A program made the position numbers and the translations under genes. Positions 1 to 64,000 of a stretch of DNA of 64,000 nt are shown one piece after another. How positions within the stretch are numbered: position 1 is the stretch's first letter; each line of letters begins with the position of its first letter. Source of the DNA: Tieghemiomyces parasiticus (lineage: Eukaryota; Kickxellomycota; Dimargaritomycetes; Dimargaritales; Dimargaritaceae); contig JANBPT010000140.1 in the NCBI GenBank assembly GCA_027575765.1, forward strand, positions 1-64,000, in the 5' to 3' direction. The notes below the pieces were generated by a model. The model saw nothing but the letters and a program-made list of their open reading frames with translations. It was not told the DNA's origin and made no database searches.

Positions 1-703
1 ACGCCCGACTGTCGAATGGGCGTCAAATCCTTGACCTTGCTATTCAACGGCAGGCTTGCGAGGACAGCATATCAATGTATTGAGCTGTAGAAGATCGAAT
101 ATGTTTCATAATTAATCATGAAGGGAATAGGGAAATGGCTGATGGGGTGAAGATGGGGGCCGTTCTCGACCTCCAAAATTGTGTGGCAAATGCGAGGGAA
201 GAAGGGCATGCTTCCCTTTACATCACAATATAGCCTGTGATGCGCAGTTTGCAGTTTGATTGATCAGATAATATATGTAGAATTGATTGGCAATAACTTT
301 ATTGGAAGTTTGCTGATAGTTGGCCCAAGTCTAATACCATAACCAACAGGCTATTCTACTATCACAGAATTTATAGTTCTGAAACAGCAGACTTGGACTT
401 TACCTTGGGATAATATGATGTGGTGGTTCCTAATAACCACAGGTTGGTTGGATATTGGCACTTGGAGATGTATGGTCATGGGGGGTCATTAAGTTGGAAA
501 AATTGTTGATGCTAGGGTGGTGCAGTGTTCCTGTAGGGCATAGTCATAGCTTGAAGTTCCTATTGTAATCTACGGTGGTCGGCTTTTAGAGGCCGACAGT
601 GATGATAACTAAAAAAAAAACTACCTGCTCATAACCACTCGACTGCATTACGTAACCCATAAATGCAGATGTTCCGTTGCACCTCGTCCTTTGTTCGTAG
701 ACT
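1..703. other. Intergenic, no gene seen
   Basis: AT-rich stretch at the left edge. No reading frame with recognisable protein features. An A10 run lies at 611-620. I see nothing else that can be supported. Confidence 0.6.
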
Positions 704-707
704 AAAA
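704..707 (-). terminator. Pol III terminator of tRNA-Gly
   Basis: A T4 run on the minus strand begins six bases beyond the 3' end of the tRNA-Gly gene, the usual position and composition of an RNA polymerase III stop. Confidence 0.6.
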
Positions 708-712
708 TATAT

Positions 713-783
713 TGCGCAGACGGGGAATCGAACCCCGGTCTATCGCGTGGCAGGCGATAATTATACCACTAAACCATCTGCGC
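713..783 (-). tRNA. tRNA-Gly(GCC)
   Basis: Reading the minus strand gives a 71-base cloverleaf. The seven-base acceptor stem GCGCAGA pairs with TCTGCGC and is followed by discriminator A. The D arm contains TTTAGTGGTATAAT (box A) and the T arm contains GGTTCGATTCC (box B). The anticodon loop reads CTGCCAC, so the anticodon is GCC and decodes GGC/GGU glycine codons. The CCA end is not encoded, as normal for eukaryotes. No intron. A short T run just downstream serves as terminator. Confidence 0.96.
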
Positions 784-2536
784 TTCACGTGATTATGCGA
801 AGCCGAGCACGTCTTATCCCTTTGAGGAGCTGGAATAGGCCGGGCCTATACAACCATTAAAAAGTAACAAAAGAAAAGAGACCGGGCGACCTCTGGGAGA
901 GGCCCGGAAGAGACGCGGGACTAGTCAGGCCCTTCACCAATTAGCGCCAATCATTTATTATAGGCATAGTATATAAGCCGGGCCCAAGTATGCAACACAG
1001 GGCCCGGCAGCTTATTTCCCAATTTCTGTCCCATAGAGCCATCCGTTGGCACTATTCCGTTGGTAAAGTCTAGTACCAATATTCTCTTAAGCTCGCTTGT
1101 TGGTAAATGTCCATAGGTTTTATTTGAGGTTTTCTCTGTCAATAGTTAACCTATCAAACTTTGCGTTACAGATTTGGACAGCCCTGGTCCGACTGTATAT
1201 TCCTAAACTCTCCACTTCGATCTGGAGGTTCTTTTGAAAGCAGGACCGGCTTCCAGATACCAGTCCACTTTACATGATTGTGGTGCCAGCACCCGCTTTG
1301 CCTCTTGAAGGCATCTAACGGGCACGCCAATATTGAGAAAGCGTAAACAATTGCCAATCCCCTTGTGGGGGAAAGCCAGGATCAAGGTTTAAGGGCAAAC
1401 TCGCTATGCAGGGGGATGTAGATCCTTCCCTTGCACAATAGCATACAAAAAAAACCTATATGGGTAGACAAGAGTTTGCCAGTAAATTTTCTATCTATTT
1501 ACTTTATCTTGTTGACCTTTTATGTTATTTTCTACATAATTGGGACACTGTTGGGGTCCCATACTATTTACGTTAACCCTAAACATTAAACAAACCCGGT
1601 TGCCCCCGTTATACCATTGGACCTAGACTGTTGTTGCCTGTGGTTAGGATCCAGTCAAGGAGGCAATCACAAGCTAACCGGCGCAAGGTAGTCCCACAAA
1701 TTTTCAGTCAACATTATGGGGATGCTGCACCCCTCTCTCTCCCCCCCCCCTGTGGGAGGGGGATTCTGCACAGGGTGCAACATTTATATCTTGCGGAAGC
1801 GCATTGGCCCAGAAGGTCACAGAACGAGACCTGACTGAGGCCTCTAAGGCGGGACTGCCAGCCCTAATCGATCCCTCCAAGGCAGACCCACCCTCTCCAA
1901 ATAATTACCTTGGGAGGAACCACTAGCTTCCGCTGGACTGGCCACCCTTTGGACGTGTCCGCAACAGGATACGGTCATTCTTCCCTGTTAGCCTCCTCCC
2001 CCGTCTTCGTGATCGACCCTGATAATCATTACTCCCCACCCCCACTCTGGGGTCAAACTTCAGGGTGATTGATCCCAGTATATTTAGCTGCAACGGTTCG
2101 CTCCTTCTTGGCATTAAATTAACTGCATTCCCAATTTTCATATCTACCTGTTCCTTATAAATGAGCCTAACTTTACTACACCATTGGGGAGGACCAAGTG
2201 CCTGGCGGGCGGGAAATCACTGTGTCTCTACCTTGACCGGCGCTGCAAACGGCTCTTGCGTTTTGAATTCATTCATACGATATAAGGAGATGGAGATGGA
2301 TAGTGTGTACTTGACAGAGGTCTTACGTTGTACTCTCGGCTAGCCGTTTAGATCCAGCGAAGCTATTCGATCAACCTCTGATCCATACGAATTTACTCGA
2401 CTAATGTGATGCATCAACGGCCGCGAGTATCTAAATAAGCTTTAAAAGTAAGAAAAAGAAGAGATAAAAAAACCAACATCCTTCCAACCTACTAACCACA
2501 CCAGATGAGGGCCCAAAGAAATACAACGGGCCCTCT
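784..2536. other. Intergenic, no gene seen
   Basis: About 1.75 kb with only short overlapping open frames that resemble no family and lack leader or splice signals. A C10 run lies at 1741-1750. The right end is the 3' flank of the minus-strand SR-protein gene. Confidence 0.55.
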
Positions 2537-3984
2537 CTACTCCGACGAATCGGTCAGCTTGCCTTTATCATCAACCGCCTCGTCCACAGGCTGGGCTTTT
2601 ACCAGCCCCTCAGCTTTCAGGTCGTCGACAGTGGGCCGACGGGACGACATCTGCCCAGTGGACGACGCTTCACGGGTTCGGTGACGGCGAGACGAAGTAG
2701 TACTCCGTTCGCGACCGTCCCGGTCCTCCTCGTGGCGTCGGCTACGGCGATGGCGGGAGCTCACCGACGGAGTACGGCTACGGCTTTCACGCCGCGAACG
2801 ATGGTGGTGGCGGTGAGAAGACCGACGACTACTACGGTGATGGGCCGAAGATTCACGGGAGCGGGACCGTCGACGGGACTCACGGTGCCCGTCACTGCGG
2901 TCACGGTCATCCCTACCATTATGGTCACGATCTGAGTAACGGCCGCTTCGCCGGCGTCGACTGTACCTTTCATCATCATCGTCCGCGTCGGGGCGGGTCT
3001 CGTCATTATAGTCCGGGTGGCGCCGGCGGCGACTGCGACGGTGGCGGTCGTGGCTATCGTCCCGGGCGCGGTCCGAGTCGCGGTGAGAGCGACGACCGTC
3101 TCGAGGGCTTGACGCACGGGACCGCGGGAAGGTTGGGGTGGATTCGGCAAGCTTAATGTCGGCCGGCGCGTCCTTGAAGGTAGCCGAGGTGGGCGTCGGG
3201 TTGACCGATCCGGAGTACTTTAGAGCCACTCGCTTTTGGGCTTCACGTACGCGCTCCAGTACGGCCTGTACGCTATTTTGGACCGAAGCCGCACTGTCAG
3301 TGGCTGCCCCTACGCCCGAGGTGGGCTTATGGATCGTGCTGCGGGCGTGTCCCACCTTGAGGACCCGTTCGTTATAAACGGTGCCGCTGAGAGATAGAGC
3401 CGCCTGGGCGCTCTGTACATTTTCAAACTCGATAAATGCGAACCGGGCGGTTTGGCCAGCACGCGTGGTCAAACGTGTGAATAAAATGTTACCAAACTTC
3501 TCGAACAGCGCACGCAGGCCGTCGTCGGCGATTACGTCGTCCAGGTTGCCCACGTAGATGGTCCGGGCCAATTCCTCGATACGCTGTTGTTCAGCGGCGG
3601 CCGGCTGGTTGGGGTCGGACGAGACCGCGGTGGAGGTTACGAATATGACCCGGTCACCCAGTGTGGTTCCTGTAAGGCGGAGGGCCACGGTGGCGGCGTG
3701 CTCATCTCGGAAGCTCACGGTCCCATTGCGGCTGAGCGTAGGGTTCTCACTAGTGCAGTATGGGGGAGTTGAGTGGTGATGAGGGGCGAAGGGGGGGGGG
3801 TTAATATGAGATCGAACGGCCAGACTGGCAAGATGGTAGACTAAGGGCCCGCAAAGTCGACGCCGGGAGGGCTCGAGTCCAAGGGCGTTAAAAGTGATGA
3901 TTCTGGCGTCACCCAGTGACTGTTCGATACAAATGCCCTCGATATGCCACAGTGTTTCGAGCCGGTCTCCCAATGTAGAGGTCA
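2537..3984 (-). CDS. SR-type splicing regulator with two RRMs and an RS tail (SREK1-like), 5' end unresolved
   Basis: Predicted nuclear RNA-binding protein of the SR family, expected to act in pre-mRNA splicing. The clearest domain is the second RRM, with RNP2 TIYVGNL and RNP1-like RFAFIEFE. A first RRM is recognisable in its alpha/beta pieces (GDRLETLWHIEG, and GTVSFRDEHAATVALRLTGT). The order and wording of both match the SREK1/SRrp86 type. A long Arg/Ser/Asp/His-rich RS domain follows, ending KGKLTDSSE. The first RRM is interrupted by about 60 proline-rich residues ending in ...CTSENP, which probably are an intron (acceptor CACTAG or CTCAG near 3745-3760). The exon shown starts after a good acceptor (CTTTCCCAG), and no in-frame ATG is present, so an upstream exon must exist. 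Family call is solid, exact model is not. Confidence 0.75.
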
Positions 3985-6084
3985 CTGGGAAAGCATCGCG
4001 GTAGACCGTACAGCCTGCCTTGGTGAATCACCCTGGATTGCGCCAAGTCGCCTGTGCCGTCAGCGGCCTAGGCTGAATCCCCGATTTGACGCGGGCTGCC
4101 AAGAGTAAATAAGGGAAGGGCGGGGATGGGGAATGGTGAACGCGAGAAGTATAGATGTTTCAAAGAAAAGGGGTGTGAGTAAGAGACGGATCCGCGCAGC
4201 AGGACGTTACCGATGTGTGCACAAATAGTTACGCGGTGCGATATGCGGGGGGTGGAGCAAGGCACACGAGTGATAGGGTGGATGAAATAATTCGTGGAAA
4301 GGCAGGTGGAAGAGTGGGGAAAGAGGAGGTGGTGGTGGTGGCAACAGGCAGTCGGGACGGGATATGGGGCTCTAGTCAGCGTCCAGATCGCACGCGGTGT
4401 TGCCGGGACTTGGGGGCTATTGTGAATCCATTGCCCACAGCCTGGCTGTTATGGTGGGTCGCAGGCGCTATACTATTCGGCCGCTGGCCCGAATGGCTTC
4501 TAGTATTTACCTTTCGTTTAGCTGGACCTTCTCAACTTCGCCTACAAAGGAAAATAAGCAGCGCAGGATGTACTCCGTGACCACAGGGCATACATTTGTT
4601 ATCTGATTGGAATCGAGGCCATGGAGCAGAAGTCATCAGGACGGGGTGGGAGAATGAGCTGGGGAGTTAGCGCGTGGTAAGCCGCACGTACATCCCCCCG
4701 GCCGACTTGCTTCAAACTAGGGTAAGGTTGAATCTCGGTCTAGTGACAACAATGCCATTGGGCGGCGGAGCTTACCTTGACTGTTTTTTCTGACATTGGG
4801 GGTAGGGTGATCGTAATGTGTGTTGATAAGGGGGCGCACGTGCGGTAGAGCCAATGGTTGGCGATAGGCTTTGCAATGTGGTAACCTTCGACAATGTACG
4901 GGAGGAATGCGTTGAGTCACAGTTAATCGAATGCGTGAAAGAGTAGAGTGAGGGAGCAGGAAAGGAAGGGATGGACACGCGTGTTTTAGGGATTCTCCTC
5001 AGCGCGATCTAGTTTAAACGCGGATCAGAAACGGCAGCACCTATGCCCCCTAATGGTGTCCAAAAAAAAGGTACTCAAAAGGCCCGACAGACCTTGGCTC
5101 TTTCTCTGCCTGATGTTTCGTTGTGGGAAAAATCACTTCCAACGATGGGAAGAATGCGCTCCCACCATGCTACCAGTTGGTGGAGGGAGGGGCCCAGAGA
5201 GCCTTCCCACACACACACCTATGTGGTCGAATTGCGTAGTCCCCGAACCCGTGGTTTTGGCCTGTATGCACCAGTGAGGCGTAGGCGTCCAAAATTATCA
5301 CCAGGAAATGCTGCAGCAATGAAGAGGACGCTATACCCCCATCCTGTGAAGCGTGTTCGAGTTAGGCTCGTCTTAATCAACGAGATGGTCCGATTTAACC
5401 CAAACCAGCGTGCCTGCTTGAAAATATACCCTAATTACCAACAGCACGGTTTCAGCGAGCGATTTAGATGGTTCATATTTATAGTGGGCGAGAGTGTGTG
5501 TGTGTGTGAGTAGTTGACGGGCAAAGTGCTTCCGACCTGAATGTCGTGGCGGAAGATGCGTCAGAACAGGAGAAGATGTAGTACGCTTATCGAGAAGATT
5601 GAATATTAAAAAAAGAATGTAAGAACAGTCAGGGGTAATAATAAAAACACGAGGATGGAGTATAGTGTACGAGAGTGCGGGATGCGCGCCATCCAGGACG
5701 TAGTGGAGATAAGGGGGCGACGGTAGTAAAAAAAAAACGGGTAAGCGCGGACGTGGTCGACATGGGTTAAGTAGACGGTGAAGTTCTTGGAAGAGCGAGA
5801 GGACGAAAGGGGAGAAGTGGCGCCAAATGCGCTAACACGGCTGAGGACGAAGTCGGTGAGATTGAGGTGGAGGGAGGGGGGTAACTAGAAGCAAGTCCCC
5901 AAGCGGAGGCACAAAGAATCCAGCGCGGGCATGGAAAGAGGTTGGAAGGGGACTTTGGTGAAGGCATGGTCTGGGCGGACGGCCAACCGCCTTCAGTCAC
6001 ACAAGAGGGGAGATGTCAAGAAAATAAAATGAAAAAAGGCAATGGACGAAGGAGGGGAGCACGGGCTCAAGGTTGTTAAAAAGG
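3985..6084. other. Intergenic or 5' region of the SR gene
   Basis: Should hold the missing first exon and promoter of the minus-strand SR gene. On the minus strand near 4270-4370 the sequence is pyrimidine-rich, like the leaders of other genes here, but I could not fix a start codon. G10 at 3791-3800 lies in the putative intron just inside the gene. A GT dinucleotide repeat occupies about 5494-5508. The 5040-5513 plus-strand frame has no recognisable features and is not called. Confidence 0.5.
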
Positions 6085-7500
6085 TTATACAGATTGGGGT
6101 TCCTGGAACATGGGTGGCGAGGCGGGCCGAGTTCGGCGGCTGGCGACCTGCTGCAACAACCGGGGCTGGAGCTGATTGAAGGTCGGGGAGAGCGGGGTGT
6201 CGTAGGCGGGCCGCAAAATGTCAAAGTTGCACACGAGGTCCTCGTTGACGTTCATGATGGCGGCGGCGTTATCAAATTCACCGCAGTAGTTGGGTGCAGA
6301 GAAGACGGTGACCAGGGTCCGGCCATTGAAAAACTCGTAGCCATCCTCGACCACCATGTGCGCCCGACATACCAGATCCAGGTCATGCTTATGCAAGAAG
6401 CCGTTTACGATGGTCTTGCCGAAGCAGAAGGACACGCCACGCTCGTTGTCCTCCCACTCCAATGTGTTCTCCGAGGGGTCACTCCACAGCAAATCGTTGA
6501 GGAGCCCGTAGTCGGGCACGTCGGTCGGCCGCTGGATGTTGCGAATGTCGTCGAAGGTGTTGAGGCTCGGCGATAGGCCACCGTGCACACAAAAGATTTT
6601 GGCGGCCACCACGGCGGCGATGGGTAGACAGTTGAACACGTTCACAAAGGCCTTCCAGATCTTGATGTTGCAACGGCGCTTACACTCGTCGTAGAAACCA
6701 TACACCCGTGTCACGTTGGCGCACTCGTGGTTACCCCGTAGCAAAAAGAAGTTCTCAGGGTACTTGATCTTGTAGCACATGAGTAGCAGGATGGTCTCGA
6801 GGGACTGCTTGCCCCGGTCGACGTAGTCCCCCATAAAGAGGTAGTTGCTGTGCGGCGGGAAGCCACACTGGTTAAAGAGACGAAGCAGATCGGTGTACTG
6901 GCCGTGCACGTCGCCGACAATACGGATAGGGGCTGACAGTTCCAGAAAGGATGGCTGAGACAAAAAGATCTCCCGGGCGGCATGGCAAATGGCGGTGATC
7001 TCGGAGTTCTTCAGACAAGGCGCCTTGGATACCTTACCTGATACCCCGGCCTCAATGAGCCGTTGGATCATCTCGTCGACGCTGAAGCCCTTGTTCTTTT
7101 CGGGGTGGTTGACCACGGTGACCGAGCCGGCCGATGTCGAGATGTAGTTGGTCAGAGAAATAGTACTGAGGCGCCGGTCCTCGCCCTCGTTGCGGATGAG
7201 GATGGGCTCTGTCCGGCGCTCCGGGGGCAAGTTGAGAGCCTGGCCGTTGGGTAGGGAGTGACGGGCGCTGTAGCTGGAGCCCGCAGCCACGGAGGTCTCG
7301 TCTTCCTCGGAACCGTTGACGGAGGTGTGGCGGCCAGCAGGCTGGCTGTCAAGCTGCCGCACGGGGTCGGTCTCGGTGCGTGGGAACTGGTCCATTGACG
7401 CGGCACGTTCGCGTTGGAAGACGCCCGATAGGTCGGTGGAAAGCCGGCCCTCGGAGGTGGACCGGGACCGGCTGGAGCGTTTAGACGACTGGTTGCCCAT
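6085..7500 (-). CDS. PPZ1: Ser/Thr protein phosphatase, PPZ type (PP1-related)
   Basis: Metal-dependent Ser/Thr phosphatase of the PPP family, 471 aa. The frame is open further upstream, but I start at Met 7500 because it gives MGNQSSK, a typical N-myristoylation signal as in fungal Ppz1/Ppz2, and is followed by a Ser/Arg-rich disordered arm (about residues 3-130) that PP1 itself lacks. The catalytic domain (about 135-430) has all signature motifs: GDVHGQ at 196-201, GDYVDRG at 224-230, GNHE at 256-259, VHGG at 305-308 and [13 protein letters not shown] from 379. Metal ligands and the general acid His look intact. No intron. In yeasts Ppz enzymes control K+/Na+ homeostasis and cell-wall integrity at membranes under Hal3 inhibition; the same role here is inferred. 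Plain PP1 (Glc7) is the alternative, made unlikely by the N-terminal arm. Confidence 0.9.
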
Positions 7501-10500
7501 GGCAAGGGATGAGGGGAAAAGACGAGCGGACCAAAAAGGGGGAAGGGGGACTACGGTCAATAAATGGTGGCCGAGCTGAAGCTGGGGAGGAGGAATTAGG
7601 CACGGGACGGGAGGCAAATGGGTGGCGACAGGAGTCGTGCTGTGGAGAAACACGGGAGGGACTAGGTGGTACGAGTGACGGGGGAGGACTGGGGAGAGGA
7701 GCAAAGCCTGGAAGGGGGGTTGGAAGTTGGACAGCGCGCGTCGTTGAAAGAGGGGAAGGCTCTGGGACGAAGTAGGTGGTGCCAGACGAGGCGTTGTGGC
7801 AGAGAGGAGTTCGAGTGTGCGAGTCAGCTAAGCGGCTACAAGAATCGTGGCGGGTGGGCAAGCACCAGGTCGGAGTAGGCTGGCTTAGGGAAACACCAGT
7901 GGCGGGGTGGGGACGGGGGGGATCGCCGGCTTTCTAGATGTAGTGGCAAGTGTCGTAATGCGGACCGCACCCTAGGAAGTATGATCCACAGAGCGAGAGG
8001 AGAGACCGGTACGTCAGCGCTCGTAAGGGTGTCGCACGCCGGCACCGTAGTCGATGGATATGCCACAAAAAAACCACAAAGCCCTGACCACAATGGTGTG
8101 GGTGGAGCCGAGGTGACAGGCAGCGGACCGGGGGGCGGAGCTCTAGAGTTGGCGTTGCAAGAGGTGGCAGCGGGAATGGCGACGTCGCAAGGGGTAGAGC
8201 ATCAAATGCAATAGGATGAAAGAGAAAAGAGAAGGCAGTGAGTGGCGTAGATGGCCCACAATGCGGGAGGAGGAGAGATACCAAGGTGTGATTGCGTCGG
8301 CGTAAGGGAAAAGGAGGGACCAACCGACCAAGGCGTTACGAAGGCTGCTGTGGTTCGAAAGCAACGACGCGGGGTCCTAGGGCTGCTGGCCAAGGGATGG
8401 GAGAAGAGGGGTGGGGGGGGGGGGTAATACGTAGGCCTGGAAGCAATGGATGAAAGGGAGAGAGGTCGAAGCGTGGACGAATAGGCGTCGGGGTCAGATT
8501 AGATACAAGGGTCAGAAGGGAGACGAGGGCAGGGGGAGAGGAGCGGAGAGCCAACGAAGCGGTGCACGCACAGAGCCCAAAGAGGGTGGGATTATTATTT
8601 AACGGCAAGGGTGGTTGCACACATACCATGCCGGGTGGCACGGGGGAAGGTGGGGGTTGCTTTCCAATGGCCTGACCAGCCAACACGGGCGAGAGGGGTG
8701 GCCACTCCGCTAAACAATGGCGCGACGACGGGGAGATACGCCGGCTGTATCCGACTGCGTGGGTGGGCAACGCAGCAGAGCGCGGCCTAGGTGTTTACCT
8801 GGGTGCCATCCGATGGAGCGGGCCAGTGTGCCCTACCTGGGGGCGGAGGCTGTCGCGGCGCGCCTCTGCGCTGGGCTTGGGGGGCGCAGAGGCCTGCGCA
8901 GGTGTGACATGTATAAGGACGCGCCACCCCACCCGTTTTGCCAGTAGGCCGGAAAAAAATATACTACACCTCGGTGCGTTTATTGGCTAGCTTGCAACAG
9001 CGGGAATTACTCCCTAAATGAAATATTGGCGGCTGTTTAACGTTAAGGGGGGGGGGGTATTCGAATAACGTAGACGTTAAGTTGCAGGAGGAAAACGGCG
9101 ATAGATTATGTGGAATAGGATGCCAGGAAAGACCTGCAAATGTGGGCTCTGTAGTGGTGGTGGTGGTGGTGGTGGTGCGAGGGGACGAGAAGCCCGAATC
9201 AATGGCGGAACAATAATGCGAGGAAAGTAAGGAGCGGAGAGTTTCATGAAGCGTGCGCTTCTTGAACCCTGCATTGACGGTTGGCTTTGAGGCCAGTGTA
9301 TGCTTTTCCACTCGTTAGTGGGAGACATGCCTCAGGTCGAAATGCTGCATACAGACAGCCGTAGGAACCAATCTACATATAACTAAGGAGCCCGCCCAGC
9401 AGGCAATAATGGTCGCAGGGGCCATCAATGCTGCCAACGTTAACAGCAGTGTCGAAGGCTGGTGTCTTGTGGACGCGGTTAGCGGGTTGGGCGGAAAGCG
9501 GAAAACACATCTCTGCGCTATACAGCCCGAAGAGCCCCGTCGAAGCCTCCATGCTGGAGGATCACCAGCCCACACCGAACGTCCAAGTCGATGCCAGTGC
9601 AGCCTGGCCGATGGTGACTGCGCTGCGCATCGAGTCCAATGGGCGCCAATCCACGGCCAAGCCAGCGAGGCGGTGGAGTGGACAATCCGGGACTGACCAC
9701 CGAGTCTACGGCCCCAAGAGGGCGAAGGAGCCAGAGGATGGCCGGGGCGAGGTGAATCCCTCCTCCTGGGAGCCCAAAAAGTGGCGCGGTCGATAGCGCA
9801 TGCAGGGGAGGCGAGGTCGGGGCACTGGAGCCCTTGGTACCTGGCCCTGTGGTTGCCGAAATTAAGGGTGGCGAAGCCGGCTGACCCATGTAAATCGAAT
9901 GGAAACAGAGTCTGTGCTAAGTGGGGGAGACCTGAATGGGGGGTTCCCTTGCGCGGAATCCAGGCCAGGCCCGTAAGGCGCAGACGGGCGTGGCCGCGCC
10001 ACCGCCTCAACAGCCTGCCTGCAGCAAAGTGAGATAAATAAAAATACCGCTGAATAAGCCCCCCTGCTGTCCTCGTGGTCGGTGGAATCCGGGTGGTTCG
10101 GACGCTGCTACGCTTCCGTACTCTTCGCCCTAGCCACCCCGACCGCCGGCAAAAGGGTCCTCATGGGTGACCCAGCTCACCGCCCGACTGATTTACTTCC
10201 GCTCCCTTTTTTCCCCTGCCGTCCACGGGTACTGCGGGACAGTCGGCGGGCCCAAGGGGCTGGGTGGCGCCGCGCTGATCGACCAGGACCACCGGCTGAC
10301 CCTGCCGTGCTTACACTGTCAGCCCTGGCCAATCCCAATACTGTAAAAGCTCCGGACTTGACTATCCCACTATCGACTCACAGTTTATCCCGCGAAGGCG
10401 GAATTGGTGTGTGCACAACCATCAACTGCCACTCTAGTTGGTGCTGCACCATTAAGCGCTAGCAGGGGTTACTTTATTACCTATACTGACAGACTGTCCA

Positions 10501-10593
10501 GCATACCCCCCAGAGGAGCTCTCCCCCCCATACAGCAGGAGGCACACGCTTGAATTGGCCTCCTTGGTAGCAGCGAGGTATCCACACGTTGCT
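7501..10593. other. Intergenic with repeats, no supported gene
   Basis: Three kilobases between the phosphatase start and the SF3B2 stop. The first 300 bases are the phosphatase leader (pyrimidine-rich on the minus strand). G12 lies at 8413-8424 and G11 at 9047-9057. Around 9315-10030 several GC-rich frames are open on both strands at once, including a 231-codon minus-strand frame (9315-10010), but none shows a domain, so composition is the likelier cause. Confidence 0.5.
9154..9177. repeat. (TGG)8 microsatellite
   Basis: Eight uninterrupted TGG units in non-coding DNA. Confidence 0.9.
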
Positions 10594-12333
10594 TCAAAAC
10601 TTGAAGTCCCGAAGCTTCTTGGCCGCCTTGTCCTTCCCGTCGGCCATCTGCTTCCGCTTCTTGGCTTGTTTGCCAGCGTGCTCGGCTACCAGGTCGCTGA
10701 AATCCTCGTGAGGGGTGACCTCTGTCGCCTTCTGAGCCTCCTGCAGCGATGCCTCGTATTTGGCCCGCAGAGCCTGTTCGTCCAGCGTCGCCATCTCCGC
10801 CGGGTCCAGAGCCAGGTCCACACCGGCGTCCATCGCCAGCTTGGTTTTCTTGGTTGCGGATGGTGCGGCCGTGGATGACGGTTGGGCGTGGTTGCTGCCA
10901 GCCACGTCGTACACGTGCTGGGAGCCCATGAACCCGCTGACAGCGGTGTCCTTTTGCTCGAGGACTTGGTACAGTGACCGCGGGGTGGTTTCGGCCGTCG
11001 GAGGGGCTGGGCGCGCCGTCTTGCGCAGCTCAATCTGCGCTGGGGTTTCGAGCCCTCCGGCTACGCTGGCCAGGCCGCTGGGAGTGGCCATTCCGTCGAC
11101 CTCGGCCCGACCCGTCCCTTCCTCCTCTACTTCCCCATCAGCCGCTTCTTCGTCGCCTGCTTCGCTGCCCGCCGCCATGGACTCGTCCTCACTTTCTTCC
11201 TCCTCTTCTTCGTCGGACACGAGCTCGCCCCACCGTTCCCGGTTGATGGGCTCGGCGCCTTCGGCATTCGAATTCGTCAGAAACACGTTACCGTACAAGG
11301 GCCGGTTGAACTCGTCGACGGGGGGTTTACCCCACCCACCGGGGTGAAACCCCCACTGGGCGCCCTCGGGAATCGGGGCGTTCAGACCCGGGATTCGGAG
11401 GTTCGGGTAGTTAGGCGGGGGCCCGTACCGCTGCATGTTGATGAGCCACGGCGGCGGCGCGAGCGGCGGGATACTGAGCGCCTCGATGAGGGCGTCCGAC
11501 AACTGGCCGGGCTTGAATTCTTTGGCGACGGCCTCGGACTCTTTACCTTCAAAGTACAGGTCGCCTGGTAGGGTGAGAGGCGGCTTGGTTTGAAACCGGA
11601 AGAATGCGTCGTGGAGCTTCTGGTAATCGAGTCCCAGTTTACCCATCTTGGGCTGGACCCGTTCGCGCGTTTTGGATTTGAGTTTCTTCGCGTCCTCCTT
11701 CTCCTTCGCCGCGTCCCGCATCGTCTGGATTCCAGTGGCCTGGATAAAGTCGGGCAGCTCGAAGGCCGATTTCTCCATGGCCCGCTTACCCTGCAAGTAC
11801 TTGCGTTTGCGACTCCAGTGTTCCGGGACCGGTACCGAGTTGCGGATACTCTTGAGGTGGACGAGGAGTTGCGGGTCGCGCGCCGTCGTGTCCACCCATT
11901 CGACGAGGTCCGGTCGCTTCACCTTTTGTTTCAGCTCAGCCACTGTAATGCGCTTGTCCCGCAGTTTCCGGTTACGGCTGTGCTTGACGGTCGACGTCTG
12001 TGGGGAGCCTTCGTCGTCCGAGTGGTTGTCATCGCCCTCGGTGCCAGCGGCCGTGGGCTGTTCACTATTCTCGGTCGATTGTTTCGTCTCCGCGGACTCG
12101 ATGCCTGACTACATAGGCAGATGTAAATGGATTCCAGAAAAAAAACACTCCCATATAATTCAGTTAGAGTGGGCTAGTCGTCATACAATTGTCTCAGGTT
12201 TTTTCACCATTCAGGCGGTCGAGAAACGACGTGCATATAAGCAATAACTTACCGGTAGGTCCACGTCCTCGCCCGGGAGCGCGAACTTCTTGAACACGTC
12301 CGCAAACTGCGCGTAAAGGGGATCCATGGCCAT
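10594..12333 (-). CDS. SF3B2: Splicing factor 3b subunit 2 (SAP145/Cus1)
   Basis: U2 snRNP SF3b subunit that helps anchor U2 to the branch site. Two exons, complement(join(10594..12108,12253..12333)), giving 531 aa. Exon 1 encodes 27 residues from MAMDPLYAQF, and the donor GTAAGTTATT and acceptor TATGTAG keep phase 0. Residues 28-82 are an acidic, polar stretch. The DUF382 core follows (about 85-212), with RPDLVEWVDTTARDP, then PVPEHWSRKRKYLQGKR and the FELPDFI segment. The proline-rich PSP domain (about 220-278) contains IPPLAPPPWLINMQRYGPPP and PIPEGAQWGFHPGGWG. After it come a long Glu-rich acidic block and a basic C-terminus (KKRKQMADGKDKAAKKLRDFKF), as in the family. Intermediate in length between yeast Cus1 and the human protein. 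Divergent from HIS6 with about 400 bp between starts. Confidence 0.93.
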
Positions 12334-12733
12334 GCTCGCTACACAGCTTGATTAAGGCGCCTGAAAGGGGCAGGGTGAATGACGAGGAAAATCGGCAACG
12401 TGGCAGAAATCGATACCAGTTGGGCTTGGAAGAAAATATACGAAGCTAATAAATGTGGGTATGCAGTGCGGTTGAAGGGTGAATCAGAACGGTCGTTGCG
12501 GATACCCTATGGACCAGAGTCTATGGGCCGCACAAAATTTGCTTCCATCGGCAATTCCCGAGCACCCAAGTTCAATCAGCCCCCACCATGCGCTTGGTCT
12601 GCATCTGTACGTGACTGGCCACCAGGTTCCAAACGTTCCCCATTCGACACGGCGCATTTTCCGTCCTAACCTCTCTAGCACCCTCCCATCTTGTCATAGT
12701 TTATAACCCTTTCTTCGGACCATAGTATTCGAC
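12334..12733. promoter_or_regulatory. Shared divergent promoter region SF3B2/HIS6
   Basis: 400 bp separate two divergently transcribed start codons, so both promoters must lie here. The HIS6 side ends in a pyrimidine-rich leader (CCCTTTCTTCGG and similar) before its ATG. I see no clear TATA box on either side and do not claim individual sites. Confidence 0.5.
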
Positions 12734-14088
12734 ATGGCCAACCCCCACCGCCGTACGCAGTTCCGCCCCTGCATTGACCTCCACGACGGTCAGGTCAAGC
12801 AGATCGTCGGAGGCACGCTCCAGGACAAAGACACCACCGACTCCCTCCGTACCAACTTCGTATCCGGGTAGGTTATATCACCCACTCCGGCCCTGCATGT
12901 CGTACAAGGTGACTTTCAGACCGGGTGGCCTGCTGCTCGGTTGACGCGCCTATTACGCGCTACAGAAGCTAATCAAGCCACGGACTCCTGTATACACGTG
13001 CCCCTTGGCATAATCAGAAATCCCGCGAGTTACTACGCCGAACTGTACCGCAAGCACAGCTTGACCGGAGCCCACGTCATTAAACTGGGCCCCCGAAACG
13101 ATGAGGCGGCCCTGGAGGCCCTGCGAGTGTGGCCCGGTAGGTTTCCTTTTACCTCGCTCCTGATTCGCTGCCCTTGATCGCTTACCTGCGACTTGACGGC
13201 CAGTTGACTAAACATCTTAACCGCTCAATGGTGAAACCGTCCTCGCCTCTCTCTCTTTACGCATCAGATGGCCTTCAACTTGGCGGCGGTGTCAACCTTG
13301 ACAATGCACAGTACTGGATTGATCAGGGCGCCCACAAGGTTATCGTCACGAGTTGGCTGTTCCCTGATGGTCAGTTCTCGCTGGATCGGCTGCGTACCAT
13401 CTCGGCCCGTATCGGACCCGATCGTTTGGTCGTGGATTTGAGGTAGGTGCATTGCGATAGTTGTCAGGTGGCGGCGAATATCACCGAGGGTACGCTGCTG
13501 GGCTCTGTACAGCCCGTCATAAGGGTGGGCTAACGTTCCCTGTTTATACGGCTTGTCATTTCCTCCTCCCACTGTTCGTATCGCAGCTGCCGCAAAGTCG
13601 GCGACCGGTGGTTCGTAGCCATGAACAAGTGGCAGACTATTACCGACACTGAAATCACCCAAGGTAAGGGTCCGAATCGAAGCATAGACCGAACGTACAG
13701 TACTACGTCGAGTTCGTTTCTACCACCTGTCTTCAGATGAAAGACTGACGCTAAAGCCTACGTGTCCGCTGTTCTACCACTCTACTGCTGCACCTCAGAG
13801 AACCTATCCCTGATGGCCGGCTACTGCAGCGAATTCCTCATCCACGCGGCCGACGTCGAGGGCCTGTGCCAAGGTATCGATCAGGACCTTGTCGAGGTGC
13901 TTGGTCGGTGGTCCCCCATCCCAACCACGTACGCTGGTGGTGCCCACGACTTGTCTGACCTGACCCTCGTCGACCGGCTCTCCAACGGTCGGGTGGACCT
14001 TACATTCGGCAGCGCCCTGGATATCTTTGGCGGTACACAGGTCCGGTTTGTCGATTGCGTGGCCTGGAACCGTGGTGACGAGGTTTAG
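12734..14088 (+). CDS. HIS6: Phosphoribosylformimino-5-aminoimidazole carboxamide ribotide isomerase (histidine biosynthesis)
   Basis: Catalyses the Amadori isomerisation of ProFAR to PRFAR, the fourth step of histidine biosynthesis, in the cytosol. Five exons: join(12734..12867,13018..13136,13268..13442,13587..13663,13799..14088), 264 aa, almost exactly the length of yeast His6. All four introns are short (131-150 bases), start with GTAGGT or GTAAGG, end in CAG, and keep frame. The (beta/alpha)8 fold is visible: [18 protein letters not shown] at the N-terminus, where D15 is the expected catalytic Asp, then [72 protein letters not shown], the second catalytic Asp region [16 protein letters not shown], and the phosphate-binding end [14 protein letters not shown]. 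Animals lack this enzyme, which supports a fungal source. Confidence 0.96.
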
Positions 14089-14505
14089 GGTATTGTGGCT
14101 ATCTCGAAGTCGCAGATAACTAAAGTACAGATATCACATGTTAATCACTACGCTGACCATCATGGATAGAGCGTATATATGCCGTCGAACCCAAATCCAA
14201 AGGGAAAAATACTGTGTACTTGGTGGCGAACCTGGTCCGTTATTTTCTTGTTTTTTAAAAAAGAAAGTTTGGCTGCGCCAGATATGAGTTTCTGGCTGAT
14301 TTGGCCTTCTTAATAAGCGGCTCAATCAGGTGACCTGTGTTAACTCGGTTTTCAAATGAGGTTAGTCCCTTTTCCATCCACATTCACGAGCAACTGTGAC
14401 CAGGGGTGGAGGGGCAATAGTCTCGTGTCTGGCTTTAGAAAGCGAATTCGAAGAAACACAGCTCGTTAGTGCTCTCTCTTCCCATTCACCCACTCAGCCA
14501 TCTAC
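14089..14505. other. Intergenic HIS6-TTI1
   Basis: 417 bp holding the 3' end of HIS6 and the promoter of the next gene. The last 60 bases are a CT-rich leader running into the ATG. Nothing else seen. Confidence 0.5.
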
Positions 14506-17500
14506 ATGTCACTCTTCAACACCGCCACTAGCCACGCCCTTGGTGGCACTGCCGGCCTGGAAACGGGCGACCTCTTCAAATACTACCTACCACTCATTGC
14601 GGAATTCGCCAGCACGCGGCATGTGCCACTACCGGACACCAATGGCGATAGCGGCGATACCAGTGAGCACCACCGCCGTCCACGGGTTCACCATGCGCTG
14701 ACCCCCGAGGCCGCCAAGGTCAATGAATACACGACGGTGCTGAGCCGCCTGCTGGTACAGTGTCAACGGACCTTCGGCGTCCTACAAGCCATGGCAGCTT
14801 CCGATCCGGAACAACGGCAGCAGCTAGCCGACCAGGGCCCAGCGGCCGAGTTCACCACGGCACCACTAGTGAGCCGTCTGTTCAGCATCCTCAAGGTAGC
14901 CGCCCAGCTCCCGGCGGCGATCAAACCGCGGGGTGAAGTCCACGTCGTGTGCTACCGATCTATACTGCAGGCGCTTGCTACTTTGCTCATGACGATTGAT
15001 AGCCCGCCGAATGCCAAGACTACCAAAGATCCCGCAACGGCCGGGCTGATCAACCCCGATATCCCAACCGACCGGATCGCCCTGGCCGCCCTGGACGCGC
15101 TCTACCGGTGGCTCCTCCTCGGGTGTGGGTTTCAACTCCCCGCCCTCGTTGCTTCACCGCCGTCGCTATATTCTTCTTCGCCCTCGTCGGGTACGCTTCC
15201 AATCCCTAACTATGATCCTACCGACGATCCGGAGGCCCCGGCCCCGCCCTCTTCCCCTTCATCCCACTCATTCATACTCCCGATCGCCACCGGCCCTACC
15301 CTCGACCTGTTCTATTTCCTTGGCCACTACTGTCTCGAACGCCTCGATTCTGTTCCTCTATCGTCCGAATCGGGCCTGCTGGCTACCCGGATCCAGTACC
15401 TCCTGGTCGGCCACATTCTAAGCTCCTACCCCCGTTTACTGACTAAGATGGTTCCGGGTATCCTGTCGACCGTAAGCGGCCTTCTGCGCCGCCCGGCCGT
15501 GCACACCGGGCCCAGCAAGGTCGTGGCCCGTCTGGTGGCTACGGTACGCATGTTGCTAACCGCCACGCTGAATAATCAAACTAATGCGGCACTCATTGAC
15601 CAAAGCGAGGTCACATGGAAAACGTTGCACGCACGGGCTAAGGCTGGGGCAGATGGCCCCATCGTCAAAATGAAAGGGACAGAGCCATTGGACCCGACCG
15701 ACTCCGTCGAGTTAACGGACCCTGTGACCAGACCAGTACCCAGGGCCGAGCTCCAGAGCGATAGCAGTAGTAGCGCCAGTGCTAAGGACCTGACCTGGTG
15801 GCGTCAGACCCTGGCGAACGTCCAGGTCCGCCTGGACTACGTTCTAGCCCTGCGATCACACGCTCACTGGCGCGTCCGACGGTCGGTCGCCGCTCTGGTC
15901 GATTCCCTGCTGTCCCACTGCTTTCTCACGTTCCAATCCTCTCTAGGAGGGCTACTGGAAACGGCCGCTGAGCTCGCCATCGATCCAATGGCGGAGGTTC
16001 GGGCTCGGGCCTCGAGTGCCATTTCCGCGGTACGGACCCAAGTGGAACGGGATACAAGTGGACGATGCGGACAGGTGATTAGGGAAGAACTAACACGCGT
16101 CGCGGGTCGCGCCATACCCCCGCTGTTGACGCCGCAAAGCGATCTGGTGGTACCCACATTAGCGGATACCGCTACCGCTTCACGGAGCCGGACGCCCGGG
16201 ATTGCCCCTACAACGGTTGCCGGAATCCCGCTCGTCACCGTAGAGAGCGGGGCTGACTACCGTGCCGAGGTGGGGGTCGACGTTATGACTGAGAGCTATT
16301 CGGCCCGAGCCACCGCCGAAACCGTACGTTATATGCGCGTCATGACCGCCTTCTCGGATATCCTTCCGGATACCTCCGAGGTGGACACGGCTTTGGTCGA
16401 CGGAGGCGATCTACTAACGACCTGGCTCGATAAGATTATGGCCAGCCTTCCGCTCGACACATCAGGCCGGCCAACGGCCGCTCCGGGGGGCGCTGTAGTT
16501 CAGGAGCTGAGTCCCGCTACATCATCCGCTTCCAACGCGACATCCCACCAAATCACGGATCCTTATACCGTGTTTAGACAGCGCACGGATGAACTCATGG
16601 CCAACGCGGTAGTACTCGACTATCGTGGGGCCCGTACGTACCTTCAAGCCGTTGACGAGTACCTTACCCGCCATCTGCCGGTCGGCCAAGATGAAGCCCC
16701 TTTCCTGCAACGTTTGATCGGCGCCACTACTCTAGACTCCACACCGTCTTCGTCAACATTATTAATTGACAGACAGGCTCGCAGCATCTACCTGACTAAT
16801 CGTGCTCTTCACGTCCTGGCCGCCCGCTACGCTAAGGCCACGGAACTCCCGAGCGTCGCGGTGCAGTCCACCCTCCTGCGGTTACTCCGCAACTACCATG
16901 CGTGCTCCTCAGCGACCCTAGAGGGAGAAGCTGCCGCCGCCGCCATTGGCACGGAGAGCACCGATATGGCCCGTCCCAGCAGCACCAACAACCTCGATCC
17001 CACCACCCCGTCTTACCGGAGACAGGCCGTAGTCAATACGCTAGTCCTCGAAGGCCAGGCCCTCATCGCACGGATATTTGGCCCGGCCTTCCGCCCGCAG
17101 CTCCTCCACGTGCTCTTCCCAATGCTCCTCCAACTAGCCACCCAAGCGACGTCGTCACTGGTGACACACCAGGCGCGCCTTAGTCTGGACCTGGTTGGCG
17201 TAAGCTGCGGCTATGCTGGGCCCGCCGAACTGGTTGCCGATAACGTGGACTACCTGATGCACGGTTTTTCCCAACGTCTCCAGCTGACAGTGACGCCGCG
17301 ACCCGTGTGGTTCCGTGTGCTCCAAGAAGTCATCCATCTGGCCGGCCGGTTGGTCATCCCGTTCGCTGACGATGTGCTTGAGGATATGCTCGACGGGTTG
17401 GCAACGTGGTCTGATCGGGCCGAAGTCACCCTGGCTATCTGGCGGGTGGTTGCTGCCCTGGCAGGGGCTTTGGACGAACACTTTGCTCCCCGGACGGTGC

Positions 17501-18597
17501 GCCAGTTGTTGAGCCTGGGGGCCGAAACCGAGCAAAAGTCCGTCGGCCAGAGGACAGTGCAACTCTTGGGTGACCGGCCGGAGTGGGTTGAGGCGATGGA
17601 AGAAGGGAACGTGGAAGAGATTAAACGACCCCTACCGGACTGGGTTGCCCAGCTGCATGCCCTGGTGAGCACCCCGCCAAGCGGTACGGGCTCCGACCAT
17701 GGCGTCTCGCCGTCCACCGCGGCGTCGCTGGCACCGGAGCCCCTTTCTGAGGCTAGCGAAGCCTCGCCTTCCCCGACGGCCAGCCCACCGCCGGAACCCG
17801 AAGAAACCAACCCGGCACTCACCGTGGAACAGGCTCTGGCCTACAAGATAGCACTCTTTACACCCAATTTCCTTTCGGCGGGCGCACCGCAGATCCGGGC
17901 CGCCACGCTTGACACCCTGACCCATGCACTGGCAGTCGTTCCGAACACGCGAGAATTCCTGGCCCTGATCAACCGCGTCTGGCCCGACGTAGCGGCTCAC
18001 TTGCGCGACCCGTCCAATAACGGGGATACGACGTCCGCCACGGTCCTCCGGGCCACCGAGCTCGTCCGCGTCATGAGCCAACTGGGCGGTGATTTCATGC
18101 GCCGCCGATTCGTCGAGGAGGTATGGCCCGCGTGGTCAGCATGGATCCCCACCGTGTTGCGCGACTGCGTACAGCCCCGGCATATCTACCCGTACCTCGT
18201 TACGAGCGACTGCCAGACCGCGCTGGTCGCCGTACTAGAGACGTTGGCAGATGTGGCCCGGTTTGTGCCCTTGCCGACACTGGTAGCTGCCCGAATTGTG
18301 ACATGTACAATCCCGTTTTTGGGTGCGCGATTCCATTCGACGGTACAGGAGGCGGCCCGACGAACGTTGGTGACCCTGGCGGAGAGACACGATGATGTGG
18401 TGTGGATTGTGCTGAGTGAGACGCCTGATCCCTATGCGTTGGACAGTGGGGCGGCCCAGCGACCGCAAGTAGCGGCGGCGAACATGACTACGACCACCAG
18501 CTTTCGCGGCTGGCGTCAACGACCGGTACTTGGGTGGTCGAAGTGTTTGGGTCCAATCGAAGCCAACCGGCAAGCGGTGTTGCGGGCTGTTCAGTAA
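14506..18597 (+). CDS. TTI1: TTI1-like HEAT-repeat protein of the TTT (Tel2-Tti1-Tti2) complex
   Basis: Large all-helical protein, 1363 aa, single exon. TTI1 works with TEL2 and TTI2 and Hsp90 to mature and stabilise PI3K-like kinases (ATM, ATR, TOR, DNA-PKcs). Support is fold-level and by segment: LRSHAHWRVRRSVAALVDSLLSHC followed by MAEVRARASSAISAVR matches the central TTI1 HEAT region, and the C-terminal HEAT pair (TIPFLGARFHSTVQEAARRTLVTLAERHDDVVWIVL) matches the family's closing motif, where a beta-poor 'QEAA...HL...DPD..W.LL' pattern is conserved. An acidic/Ser-Pro linker lies at about 1060-1110. The first ATG follows a CT-rich leader, so I take it as the start. No catalytic motif exists in this family to confirm it; another HEAT scaffold is possible. 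Confidence 0.75.
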   Translation: MSLFNTATSHALGGTAGLETGDLFKYYLPLIAEFASTRHVPLPDTNGDSGDTSEHHRRPRVHHALTPEAAKVNEYTTVLSRLLVQCQRTFGVLQAMAASDPEQRQQLADQGPAAEFTTAPLVSRLFSILKVAAQLPAAIKPRGEVHVVCYRSILQALATLLMTIDSPPNAKTTKDPATAGLINPDIPTDRIALAALDALYRWLLLGCGFQLPALVASPPSLYSSSPSSGTLPIPNYDPTDDPEAPAPPSSPSSHSFILPIATGPTLDLFYFLGHYCLERLDSVPLSSESGLLATRIQYLLVGHILSSYPRLLTKMVPGILSTVSGLLRRPAVHTGPSKVVARLVATVRMLLTATLNNQTNAALIDQSEVTWKTLHARAKAGADGPIVKMKGTEPLDPTDSVELTDPVTRPVPRAELQSDSSSSASAKDLTWWRQTLANVQVRLDYVLALRSHAHWRVRRSVAALVDSLLSHCFLTFQSSLGGLLETAAELAIDPMAEVRARASSAISAVRTQVERDTSGRCGQVIREELTRVAGRAIPPLLTPQSDLVVPTLADTATASRSRTPGIAPTTVAGIPLVTVESGADYRAEVGVDVMTESYSARATAETVRYMRVMTAFSDILPDTSEVDTALVDGGDLLTTWLDKIMASLPLDTSGRPTAAPGGAVVQELSPATSSASNATSHQITDPYTVFRQRTDELMANAVVLDYRGARTYLQAVDEYLTRHLPVGQDEAPFLQRLIGATTLDSTPSSSTLLIDRQARSIYLTNRALHVLAARYAKATELPSVAVQSTLLRLLRNYHACSSATLEGEAAAAAIGTESTDMARPSSTNNLDPTTPSYRRQAVVNTLVLEGQALIARIFGPAFRPQLLHVLFPMLLQLATQATSSLVTHQARLSLDLVGVSCGYAGPAELVADNVDYLMHGFSQRLQLTVTPRPVWFRVLQEVIHLAGRLVIPFADDVLEDMLDGLATWSDRAEVTLAIWRVVAALAGALDEHFAPRTVRQLLSLGAETEQKSVGQRTVQLLGDRPEWVEAMEEGNVEEIKRPLPDWVAQLHALVSTPPSGTGSDHGVSPSTAASLAPEPLSEASEASPSPTASPPPEPEETNPALTVEQALAYKIALFTPNFLSAGAPQIRAATLDTLTHALAVVPNTREFLALINRVWPDVAAHLRDPSNNGDTTSATVLRATELVRVMSQLGGDFMRRRFVEEVWPAWSAWIPTVLRDCVQPRHIYPYLVTSDCQTALVAVLETLADVARFVPLPTLVAARIVTCTIPFLGARFHSTVQEAARRTLVTLAERHDDVVWIVLSETPDPYALDSGAAQRPQVAAANMTTTTSFRGWRQRPVLGWSKCLGPIEANRQAVLRAVQ

Positions 18598-19524
18598 ATT
18601 ATTTAGGCTGGTCGGCTTATGTCAACCAAAACAGCGTACGGGAAAAATAAAACCGGGACTGATGGGGGTGCCCTCCAATCCAAATGCCCTCAACTATCTG
18701 CTACCTGTGTGTGATCGTTTAGCCATTTGGTATGAGTGTTTGTGAAGGGGATCCACTTTGGCCCAGGTCTTTAGCTCTGCGCTCCTCGGTCTCCATGGCG
18801 GGGAGCTGCGTCATTCGATCATCACAGGCGCATTGGGCTGTTACCCTCCGATATTGATCATTGGCTATCCGGTTGTTTACGTTAGTGGCCTTCAAATATG
18901 ATGTTGCACATCAGTTTGCCAGTACGAGCATTGTGACCAGTTGTTTATTTTTCCGCTCCCATCCCCCGTCCACACAGCCGATACATTTGACCCTCCGTAC
19001 GAGTTGGCCCTCAACCCCACGCCGTCAGCCTGTCAAAACCCCGCACATGCCACTTCCCTTTACCCCTCGATCCCTCCTCATCTCCACTCACTGCGCATTT
19101 CGACCGCCGCTTCCTAGCTCTTCTAATGTAAAGACCCCACTTGCCGATTCCCTTCCTTCCATACTTTTAGTACGGCCAAGCAGCCACTCCGAACCTCATC
19201 CCACCTTTTTGACCTACACAGGGGCATCACCCCTCCACTTGCCGATTAGCAACGGTCCACAGGGTTTGTTTACCACTCGCCTTGGTGTGACCCACACCTG
19301 ATCTCCCCGCCAACCCGGAGACCCTGTACTTCCCCGCTCTATCGCCTACCTTGTTGTAAGCCACCGCTTTTAACATTAGCAACCCTTATTGTTATTCACC
19401 CACCACCCTTTTCTCCCACCAACGACTCCTTGACCACTCAGTGTTTTCCGTCGGGGTTTCCTCACCACCTCTACCACCTTTGCAACTGCATCGGATCCCC
19501 CCTCCCTATCTTTCGTCCATAGCC
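18598..19524. promoter_or_regulatory. TTI1-Aurora spacer with long pyrimidine-rich leader
   Basis: About 930 bp. From roughly 18940 to the Aurora start codon the plus strand is strikingly C/T-rich and poor in G, as expected for promoter-proximal DNA and a 5' leader in this genome. A 146-codon frame (18861-19301) here is low-complexity, without domains, and is not called as a gene. Confidence 0.5.
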
Positions 19525-20822
19525 ATGGCCAGCGCAGCCAAGACCACACCCATCAGCGGTGGTAGTACCGCCGGGGGGAATTCCTCCGTGACCCAACTGT
19601 CCTCCAAGCTGCAGCAGTCGCACATTAGCCACGGCACGACCCACCGGAACGGTGAGGCTCCGCCCCACTCGGCCCGGTCTACCGCGTCGGCCGCCGATCC
19701 TCAAGCTCATAGCCACTCCTCTCAACCCGCCGCCGCTTCTTCGATGCAGCCGACTACTCGAGACGCCCGCGGTAGCGCAGTCGATCCCTCCCCCTCCTCG
19801 TCCTCCACTGCTGCCACCACCACTGGCGCCCCACCGACGGAACGCGCTGCCGCACCTGAGCGCAAGTGGTCCTTAGATGACTTTGATATTGGTGACGGTC
19901 TCGGTCGCGGCAAGTTCGGCCGGGTTTACCAGGCTCGCGAAAAGTCTACGGGGTTCGTGGTGGCCCTGAAAGTGCTATTTAAGAGCGAGGTCAAGCAGCC
20001 CAACCTAGCCCGCCAGCTTCGCCGCGAGGTGGAGATCCAGTCCCACCTGCGACACGAGAATATTCTCCGGCTGTTCGGCTATTTTCACGATGAGAAGCGT
20101 GTCTACCTCATCCTTGAGTACGCCAGCCGCGGTGAACTGTACAAGATTCTGCGCAAGTACGGCCGCTTCTCCGAACGGCGGGCTTCCAAGGTTCGTACCA
20201 GTAACTGCTAGTTTGCTAATGCACCAACGCTTAAGTCTCCCCCCATCTATTTGGGGTGTATATCTACGCTTGCCACCCGTTAGGCTATAGTCTAACCCCC
20301 CCGGTGTCCTCACCCTTCTTCCTGCCCCGTCCTCCTCCCCTTTAGTACATCATGCAGATGGCCCGGGCACTTAACTACCTTCATCGCAAACATGTGATTC
20401 ACCGCGACATCAAACCTGAGAACCTGCTTGTAGGGGAGCGCGGTGAACTCAAGATTGCCGATTTCGGCTGGTCGGTACACGCCCCCAACAGCCGACGCAA
20501 GACCACGTGTGGTACACTGGATTACCTACCCCCGGAGATCGTGGAGGGCCGCGACCACGACGAGAAGGTGGACCTGTGGAGCCTGGGCGTCCTCTGCTAC
20601 GAGTTTCTGGTGGGCGTGCCGCCCTTTGAAGACCTCAGCAGCCAGCAGGCCACCTTCAAACGCATCTCCCGAGTGGACCTCAAGATCCCGGAGCATATCT
20701 CGCCCGGCGCCACCGACTTGATTCGCCGTTTGCTCAAGCATAACCCCGCTGACCGTCTGCACCTTGACCAGGTGCTCCAGCATCCGTGGATCCTCGAACA
20801 CAACCCACCGACCGCCCAGTAG
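19525..20822 (+). CDS. Aurora kinase
   Basis: Mitotic Ser/Thr kinase of the Aurora/Ipl1 family, acting on chromosome segregation with INCENP-type partners. Two exons, join(19525..20190,20346..20822), 380 aa. The 155-base intron uses a GTTCGT donor and TTTAG acceptor, and splits the domain cleanly at [18 protein letters not shown] in phase 0. The first 113 residues are a Ser/Ala/Pro-rich disordered arm. The kinase domain holds the Gly-loop [12 protein letters not shown] (123-134), VALK with Lys149, HRD (241-243), DFGWSVHAP (from 261), and the Aurora T-loop [16 protein letters not shown] with the predicted activating Thr275 in an RRKT context like Ipl1 and Aurora [19 protein letters not shown] is also diagnostic. 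The frame is open upstream of ATG 19525 only with a non-ATG start. Confidence 0.96.
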
Positions 20823-21396
20823 CGCCCGGACCAGGTATTCGAGGGTGGATGCCTGCATTGCCTTATCGACATGGCTCAGTCCTGGTTCAGTCGCCGACTG
20901 GACCCCAAAACTCACTTTCTTCAGTAAGACCGACTCATTCTACACGTGTTCCTGATTATCTCTTAATTCCATCATTTACCCATTTCAATCGTTTATTACG
21001 TTTTCGCAGATTACCTACTTTTGCCTCCAAAAAGCATCCCTCTCACACATTCGCGTCGGTCCAGCAACCCTCTCCTCTTTCTACACCGTTCTTGAATTAC
21101 TCTCCCTTTCCCTCTCCGGTGTCGGCCTTGCAATCGGCGTGCTCCACCTACTACTATTTTTTTTTTCTTCGCATCCCTGTCTTTCGTTGAGCTGTAATAT
21201 AAACCTCCAAAAAAAAACCAGCGCAGCTTGGCTGCGTATAATGACCGGCAAACAGCGAGACGGCCTTCCATGTTAAGTAGGATTACGCCCAGGCTTATCA
21301 TACAGTTTGATACATACTACGTACTCGGTGGTTAAAGTAAAGCCCATCAAGTTGAGCAAAGGTTTGGGATTATTCGTTATAATAGCGGGTAATAGC
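20823..21396. other. Convergent intergenic region
   Basis: 3' ends of Aurora (+) and the G-patch gene (-). Contains C/T-rich DNA and T10 near 21160. No gene seen. Confidence 0.5.
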
Positions 21397-23016
21397 TTAG
21401 ACCGCGTGACGTCGCCTACACATTGTAACGGCTTCGAGGTCATTGTCATGAACGGGGTTCTCCCCGTGACCCAGACCGCGACGGGTTTTGCGGATTTGCA
21501 CTTGGATCGGGTCGGTAATACCTTGCCGGCTGATCCCGATTCCCTGACCGGGTTGCCACCCCATCTTGGCCAGAAGCCGGTGGCCCGGGTTGGTGGAGCC
21601 GATGGCTCTGACGTGGCCGAACGCCATGTCTTCCCGTCGCATCGCAGTCATGGTCGTGATGGCAGGTGCCGACGTAGCGGTTAGGTCGGCTGCGAGAGTG
21701 CTTGACGCAGCAACGAAGACGGTAGGCGATGTGTCGCTGAGGGCGGGCGTCTTCCGTCGACCCGAACCACCCTGGACCGGTGGTCCCGGGGGCTTTGGCT
21801 GCCGTTTGGATTTGTCTTTCTGCTGCCGGCGGAGTAATTTTCGGTGCTCCTTGCGCTCCAGTCGGGAAGTCGGTGGTGTATTACGCTGCTGACTGGATGG
21901 GGCCATCTTGCCCTTGCGATCCGGCGCCATCGGTAGGCCCATCTCTCGCTTTGCTCGGGCAAACCGGGACTTGGCGGAGAAGTGGGAGGTCAGCATGCCC
22001 ACCTCGGCCTTGGTCAACCGACGCCTCTGCTCTCCGCTATCCGCACTATCTACCGGTGGCGGTTTTAGCGGCTCCGAAGCGGCGGTTCGAACCTTCCCGC
22101 GGCTGGCCTCTCGATTCATCAACCGGCGGCGCTGGCGGCGGGTCAGTGTCGGTAGCACCTCCATGTCCTCGTCCAGGTCACTGAGTGACATGTCACCGTA
22201 ATCATCCAGAAGGTCATTAAAATCGGAGAGCGGCACCAGGCGGTCGCGTAACTTACCACCCATCTTAGCCAGCCGGGCGTCCAGGTCCATGTCCGTGGCG
22301 TCGCTGTCCGCGTCACTCGAATCCTTAAAGTCCTGCTCACCGCCTTCAATCAGGTTACGAACGAAGTCCTCGACGATCCACTTCTCGTCGTCTGAGGTGT
22401 CCACAGGGCACGCGATGGAGGTACAACCGGTTACTACACGCGGTCCCGTAACTTTGTCGCTGGCGTCCGTACCGTTCTGGTCGTCGACGTCATCCGAACC
22501 ACTGAGATCCGAAGGGTCCTCGCTGTCCGCGATTGCCGTGCTGTTATATACTGGTGGTCCCAGGTCGGAATCCGACGACGAGAGAGATGCCCCCACAGTC
22601 AGCTCGTCGTCGAGCGGATCGTAGAGGTACCTACGACCGCGCTGCATATGCTGTAATCCACCCAACGGGTGTGCTCGAGTGGCATGCCCACGGCCAGACC
22701 GGGTGGAATGAGGTCGAGCGGGTGATGGCGCAGTCTTGGGGTCTCGAGCTGGGGTCAGTGTCCGCCCGCGGGTCGGCTGTGGTGGGGTAGGCACGCTATA
22801 GGAATCCATAATGACCCTGGCCAGGCGTCGGCCGTGGGCCTGAGTGGCCGGGCTAAATGGTGGTGAGGGTGGGGGCTGGCGCTGTTTTTGGCGAAAGTAC
22901 AGGACAGAGCCAGCGACCGTGGACGTTAGCTCTGGCGAGATTGCCAAGTCTGCCTGGGACGGGCCCGAGCCATGTTCATCAATAAAGAAGTCTAAGGGGT
23001 CGTCGGGAACGGTCAT
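21397..23016 (-). CDS. G-patch domain protein (SQS1/GPATCH2-like)
   Basis: 539 aa, single exon from Met 23016; the frame extends upstream only through a TTG. Long acidic, Ser-rich disordered N-terminal two-thirds with Arg-Gly patches near residues 80-150, then a basic region (SRLERKEHRKLLRRQQKDKSKRQP). At the C-terminus lies a clear G-patch: IGSTNPGHRLLAKMGWQPGQGIG...GITDPIQVQIRKTRRGLG. G-patches bind and stimulate DEAH helicases such as Prp43/DHX15, so a role in splicing or ribosome assembly is inferred. The layout (acidic arm, basic segment, C-terminal G-patch with PI..V..K..GLG) resembles yeast Sqs1/Pfa1 and animal GPATCH2. Sqs1 has an R3H domain before the G-patch that I cannot make out with certainty here, so no symbol is given. 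Confidence 0.8.
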   Translation of the reverse strand: MTVPDDPLDFFIDEHGSGPSQADLAISPELTSTVAGSVLYFRQKQRQPPPSPPFSPATQAHGRRLARVIMDSYSVPTPPQPTRGRTLTPARDPKTAPSPARPHSTRSGRGHATRAHPLGGLQHMQRGRRYLYDPLDDELTVGASLSSSDSDLGPPVYNSTAIADSEDPSDLSGSDDVDDQNGTDASDKVTGPRVVTGCTSIACPVDTSDDEKWIVEDFVRNLIEGGEQDFKDSSDADSDATDMDLDARLAKMGGKLRDRLVPLSDFNDLLDDYGDMSLSDLDEDMEVLPTLTRRQRRRLMNREASRGKVRTAASEPLKPPPVDSADSGEQRRRLTKAEVGMLTSHFSAKSRFARAKREMGLPMAPDRKGKMAPSSQQRNTPPTSRLERKEHRKLLRRQQKDKSKRQPKPPGPPVQGGSGRRKTPALSDTSPTVFVAASSTLAADLTATSAPAITTMTAMRREDMAFGHVRAIGSTNPGHRLLAKMGWQPGQGIGISRQGITDPIQVQIRKTRRGLGHGENPVHDNDLEAVTMCRRRHAV

Positions 23017-23746
23017 GGCTGCGGTACAGTACCCGGTAAAGGGTTTTAAAGTGTTGGAAGACAAGTAGTGATAGACGTAGCGCAAAGTGCCAATGAGGGG
23101 AGGCTAGGTACTAAAAGCTATGTCGCTAGTTATGGAAAAAAAAGGGGGGCAGACTAATACTGTACGAAATGGAGTAGAGCAAGGGTTATAAGGATTCTTG
23201 CCTCCCGCTACACTACTGGAAGCGACCTGTGCCATTCGGACTGCGGAGTGCAGGCGAGGCTGGGGACCTAAAGCTAAGGAATAGATAGGCCTAGCCAGAG
23301 GGGAAACGCTTGGCATTGTGACAGTGCGTGCGGTCCTAGGGCTGTGCTGAAATGGGGAACGCAATAAACTTCGACCAAGCAGGGCCGGGGCTGAGTTTGC
23401 CTTTATGAGGGCTGAAGTAAAAAGTATATTTATTGGCCCCTTGACGTACAGATTGTGGCTAGTATGCCCCTTTCAAATTCATATCCCTTGGTTACGGGAA
23501 ATGTTTATGGCATTTGGTGGATGCTTGACCCTGACTTATCCGAATCAAGAAGAGCAGACCTGGTGTACTAGGGGGGGGGGGTCCATTGACATTAGTTAGG
23601 TAATAGTCAAAAGCTGCTACACCTACTTTGCAAAGCAGCCTGGTCTATTCGATAGCCCTTGCGACTCTGGTAAGCGTACTATACGGCGTTTTGGTGTACC
23701 AGTTCGTGTAGAAGTTTTGCGTCTGTTGTTAGGGCTTGAATATTGA

Positions 23747-23766
23747 TTAAAAATTATAATTTTTAA
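23747..23766. repeat. Perfect 20-bp A/T palindrome
   Basis: TTAAAAATTA followed by its exact reverse complement TAATTTTTAA, with no spacer. Could extrude as a short cruciform or bind an AT-hook or homeodomain protein; function unknown. Confidence 0.8.
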
Positions 23767-26700
23767 AGTCGTAGGAAGGTTGTGAAGCGCCCCGTTCCAC
23801 AAAGTACGGAAACGTGCAAAAAATTCATCATTCGACCTTCACGTTTTCTTCGACAGAAATACGTCGCCAAAGGAAGGTAATCCGCATCTCGGCCCGGTGG
23901 GGAAAGGTACACAAACTACTCATAAAGAATAGATGAATTGCAGCTAAAAGAATAGCAGAGTTTAACAACTATAATACGGACGATTATGATTGCTGAAAGT
24001 AAGTAGGATGATAGTAGTAATAAAGCCAAGTGATGAAAAAGTAGGAACACGCTGCTGGGTTTCGATATTCTATCCCGTGGTCCGCATTCTACATGTTCCA
24101 CCCCCATAGGGCCTGTAGGCACTTGGGTGTAGTGGAGGGAGAAATTTCCTCAGTCAACCCCAACCCCCAAGTGCATCATGTCAAGGATAATGGCGCCCCA
24201 AGAGCTTAGTTGTTTTCCATGTATTAGGCTAGACCGGGCCCGAAATCGCGACCACCCCTGGCTGGTCTCCCTTCCTCTCTCTCATTTTTCTTTTATGTCT
24301 TCGCCCAAGGTCAAATTCAGCCTATATTCATACTGGATCTTCTGTATGGTCGATAGAAGCCAGGAAGATGAGAGTATTAAGTATAGCGTTGAATTTTGTA
24401 AGTTAAGGTGATGATTATTGAAGTGGACTGTGGAAGGCCTATATATAGGCCCGCAACCCCGGTCCATTACATGAAGGCAGTGCCAACGGTTATATGCCAC
24501 TTAGGAATCCGAGCGGGTGAGCCGTGTATATACCCTTTGAGGTGACCAGTGTCGCCTAATGGTGGTGGTGGTATACCGACCAAAGTTTATCCAGGTGTTA
24601 GAACATGATAGCCCCCAAGCTAGATCAGAACTAACTCACTATATATGGAGACAATAGGGAACTAACCACGGTGGACCACTCGGATGATAATTTCGCAAAT
24701 CCTTAGGCAGGCATGTGGTCGTAGGGGCGCCAATTAGCAGCAAGGGCACCGTGAGTGTTTAGGTTAAGCTGCACTTCAGATGGTACTGATGGGCAGCGCC
24801 CCCCCTCCCCAGTTTACACGGGTGTCGCGGCGTAGTCAGGGCATACTCAGCCATTGAGGGGGCCTGCACTAGCTTTAAGAACAGACAGTATATCACAGGG
24901 GGGGATTATTGTAGGATAATGAGAACCGAAGATGAACAGTGAAGGGGATAAACAGGAACAGTTAAGGAATTAAGAACCCACTAATCAACCGTACCTAATT
25001 TTGCCAATGCCTCAGTTCAAAAAAGGTAAGCGTTAGTGAGTGGTCATGACTATCAGTGACGACGACTCGCCCTGGTCTATTCGGTGACAAAGGCTATAAA
25101 ATACAATAGTCGAACCTCTCCCCCCTCCCCGACTGGTCGTGAAATTCGTAGAGACAAAGTGAAACAACCTCACTGTCAGCGGGCACCACTCTGACTGGTG
25201 CGGTCAGTTTCGCAGCCAATCCCGAAAATTCGGGGTGAACCGTGGTCCGTAAACCGTCTGTTATGTTCGAGTCACAGGCGTCCCCTGAAGTGACTCTCTC
25301 CTACCACGCTGTTGAACCCCCTACTTAAATTAACGGCCGTCACTTCTATATTGCGAGACGAGGGAATTAGTAGTCAGTGGCTCCTTGGTCGGTTGACAAG
25401 GAACCGACCCTACCCCGTATGGTCAAGTAGGGTGCAGAGGACCAGGGAAGATTCAGCGGCCGTCGAGTTAAATGGGCCACTGAGGGTGAAAAAAATCCTT
25501 GGGGACGAGCCCGACTATCCGTCCGGTCGAATTCCAACTCGTTCAGGTTAGCCTCGAGGGTCCTGCTTTGAACGGATGAGGCCATGTAGCAAACAATTAG
25601 CAACTGATAAATCGGTAGTCGCAAGCGGAAGCAGCCGGGCCGGGGGGCTTGGTTCATTCGGTGCTTTAGTCCATAGCTTCTTTCAGAGGAGGGATGGAGT
25701 TTGTACCGTCAGAACCGATGGAAGTCATGCCTTAGGTGGCGTGGTAAAAGGGCGGCGGATATTGTGTGAGTTAGGCCAGTCATCACGACACAGCCAGGGC
25801 GTGGAAAAAGTATGTCTACTCATTCCTATCGATGCTGAATAAACCTCTTATCAGTTCGAACCCCCCGGGGATGATGTTGCCCGCTAAGCTGTCAGTTGGC
25901 GCGTTCAAAAAGACTAGACGTCGTTACATTTTCCTTGCCGCGTAAATATTAGGGGTCAACACCGCGAGATTCTCTCATCCGAGGGATCATTGCACCCCTA
26001 CTCTCCAGAACTCATACCAGACACTGCAGAGGTAGGCCTGGATTCTTTGCCATCATGGTAGCCAGATTCAATGGCACAGGGCCCGGGATCAACTCGACCA
26101 GCATCGCGATAGGAAAGTATAATGCGGTCCACGTTTTTGTGTACAGCTGCCTCTCCTTCTTACAGAGCTTTGACACAGCTGCATTGGCTTATAGGGCAGG
26201 TTGAATGGCTCCTCTGCTTAGCCGGTAAATAATGAGGTCTCCCCACTACCAGAAAGATTTACTTTAGACTCGTTCTAGCGCCACCTAATCGATGGCAGGG
26301 TGTTGGAAAAGTGGATTCCTGAATATCTTGTAGAGCACCACTCCATTAGCCCACCCCCATACCGCACGGTCGACGAAAAAAAAAAAGCCACTCATGAAAA
26401 TTTGACCTTGACTGGTATATTGGGATGGTCCGCGCTCGGCTGACCCCCACGGCTGGCATCTTATGCCTATTGGTCCCAGTCGGTCAGATACGCCATCGCC
26501 AGCATCCCCTAATCCTGGCAATGTGAGAGGTATATGTCGGGTGACCTCTGCCGTTTTGTACACATTTTCTCTATCGATGGTTTACTTCGACGGACACCCG
26601 GTAAAGATTATGAGGCTGACACTGCTACGTTACCTGAATACAAGGGCTGACATTGGTTCCTAAGGCACTTTCCGAGTATGATTCATGGTCGTATCCACAC

Positions 26701-29700
26701 CATTGCATATCACAGTCTACTTGATGCGGACAGGCAGTGTGGACTTCTTGTTTATAGGCAGACATCAACCAACCAGCTCACCCTCCCTCATATTACGCAA
26801 TAGGATAGATGAAACACTCGCGATATCATTATGGCCACCCATTCCAAATCTGCAGACGTTTAACAACCGGACCGGTCCCCTATTCCTTGATGGTGCGGAC
26901 CGACCAATTACCTGCTACGGTGACCCGAGAAATGGGAACCGCACCGCGGAAGGGAAGGATGGATGTAGCGCCCGGGAGAAAACCCCATGGCGTGTCGGCC
27001 CTCCGCTTCAAAACCGGAGTGGGTCAGCTTAAGATGCCACCGATAGGGCAGCCCAAGTAGCCCCGCCATTGGTGAGCCTGACTTTGAAGTTCGGGCGCAC
27101 ACACTCACCTGGATGAAAACAATCCACCTTCTTTTGGATGGGCGCTTGACCTAATGGAGTTAACAAGGTAGGTGGGGTGGCGTTGCCCATCAGCACTTTG
27201 TCAGCCGATGTCGTCCGCTATTTCTCACACATACCGCAAAACCCTAGTGTGTCCACACCTGTACAAACTATATCTGACAATCATAAGCGTGTTGTTATTT
27301 AGCGGTAGTTGATCTGATTTGTCCGCCGACCTCCCCCATCCCAATACCTGCCCGCCCCCTGTTTCCCTTCTCCACATTTCATCTCCCCTTGTCCTCCATA
27401 AATTACCGGCCTACTACATATCGTGGGTGGTCAACACTTGGGCGGCATTCTCGAGTCAGTGTCGAGGATGGAATACCTTGGTCCATAAATGGTTCGGCCT
27501 GCTACCCCAAGCCTAGCAACTTACAGCAATCAGGACGCCATTGGTCAGCGCCACCCTCTCACGCCAGCACTCGACACATACCTGCAGCGAATAGCAGGCG
27601 GATGAAGAAGTTGACAGGGGGGTATGATGCGTTGTTAAGAGAATGCACATGGTACCGTGGGGTGAAACAAAGAATTCAGCCGTACAGCGTAATGGAATAA
27701 CACTTTTTAAGGGACTGGTAGCTGAAAGAACGTTTAAGCAGTGCAGGGTGGAGATCAATACCCTGATACGAACGATATAGGCTGGGTGAAGAGCAAATAG
27801 GTTCAGAAAAGCCTATACTACTCACTAAAGAGCTGGGTCCAGCGGGTCCCAATGTAAACATTGCCGTATGTCGACGCACTGATGGGTGGATGGAGGTAGA
27901 CTTTACATTCCGAGAGAGTTGGCCATACGACAGGGGGAGGGGGGCGCAGGCTCTCAGGAGCGATTGGTCGGGCGGAAGAGCGGGGGAAATAATGCGGGCA
28001 ATGTGTACGTGCGATGGCAACAATTCGGTGAGCGACAGGCTCAACAAGCCACCATTAGTATACAAACCTGCAGCGTCCCGGAGCCTAGGGGGTAGTAAAG
28101 GAGTGAATCCACCCGGGTTACTTCCGGCCATAGATTGTAGTAGTCGAAATTGGATTTCCTCGGGCATAAATTCGAGTGGGTGAAAGCAACCCTCCCCCAC
28201 CCTTTCCATCACCCCCTCATAACCTACAAGGTTGCCTGTTGCGCAACTGGGTGGCGTTGCCTACCCATTCGCCCTTGGCTCGAAAACGTTCCTCACCACA
28301 GTCCACACCAACAAAACTCTGCCCTCCCCACAATGATGGACATGAATTCGTTGCAGACTGCCCCCCCCACGATATACCCACCAGATTTAGGTGTCAAACC
28401 GGGGGGAGTAAAACCGCCACTCTGGACTGATTGTGTGAGCAATTTGATAGATCTGACAGGCCGGCTTGGATTTGAGGTGGTGCGACACTGGTGGCACAAC
28501 AGTGGCATGGTTACCCATCCTCAGATCAACTTTAGGGGCAAGAGTGGGGGAGTGGGTTGACTGGAATATGGGCAGAGGTCAGTAATTGGGGTCCAGTTCA
28601 GGCCACGGTAATGCTGAATCGAAAGGGGGACATAGTGAAGCCACCCTGGGCCTAATGTATCGCTTCCATCAACTGACAGCCACTACAATATACCTAGGCC
28701 ACGTCTTTAGCTGCTACTCCCGTACCATCGACCAGGCATACCAAGTCCTGGAAAACATGCACTTTGCGCCATCACCATTGGCATACCCTCTATTCTGGGC
28801 ATAGGCATCTTCTCACAATCGGGTGGCCAGGCACATGTTGCTAAATAGGGAATTCGATGGAATTTTGCCATGCAACTGGGGAGCCCAAAAACAAATGACC
28901 TATTTGATGGCTGGGGAGGGTGGGTCCATTATAAATATAAGAGGGCATTAAGCGATTGTCAATCTCCCCTTCCCAGTACTCAATAGCCGACTTCCACCAT
29001 CACTGCATCTTGCAGCCTAGACTAGATATTGTCAGGCTGTGTCTGCTTTGATCAGAGTTATCCCCATACCTTAACGTCACTTCCACTAGCACACGGGTGG
29101 GCGGGCTATGCACACCCCAAGGTGCAGGTGGGTCTTCCCCAATGTGAAGCACTGGAGCGAATTCTCACCGTAACATTCTGAGCGAGGTTCCCCTGATACT
29201 CCTCCCTGCCCCCCCTACTTAAAGTAGCAGGAAAAGCTGGCCCGAAATGACCCAGCCAACCCCTTTTGCTATCTTGGGGCGAACTCGAAATAGGTGGAGG
29301 GGGTGGTCGCTGATCAGCCAGGTATGAAGCATTTGAGCCCCCTTCGCATGATCCATATGTGCCCGGCTAAAGTCCTCGGCCCAATGCAGCAGAGGTGGGG
29401 GGGGATTCTACAAATAGTGGACAGTTAGATACTATGCACATGCTAAAACGAACACTTAGACACTCTAGGGCTGTGTCAACCAAGTAAACCGAGAAACGGT
29501 TCAGCCCGCTTACATGAAGCCAATAGGCTAGCCTATACTGCCTGCCGCAGACGCCCAGGACGTGCTACAGTCGCACATTGCCTTCCCCGTATTTGGCCCC
29601 TGTAGTCAGGAGTTGCCGCACAATGTCAGTTGGAGAAAACCCGCATAGCCACAGCCCGCCACAAAAAAAGCCCTTATCACCCGTATCACTTGTATCACCC

Positions 29701-31718
29701 CTCGCGCAGGATTGCAGATTTCAGCGCCGGGTATCTCAAATCAGCGGCCGAGACCCTGAACTGTAAGGGAATTGTTGAGTCACCCGACCGAGGAGGGGCC
29801 ACCGATGAGGGTGGCCAGGAAAATGTGGGGTACCACTCTCAGCTGGTAATTTTACTGTGCCAGTCGATGTGATCGCTTCGCACTGGTGGAAGGCTCGGTA
29901 GAGGGGGGTGCAGTATTCGCACTGCGGTTGCAGTTGATCGTCTAAAGAATTGGCTACATGCCAGTCGATCTGCATGTGTACTGACGCTGACATATATCAT
30001 AGACTACCCTCTGCCTGTCACCATCAACCCCGCTACGGGTCACTGTAACTCCCAACCAACCCAACACCCAGAGCCTGGTCCAATGGGTAATAATCAGTCG
30101 CGTCCATCCCGATGTCGTACGATCTAAGACTAGCATAACCAACTCTGCCAGCGGAGTCGGCGCAGGTTTTAAGGTATTCCCCAAGAGTTTAAAGATTAGA
30201 CGGATAGAGGTGATGGTAAATGTCTGTGCGACACATTATGAAACAGTGGCCCCGGATTTTGGCCATACCAGCCGCGGTCACGACGGCGTAGTTATTCAGC
30301 AGCTAACGATACCTCTGGCAATAGAACGGAACATTGGCAGTCAGAAATGAGAAGAGTTGCGTGGCACGCTGCTTATGGTACGATGAATAGGTCAAAAAGC
30401 GGGATGGTGTTACTGTCAAGATTGGAAACATTACCGATACATTTCCAAGGCGCTTTTAGGGAATAGGGCCCCAGGCTGATCATACCGCATACAACCTAGG
30501 CTTTCTGAGGCCAACAAAGCGAACCCGGGCAAGCATTAGTTTATCAGGGGTCGTCGCGCCTGACCGGGGAAATTCAGCGCAGAACGACTGGATAGTAAGC
30601 GGTAGTCTAACCCTTGCTGCCGTAGAGAGTGAACTAAATATGGTTTGGGCACACCCACCAGCTACAGCAGCCAGGGGCGAGCAGAAAAGGCTGGTAAGTG
30701 GTTGCTGGTTTGAAGGTAGGATGGCTACGTTGTGCACAGTGGGTAAATAAAAAGGAAGAAATGAAGAGTCTGAGAAAGAGAACGACTGTCGGCCGCTAAC
30801 CATAGAGGAGAGAGGTCCGATTAAACGTCGGCTGCGAGGTCCGAGCGTCGGCTTGAGGAATCGTCTGTTGCGACCGATTGGGCATTATTTTTAGAGGTCT
30901 GCCAATCTATTGGGCCGTGGTCCCATTGGCTTCGCGTATCACCAGGAAGGCGGCGAGCCTTACTGCCGAAAGGTACACACACAGCCGGAACGGCCAGACC
31001 ATGTCGGCGGCAGTATGGACGATGGGAGGATGCAATATGAAAAAATAGGGATCGTATAGGTCAGGTATGAGTGAGGGTGGATAGGCGTTTGGGGGTGCTG
31101 GTGTTAGAGCCACGCCCACGGGCCTCGTCTCATGAAGGCTCCTAGGAATTGCAAAACAAAAACATGCCCTTGACCGGCTACGATAAGGTTGTTGGGTAGT
31201 TCCAGTCAAAGCGAGTGGTAGGAACTAATGCCAGGAGAAGCGTTGGCCAGTCAGGCGGCAAGACTAGGCCCATTCCAGCCGTCATCTAGGCTACAGGGAT
31301 AGGGGCGTGTTGTTTTTCACATAGGATGCTAGGTGATGAACTACCGCCATAGCAGCTCTTTAAAAATCTCCACACACGCGTTCTAGACACCGGTAATGGC
31401 TTATGCTGGGTTGCGGCGTAGCTCAATGTATGACCGTAAAAAATGTGCCTGCCCTGGCTAGTCGAGCGACTCGCTACCAGCACCAATGACCATGATTCTA
31501 GCTCCACGATACGCACAGTGGATTCAGAGGCTGATGAAGGGTTTACCTCTATTTCTCGCTTTACAACGCCAGGGGAGCTTTGATGTCGTCTTGGACATGG
31601 GTCAGGGGGGAGGAGTGATGAGGCCGCGACTGACCAACCGACCTAGGGTGATGGTTGAGCTTCAGGGGATGACTAGCCCGTATCCCTGCTTCGCAAATTG
31701 CATTACTCTTGACACTCG

Positions 31719-32145
31719 TCAACAGGCGCATACGACTAGGCTCTCCAGGAGTTTGTTGTGTATCGCACAGCAGTGTACGGCAGACCATGGTTGAAAGTAT
31801 TTGGCAGCCAACCTCTCCATGACAGCATCGAACCGGTGCCCGGAGGGCGGGCAGCTGTTCAGTAAAGATTGGATCTTGAAAACAAGGGGGGCGAGTAGAG
31901 GTGCCATCACCATGGATATCATTCCGGTCATGGTGGTTCTACTCTGGCCAACGAAGGACAGCAGGGCAGGACTGGCTGAGCATGGTAGGGCTAGAGAAAA
32001 GGCAGCGAGCCTGGCCAAGCGTGGGTGTAAGTTCCCGAATCGTGATAGCCGAGAATATAGGTCCCAAATCTCCTGCGGTAGATGTTTCGGGGGGGGGGCT
32101 GGAGTCGACAACGAAAAGTGCGTTGGCGGCGGTGCTCGAGGCCAT
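31719..32145 (-). pseudogene. Possible frameshifted ORF with an F-box-like motif
   Basis: Weak candidate. On the minus strand a pyrimidine-rich leader, typical of real genes in this window, runs into ATG 32145 (MASSTAANALFVVDSSPPP). That frame has no recognisable continuation. One frame over, directly across a C10 tract (32089-32098), the reading becomes HLPQEIWDLYSRLSRF, which looks like the start of an F-box, and stays open to 31719. A one-base slip in the homopolymer, either a real mutation or an assembly error, would join the two. The remainder shows no repeats typical of F-box proteins. It may equally be chance. Confidence 0.2.
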
Positions 32146-33918
32146 GGGGGAGGCCAGGGTCGGTAGAAAAAAAATAGAGAGGAAGGGTGCGAAAGAGGGA
32201 CACAGCTGGCTGCCCGTAGCCACCCTGCATAATTGGATCGGCTCGGCAGGCCGGTCGGAGTCAACGGGCGGGAATTCTGTATTACCAAACCGACGTATAT
32301 ATGTTGCTAACGGTGGGACAAGGGGATCCCAACGGCATACATAGACGGTGCGGTCGGGCGCGTGCTTTCGGTCGCAGGCATGGGAGGCCCTTACCTGACG
32401 ACATGGTCGCCAGGTCGCGGCCTTCTTGCCCTTCCACTTCGTTACATCAAGTCCGACACCTTGGCCCAGCTGGGCACATCCAAATGTAGACTGGCTATAA
32501 GCGACACCAGGGCAAGCTAGAACGGTTCGTACTGCGTGGGTTAAACGCAGTAATGGCGTAGCTCTCACCATCAGAGCGACTAAGGGAAGTGTGTGGGTCA
32601 GGGCTGCCTCGGGGCTGCGATCCGCAGACTACCAAGCAAGCGGTGGTGAACAATATCGGAACCCGATTTTGCGTCGCAACCGTAACACCTGCTGCTCGAC
32701 TGCTATGGAGCAGCCTAAGCAATTCGGCCGGTTTGACCGCCTGGACCCCTAGGCCGTTCGATGCCGGTTAAGGGCGCTGAACGCGACCCCTTCCCTATCC
32801 GACCGCGGCAATGATTGCTGACCGGTGAGGTCAATTGTGAATCGCGGGAAAAAGGCAAGGGACGCGTCGGTCCACCTGCTTGTGCGATCAATTGTACGGC
32901 TGCCTTCCTTTGGCACCCCTTCGCATAAGGGCGGCCGTGGCACTTGATGTAGACATTGGATCTCCGTGGACGGTCCGCGGGTTTGCATACGTCCTTCATG
33001 CGTCTGACGCTTGCCCGCACCGGGTGGTGCACGCATTTACGCCCCGGCCAGTGTGGCGGTCAAGGGGCGTGGGCATATCAGCCCTGTCTAGGGGTGGGGT
33101 TCCAGTATAACGTTACCCGCTCATACGCCGGCACCTCTCCTTTGGGACTGGACACCAGTCTGGGTCGGCCCGGGGTGGTGTCCATCGTCACAATTACCTG
33201 GCGCATACACTCGGCCGTTTCCAGTCTCCGCTACGCCACCCGTGAGGGTGGCATTGCAGAGTCAGTATCTGACTGTTGGTGTCGGTCGGCATATATTACA
33301 GCGGTCCAAATCGATATCCGGTTTTAGAGGAGGACAGAGGGGGAGGTGAAGTGCGACGGAAGAGCAGGTATGCATTAGCTCTCCCCTTCGCATACAATCA
33401 GTTTGGCATTCGCAGGCCCGGGGAGGGGACGGGGGTGGGGCTAGTCGCGTGGGCCTTGGGTCTCCGCGTCCCGACCCCTTTTTCCCATTCTACCCCAATG
33501 GATAGAGTGTATGATCGCACAATTGCCCCTCGAACCACGCCCTACCAGCACCCGCCTCACTGGCATCCCCGCCCTGCCTCTCCCCTCACCGCCTGCCCGC
33601 TGATCACCACCTGCAATTCGGTACGTTGGATGGCACCCTATTTTGCCAGCTTGCATGCGAAGGTTACTGCTCGTGTGCTACGTTCGACGTAGACCAGCAG
33701 CTATGGACTCTCCCTCGCGTACAGTCACACCCCTATTTTTTCCGTCCCTCTTTTCCCTCATCCATACATGCGGGGAATCTGAGTCCATGGAACTCTGGCG
33801 GTGACTCGCCCATGCACTACGCCCCTCTATATCTCCCCACTGCCCCCCATATCCCTCAAATAGTGGCAGGAGACACGAGCGACACATTCGACCCTCCACC
33901 CTTCCTTCATCACAAAAA

Positions 33919-33927
33919 TTATATAAA
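33919..33927 (+). promoter_or_regulatory. Putative TATA box upstream of the Mig1-like gene
   Basis: TTATATAAA lies about 510 bp before the start codon and opens a long C/T-rich region leading to the gene. Position implies a leader near 480 bases unless a later promoter is used. Confidence 0.3.
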
Positions 33928-34375
33928 CCCTAGCCCTTCCGAGTACCTTTGATCGTTGCCAGCTCCATTCAATCTCATCAGCCGCATTCCAGACTTCTTT
34001 ATAGCATCTCAGTACGCGGGCGGCTTTATTTCGCAGCCCTTCCAATACATTTTCATTGATCTCATTACGTACTTTGTATTTAGCGAAACACCTGTCCTTT
34101 GGTTTATGTATCTGTTATTATTACTCCATCATAGTCCCCAGTGACTAACCACTTTTCTCCTGTCGCCATATATTTCCCCGACAGCATCTGCATCCGCTCT
34201 TCCCGACGCCACACTGCCTCACCTTAGCCGTTCCATCCTAGCGACTCCTGCCCCTAGCCCGCCACACCCTGCATTGATTGTCGCCCTCATCCTCCGAAAG
34301 AGTTACCCATCCTGCGCCTCACTCATTTTGCCAAGCGTCCCCTAACGCTTACTACTATATCGCCAACCGAAAATC

Positions 34376-34394
34376 TTTTTTTTTTAAAAAAAAA
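34376..34394. promoter_or_regulatory. Poly(dT)-poly(dA) tract before the Mig1-like gene
   Basis: T10 immediately followed by A9, ending 44 bases before the ATG. Such rigid tracts disfavour nucleosomes in fungal promoters; in a transcript it could form a small A-U hairpin. Confidence 0.4.
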
Positions 34395-34438
34395 CAAGTA
34401 TTATCCTGTCCCCCGAAAGCCTTCACCCTCCCTCCACC

Positions 34439-35380
34439 ATGTTTTACTTGACGGCTCCTAGTAAGTCAGCCAAGAAGAGTGGACCTCGGCCGTACCACTG
34501 CCCCATGTGCCCAAAGTCCTTCGTCCGCCTCGAGCACCAGACCCGTCACATCCGTACCCATACCGGCGAAAAGCCCCACGCCTGCGACTTTACCGGCTGT
34601 CTCAAGCGCTTCTCCCGCTCCGACGAGCTTCATCGCCACCGCCGCACCCACACCAATGCCGTGCGCCGCGAGCGCCGTCCCCACCAGCTTACTGACCTGC
34701 CCACCGCCTCTGGCCATATGACGAGCTACCTTCGCCACCATGGCTACCAGCCCTATACCCCCGCTGTCTACTCCCAATCCCCTCCGTTATACCACCCACG
34801 CGCCCCGGCCGCCTGTCCATTGATCCACGCGGTGCCAAGTTCGCACAAGCAGCTGTCTGGCGCCTGGCGCCGCGCCCCTTACCCGTTGTTCAACCGGCCG
34901 ATCGCCCAATCCATGCCCAGGCCAAGTAGCCTCCAGAGTGCCGTAATAACTCCAACCTCTCCTCGCCTCCCGTCCCTGCAGTCCATTTCCCGCCAAGCCG
35001 GCCTCATCTTGCCTTCTCTCTTCCATCCTCGCTCAGAGTCTACATCCACCGACAAGTCGCTACCCAGTCTGGATTTTTCACAGTTCACCACGACCCATAT
35101 GACCACCGAAACTACCAGAGCCCCCCCTCTGGGACTCTACTGTACCTCGCCAGTGGACACTGCTTTCACCGGACTACGCGGCCGCTCTACTTCTGCCTCT
35201 TCCACTCTATCCTCGTCTCCTTCGCCTAGCTACATATCCACCGAATCTTCGCCCGTCCTCACTTCCCGTATCCTGGACATCATTGAGGCACCGCTGCCCC
35301 GCCTCTCCCGCGTCCTCCCCACGCCGATTTTTCGCCATACTAACGCCGCTGCCTTTAAGATGCACCCTGTCTTTGTTTAA
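34439..35380 (+). CDS. Mig1/CreA-like C2H2 zinc-finger transcription regulator
   Basis: 313 aa, single exon, start in a good context (CCACCATG). Two adjacent C2H2 fingers sit at the N-terminus. Finger 1 is C21, C24, H37, H41 ([23 protein letters not shown]). The linker is TGEKPH. Finger 2 is C49, C54, H67, H71 ([24 protein letters not shown]). The recognition residues RLEHQTRH and RSDELHRH are those of Mig1/CreA/CRE1, which bind GC boxes (SYGGGG) and repress genes in glucose. The rest is Ser/Pro/Thr-rich and disordered, with no obvious activation or repression motif. Carbon catabolite repression is the inferred role, but other members of this finger class (for example Nsf1-like or Wilms-tumour-type) share the finger pair, so I leave the symbol empty. 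Confidence 0.88.
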
Positions 35381-36714
35381 GCATCACCTATAGATTTCCC
35401 CACCTCCCTCCCTTGTACTAATTGATAGAAAAATCCTTCGATTTTTGACGGCCTCGTTTGTAAATACTCTCATTCCCGTTAGCTAATCGTTTCCTACTCA
35501 CGTTATAATCTAATTATATACCTACATTTGTGATATTAAGCCGGGTTGTTAACGGCTGCCAATTAGTTTTGATTGCGAATGAACCAACGGTATCGGGACG
35601 TGCAGGGGTCATCGGAAATACGTCTGTTTCTTGGTGAGCTGTCTAATCAAAATGTAACCTGCAAAGGATTCTAGTTGTTTTGCACTAGCGTGGCCCCACT
35701 TGCTGTTGCACTGCATCCCTAGTTGACTTCAATGCAGCAGAACATACCACAAACTTCCCTCTCTTTGGCAACCTTGTTCCTTTCACAAGCGAGCACAATA
35801 CCCACTCAGTGTTTCTCAGCCAATAACCGGTAGATTAGCAATGTGCTTATTAAAGCTATCAACGCAATTTATAAACGACACGAATATTCCTACGTGCGCC
35901 ATGGCGGAGTAAAGGCTCACTAATATGTGATGTTTTGGTTTGAAGGAGGGGGGAGTCTAGTTCCACGCAGCGGGACGGCGGATCATGGGTATTGAGCAGC
36001 ATAGTGGGGAACGGTTTTTGTTGCAGACGAGGATAGTCGGGAAGGAGAAGAATAGATGATGTGTCGGAAAGAGCAGGCAAAGGAAGTACTAGATTGTTTT
36101 TTGAGGGATTATTAAACGTATTATTATTTTTAAAGGGTTTTTGGTATAATTTTGGATATACGAGTATGATAGCTTTAAAGATGCACACGGGCGACGCTTC
36201 GATCCAAAGGCAGAGAAAACGGGTGAGCTAATCGGGTTGTAACTTTAAGCACCTAACCAAGGCCAGGTCTTTCATTTCTCGGACCGATTGGTTGACCTTC
36301 TTATAAAATGAATGATGCATGATTATGGTGCCGATTTCGGCGGGTAAAATGTTAAAGATGCGAATAATTATTTTTGGTAAAAGGTTTTTAGACAAAGGAA
36401 TGTCTTCCAGAGGTCAGGATTCCATGCCCAGCGTACGTACCTTGTACGTGCATAATTGATTACCACAACGAAAGATAATGGGTTAATAGTATGATAAAGT
36501 CGAGTATAGAAGTTGGTGGCACAGGCTTGTTGGAGAACAAGAGGTGGGACTTTCGACGGACCCATTGTTCCACCACAAATACACGTGAGTTAAATGTGCC
36601 ACTACAGAGGAAAATACACTAGGAATTGAAGCAGAAAATATGCTTTGAAATGGGGGCCATAGCGGCCAAATCACGCAGATCTGTTGACCCCCCCCCGTCC
36701 TCCTACATCGGCTT
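35381..36714. other. Convergent intergenic, AT-rich
   Basis: 3' flanks of the Mig1-like gene (+) and Argonaute (-). C9 at 36688-36696 lies just beyond the Argonaute stop. No gene seen. Confidence 0.55.
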
Positions 36715-39264
36715 CTACATATAGAAGAGGGTATCGTACAGCGACGGCTTGAACGAGGCCGACGCGTAGGCCGACGTGGGAGCACTCGCGCCGCTGGCCT
36801 GGCTAGAGGTATCATCGATGAACAGACTAGCCGGCTTATGGTAGCGAGCACGGGCAGCTAGTACATCGGCCATGTAGGCCGGGGTGCACAGCGACACGGT
36901 ACGGGTGCAGCGTGGGAAGGCGTAGCATAGGCGATTGGTCATGTCCTGGAGCATATCGGCCGTCAGGCGGTTCTCATCGAGGAGCACCGTGTAGTGGACG
37001 GGACGCGAGGTGCCCTGAAGGCCGCTGTGGGCCTGCAGATAAAAGTCAAATAGGGCCGGGTTGGTGATATGGGTATCGACAACAGTCCCGGCGCGGCAGT
37101 TGCCAGATCGCTCCTCATCCTGGCGGTTGACGGGGCGGAACCGCACGTGGTGGCGCTTCTGGCAGGTGACGAAGGTGATGCGCGGGGCATAGCCGACCTT
37201 TGCCTTGGCGCAGGCCCGGCGTATGGCAGCCACTTCGAAATCCAGGACGGTGCTGAACTGTGAGTCGGACACACCATCGCGGTAGAACAGGATGCAGCTG
37301 GGAAGGCGCTTGCTGGAGGTCTCGAACGTGCGTAGTAGGCTAAAGAACATCGCCTCCATGTTGGCAATCATCTCGGTCCCAGGGGTCTGGTGGTCCACGC
37401 GACTGGTGAAGCGCGCATACGATGCATCGAGGGTGGCTACGATAGCAGCGATGGAGTTCTGGCCCACCGACCCGGGTTCCGGGTGGGTCACGTCAGCGCC
37501 CACCACCATCGTGGGGTTGCTGGTCAGGAACGGTACTTGGCCTGGACGCAGCTGGCAGTTCACGCCCCGGAGTTTAACGTTGAGCTTGAGTGCCACATTG
37601 GCCATGTACTGGATCCCGCCCTTCTGGAACTTGCCCGACTGGAGGCACTGGGTAGGGGCGCCCATCACCGTGTCCGAGATGCGCTTAATTTCACCGTACA
37701 CCTGCGCGTCGGCCGAGGGCAAGATGACAAACACGACCTGAGGTGCGGCACCGCAGGCCTTGTGGCCTTCGTTCCAGGCGTTACGTAGGCCCTGCTGCAG
37801 GTTGCTATGGGGCGATGCAAAGACCGGCTGGGCCCGCTTATCAGTGAGCTGCATGCCCACCTGCCCGCAAGCACGGAAGAGCTCGTTGATTGCCGAGCTA
37901 AGGGCGGCAACCATTCGGGGATGATGACGGTCGAGAACCAGAATGCCGTAGGATCGAAGGGCACTCGGCGTGTTAAAACGTAGGCCCTTCATATTCCAGG
38001 CCCCGTCGCGTGGACTGACCTGCTGGCCTTGACCACGCTGGTCGTAGACCAGGCTCGGCGGGGCAAGGGTACGGGCCGGGGTAACCAGAATGCGCGGATT
38101 AACGCGGATTCCAAAGGCCTTGAGGTAGGGGTTATTGAAGTTGATGAGCTGTGGAGCGTTACTGCGGATCCGGTTGAAGCGGTCGTGCGGGCGGATACAC
38201 GTAAATTTGATCATCTCAGCGGTCTGGACAGGAGTCAGTTTGCGGGCATAGCGGACCCCGGAGGCCACCGTGCACACCTCGAGGGGCAGCAACACGCCGC
38301 GCTTGACCTCCACACAAGGCAGGTACGGGTAACGTAGGGTAATGTTGAGGGTACGCTGAAAGTAGTCCGCCACCGACACCTTCTCCTCGGTACCGTCGTC
38401 CTTGGTCATCTGAAACATGGATCGGTTGGCACCCTCGCTCTGGACGTCCCGAATTTTGTAGAGACGGTTATCCTCGCGGTGCGTGACGGTAATGGGCACA
38501 CCTTTGAGAGCCTTCCGGAGCGCTCGGTACTGAGGACTTCTGGGGCCAAGTTGGAGGTCTTCGGGGCGGCGCAGGCCAATGTACTGCAGCGCACGATCCA
38601 GCAGACTACCGGGGCTGTAAAAGGCGCACGAGCTCACGTCCACGTTGAGCAGGAGGCGGCCAGGTGCAGGGCGCACCGATTGGAACAGACCAGACCACAC
38701 CTCGATACCACCCGACAGCGGACGTACCCCGTCGGGGGTATAAAACGAGTTTTTGGCACTCACGTGCTGGCTGGCCGGGTGCTGGTGGAACGCTAGGTCC
38801 AAGGCGTTCAGACAGGAGGTGATGCGGTCAAGGTCCTTGTGCTTGCCATCGATAAAGTCGCGCAGCTCTTGCATGTTGACCGTGGTGGCGAACTTGAGGG
38901 TGACTTGGAACGGCTTGGGGCCTCTGCCGGGTGGGGCGGCTTGGCGACGAGCGTAGTCCTCCTCGAGGTACACGTCAAAGGGTGCCCCATCACTGATGGT
39001 CAGGCGGGAGGGCGAGTAGACCTGGGCGCGGCCGTCGAACACCGGGTGGGCGCCCTTAAACAGGGTGGGTCCGTGGTACTTGTCCACAGCGCGGAAAATG
39101 TCGCGGTAGAGGGCGGGGGGTACTTTGCCGTCCACTTGGAAGTCGTACTGGTAGATTTTACCCGTGGTGAAGGACGCGATCTCGTAGAAGTTGGCCTCCA
39201 CGTTCACCTTCTTGCCAGTAGCACCAACGCCGGGGCGAGGGGCAAATTGGGAGTCGATGGCCAT
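36715..39264 (-). CDS. Argonaute (Ago-clade), catalytic residues intact
   Basis: Core RNA-silencing effector that binds a small guide RNA and cuts or silences matching transcripts. 849 aa, one exon, starting at Met 39264 (MAIDSQFAPR); an upstream open frame exists but lacks homology. Order: N-terminal domain (about 15-190, FYEIASFTTGKIYQYDFQVDG), linker 1 with the DUF1785-like motif GGIEVWSGLFQSVRP (186-200), PAZ (about 220-355, with VTHREDNRLYKIRDV and the 3'-end pocket LPCVEVKRGVLLPLEVC), MID (about 430-570) and PIWI (about 555-815). The slicer tetrad is visible: D591 in GADVTHP, E631 in TEMIANMEA, D663 in YRDGVSD and H746 in FYLQAHSG. The protein ends LYDTLFYM, as Agos do. Slicer competence is therefore predicted. 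A Ser/Ala-rich insertion sits just before the C-terminus. Confidence 0.95.
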   Translation of the reverse strand: MAIDSQFAPRPGVGATGKKVNVEANFYEIASFTTGKIYQYDFQVDGKVPPALYRDIFRAVDKYHGPTLFKGAHPVFDGRAQVYSPSRLTISDGAPFDVYLEEDYARRQAAPPGRGPKPFQVTLKFATTVNMQELRDFIDGKHKDLDRITSCLNALDLAFHQHPASQHVSAKNSFYTPDGVRPLSGGIEVWSGLFQSVRPAPGRLLLNVDVSSCAFYSPGSLLDRALQYIGLRRPEDLQLGPRSPQYRALRKALKGVPITVTHREDNRLYKIRDVQSEGANRSMFQMTKDDGTEEKVSVADYFQRTLNITLRYPYLPCVEVKRGVLLPLEVCTVASGVRYARKLTPVQTAEMIKFTCIRPHDRFNRIRSNAPQLINFNNPYLKAFGIRVNPRILVTPARTLAPPSLVYDQRGQGQQVSPRDGAWNMKGLRFNTPSALRSYGILVLDRHHPRMVAALSSAINELFRACGQVGMQLTDKRAQPVFASPHSNLQQGLRNAWNEGHKACGAAPQVVFVILPSADAQVYGEIKRISDTVMGAPTQCLQSGKFQKGGIQYMANVALKLNVKLRGVNCQLRPGQVPFLTSNPTMVVGADVTHPEPGSVGQNSIAAIVATLDASYARFTSRVDHQTPGTEMIANMEAMFFSLLRTFETSSKRLPSCILFYRDGVSDSQFSTVLDFEVAAIRRACAKAKVGYAPRITFVTCQKRHHVRFRPVNRQDEERSGNCRAGTVVDTHITNPALFDFYLQAHSGLQGTSRPVHYTVLLDENRLTADMLQDMTNRLCYAFPRCTRTVSLCTPAYMADVLAARARYHKPASLFIDDTSSQASGASAPTSAYASASFKPSLYDTLFYM

Positions 39265-41314
39265 GACGCAAGTGACGACGGAAATTACAGGGTCGACGGG
39301 TGGGCGGGCACTGTGTTGGGACGGGCGAAGGAACCTGACTAGCCAGCGCAAGCAGCGTTGCTATTTGAGGCTAGAAATGAGGTTAGGTGAGTAATTACGA
39401 AACGCGTTCTGGTTAACACAACAGAGCTATTGAATTCCGGGTTCAGGTGTCGCGACGGCTGGTAGGCAGGTCGAATGTAGAGGAGGGTTTTGCGTAGGAT
39501 CTTACACAAGGCAGCTTTGGCCGAGGGATGTGCGAACGGGAGAAATTGACGTAGAATATAACCAAAGGGACCAGAGACAAGCGAGGGCGAAGGCGTTAGC
39601 TTATAAAGCCTTTCCGCTGAGTGGCCTGTGCAGAAGGTTAGTCTGGTGTGACTGCATAGCCAAGGCTGCGCTTCTCCCTAGCCGGCTTAAGCTGTTCTCA
39701 TGCCATTGGTCACACTAGAGGGCGGATGAATGGCCCAACATGCAGCCGTAGGTAAGCTATAAGGCCCAGAGAGTGGCGTGGCCGCGGAGGGTGGGAAGGG
39801 TGCCAAATTTCTGTCTGTATGCATGAGGGCGGTTACCGCGAACGCAACGGGAGCCGAGGTTCATCTAGACCGATTGATTGATTAGCACCTGTTGGCCTTC
39901 CCCTCACTACGCCTTATGGGCCGAATAAGCTCTTCCTTCGTCAGTGGGGGGTTTTTAGGCAGCCCCTATGGGCGTAGCCTTCCCCTTCCCCACTGTACCG
40001 CCCCCTGCGGATGGCAATGTATGGCCTAAAGACGATCTATTCTAGCTTTACTACACAAAAACCTGCATTGCGTCTGAACCTGGGACTGGCGGGGCATATG
40101 CACCCGCGCCGAAGACGGCCGTCCAGTTAACGCTTGGGCCGTGGGACCCACCTGTGAAACCTCACAAGCTGCATTCAGCTATCGGGAATTGATCAGGGGC
40201 CCTTCGATGATGTTTGGCGGGTCTCCAACCTCTCCCTCACACTTTACTTTATCAGCGGCCTAGCCTTGGATGATTTCCTTTGGCAGTTAGGTACTTGAGA
40301 GGGGGCCAGCTCTAGCCCAACTCTCTCCCAGCTCTGCTCCCCATTACACAAATTTGGATGCACCAGCCCTCAAGCCGGTGTAATTCACCCGCTGTTCATC
40401 TGACTGTTACCACGGTAGCGGTTAGCGAGTTCGCTGGTCAAACAGCCCGGCCCTCGATATCGCTTTCTAGCGGCCGATCTACCTATTCCAGGCAGAAAGC
40501 CCGTTTGCTTATCGGCCGTACCTTCCGGTTAGACCCCCCAGCTCAGCCCCCGCCCCCATATTAACATGGCATTGATTGAATCCTCTAATCCGGCCGCAGC
40601 GGCTCTATTAGTCTCCGACGTAGCCATGGGGAAGTCCCGGCGACCAGTAGATATCCCTTTTTTAAATTCGGACTGTATAGTCAGCCGTCGGCGGACCGTA
40701 AGTTCACGGAATTATTATTGACTTGGCGGGGTCGTCATGATATGCGTCGTCTCACAACCGAAAAGGGAGGTCGATAGGCTACGTAGCCCCAGGCTAAATG
40801 CTTGCCAGGAAGTATACCACCGTTCGACTCCGGTCTCCACTTAGGCTTCCCCTCCCCAAAGTCTACCGTGTCTTCTCCATATTGCTGGACTTCACGGTAG
40901 TGCCAGTCAGATGCACTGTCGCGTTATGCATCGAATGGGTAGGCCTTCTGCCAATGTAGTTATCGCCGTTCTTACATGTAAATCAGTGAGCCAGGTTTAG
41001 TCGTATACGCATCTCACACGCATTCAGATTACGCCGCTACCAGATCCATGTTCATCCCAGAATTATGAGGCAGTGGATAGTTTTATACCATCAATTTGAG
41101 GAAACTATACAGAGTAGTAAAGATCCACTTGACTCCAGCCCAGTTCTCTGCCCACCGAGATAAAGAAAAGGAATACAGTCGCCCTGGAAAGGTTTCTACT
41201 CAACAGGAGTACCGTGTCAACATTGAAGATGAGGTCAAGAGCTATGAGAAGCTAGGAAGGGAAAGGATCGGAGGGACTGAAATGATATAACGAATAAATT
41301 AAAAAAAAATAGGA
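39265..41314. other. Argonaute upstream region and spacer
   Basis: About 2 kb. A TTTATAA element on the minus strand at about 39600-39606 could be the Argonaute TATA box, some 340 bp upstream. A9 at 41301-41309 is the tRNA-Ile terminator. No protein-coding gene seen. Confidence 0.45.
41301..41309 (-). terminator. Pol III terminator of tRNA-Ile
   Basis: T9 on the minus strand, five bases past the tRNA 3' end. Confidence 0.75.
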
Positions 41315-41412
41315 TGCTCCAGGCGAGGGTCGAACTCGCGACCTCCGCGTCTCTCGGTGATAGGTTAAAATCCCTATAAGCACGGCGCCTTAAACCACTG
41401 GGCTACTGGAGC
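41315..41412 (-). tRNA. tRNA-Ile(UAU) with a 24-base intron
   Basis: Minus-strand cloverleaf. The acceptor stem GCTCCAG pairs with CTGGAGC, discriminator A. Box A is TAGCCCAGTGG and box B is GAGTTCGACCC. The anticodon stem CCGTG pairs with CGCGG, and the loop starts CTTATA, giving anticodon UAU, which reads the minor isoleucine codon AUA. A 24-base intron sits one base 3' of the anticodon, the canonical site for the eukaryotic tRNA splicing endonuclease. The intron contains CCTAT, which can pair with ATAGG spanning the anticodon, the usual anticodon-intron helix. UAU-Ile genes commonly carry introns in eukaryotes. Confidence 0.94.
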
Positions 41413-42602
41413 ACTCCTGGCACGGACGCCGCTATGTGAAATATATGAAACTAAACCTCTAATAAAACCGTGTGTGCCAATGTATCGACTAAACCGAACC
41501 CACCCCCCGCCTTTTGTTATGCTCCATCCTGTGTGATGGGGAGGATATTGTTAGGAAGTGATAGCTAATGACGTGCACTGCGCCTATTTTTTCCATGCCA
41601 CCATTTACAAGCGCGCTGATCAATTGTTAACGTATACAATGGCCAGCAGACAGACATCCGCGGATCCTCATCAGTAGGCTGCTATGTTTTAATTTTTTTG
41701 AGGGCTAGTGAATCAGGTCCAATCCAACTTTGATGCTTTGGCAGACAGTTCCAAATAGCGCTAGAGTATGGCCCACCTTCTGCGAGTCGTTTTACTGTGG
41801 CGCTCACTCGAACCCAGAATCGTATTCAGATACCGGTTGGACCACTCTAGCAATCCAAGGGAACTGACGGGCCATGGTTCATGGTATAACTCTAACATCC
41901 CTACTCAGGCCTGAGACTTCCCCACGCACCTGCTTGGCCGTTAAAATGAATAGGATGCCAGTGACTACATCACCGACCAAATCCTACATCAACCCTGCAG
42001 GAGCCCTATGTGACACACTGAAGACGTCTGGGCTATACTACCAATGGTGCTGCTACTGCAGCCCACTTATCCTCGCCACACTAGTTCAGAAGGGCCAGTT
42101 CCGCTTCGTCTGTGGTATGGGTGGGTGTAGAGGAGAGCTCCGCAGCACGTTTACATCTCTCCTCTCACCCGCCAGCGACCCTTCCTGCCCCCCTCCCCTT
42201 CCTCCTTAAACGAGAGTCGCTATGTTCCCCCCCCCCTGCTCGTCATGTACAGAGCGCGGGGGCTCCTGAATCCTCCCATTGCGACTAAATTGGCAACCCT
42301 AGCCCTCCGTCGGGCCCGTGCCTATGACTAGGCACGTTCCAGGCGGTCCTCCCCAGCCACAATGGCCTTGACCCCTTTGGCCGCCTGGCTCAAGGCCAGC
42401 CGCCTTGTCGAGCTAGCCTTTTTTCACCTGACCAAGCTCGACATGCAGACATACCTACCGTTCTTTCATTGTCCGCTTTCTAAACGTTCCGCATTCACCA
42501 CCTTATTGAACGCCCCGCCCATCAACCCTGCGTCTACATCCCTATCTCCTCTTGACAATAATATATCTGTTTCCCGTTCAGTTTCCAATTGCTTTTGACA
42601 AC
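41413..42602. other. Spacer between tRNA-Ile and the claudin-like gene
   Basis: C10 at 42227-42236. A minus-strand stretch near 41805-41855 has weak box A- and box B-like words but no tRNA fold. The last 100 bases before the next ATG are C/T-rich. No gene seen. Confidence 0.5.
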
Positions 42603-43178
42603 ATGCTTCGGGTGTACAGTCTCGTGGCCCTCCTCTTTACGGTGGGCCTCACCTTCACCTACTATGCGCTCTTCACTACCGAGTGGGTCCATTTCAGTGG
42701 AGCCCGGTCGCGGTTCCCACTCCCACTGTCTATACGCTACGGGCTCTTCCACAAGTGCTATTCGTGGAACGACGAGTGCATGCGGTTCCCGAACCCTAAA
42801 GTGGGTGACTGCGAGGGTGACGCGGGCGCCGCGTTCTGTGATATTTGGCAGCTGGCCCGTGTTGGTATCGTGCTGGGCGCTCTACACGGAGTCGTCACTT
42901 TGACCGCCCTGCTAAGCACCCTGTTTGGCGGCGCGTCCCGCCTCCGCAAACGCTGGTCTGTCAACGCCACCTGCCTCCTGGCCCATGCGGCCACCCTCAC
43001 GTTGGCCCTTGCCACTGTCGGCTACCTCTACGACAGCTCGGACCGTTTCGCCGTGGGTGCTTCCCTCGGGTCCAGCTACCTGTTTGCCCTTCTAGCCGTC
43101 ATCCTCGACCTGTTCGCTGTGGTCATCCTCGTCACCACCGTGGTGACTAGCCCGCCTGAATACCAGCCCATCCCTTAG
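42603..43178 (+). CDS. Four-TM membrane protein, claudin/SUR7-like
   Basis: 191 aa. I choose Met 42603 because a C/T-rich leader precedes it and the first TM helix begins at once. TM segments at about 3-24, 85-108, 121-143 and 157-181. The large first extracellular loop contains GLFHKC-W (47-55) and further Cys (58, 70, 79), the G-L-x-x-C-W plus C pattern of the PMP22/claudin/SUR7-type tetraspan superfamily. The tail after TM4 is short (SPPEYQPIP). Fungal relatives (Sur7, PalI/Rim9) organise plasma-membrane domains or sense pH; which, if either, applies here cannot be told. No intron needed. Confidence 0.7.
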   Translation: MLRVYSLVALLFTVGLTFTYYALFTTEWVHFSGARSRFPLPLSIRYGLFHKCYSWNDECMRFPNPKVGDCEGDAGAAFCDIWQLARVGIVLGALHGVVTLTALLSTLFGGASRLRKRWSVNATCLLAHAATLTLALATVGYLYDSSDRFAVGASLGSSYLFALLAVILDLFAVVILVTTVVTSPPEYQPIP

Positions 43179-43389
43179 CTCACCCTGGAAGAAATATCCT
43201 TGTCGTTTAGCTCTGCCGCTGGTAGCTCGGCCACACCGCATGCTCCTTCGCCACCGACTCCCCTTTTTTCCCCACTGTATTACCACCTAGGCCCAGTCGT
43301 TAGCCATTTTATTCTCTTCATTTCAGCACCACGTTGTCATCGCCGATAAAGAACCCGGTTAATAAACGCGGACCGAAAGCTCCCCGGAA

Positions 43390-44608
43390 CTATTCAGTGC
43401 CGCCGCTCTTGAGAAGACTGAGGAAAGTGTCCTTCGACATTTGTTTGACTGCGGGGCCACGTCGCCAATTAAAAAGGATGCAAGAGAAAGTCAAGCGTAA
43501 AGCGTAGAGTCACGGTTAGAGAGGTATACGGTGCCACCAGCATCCTCACGTTGCCCTTAGAGCTCAAGGTGCAGTGAAAGTACGGCGCACGGCATGAAAA
43601 AGACTTACCTTTGTTGTCGGTCTCGTCCGGCGCCGAGCCACTCAGATCGAGCTCCTTCTGTTGGGTAGCGATCGCGTTGAAGAGCTTGACCACTGTTAAG
43701 GGGAATGGGAGATGGTATCACAGTGAAGATGATCCAATAATTAGATGGTGATGGGGTGCGGATTACACGGCAGAAACCACACTTGATCTGGGTTGGTCCA
43801 GCATCTTAAGTACAGCCATAGACACCAGCTCTATCGAGCCTCGGCTACCCAATGTCAGGTCGGTAGGGGCTAAACTTACCGCCGCGCGTGGCAACCTTCC
43901 GTAGGCTCTTCTCGTAGGTAGCGTTGCTAAAATCCGGAATGATGCGGTCCCGGGAGGCTAACCGTTTACGTTCCATGGCCAGGGCCTTGCGGGCCGCCAC
44001 CTCCTTGCTATCTGCCTTGATTTTCCGCTCCACTAGCTTGTTACGGGCTAGAATGGGAACCTGAAAGAGGGCGGTGGGTGAGGATGGGCAAATGTAGACG
44101 TGGTGGTTGGAACGGGTGCGCATCAAATGGTAAGCAGGGGTATTCCTCGGGCCATTGGACGGCTTGAGGCTACAATACTGCCATTGTGGCTTACTTTTTC
44201 ATCACTAGGAGCCAGGTCGGCGCCCAGAATACTGGACATGGCATCGGCAAACGCTGCTGGGTCCATGTGCTTGGGCTTCTTCTCTGTAAATATTGTAAGC
44301 GGGTTCAGGCATGGGAGAAGGTGGTAGCGAGCATAGAAATGGTCAGTGGCTACTTTCTAGACGGCTAGAGTTGGTACTCAAGTACGAAAAGAAGCGGACA
44401 ATCGCCCACTGCTCAGCGTTCAACCGACCGTAGCTGCGTGTCGACCCTGACTGCAAGAGGGGGCGGGTCTTAACTTACTCGGCCGCTTCTTGACAAGCAT
44501 CAGGTCGTCCTCTGAGTCGGATTCTGAATGGAGCGAGCCAACCTCGCGAGGGCTCTCGGGTAAGGCCTCGGGCTCGGCATGTTTCTTATGGGCGCTGCGG
44601 GGTGGCAT
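43390..44608 (-). CDS. RRP15: RRP15-like ribosome biogenesis protein
   Basis: Nucleolar factor needed for pre-60S rRNA processing. Five exons: complement(join(43390..43448,43609..43692,43880..44060,44195..44283,44479..44608)), 180 aa. All introns start with GTAAG, end in CAG and keep frame. The N-terminus is charged (MPPRSAHKKHAEPEAL) with an acidic Ser patch (SESDSEDD). The family core follows: MDPAAFADAMSSILGADL, then LARNKLVERKI, SRDRIIPDFSNATYEKSLRKVATRGVVKLFNAIATQQKELD, which matches the RRP15 signature '...E+.L++IATRGVVQLFNAV..QQK'. The final exon supplies SKDTFLSLLKSG, like the conserved C-terminal 'SK.dFl..L+'. At 180 aa it is shorter than yeast or human proteins. Divergent from the BRCA1-like gene, starts 611 bp apart. 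Confidence 0.92.
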
Positions 44609-45219
44609 AGTGCGATACGGTGGAAAGCCAGAGCAGGCGGGGGCGACACAAATTAAGAAGAGGGGTGGGTATAAAAGGAATGGAATGTGCAATTGGGGGA
44701 ACAATGAGGACATGCCATCGTGACCCCCTTCATGGGCCTGCTTTGGGAGCGTTGTGCCTGGCCTTGCTAACCTCCCCCCTCCTGGGCCTTTGTGAAACGA
44801 TCGTAGGGTTAAACATAGGGGGAAAAAAAGAAAAAGAGAACCGGGGTGAGCCTGTTCAGGCGCCTAGAACACAACACCAAAATATCACGTGATAAATGAT
44901 GGAGTCGCCTTACTGTCCCTGCCAGACATTCCAACTGAAGGTGGGAGGTAATCAATTGATGATGGGCGAGGCAAGGCGAATTCCGAAGCTGCCGCAGTAT
45001 GCCACCAAGCTCAGAAGTCGCCTTACACTGACCGATGGGAACAAGTTGTCAACAGGTGTCCGCATTTACCTGTGTGTTACGGCGCCGTTACTCTCCAAAC
45101 CCTCGTCACATCTGGGCTCATGCCTTACCCCCCTCCTCCACCCATAGGCTAGCCGAAAAATTCAAGCGCATCCGTATAACGGTCCCCAGCCCGTGACATC
45201 GGTTTTCGTTTCTACTGGC
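44609..45219. promoter_or_regulatory. Divergent promoter region RRP15/BRCA1-like
   Basis: 611 bp between two divergent start codons. TATAAAA on the plus strand (about 44669-44675) and CT-rich sequence before the BRCA1-like ATG are visible; neither is assigned with confidence. Confidence 0.4.
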
Positions 45220-47321
45220 ATGCCCAGAACCAAGTCAACAGGCCTACGGCGACGCCTGCGTTCTGCTGAACCGACGTCGCCTCTGCCAGCTTCGGCGGCG
45301 TCGGCCGACACGTTCCGTCACCAGAGCCACCTCGCGACGGACTCTACTTCACCAGCCGGTACCAGCCCTACGCAGGCCACCCCACCCCCGTCCACCCCGA
45401 CGACGTCGACCACGTCCAGCGAGAAATTACCTGACACCGTCGCCGGCTTATTGCTACGTCTGCGCTCTGAGGTGACCTGCGCCATTTGGTAAGTTGGGTA
45501 GGTCGATAGCCACGACTGCCTTCATTTTTATTTCAGCTGTACGCTCTAGAAGTGGCGTAATGGCTTGCTTTTCTCGGCACCTTATCGATTCACCCACAAT
45601 CCCCCCCTAAGTACTAAAACCCACTGAATTCCCTTTTTGACAGCTTAAGTCAGCTCGCGACCCCCTACGCCACCCACTGCAACCATATTTTCTGTAAGGA
45701 CTGTATCTTTCAATCGCTCAACCAGAAGAATACCAAGTGCCCGCTATGCAACACGCGCATTACGAAGCGAGCGCTGGCACCACAGGAAAGCGTGGCCAAG
45801 GTTTCCCAGGCCGTGGCTGCCGTAATTGCAAGCTACGAAGCCGAAACCGGCGTACCGATCGACCGGTTTAAGAATGATTTGTCTCGGGAAGCCCGGGACG
45901 CCGGAGATAATGCTGACACCGGGCCCGCCTTATTGCGCCTATCACCGCCGACCAATTTATCACAACAATACCCACACCCGATTAAGGATGTGGTGACTGA
46001 CGCGACGGGCAAGCCTCAGACCGGAGTGTGCCCCGGTGACCTCAGGACGAAGCGACGGCGAGCGACTCCCGCTAGGGATTGTACAGCACCGCCTATGTCG
46101 GCAGCCTCTGCCGGTCCCTCCAAACGAAAACAAACCAATCCCGCGGTCCCGCTAAACGTGAAGGCTAGTATGCTTCGATTCGTTGCCAGTAATCTTTCAC
46201 CAAAAGATACGGTAGGTCTCTTAGTTACTAGTTTTTAAGCTGCTTTATGACCAGTATTCCCCAATCGCCCCTATCGGCTGGTATCCAACATGTGAACTAA
46301 GTCGACCAATTCCTCACTTCGCAACCCCGCCCAGAGCGCTCTTGCACAACTCGCCACACAAATGCGTGGCTCCATTACTCACAATGTGGACGACTCCGTG
46401 ACCCATTTGATTGTAGCGGCCAGTAAGTAGTTAAATAGGCAATGCCTATTACGGGTGGGTGCCCCATCTAGGATCTCGGGGCCTGTCATAGAGTCTTATA
46501 TTAAGAAGTACTCTAATGATATCCCTACCCCTTACACCCTGTGCCCACCTCTCTACCCTTCCCCCCATTTATTCATGATTCCTGTAGCCAATGACCGTCT
46601 AATTGAAAAGCGGACCAAAAAATACCTGTTGGCTTTGCTTCACGGCTGCTGGATCGTCACAACCGACTGGGTCTCGTCCGCACTGGCTTCTCCAAATACG
46701 CCCGAGACCGACTTCGAAGTACAGGGTGATGCCAAGTCAGGGCCTATCCGGGGACCCACGCTGGCGCGCGAAGCCGCTACCCAGCGGATAACAAACCAGG
46801 CGACCGGAATGGACGGTCGCCTCTTCACCGGCATCCGATTCTATTTGGATGTCCGGCCCGGTGATAATGTGTCGCCGTCGCCTGACGATATCCGCGAATG
46901 TATTTCAGCGGCGGGCGGCGTGCTGCTAACCGCCACGGAGCTCATGCAGTTGCTGGCCGACACCGAATGGGTGGCCTCCGGACCGCCGGATGACCAGTCT
47001 TCGATTGCTGAGCCCCCGGCCAAATCCCTGAGGACTGTCAGCCGTGTTACAACGTCTGCAGTGCGGCCTGATATCATCTTTCTGACCAACCCCGGCGGCA
47101 GAAGTGCCTTGTCAGCCCAAAGGCGGCGGTGGGAGAAACACCTCCGGAGCCAGTGTCCAAAACCGGAAGTGAGATCCTCCAGCGCGGCGTCGTGGACCAA
47201 TGCAGCCGTACAGCTGCGTTTAGCTGCTGACGGGGTGCGGTCGACGACGGCTGCACTGGCGGTGACCACGCTGCCCTACACGTGGGCGCTAGATGCCATC
47301 GCAGCCTACCGGATTATTTAG
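45220..47321 (+). CDS. BRCA1-like protein: RING finger plus tandem BRCT
   Basis: Probable nuclear E3 ubiquitin ligase of the BRCA1/BARD1 type, acting in homologous-recombination repair. Four exons: join(45220..45488,45644..46211,46335..46422,46588..47321), 552 aa; all donors are GTAAGT/GTAGGT, acceptors CAG or TAG. The C3HC4 RING is split by intron 1 exactly after Cys-Ala-Ile: C87, C90, C102, H104, C107, C110, C122, C125. The words HCNHIFCKDC and LNQKNTKCPLC followed by ITKRAL mirror BRCA1 more than BARD1. A charged, low-complexity linker follows. BRCT1 (about 265-365) contains DSVTHLIVAA and HGCWIVTTDWV. BRCT2 (about 395-552) contains LFTGIRFYL, AAGGVLL and the closing WALDAIAAY. There are no ankyrin repeats, which argues against BARD1. 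Much shorter than human BRCA1, nearer in plan to plant proteins. Confidence 0.88.
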
Positions 47322-49135
47322 ATGGCCTAGTTGAATAAAGTTCGGAGTAGTGGGCGTTGCGTATGATACGAGTCGTCGAGCCGGCGACCGCGGCTTAGAA
47401 GGTCAACAGGGTCGAGCGAGGTGCCAACCTGACAACCGATTTGCAGGACTATAGAAATAAGCTCTCCTACGTTGGCAATAAGACCTTTCGCGGACTCACG
47501 TAATATCTCGTCCCTCCAGCGTGTTGCAACTGACTGACCTCGTGGAAGCTAATGTCAGTCGCCCGGGTCTCGCGCTCTCGTAAAATGACAGGTGTTCAAC
47601 CTAATGGTATGAACGCGTGCTCTATCCGCCTAAACAAGCCTGCCGACTATATTATGCCAATTATAGTCATCGCGCCCAACATCGCAGCAATGAATTGGGG
47701 CCATGTAAACTCTTTGGTCGGAATGTAACGGAAATATAGTATGCATGAACTAGTCCTGGTGCATATTACTGTGTAACTTAATACTATTCCCGCCATATTA
47801 TGCACTACGCTCGACGATATTGTTCACGGAGGGGTCCAGGTATTGGGTTCTAGGTGCAACGTGAACTCCTGCCGTGGAAAAGGGGGGGGAAGAGCTACGG
47901 CAGCAGGCGGACCGCAAGATACAACCCACTATTCCAATGTCAGAATTGAATACCAAGATGTCACCGGGCTAGAGGGTCAGCGCCACCGAACAGGGATGTC
48001 GGAGTTTTGTCCTTATCTCTCTGGGCATGTTGTTCAAATGCAATGGTATTAGGGCCAGTTAGAGGATACCATTTTGAAACCCAGGGTGTAGAGAAGGGAG
48101 GGAGTGAGCCCTAGAGAGTCAACACTCGGGTAAATTCCAATGGCGAGCCTGACCCCCCCCCCTGACGGGAATTCAACACTTCGAATGCCCTCAAGGATCG
48201 ACTATACAACATCGTTCGGCTACCCAGGCTGTCCACAATTTCTTGGCTCCACCGGGTCTTTCTAAGTGGCGGCCCCGCGGAGCCCCCTGGTCGGCCCGAG
48301 GCGTTTTCACTCACAATTGGTCGCCTTTAGAACTTTAAAGCCCGGTAGAATCAAGTCGGTGTCTAGGCCATTAAACACCGGGCCCCTTTCAAGGCTAAGA
48401 CATCCAGTTTCTGATCCCGCCGCCTTTTGTTCGGAAATATTTCCCTAGAGCCCCTGAACCAAAACAGAGGACTATAATAGCCCTCGCACACCATGGTTGA
48501 TGTTAGAACCCCCATATGACGTCCACCATCGATTTTGTCGCCCTGGAATACGGCCAGGGGCCGCCGCCATAGGGATGACGCTACGATTCCCTGTGGCTTA
48601 TTGCGATATAGAGCACAGGCGATACCAAGGTGACAGGGATGAGAATCGTGCCGTTAGCCTATTGAGGGCCCCTTTCTCCGCCTTTCCAGGGTCCAGAATG
48701 TAGGTGGGCGCGCAGATGAGGCCACGGCGAATGATCAGGTGGAGGGCGAATGAGTCGGCAGCCAGGCCGCATAAAGAGAGATGGCGGATGACCGTTATAA
48801 AAGGTTCAACCGGCACCGATCGATGTAGTGCACGCAATTTCCGCACTCTATTCTCTCTCCCCTCCTTCATCCACATTTACGTCCTACCGCACTACCCGTG
48901 TATTCCCCCTACCACCACATCTGGTCTTCCGCTGGATACCTGGCTATCGCGGACGGTGCCAACTCTCCTTCATCAGCCTTTTCCACGCTAGCTGGTTATT
49001 AATCTCAGGCGTCTGACTGCACCGATCTTATTCTTGCTTACCACCAAGCTTGCCACATCTCTCGCCTTTACCTGGTGAAGGGAATTCGATCTGTCACTTC
49101 GTACCTAGATATCCCGTTTACGATAATTTCGGCTC
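47322..49135. promoter_or_regulatory. Spacer and chitinase promoter
   Basis: 1.8 kb. The first half is AT-rich without genes and includes G8 (47882-47889) and C10 (48153-48162), plus a 7-bp inverted repeat (GACTATA/TATAGTC) near 47645-47668. The last 330 bp hold the chitinase TATA-like element and a C/T-rich leader. Confidence 0.5.
48796..48803 (+). promoter_or_regulatory. Putative TATA box of the chitinase gene
   Basis: TATAAAAG, 333 bp upstream of the chitinase ATG, followed by a long pyrimidine-rich leader (CTCTCTCCCCTCCTTC and similar). Good match to the consensus at a sensible place, but distance is longer than usual. Confidence 0.4.
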
Positions 49136-51196
49136 ATGCTTTTCGGTAAACCCCTTACCGCCTTCACCGCAGGCCTGGCCTTGGCGACCGTCAACCTGGT
49201 CCCCGTGGCCACGGCCTTCGACCTCAAGTGCAACAACAACCTTGTACATTATTGGGGCCAGAACTCATACGGCGCCTCCCACCCGAACGACGCAGCTAAC
49301 TGGGAGAAACCCCTCGCCGACTACTGCAAGGATGACACCAGCAACGCCTTCGTCCTGTCCTTCTTGCACATTTTCAACGCTGGCAAGGACCAGTTACCCG
49401 GAACGAATTTCGCCAACCACTGCAACACCACGTTCCCTGGCACTGAGCTTCACCAGTGCCCGGATATCGCCAAGGACATAACCTACTGCCAAGGTCGAGG
49501 GAAGAAGGTTCTGCTCTCCCTGGGCGGGGCGGCGGGCTCCTACGGCTTCCAAAATGACCAGGACGCCGCTAAATTTTCCCAAACCATTTGGAACCTGTTT
49601 CTCGGCGGTACATCGAATACCCGTCCCTTCGGCGACGTCCGCCTTGATGGAGTGGACCTAGATATCGAAGGTGGAGGCACCGTCGGTTACAGCACGTTTG
49701 TCACTGAGCTGCGCAAACTGTACAAGTCCGACACGGAAAAGCAGTATTTAGTTGCCGCCGCCCCGCAGTGCCCTTACCCGGACGCGTATATGGGGCCCGT
49801 CATGAACACCGCTCACCTGGACATGGTTTTCGTCCAGTTCTATAACAACTTTTGCGGCGTCAACAACTACCCGCAGTTCTTCAACTTTAATGAGTGGCAG
49901 ACCTGGGCCGACTCTATCTCGGTGAACAAAGACGTCAAGGTATTCCTAGGGGTTCCCGGCTCGTCCACCGCCGCAGGCAACGGTTATATCGACTCCGCCC
50001 GACTTGCCACTATCATCCAGGAGACGCGTGCTAAGTACAGTGCCTTCGGCGGTGCCATGGTGTGGGACGCCAGCCAGGGATACAATAATGTGGGGGAAGG
50101 CCTGGCCACTAGCTACTCCGCTAAACTCAAGGCCGTCCTGAATCAGGGGCAGAAGTGCGGCGGCCAGGATTCTACCCCGACGTCGTCCAAGCACGAGCCG
50201 GAACCCACCTCATCACCCTCGACCTCAATCGATAAGACCACCTCACCCTCCTCGACCGCGACCACCGAGAACCCCGGGGAGAGCTCTTCTGATATGTCAT
50301 CTTCCGTATCCTCAACGTCTACCTCGGCCTCACCGTCCACGCCCCCGGGTAACGATAGTTGCGTCGTTGCGGATTCTCCGTGCGGTACCGAAGGTGCCTT
50401 CCACTGTAACGGCTACGACTTCGCTCAGTGCGTGCACGGAAAGTGGCTTGTCCGGCCGTGTAGCGATGATGAAAGCTTGGCCTGCTTCAGCACCAGCAGC
50501 GGTGGGGTATACTGCGATACGCCGCAGGACCGGCCCATTACGTCCTGTCCCGCCTCGGCCCTGGTCGCCCTGGTGCAATGTGACTCTGGCGCGCTCACCA
50601 CTTCCCAGGCTGCCAACGATGCCCTCGCCGTGGGTGGTTTGAATGACTCCCTGATCCCCGTGAATGCCCTTTTGTCGTCCGTCACCGATCGTCCGCAGCG
50701 CGTTAACAATCTCAACACCCACGGGGCCGTCCATGCCATCGATGCGACCTTTGAGCTGACCCATGTCGATAAAGCCACCCAGAAGTACCATTTGCAAGTT
50801 ACCCTCCACGCAGCCTCCCCGGTTCCGCTCTCTGCCACGGGTTGGGCCTTTGGTTTCAACCTGACCCCGGGCCAGTCCCTCGAGCGGGCCACCGTGGACA
50901 CATCGACGGCACCAATGACCGCCTCGCTCAACCTGAACGTCGCCGACCAGTCTATACTTGGTGCTGCTGCGGCTGGGGCTAGCGAGCTAACCGTCCTAGC
51001 GAGCGCTTACCCACAACTCGGCGACAGCCACATACTCCTGTCTCCCACCCTGGCTATGAACGCGGCGTCGCTGCATTCCGAATCAGATAAGGCGCCTTCG
51101 TTTATGGCTCTACGATTTATCGTGGAGGGCAGCTATAAGGCCAACGCGTCGCCGCTGTTGCCGGATCCGGCCTCCTTGACCTTCGTCACCGTATAA
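49136..51196 (+). CDS. Secreted GH18 chitinase with CBM19 and an extra C-terminal domain
   Basis: Endochitinase of the class III, yeast Cts1-like group, cleaving beta-1,4-GlcNAc in the cell wall. 686 aa, one exon. Signal peptide at residues 1-27 (cleavage near VATA/FDL). The GH18 barrel spans about 29-340: LVHYWGQNSYG, the substrate strand KKVLLSLGGAAGSYGF and the catalytic DGVDLDIE (171-178, Glu178 the acid), then VQFYNNFCG and GAMVWDAS. A Ser/Thr/Pro linker (about 345-405), likely O-glycosylated, leads to a CBM19-type chitin-binding module (about 408-461: PCGTEGAFHCNGYDFAQCVHGKWLVRPC). The last 160 residues (about 525-686) form a separate, beta-rich-looking domain with W570 and VPLSATGWAFGFNLTPG, recalling CBM2-type sandwiches, which Cts1 lacks. 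No GPI signal. Likely acts in cell separation or nutrition. Confidence 0.93.
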   Translation: MLFGKPLTAFTAGLALATVNLVPVATAFDLKCNNNLVHYWGQNSYGASHPNDAANWEKPLADYCKDDTSNAFVLSFLHIFNAGKDQLPGTNFANHCNTTFPGTELHQCPDIAKDITYCQGRGKKVLLSLGGAAGSYGFQNDQDAAKFSQTIWNLFLGGTSNTRPFGDVRLDGVDLDIEGGGTVGYSTFVTELRKLYKSDTEKQYLVAAAPQCPYPDAYMGPVMNTAHLDMVFVQFYNNFCGVNNYPQFFNFNEWQTWADSISVNKDVKVFLGVPGSSTAAGNGYIDSARLATIIQETRAKYSAFGGAMVWDASQGYNNVGEGLATSYSAKLKAVLNQGQKCGGQDSTPTSSKHEPEPTSSPSTSIDKTTSPSSTATTENPGESSSDMSSSVSSTSTSASPSTPPGNDSCVVADSPCGTEGAFHCNGYDFAQCVHGKWLVRPCSDDESLACFSTSSGGVYCDTPQDRPITSCPASALVALVQCDSGALTTSQAANDALAVGGLNDSLIPVNALLSSVTDRPQRVNNLNTHGAVHAIDATFELTHVDKATQKYHLQVTLHAASPVPLSATGWAFGFNLTPGQSLERATVDTSTAPMTASLNLNVADQSILGAAAAGASELTVLASAYPQLGDSHILLSPTLAMNAASLHSESDKAPSFMALRFIVEGSYKANASPLLPDPASLTFVTV

Positions 51197-51690
51197 TGTA
51201 TGGGGGATTCGAGAGGGGGTTGAACGTTTGTTCCTAATCTACAGACTCCAAGTGGCGTGCCAAATCGACTGATGGAAGCGCCATCCCACTTGTTTTATTA
51301 ACGATATACTGATAAATTACGGATCTAGAAATTAACCTTCACCGTCGGTGAATATCATTGTTGGCCTTTAAAGGGGTAAGGTTGGTACTATTGACCTGGT
51401 ACGTCAGTTCTGGGGCCTATACTCCTGCGATCGGGGGCCCCAGATCGCCAGCCCCTCTGGTGGGCGGTTGGCTCTGGCCTGTATGGTGTTTCAGGGGATG
51501 GTATATTAAATGCCTAGGACACAGCATATACCGTACCCTCCCCCCTCCGACCTCCACACAGTGCTTTGTTTACTCCAATATGGTGCTTCACCAGAGCGAG
51601 TGTGGGTTAAAGAGTGGCGGATTGGTTACCACCCAGGACCGTTTGTTTACCCCGTCCAAGCCGACTTTGCTCTAATTCATTCCCGTTTAT
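51197..51690. other. Chitinase-ELG1 spacer
   Basis: About 490 bp with the chitinase 3' flank and the ELG1 promoter. No gene seen. Confidence 0.5.
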
Positions 51691-54600
51691 ATGCCCAAAC
51701 TCCTATCGACTAGCACCTCAGTTGGCACCAATCAAGTATTATTACCTCGCATTCTCTTGTCTATTAACCTGTTGCAGATCGGCTTCGTCGGGGTTCTAGC
51801 CGGCGGTCTGACCAAACCACATTCCCTTGGGCGTTGCCCATCCGTCCGACGCAAGACTCACCCCCCCAGACCCATGGCCAACACCTACCCGGTCTACCGG
51901 TCACCTACCAAGGCACCGTATCCCACTCCGGACCTCTGTCCACATAGCCATGTCCCACCACCGGGGGCTACCACCCCGACCGAATCACCCACTGTCGAAG
52001 CATCGACTTCCAGTTGGCCGATGAAGCGTATACCGACCCACTCCCCCAAGCCCTTTCCGTCACCCGAGGCCGTCCGCCGCTACTTGCGTCACCGCCGCGC
52101 TCGCCGCGAGCGAATCGACACGTTTGAAGAGCAGCTGGCAAGTCATCACTTTGTGCTGCCCGCAACCACACCCCGGACCTCGTTAACTACGGAATCCTCC
52201 CCAATTGCCGCTGAGCTGCGGCACTGTCAGTGGCTTCTGGACCCGCCATTGCCAGGCAATGCACTCGAAAAAGCGGCTACCACCCAAACCCAGACAAATT
52301 TGTCATGGACAGACAAGTACCGACCTCAGGCGGCGGAGCAAGTGTGCGGAAACCAAAATGAAGTTGACTACCTCGTCGACTGGCTCACCCGTTGGAAGCT
52401 GCCCGGACGTGAATGGCCGCCGGGGGGTTCATCCGTTATGGAACCTGCCGACGGCCCTCGGATCGTCACGAGCCCAGAACCCAATCCGGCCGTAGCGCGC
52501 CGACGCGGCATCCGGCCGCGTGCCCGCGCCCTCCTGGACAGCAGCGAATCAGAAGGACAGCCGAGCCAGCCCGTGTCGGACACCGACGGGGACTGCACGG
52601 TCGCTAGGCGGAAAAAGAGCGCTGAATTTACCTCCCACCCCGTGCCGTGTGTCGCCTCGAAAGCTCGCACGAGTATAAAACCTGGCGGTCGACGTAGAGG
52701 AGGCAGTGCCACCCGACTGGCGACCCTTGCCGACTTGGATCCAGATGGTATCTACCACTATGGATTTAATGACCCTATTTTCGACGAATTCGAGGACGAC
52801 CGTCCTTCGCATCCATCAAGGAGCGACGACGACGATTTTGTCCAGCGTCCATGGCAGCAGTATAAGCGGACCGGCGCTCCCCACCGGGGCGATAAGGCGA
52901 CTAAACGGCGCCGGGGTGAGGGCGATACCACTGTTGCGACCGCCACAGCGACATCAGGAGCGCCGACGCGGAAGGTCCGCGGGGCCTCAGATTGGGATAT
53001 CGACCCCCGTCAACTCGCTAGTAAAGCCGACCCGACTGCAACCCGTCTGAGGGACACGGTCAATCCATCGAACAGTCGCTCCACTACCCCGGATCCGCTG
53101 ACCCTTCCAAATCTGATCCTCTTGGTGGGCCCCACGGGATGCGGCAAGACCGCAGCCGTATTTGCTACCGCTCGGCAGTGCGGCTACCGTATCCTCGAAA
53201 TCAACGCCGGCATGCGACGTAACGGCAAGATTCTTACCCAGCTCCTGGGTGAGGCTACTCAGAGTCACGTGGTGCGAGGAGTGGCCAGTTCAGCGCTAGC
53301 CCAAGGCCTGGCCAAGCTGCAAAGTGTGGCGCCTCGACCAACTGAGCCCGGCCCCAGCGGTCAAGGTCGACCGACCGCTACGAAACTGGCCAACCAGAGC
53401 ACGGTCAACTCCTTTTTCAAGCGGCCAGCGGCGAGCAAACCTGCCACCCTGACGCTGCCTCGCCCTCTCCCTTCGTTGTCGCCGGCCAAACCCAAGAACG
53501 ACCTGGCCAGCTTCTGGGCCAAACCGAAAGCGGCCGTGCCACTACCGGTGAGTTCTGCCTCCGCCGAATCGGAGCCACAGTCGACGCTACCGACGCCATC
53601 TTCCTCCCCCGAAGTAGCCATTGTGCTCTCAGATGACGATGAGGAGGCCGGACCTCCCCCGGCGATCACCACGGCCAGCCTTGATTCAGCCGGTGCAATG
53701 TCACTGAGCGTATCCCGCGGGGACTACGGCGCCCTGCCGGCGGAGGAAGGGAAGGAAATAAGGGATGGGAAAGACTACACGCCCGCCGCTAAATACGACA
53801 AACCTAGCGAGCCCGAGCAACTGCTCATTTTGATTGAGGAAGTGGACGTTGTCTTCGACGATGACCGAGGTTTCATCGCGGCCATCCACGCTCTAGCACG
53901 CAAAACCAAACGGCCGATCATCCTTACAAGTAATCGCCCGCTCAGCGCCCCGGCCCTAGCCGAACTCGGAATTGACCACGTTCTGCAGTTGAGCCACCCG
54001 CCTCCGCGCGCCCTCGTACCCTACGCTGCCCTCTTAGCTCACCGGGAAGGTGTGTACTTACCCGCGCCTGTTATTCTGGCCGTTTGCCAAACGCTGCGCT
54101 ACGACGTGCGTCAGGTTTTAAACCAGCTCGAGGTGTACGTTCGTGGCCTGGTAGGTTCGAGACCTAGTGACCGACCGACGGAGGCAAACTTTCCCTCTTC
54201 AATAGATATTGGTGCGACGGGCCGCGGCATCGTGGATGAGTGCGAGACTCTCGTGGCCTATCTGACCTCGCCCTCTGCGGACTCGGTCCCCTGTCCTGAG
54301 GAACTGACCGTTGACAACCAGGTATTTGCCGCCATTGTCGGTCGGTCCGCAGGTGCCCTCCGTTTCCCGGTACCTGAATTACCCGCTCGGTCGACCGCCG
54401 CCGGGTCGCCTGCGCTTGCTAGTCAAGAACCGATTTTCCAGGTAGCCCAGCCGGCCCTGCCCGATCTCGACGCAGTACTGCAGGCAGCTTATGATGTCAC
54501 CCTATCTGCCGGTCAACCTCCCGCCCAGCACCGGTTCGACCTCGCTGATCTGGCGAATACTTTTGGTATACAAAGCTTGTGCAAAGCCTACGCTCAGAAC

Positions 54601-55590
54601 CACTGGCTCTGCGTTGCGCCCGCCGTCACCGCATCGATTGAACTGGATTTGTCTCGCAGCTCCGCATCCCCTACCTCACCCGTTGTGGCCGCCTCACTAT
54701 TACCGTCGCCGTTTACGCAGCTAATCTCCAGAGGTGGCCACGACGTCCTCGCTGAGCTGGAAGCCTACGGGTCGGTGTTTGAGACCCGCTCCGTAGTGGA
54801 TGCGATCTTTCCAAGCTATGACCGCTGCCGTCTGCGCGACCAGGGTGTTGACAACCAATACGGCACTGACTCTCCTCCGGAGGAGACGGATAGCCTCGAC
54901 GGCGGTCCAAACTTGACCTTGGAGGATGAATTCACCAGGACGGTGGCCTGTTACACATCCTATTTTACGCCGCGATGTGAACAGGTAATAGAGACCCTTG
55001 CTCGTGTTGGGCTACGCAAGGCGAACCCCACCCACCAGATGGTTTGGGATCTGACGCGGCTCGGGAACGACCTACTGCTTGGGAGCCACGCCCCATCCGC
55101 CACCACGCTCAACTTCCTTAACCACGACGGCACTTACTTAGCGACCCCGAGTTCGTCAATGAAGACCTCATGTGTACCGTCTTCGAATACGACAGTCCCG
55201 CGGACCCCGGGCTTCCCGCCCCTGGACCCGCCCTTGTACCACGCCTGGCCGATCCGTCTTGTGCTCTTCTTCCCTCTGGTCCTCTCGACCTTTAACACTA
55301 CCCGGACGGCCCTGGCTTGCGACTACGCGACCACCCTGCGTGCCGTGATCGCCAGCCACCGCGCGCACCAGGACGAGGCCCGGCGGCTGGGGGACGCTCG
55401 GTCCCTACGTCGGGCCGGCCGGGCCTTCGGTCGGGAATTACTACAAACGGCTGAACCGTTTCTCACCGACGATCCGGCCAGTTATCATAATAATCCCGAC
55501 GACCCGGCCCTGGCTAACCGCTATCTGATCCTTCAAACCCTCGCGGCCCCTCTGTCGAATCCCGAGCTAGCAGACAAGGAACATTTGTAG
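51691..55590 (+). CDS. ELG1: ELG1/ATAD5-like PCNA unloader (alternative RFC large subunit)
   Basis: Large subunit of the Elg1-RFC-like complex, which removes (SUMO-)PCNA from DNA after replication. 1299 aa from ATG 51691; ATG 51874 (MANTYPVYRS, 1238 aa) is an equally good start, since upstream residues look like leader. A disordered N-terminal region leads to NLSWTDKYRPQAAEQVCGN, the RFC-box entrance. The AAA+ core has Walker A GPTGCGKT (480-487) and Walker B LILIEEVDVVFDDD (from 714), whose Glu-Glu replaces the usual Asp-Glu, as in ATAD5/Elg1. The sensor 1 segment is PIILTSNRPL. Between the Walker motifs is a 200-residue insertion with a PIP-box-like QSTVNSFF (569-576). The C-terminal half continues with the RFC collar (about 880-1299). 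The absence of BRCT and RFC1-like features argues against RFC1. Confidence 0.88.
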   Translation: MPKLLSTSTSVGTNQVLLPRILLSINLLQIGFVGVLAGGLTKPHSLGRCPSVRRKTHPPRPMANTYPVYRSPTKAPYPTPDLCPHSHVPPPGATTPTESPTVEASTSSWPMKRIPTHSPKPFPSPEAVRRYLRHRRARRERIDTFEEQLASHHFVLPATTPRTSLTTESSPIAAELRHCQWLLDPPLPGNALEKAATTQTQTNLSWTDKYRPQAAEQVCGNQNEVDYLVDWLTRWKLPGREWPPGGSSVMEPADGPRIVTSPEPNPAVARRRGIRPRARALLDSSESEGQPSQPVSDTDGDCTVARRKKSAEFTSHPVPCVASKARTSIKPGGRRRGGSATRLATLADLDPDGIYHYGFNDPIFDEFEDDRPSHPSRSDDDDFVQRPWQQYKRTGAPHRGDKATKRRRGEGDTTVATATATSGAPTRKVRGASDWDIDPRQLASKADPTATRLRDTVNPSNSRSTTPDPLTLPNLILLVGPTGCGKTAAVFATARQCGYRILEINAGMRRNGKILTQLLGEATQSHVVRGVASSALAQGLAKLQSVAPRPTEPGPSGQGRPTATKLANQSTVNSFFKRPAASKPATLTLPRPLPSLSPAKPKNDLASFWAKPKAAVPLPVSSASAESEPQSTLPTPSSSPEVAIVLSDDDEEAGPPPAITTASLDSAGAMSLSVSRGDYGALPAEEGKEIRDGKDYTPAAKYDKPSEPEQLLILIEEVDVVFDDDRGFIAAIHALARKTKRPIILTSNRPLSAPALAELGIDHVLQLSHPPPRALVPYAALLAHREGVYLPAPVILAVCQTLRYDVRQVLNQLEVYVRGLVGSRPSDRPTEANFPSSIDIGATGRGIVDECETLVAYLTSPSADSVPCPEELTVDNQVFAAIVGRSAGALRFPVPELPARSTAAGSPALASQEPIFQVAQPALPDLDAVLQAAYDVTLSAGQPPAQHRFDLADLANTFGIQSLCKAYAQNHWLCVAPAVTASIELDLSRSSASPTSPVVAASLLPSPFTQLISRGGHDVLAELEAYGSVFETRSVVDAIFPSYDRCRLRDQGVDNQYGTDSPPEETDSLDGGPNLTLEDEFTRTVACYTSYFTPRCEQVIETLARVGLRKANPTHQMVWDLTRLGNDLLLGSHAPSATTLNFLNHDGTYLATPSSSMKTSCVPSSNTTVPRTPGFPPLDPPLYHAWPIRLVLFFPLVLSTFNTTRTALACDYATTLRAVIASHRAHQDEARRLGDARSLRRAGRAFGRELLQTAEPFLTDDPASYHNNPDDPALANRYLILQTLAAPLSNPELADKEHL

Positions 55591-55909
55591 AGCACCCGAC
55601 TGATGCTTCCTGGACTACTTCTGTTAAGCTGGCTACGGGCATTGGAATTATGCACGGTTGCCATTGCGTAATTAAAGCTACATATTATTGTGTTTTTAAA
55701 TACTCGCTACCAGCGGCCTGACGGACGTGTTGAAAAAATCGCGACTATCGCCTTACCTATCTTCAACCGTACATTCAATATGACCAGGTGACCTGGGTCA
55801 CCAAATTTACAACAGCATGCTAGAGTCGTGATAGAGCGACACCTCATCCTCCCATATGGCCGTGAAGGAATATACCCGACTTTTGTTCAGTGGCGCTGTT
55901 GGGGCCAAA
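55591..55909. other. Convergent spacer ELG1/PAQR
   Basis: About 320 bp between two stop codons. Contains a short inverted repeat, GGTGACC-TG-GGTCACC at 55787-55802, which could form a small hairpin near the transcript ends. No gene. Confidence 0.55.
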
Positions 55910-57075
55910 CTACCCTTCACACATCCCACCGCTGGTATGGTGCGAATGGAACGTCTGGATCACCCCAATGAAATGGGACACAGCAGCCGCCACAACGAAC
56001 AGATGAAAAATTTGGTGAGAATGGAACCAATAATCGAACCGACCAGGGAACCACCGCTCAGGAACGCGGGCGGCGTAGATGAGGGCACCTGTAATATAAA
56101 GACCACCCATCGCTAGGAACCATACCATAGCGAAGCCGGACCACGCCCGCTCGACGCCGACGAGCCACAGGGCGTGTACAAAAGGCACGATGCCCGAGAG
56201 ACCCATGGCGATAAAGAGCATGGTCCGCGTCCAGCGGTAGGCGGCGGACTGCATGTGATCCTTGACACAGGCGTACGCGACCACCGCACCGATCACGTTG
56301 ATGCTGGTAAGGTGCAGAAGCAGGTAGCGCGGGTAGCAGTAGAAGGAATAATAGATAGGCGGGTAGAAGGAGCCTACAGTCAACAATACGATGCCGAGGT
56401 AGTCACACTTGTTCCACTGAATGGAAACCTGGAGTTGGTTCGCGATGTGAGCCGGTGCGGTTAGCATAGCGTTATATGAAAAGCATGGTAAAGAAACAGG
56501 AGGAAAGCGTGGCATTAATGAAGGCGCAGCCCGTTTGAGCCGCCCAAGCTACTTATTCTACTGTACATCGCCAGTCGCTCCGTTGTGTAGGGGAGCCATC
56601 CGCCCTGTCCCATCCTTCCAAATTTGACGCCTTAGCTTACCTCGTGCGAGTGGCAGCTGACGAGGTGAAATGTGGCTGACATACCAAGACAGCCCACGGC
56701 GCCGGCGATGAAGGCGAACATGACCAATGCGTCCTGCCAGAGAATGGTCGACCGGTGGTGCTCCATGTACCCGGCGGCCAGAACCCCAAAAGCCACGAAG
56801 AGCAGTGCCCCAAGAAGATGTGAGTACACGTTACCTGTCTCGTTATGTAAGTAGAAGAGCGAGTGGAAGCAACGGGCATACGATTCGAGGGGCGGGCGGT
56901 AGCCTTCGAGGATATACATGTTGTCCTGCAGCCAAGCCGGAAGCTGGTCGTAGCGAAGTAGGACGGTCGACGTGGGCAGCTCGTTCGTCCGCTTCGCAGG
57001 CGGGGGTACATTCGCCGAAGCATTTTCGCCCGATTCGGCTCCTGGTTGAGCACGGCGCTCACGGAGGCGTGTCAT
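55910..57075 (-). CDS. PAQR/Izh-type seven-TM receptor (haemolysin III family)
   Basis: Integral membrane protein of the adiponectin-receptor family; fungal Izh proteins affect zinc, sterol and ceramide homeostasis. Two exons, complement(join(55910..56428,56641..57075)), 317 aa, phase-0 intron of 212 bases (GTAAGC...CCAG). Start Met 57075 (MTRLRERR); the frame reaches further up only from a TTG. Family signatures: YDQLPAWLQDNMYILEGYRP before TM1, SLFYLHNETGNVYSHLLGA, the metal-site SATFHLVSCHSHE, CDYLGIVLLTVGSFYPPIYY, and HSHQIFHLFVVAAAVSHF with the HxxxH ligands. The Ser, His and Asp of the Zn2+ site are all present, which predicts an intact ceramidase-like core. It is convergent with ELG1. 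Confidence 0.93.
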
Positions 57076-57987
57076 GGACTCCTTATTGCAAAAACACGAG
57101 GATTGGGGGGGAGGGTAGTAGGTGTCCACGGAACAGGCCGAATCCTTACCACTGATGATTGGGGTGGACAAAGGTTGCCCACGACGTCGAGTCTACGGGG
57201 CGGGCGTCGCCTTCTTCTGGCAAGGGCCCCAACGAGAATTGTCGGGTCGGGATGCACGCGGAGGCGGGCACGTTAGCAATGGTGACCAGCGATAACCCGG
57301 ACAGTATGAAGGTTCCGGTGGAAGAGAGGGGAGAGTATATTGGGAGAATATGACTGCGAGAGAGGGACGGAAGACTGCGAATGAGACCAGTTGTGAAGCT
57401 CGGAAGGAGATTTCTGGTGAGGAGGGTGCCTCTCCCTTAGCCACGCCAAACCTTTCTTCTCTGGTACCTGCAGCGTAGGAGCCGTCTACCTTACCGATCC
57501 TCAGCCTCGTACTTTGGAAGAAAGGGAGCGGGTGGGGGAGGGGCATGGCAGCTTCCCACATGTGATAGGTTCGGCCTAGTTTTCTTCCCTATGGAGTCAC
57601 TGCACCGGGGATACCTTCAACCGCCTTAGGTTCACTGGCCTCCTTTGGCTTGGCCTTGACCAAGAGGGGCATCCCAGCGTATGCTTACCGCCCACCATTA
57701 TGGCTAATTAATCGGCCGACTCCCATTAAATGCTAGCAAGGTCACATTTACTGCCATGAGCCACTCGTATGTGGTAGATTACCATCATGTCCAACGTGAT
57801 GACCTATTGTATCAGCAGCGAGTTAAAACGCCGATACCTATACGTATCCTCTTACCTTACTCCCAGACCGCAGATACGTTCATCACCGAGTCTCTTGGTC
57901 TGACTTGACAACGATACTACCTACTAGCCGTTAGGAGATTGGCGAATCACATCATTTATTCGAAGTTCTCATGCAGAGTGTGTCGAG
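57076..57987. other. Spacer between two minus-strand membrane-protein genes
   Basis: About 910 bp holding the PAQR promoter and leader and the 3' end of the 7TM gene. CT-rich on the minus strand just upstream of the PAQR ATG. No gene seen. Confidence 0.5.
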
Positions 57988-59655
57988 CTATAGAATAATT
58001 TTAGGGTTGTACCCCGCGGGCTGAAATGTCATTTCCTCTGAGATGCTCTGCCAGGGGTCGGCAGGGGGTGTGTCGCAGGTCACTGTGCTGCTGGCCGCGA
58101 AACAGGAGCTGTGTGATAGGTGGTGGTCGCGCTTCTCGGTGATCGTATCGCGCCCGTCCTCCTCCTCACAGGCCCCAGTCAGAGTGTGGCTCATTGTCTG
58201 GGGGGTGTCTGCACAAGCACCGGCCAGACTGCCCATCAAGAAACCGGATTTGGTGCTACGCTGGCGCGTGGTAAGGCTGCCCGGCTTGGCCGTACTTTGA
58301 CTGACCATGGAGGCCGCAGCCAGTGTCCAAAATATGGCGGTGGCGGCTAGGATAGAGCTGACCTGGCTGCAGACACTACTAATCATGAACGTGATAACGC
58401 GGGGGCTCTGCCACGCAGTGATCCCCAGTATCATAAAAAGGGAAACCAAAACCCACCCGCAGCAAGAAAGGATGCACAGGTAGGTAAGTTTAACGAGGGC
58501 CATGGGACCGGACCCAGATTTCCGCTGGGCCCACTGCGACCGAGAGATCAATACTCCGGTGTAAACCATGACAGTAATTTCTATCAAAACGCTAATAGGT
58601 ATGATGAATAGCTGCATCACACGTAGGAAGCTACGGAGGGGAAGGGAGGTGGGATAGTAGACCTTCAGGACAAGGCTGATACTGAGAATGAGTGTGAACG
58701 CGGAGATGACGACGAAGAAGACGAGGAAACTGTTCAAGTAGCGCCAACTGTATATCGAATGGATCACCCGGACCCACTGCAGGATGAGGAAGATGTAGGC
58801 AAAACACTCGAATAGGGTTCCAAGCAGGTACACGGCGGCCTCCGGACGCGTGAAGACCTTCTCTATCGGACATGCCATGTAGAAAACAAAGTGCAATATG
58901 AGAAAAAAGCACGTGGCGACGCGAAATAAGTAGCGCTCCTTCAGGACGATGCCTTCTCGGAGGACTAGACGGACCATGTGGTAGGCGACGAAGAGAGAGG
59001 ATATCAAATTGATGCTAAAAAAGACCCAGCGGACAACTGCGTAACCGACAGAGTTGAGGTAGGTGTCCCAGGGGCTCACCTCGTGCGCGAGGAGCACGGG
59101 CAGGCCAGAAGACGAGTTTGAGCGGGATAGGGCGTCGATCATAATGGCGGCGCCGTCCGCGCCCACCGCTACTAGGTTGGCCGCAGGAAACGGCAAGGCC
59201 TCCTTATAATAACTAAAGGTGGGCTCATTAAGGCCACCTACCTCGACGTCGGAGTCGAAGAAGGATGGAAACAGGAAGGTCTCGACCGACGCGACAAGGG
59301 CTCGCGCCGTGGCTCTGACGGGACTCTGGTTGGCCTGAAGAATAAAAAGCACGCGGGGGCACTCCGGAGTTGGGTTCACGATGGCAACGATCCGGTCGGT
59401 CGCATTGGTGGCTAGGTCGTACCGCAACTGTCCGTCCATGGTCAACTCGCACCGGTCGTCAAGTGAGACTTGGATAAGCCGGGCGGGGTACGGAATATCA
59501 GGCGGCGGGGTTCCTCGGCCAAAGAGGGGTAGATTGTAGGCAACAATGGTCTCGTTGGTAGAAGTGAGGGTCAGAGCGGCATGGGTTGGGCAGGAGGCAA
59601 GGTAGGCCAGACCAGCCGCAAGTAGCCCGCCGAAGCGTAGCGCAGGTATCCGCAT
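57988..59655 (-). CDS. Signal-peptide-bearing seven-TM protein, family not recognised
   Basis: 555 aa, single exon, start Met 59655 opening a signal peptide (residues 1-26, cleavage near THA). The lumenal or extracellular part spans about 27-204, with several N-glycosylation sequons (NETI, NATD, NQSP not usable, NSSS) and a segment GADGAAIMIDALSRSNSSSGLPV that recalls protease-associated domains. Seven hydrophobic helices follow at about 205-230, 243-263, 273-297, 308-332, 344-370, 386-412 and 418-447, then a 110-residue Ser/Thr-rich cytosolic tail. The plan resembles GOST (GPR107/108) and other lumenal-domain 7TM proteins, but I do not see their signature, so I give no family. Cys residues in the ectodomain (about 69, 99) might form a disulfide. 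Function unknown; a sensor or trafficking receptor is a guess. Confidence 0.8.
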   Translation of the reverse strand: MRIPALRFGGLLAAGLAYLASCPTHAALTLTSTNETIVAYNLPLFGRGTPPPDIPYPARLIQVSLDDRCELTMDGQLRYDLATNATDRIVAIVNPTPECPRVLFILQANQSPVRATARALVASVETFLFPSFFDSDVEVGGLNEPTFSYYKEALPFPAANLVAVGADGAAIMIDALSRSNSSSGLPVLLAHEVSPWDTYLNSVGYAVVRWVFFSINLISSLFVAYHMVRLVLREGIVLKERYLFRVATCFFLILHFVFYMACPIEKVFTRPEAAVYLLGTLFECFAYIFLILQWVRVIHSIYSWRYLNSFLVFFVVISAFTLILSISLVLKVYYPTSLPLRSFLRVMQLFIIPISVLIEITVMVYTGVLISRSQWAQRKSGSGPMALVKLTYLCILSCCGWVLVSLFMILGITAWQSPRVITFMISSVCSQVSSILAATAIFWTLAAASMVSQSTAKPGSLTTRQRSTKSGFLMGSLAGACADTPQTMSHTLTGACEEEDGRDTITEKRDHHLSHSSCFAASSTVTCDTPPADPWQSISEEMTFQPAGYNPKIIL

Positions 59656-62600
59656 ACCGAACTGTAAAGGGTTATAAAAAAAGGCTACGTAGAAACCAAG
59701 ACGCTTGAAATTAAATGAAGAGGGTTCGTATTAAATATGCTGGAACAGCTTAGGCGGGGTATAAAAGCGATACAATGCGCGGCAGATCAAGGATGTAAGT
59801 TTTTAGAAGATTAGTGAGCGAGTAAACGGATGCCGAGCGCAGTATAAGTAAATTAAGAAAAATCATCAACCTGCGGGCGCCGATAGACGAGTATATAAAT
59901 CCTGGGGTCAAGCAAACGGAATGCCAGTAGGGCGTACCAGTAGTCCTACTATATCTCGTGCCAATGGATGGGCGGCAGCTAGGTGGGATGGTAGTCGCCC
60001 AGGCCGATTCATCCTGTGGACTTACACTCGCTTGAAATCGAGTGGTCTAGTTTCACGATAAGTCGGACTTTGGGACAAGAGAGCTCCGATACATCAACCC
60101 CACCATAATGATATCCGAGTGTCGACAGTGGGACTCCGGAGGGTAGACTGCGATACTTCCCATCCGTTTAAGCTTGAAACGCTGTATTAACCCCCCCTCC
60201 CGGCCGTCGGAGTACACAGGCAGTAAGTGAATCGGCGTTAGGATCGACGTAAAACCACGTCGGCCCCCCCATTGTTTTCGCTTCTGAAGCGTGAACAGCC
60301 TTTTCTGTAAGTGAAGCCCCTACTCAACTTCTGCTTCAGTACCGACGGTTGGTACACATGGCCTTGATCGTGGAAGTTCGGCGTTTGCAAAGTATCGGAG
60401 CGTAAAACTCAAAGGTCCATGCAGGCAGAGTGGGTGTGAGATCCCAGCAGGGGAGGGGAGTACATTCCAAACACTACGCTAGCTATGGTTTTATAGCCAT
60501 TTTAACCGTCTGGACTTGGCGTTTTCAGCTGACGACTAATTACAATGGTGATCTAGCTACAACGTGCTTCTCAGACGATAATGGATAACCTTCATTTTTC
60601 GATGGCCCACCTAGTCGCCCTAGTGTTCCGCAGGGTGGTCTATGCTATTATCGTAACGTCCAGGTCTGCTCGAATCTATCAGAGGAGCTAAATGCAAGTG
60701 GATAAGGGGGCCGGAGCGGAACTCCGCTGCCCTAATAAAGCTGATTAACTGCGATGCGCGATTTTGGCGTGCACAATCATTTCCGATGTGTTGTGGCCAC
60801 GACGGTGTGACCTCTACGCCTGATCCACTAAAGCTTCGCGTTGTGGTGGCTGGGTCAGAGAAGGCCATGGTCTCCAGATCGTACTTCGGTGCAGACCGAC
60901 TTTAATTACCCAGTGGTAGGCCTGCGTTGTACCTGCTTAAAAACCACCCGCACAATTGGAGCTGCTCGGCACCTGCTCAGCGTGTGAGTTGGGTTAATCA
61001 GCACGGTCACACTATATACTGACCAAGTCCGAGCCACTGTATCTTTGAAGGAGGAGGGGAGGAGCTAGTTGGTTAGCCATACTGCTACTCAAGACTGGAT
61101 TATCAAATAGTGCTAAGGCTCGGCCATATGGCACGGCAACTATGTGGAGAGCGAGAAAATAAAACCATCGCCAAGTTGAATCGAAACATCGTTTTCACCA
61201 GGAATGCAACATCTACTCCTTCTATGCGAGTCTACTTCTCCCACAAGTGACCCAAACTTAGTACAGTAGCAGTAATCGTGTTCCGGACTGCCACAATGCA
61301 AGAGAGGGAAAAGACCAACCATGACCCCCCCTCCTTTCTGGAGTTTTTGCAGGGAAAGCTACCGGCCCCTGCAAGGAAATGTTAACCTGGTGGGGTTGGG
61401 CAAGTTAACTGCTGCGCGTCACACTGGGCTATAGAAGAGACGCCAAGCTTTAGGCTAACCAACCCTGGCAATTAAGGCGGAGCAGGCTGGCAACGTAGCT
61501 CTTACCCAACGCTTCAATCATCTCGCACATACAAAACGCCGGTCCATCATCACATCCTTAGTCACAACGCACTAGCCGTTCTAGGCGGCAGATAAGAACC
61601 ATTACCTCTAGAAAGCGGTCTTCCGCCACTACATGGAAGACGAGACAGCCAATGTACAGTATGGTTTCTTGTGCAATCCTATCGCGTACGGTCAGCATAA
61701 CCTGTTGATGTGTGTAATAACACTGCTCTGCCCCTCTCGTCTAGGCTCCTGTGATAAACGGGTGCGGGGTGAGGTTTTCTTACTGTACATGACCATTAAC
61801 GGGCTTGACCCATACAATGCTGCCCATGAACTATACGGCTCGCCTTACCAATTATTTACATAATGTACAAATTCGGACCAATATTCTATCAAACGCCGTA
61901 GAAGTCCCGTACAAACTTAAAAAAGTGACAAGGGCGATAGAACAGGTCAGTCGGCTACTAACGTCAGAGCAAAAATCAAACCTCGTCGAATCAGTGCATG
62001 GCCGGGGCAGACTGCTAAGAGACCACATTGCACTTCTCCAGCCAGCGCATGATGGGGGGGAAGGTCCCCTAATACCATCAAGAACGTCCCACAGCCCTCT
62101 CCCACCCTTGTCCAATATGCCTATTTGTGTGTATAAGGTTCCGATTTCCCGCCCTTTATTTAGGTCGGCTTTTGAAACGTACAGTGCCCGATTTCGCACG
62201 GAACTCCACCCCGTGCCTATACGGTTGACAAAGCTAAAGCTATGAAATATGGGGTTGCTGGGGTTCGGATTGAAAACCTTGTAACTACTGCGAATCAGTT
62301 TAAGTAAGTAGAGATTAGTTGATTTTCTAAAATCGGCATACACAGACGCACACTTGAAGCTGGTCACCAGTAAATCCCAATGTGGACGGATGTCATGCTA
62401 CCTTTTAGCCTATTTATGCTTGCTTGTGGCTCAATACTCAACTCCACATTGACTTATCCGCTGCCCACTGAACTGAATTCACACGTATAAAACTGACTGG
62501 AACCCATGCGGTGCAGTGATGGGCGGTGTTCCGAACATTTCCAACATGGATCACACGGCATGGGAAATAGTAAACATATTTTGTTTGGACAGAACCGGAC

Positions 62601-63259
62601 CTATCCCTCGTTGCCGTTTCCTTGAGCGACTATTGCCCGCACGGCTTCGTACATTTTCATACAGTTTCGATAGTAGAGACAGCGGCACTTCCATTGCGAT
62701 GCCCACCTTCCTTACGTGACCCGCCTTGCAACGTAATAGAATCATAATCGCCTCCATGTGCATATTCTTCCCTAGGAGTGTGTGTGTGTGGCGCATACCA
62801 TAAAGCTAGGTAGTATTAGTAACCAACATAGTGTATCACTGACCGGCGTGGAAGTTTGTACGTACCATGAACACCACAAGGGAACGTCTTGCTGGCCAAC
62901 TTAGTCATTTTACAAACATTCCGAACTTCAGAATTGTGAGCCTATAAACGGGTAAACACAACCTGGGCAAAAGGATGGATTGGGAAAGGGGGCTAAGGAA
63001 AGATATGAACGCCTACTCTACGGTGATCGATAATACCTACTGTCAAGTCATATAAGGAAAAATAAGGCGACAAAGCAGATAAAGATCCCAAAAGGGCTAG
63101 GGGTCTCTGGGTGTAAATATCATCTTGGTTGGCCATTTGGTTCTCGAGGTGTTAAGTGTGGATGGCAACAAGGCAGGGTTGGAAATCTAGTATGATTGAG
63201 AAAATGGAGAGGAGAAAAGAAGGGCTAAACTTGGGTGATGTGATCATAACGTATACTAT
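59656..63259. other. Gene-poor right arm
   Basis: About 3.6 kb. TATA-like words on the minus strand near 59758 and 59891 could serve the 7TM gene. Two overlapping opposed frames at 61805-62367 (146 and 171 codons) have no recognisable domain and are not called. No other features. Confidence 0.5.
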
Positions 63260-63478
63260 TTAGTTTGTCAAAACAACTGAAGGTGGTATAGTAAGCGCAT
63301 AATATTTTAGTAATTTATTATTGGTGGTGAGGCAAGGGGCAGCCAAGCCCAACGTGCCGGTCAGTTCAGATATACTGCTGCCTGTCTTGTGGTCCTGGTA
63401 ATAAAAATTAATAAGGGCTCCTATATCAAGGTTGGTCAACTCGGGCGGAATGGGAGATGAGGCTTCTGAAGGTGACAT
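63260..63478 (-). CDS. Small ORF, possibly a transposase N-terminal (helix-turn-helix) remnant
   Basis: 72 aa from Met 63478 (MSPSEASSPIPPELTN). It contains LDIGALINFYYQDHKTGSSISELTG, which reads like the first helices of a Tc1/mariner-type DNA-binding domain, then loses similarity and stops. A C/T-rich stretch precedes the ATG. It lies on the strand opposite the mariner fragment to its right, about 150 bp away, so if it is a transposon piece it is from another copy or was inverted. It could also be a first exon or chance. Confidence 0.25.
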   Translation of the reverse strand: MSPSEASSPIPPELTNLDIGALINFYYQDHKTGSSISELTGTLGLAAPCLTTNNKLLKYYALTIPPSVVLTN

Positions 63479-63625
63479 GATGGTAAGGAAAGCAGGCAAG
63501 TTATGAAGTGAAAAATGGCTCGATTTCAAAGTAATTCTTACCTTTCAATTCCTTGTCTAAGTCACCCCTAGGTTTCACCCGTAGTTTCAAGGCTTGGGAC
63601 CTCCAATATTAATGTCTTATCCTGA

Positions 63626-64000
63626 TTTTGCACAGGCTACTGCTCCCTTGAAAATGAGTCCCGGTCTAGCCGTCTGGTAGGTGACAGTGGCAGGCTTTTC
63701 AGGACCATACTCCTGGATCCGTTGGAGGATGGCCCTCGACTGACAGCTAAACAGCTTGCCCAGACCCGCCGCACTTCCCCTAGTAGCATGTATAAGACCC
63801 TGGGTAAGGATCTAGGGTTTCACAGCCATTTCAACTGCTGGGTCACCCACAGCTTCACCAATGACCAGCACCACCTGCGGGTGCTCTTTGCCACTGAGTT
63901 CCTGGAGGAGTTTGATGGGGTCAATGACTACCTGCTGGACTCCATTGTCCCAGGCAATGAGACTAGGGCTTATATGATCTGCCTGCGGCTTCACCACAAT
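63626..64000 (+). mobile_element. Decayed mariner-type transposase fragment, cut by the window edge
   Basis: 125 codons are open from just after a TGA (63623-63625) to the end of the window, and no in-frame ATG is needed. The translation follows the mariner transposase in order: TGYCSLENESRSSRLV (the GRP-like linker region), TILLDPLEDGPRLTAKQLA (the second helix-turn-helix), SPSSMYKTLGKDLG, then WVTHSFTNDQHHLRVLFATEFLEEFDGVNDYLLDSIVPGNETRAY. This last part aligns with the catalytic 'W.P..LT..Q...R......L..F...GD.FLD.IVTGDETW' block. The first catalytic Asp (GDE) reads GNE and the following Trp reads Arg, and an upstream stop is present, so the copy looks inactive. No terminal inverted repeat could be located. 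Confidence 0.75.

Follow-up and report, generated by a model that had tools for sequence, protein, structure and literature searches.

The breast-cancer repair gene BRCA1 and its partner BARD1 have been studied mainly in animals and plants. A gene for a RING and BRCT protein in the mycoparasitic, early-branching fungus Tieghemiomyces parasiticus (Kickxellomycota, Dimargaritales) raises the questions of whether this gene is a BRCA1 and whether the same genome encodes a partner for it. Here, we analyse the gene in the 64,000-nucleotide stretch of DNA that contains it, hereafter the window. Because two independent domains and an intron position are common to this gene and human BRCA1, we assign it, on its sequence, securely to the BRCA1 family. 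We also describe a second gene whose product is probably a BARD1-like partner of the window protein, an assignment of which we are less sure than of the BRCA1 call.

Structure and alleles of the window gene

The window protein has a RING near its N terminus and BRCT domains at its C terminus (Pfam on the spliced translation), joined by a linker of ∼90 to 100 residues (Table 1). This layout, including the helices around the C3HC4 RING and the C-terminal BRCT pair, is that of human and animal BRCA1, from which the window protein differs by its total length and its linker; human BRCA1 has 1863 residues. Spliced translation and Pfam confirmed what the preliminary description had read, i.e., a RING and BRCT protein of 552 residues encoded in four exons, and the single four-exon frame, intact in both alleles, argues for one gene rather than two.

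Table 1. Coordinates of the window gene and its domains (positions in the window)
Feature	Position	Strand	Basis or remark
BRCA1-like gene, 552 aa	45220..47321	+	Spliced translation, 4 exons then stop
Exons of BRCA1-like gene	45220-45488, 45644-46211, 46335-46422, 46588-47321	+	Spliced translation
Intron 1, 155 nt	45489..45643	+	GT..AG; splits second RING Cys codon TG^C
Intron 2, 123 nt	46212..46334	+	GTAGGT..CAG, also in C802 allele
Intron 3, 165 nt	46423..46587	+	GTAAGT..TAG, also in C802 allele
RING finger, residues 87-125	45478..45749 (intron 1 inside)	+	PF13923, E 1.3e-10
RING-flanking helices	residues ~70-85 and ~138-158	+	Alignment to human BRCA1, low-confidence model
BRCT1, residues ~267-350, exons 2-4	46173..46712	+	PF00533, E 3.3e-11
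BRCT2, residues ~387-552	46821..47318	+	PF16589 and alignment

The region is present as two haplotypes, and the second allele, on contig C802, is 93.6% identical across 9.9 kb, with identical splice sites and zero coding gaps. Over the whole coding sequence, the alleles differ by 28 synonymous and 30 nonsynonymous changes (dN/dS 0.37, Nei-Gojobori). The RING block (residues 67 to 166) has four synonymous and no nonsynonymous changes (dN/dS 0), and dN/dS is 0.23 in BRCT1 and 0.24 in BRCT2 (residues 367 to 552). Outside the domains, the ratio is 1.95 in the N-terminus and 1.29 in the linker, with few changes in each. The pattern, on small counts, is conservation of the three domains and drift of the remainder.

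The deposited counterpart of the window protein is the T. parasiticus hypothetical protein IWQ60_003331 of 550 residues. The deposited model takes a later acceptor after intron 1, so that a Leu-Ser pair is missing from the first RING loop (window 45636-45660). In the 552-residue model, 11 residues separate the second zinc ligand from the third, the same number as in human BRCA1, compared to nine in IWQ60_003331. Judged by this spacing, the deposited acceptor appears to be wrong and the 552-residue model the better one.

Upstream of the window gene and on the other strand, positions 43845-44198 (-) hold a 117-residue frame with an Rrp15p domain (PF07890, E 9.4e-9). If the MPPRSAHKKH frame at ∼44609 (-) is the first exon of this Rrp15p gene, the two genes stand head-to-head with a gap of ∼0.6 kb.

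Kinship of the RING, the BRCT domains and the RING intron

Several lines of evidence bear on the kinship of the window protein. Among RINGs, its N-terminal C3HC4 RING is nearest to that of BRCA1: compared to solved structures (PDB), human BRCA1 ranked at the top (56.5 bits, E 2.3e-14) with the next family at 43.3 bits, and the Smith-Waterman Z score was 26.6 for human BRCA1 and 10.5 for human BARD1. In the alignment, with numbering from the checked human sequence, the I68-T69-K70-R71 loop of human BRCA1 is identical and I26 is kept; we take the ITKR loop to contact the nucleosome acidic patch and I26 to face the E2. The helices by which BRCA1 and BARD1 pair are alignable on each side of the RING. 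By contrast, human L51 and K65 are replaced by S and N, respectively, which we count against the explanation favoured below. An AlphaFold model of IWQ60_003331 made with five mammalian BRCA1 rows had a mean pLDDT of 32 and was set aside.

The BRCT region gave the same ranking. In the PDB, 18 BRCA1 sequences came first (42.0 to 44.6 bits), followed by seven BARD1 sequences (28.1 to 30.1 bits), microcephalin (17.1 bits) and MDC1 (12.7 bits), and BRCT1 had a Smith-Waterman Z score of 23.2 for human BRCA1 and 16.3 for human BARD1. The C-terminal tandem is thus nearest to BRCA1 through BRCT1, BRCT2 being recognised by the profile PF16589 only. BRCT2 carries a long internal insertion that distinguishes it from human BRCT2 and ends with the terminal W..LD..A.Y helix; its pairwise match to human BRCT2 is weak and not decisive, and we count this against the favoured explanation. 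BRCT1 keeps the S..R-T-x-K positions, with human S1655, R1699 and K1702 retained and G1656 changed to N in the alignment. These four residues belong to the phosphoserine pocket of BRCA1 BRCT1, and the N at the G1656 position likewise counts against the favoured explanation. The BRCA1-type RING and the tandem BRCT pair claimed in the preliminary description both held, in that neither domain ranked with RAD18- or RNF8-type ligases.

The third line of evidence is gene structure. For codon numbers, we took the checked human BARD1 RING string to begin at residue 26. Intron 1 of the window gene interrupts the codon of the second RING Cys after its second base (45488/45644). Human BRCA1 is split at c.80/81 in codon 27, as given by the variants c.80+1G>A and c.81-1G>C in Table 2 of PMC7281099, and human BARD1 at c.158/159 in codon 53, as given in Table 2 of PMC6877745. 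The window intron thus shares codon, phase and Cys with both human genes. The second in-RING intron of human BRCA1 (c.134/135) is absent from the window gene. We estimate that, in a RING of ∼45 codons, codon and phase would agree by chance in ∼1 in 70 cases for one intron and far less often for two. Across the genome, 68 of the 85 RING matches to PF13923 are near full-length (model positions 1-2 to 39-40, hand count), in a search that is blind to split RINGs below threshold, such as that of the second gene described below. The 17 partial matches comprise the window gene, its allele and 15 others; among five of these 15 that we inspected, four are uninterrupted and one, which by eye is a CHY-type RING, has its interruption at another place. 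Among the matches listed in our literature search, we found no work on BRCA1/BARD1 intron positions.

Searches of a 5.8-billion-protein set returned only the protein itself, both with the whole window protein (one match, 7996 scored candidates) and with its RING region (one of 80 candidates). With a composite query carrying the human BRCA1 RING, the 120 listed of 344 matches (366 candidates) were all mammalian and included no fungi.

A second RING and BRCT gene and its genomic company

Contig C990 carries a gene for a 573-residue RING and tandem-BRCT protein, with a second allele on contig C1142 that was spliced by alignment. The gene surfaced via the BRCT_2 rather than the RING profile because introns split its RING. 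One of these introns lies in the second Cys codon and the other (AA^A) in the codon immediately downstream of that for the fifth zinc ligand, where the published human positions c.134/135 of BRCA1 and c.215/216 of BARD1 fall. Thus, the C990 gene shares both in-RING introns with human BARD1 by codon and phase, in addition to the N-terminal RING and a tandem BRCT at the C terminus. It differs from human BARD1 in three respects. First, no ankyrin repeat, a feature of animal BARD1, was found in the 573 residues, in which Pfam returned no such family at E ≤ 1; this counts against a partner. Second, its RING scores 29.1 bits (E 9.2e-7) against the BARD1-type model zf-RING_6 (PF14835), under the curated cut-off of 35, and in the PDB it matches the Polycomb proteins PCGF5 (47.2 bits) and RING2 (34.1 bits) above BARD1 (29.4 bits), which counts against a partner. 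Third, while the second BRCT is recognised at residues 475-572 (PF16589, E 1.6e-7), Pfam is blank for the first, and the stretch 397-459 matches BRCA1 BRCT1 at 34.8 bits, closer to BRCA1 than to BARD1, which counts against the BARD1 reading.

We compared the two fungal genes with their mammalian counterparts in quartets of eight sequences (two alleles per fungal gene, two BRCA1 and two BARD1; LG+G4), which have long branches and are not a family phylogeny. For the RING, the best tree groups the window protein with BRCA1 and the C990 protein with BARD1; the other two groupings lose 6.85 lnL and have AU values of 0.036 and 0.035 against 0.965, while KH and SH values of 0.054 leave them standing. 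For the BRCT domains, aligned with the start of C990 BRCT1 left as an overhang, lnL differences are 0.01, the best tree joins the two mammalian families at 37%, and AU values of 0.45 and 0.557 do not exclude the other groupings. The concatenated alignment prefers the RING grouping at 85% ultrafast bootstrap and AU 0.881, with the others (0.125 and 0.127) not excluded.

Two other routes to a BARD1 gave candidates that we rejected. The BARD1-type RING model led to three sub-threshold places, by eye two alleles of a Bre1-like RING and another RING. A by-eye comparison of the contigs with RING, ankyrin or BRCT hits led only to C474 and C500, which have the wrong domain order and no BRCT match; their frames of 1714 and 1720 residues carry ankyrin repeats ahead of a RING at the C terminus.

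The preliminary description had pointed to BARD1, RAD51 and PALB2 as companions to be sought in this genome. Besides the C990 candidate, profile searches found RAD51 on C258 (E 2.6e-131), other members of its family, and the BRCA2 OB1 domain on both C147 and C810 (E 2.7e-29 and 9.9e-29). No match to the PALB2 WD40 domain was found in the genome, and the search controls were equally silent; the missing match is one more point against the favoured explanation. Judged by eye from their frames, the other BRCT genes are REV1, an FCP1-like gene, RFC1, a TopBP1/Rad4-like gene, a Chs5-like gene and an FHA and BRCT gene. The last, on C1257 (allele C69), encodes an FHA domain near the N terminus (PF00498, E 2.9e-8) and a C-terminal BRCT (Pfam), a layout that we take to be that of MDC1/Mdb1; an extra BRCT_2 match lies in a separate frame downstream. 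Further BRCT_2 matches are on C488/C452 (628-630 residues) and C319.

Histone H2A gave one match in the genome, on C236, which starts MAGGKSGGKASEASTSRTRSARAGLQ and ends LLPKKSKKDLAASQEM. It has zero lysines between GGK and AGLQ, and it has lysines towards the C terminus and an SQ motif close to its end. Counted backwards from RAGLQ along human H2A, positions 13 and 15 are T and R.

Proposed function, alternatives and meaning

We favour, at a probability of roughly 0.84, the explanation that the window gene encodes a compact fungal BRCA1 that acts with the C990 RING partner as an H2A ligase, is recruited through its BRCT domains and serves recombination by BRCA2 and RAD51. The window RING would pair with the C990 RING through the helices flanking each side, and the paired RINGs, together with an E2, would form a ubiquitin ligase that is anchored on the nucleosome acidic patch by the ITKR loop and modifies nucleosomal H2A. 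The tandem BRCTs would hold the complex on phosphorylated partners at damaged DNA, where it would favour homologous recombination carried out by BRCA2/RAD51. In animal BARD1, ankyrin and BRCT modules are described to read H2AK15ub and H4K20me0 (PMC10639053). Because the C990 protein as modelled has no ankyrin repeats and H2AK13/15ub is probably unusable in this fungus, we infer that phosphopeptide binding is the likeliest recruitment route. A bolder version, in which a stripped BRCA1-BARD1 pair of 552 and 573 residues acts in recombination without the H2AK15ub/H4K20me0 recruiting code, is one that we entertain tentatively and with more doubt than belief. Such a pair would have no ankyrin module to read H4K20me0, and the one H2A found in the genome has no K13 or K15 to carry the mark read by animal BARD1; if true, the functions of the ligase and of the BRCT domains would predate that code or could be separated from it.

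The alternative that deserves most weight, although we consider it unlikely, leaves the window gene as BRCA1 and makes the C990 protein either a different ligase of the RING-BRCT kind or a second copy on the BRCA1 side, in which case the window RING would form a homodimer or pair with an undetected partner. Far less probable is that this mycoparasite acquired its BRCA1 from another lineage rather than keeping it since the opisthokont ancestor. T. parasiticus parasitises other fungi, and searches with the window protein's own sequence returned only itself; however, the gene is highly divergent and present on both haplotypes, ancient intron positions are kept at two separate loci, and BRCA1 homologues have been published from Mucoromycota (PMC11061109). 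A donor among other early-diverging fungi may still be conceivable.

Least credible of all is that a generic RING ligase of the TRIM, RAD18 or RNF8 type was fused with BRCT domains and came to resemble BRCA1 by convergence. The RINGs of TRIM5 and RING2 do score ∼43 bits against the window RING, but the lead of BRCA1 is 13 bits for the RING, BARD1 and microcephalin trail it by 14 and 27 bits, respectively, in the BRCT region, and the intron sits at the BRCA1/BARD1 site, unlike in the five other partial RING loci inspected. With the favoured explanation of a fungal BRCA1, the earlier proposal of a BRCA1 kept in minimal form stands for the identity of the gene, through its two domains and intron; its equation of minimal with ancestral is not upheld because the short length may be secondary.

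A 2021 paper states that no fungal BRCA1 was present in databases (PMC8483008). Barua et al. (2024, PMC11061109) surveyed 183 fungal proteomes, counted BRCA1 (FANCS) among Fanconi components and described BRCA1 homologues that are expressed in Lobosporangium transversale, Mucor lusitanicus and Rhizopus delemar. The survey and our analysis agree in assigning the family to non-Dikarya with a partly retained Fanconi/HR pathway. Unlike the present analysis, the sections of the survey covered here give no partner gene and no intron comparison; its main text has no word starting with Kickxell, Dimargari or Zoopagomycot, and no BARD1. Among the matches listed in the open-licence literature, none reported a BARD1 partner from a fungus. 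Because BRCA1 has already been published from early-diverging fungi, the novelty here is moderate and lies in the BRCA1/BARD1-like pair, the evidence from introns, and a form without ankyrin repeats where the sole H2A found lacks K13/K15.

A fungal pair would date both genes and two introns to before the fungus-animal split. Beside BRCA2 and RAD51, a compact pair would be a natural minimal system in which a repair enzyme is testable in a fungus. If recruitment runs without ankyrin repeats and H2A K13/K15, the core ligase would be separable from the animal chromatin code.
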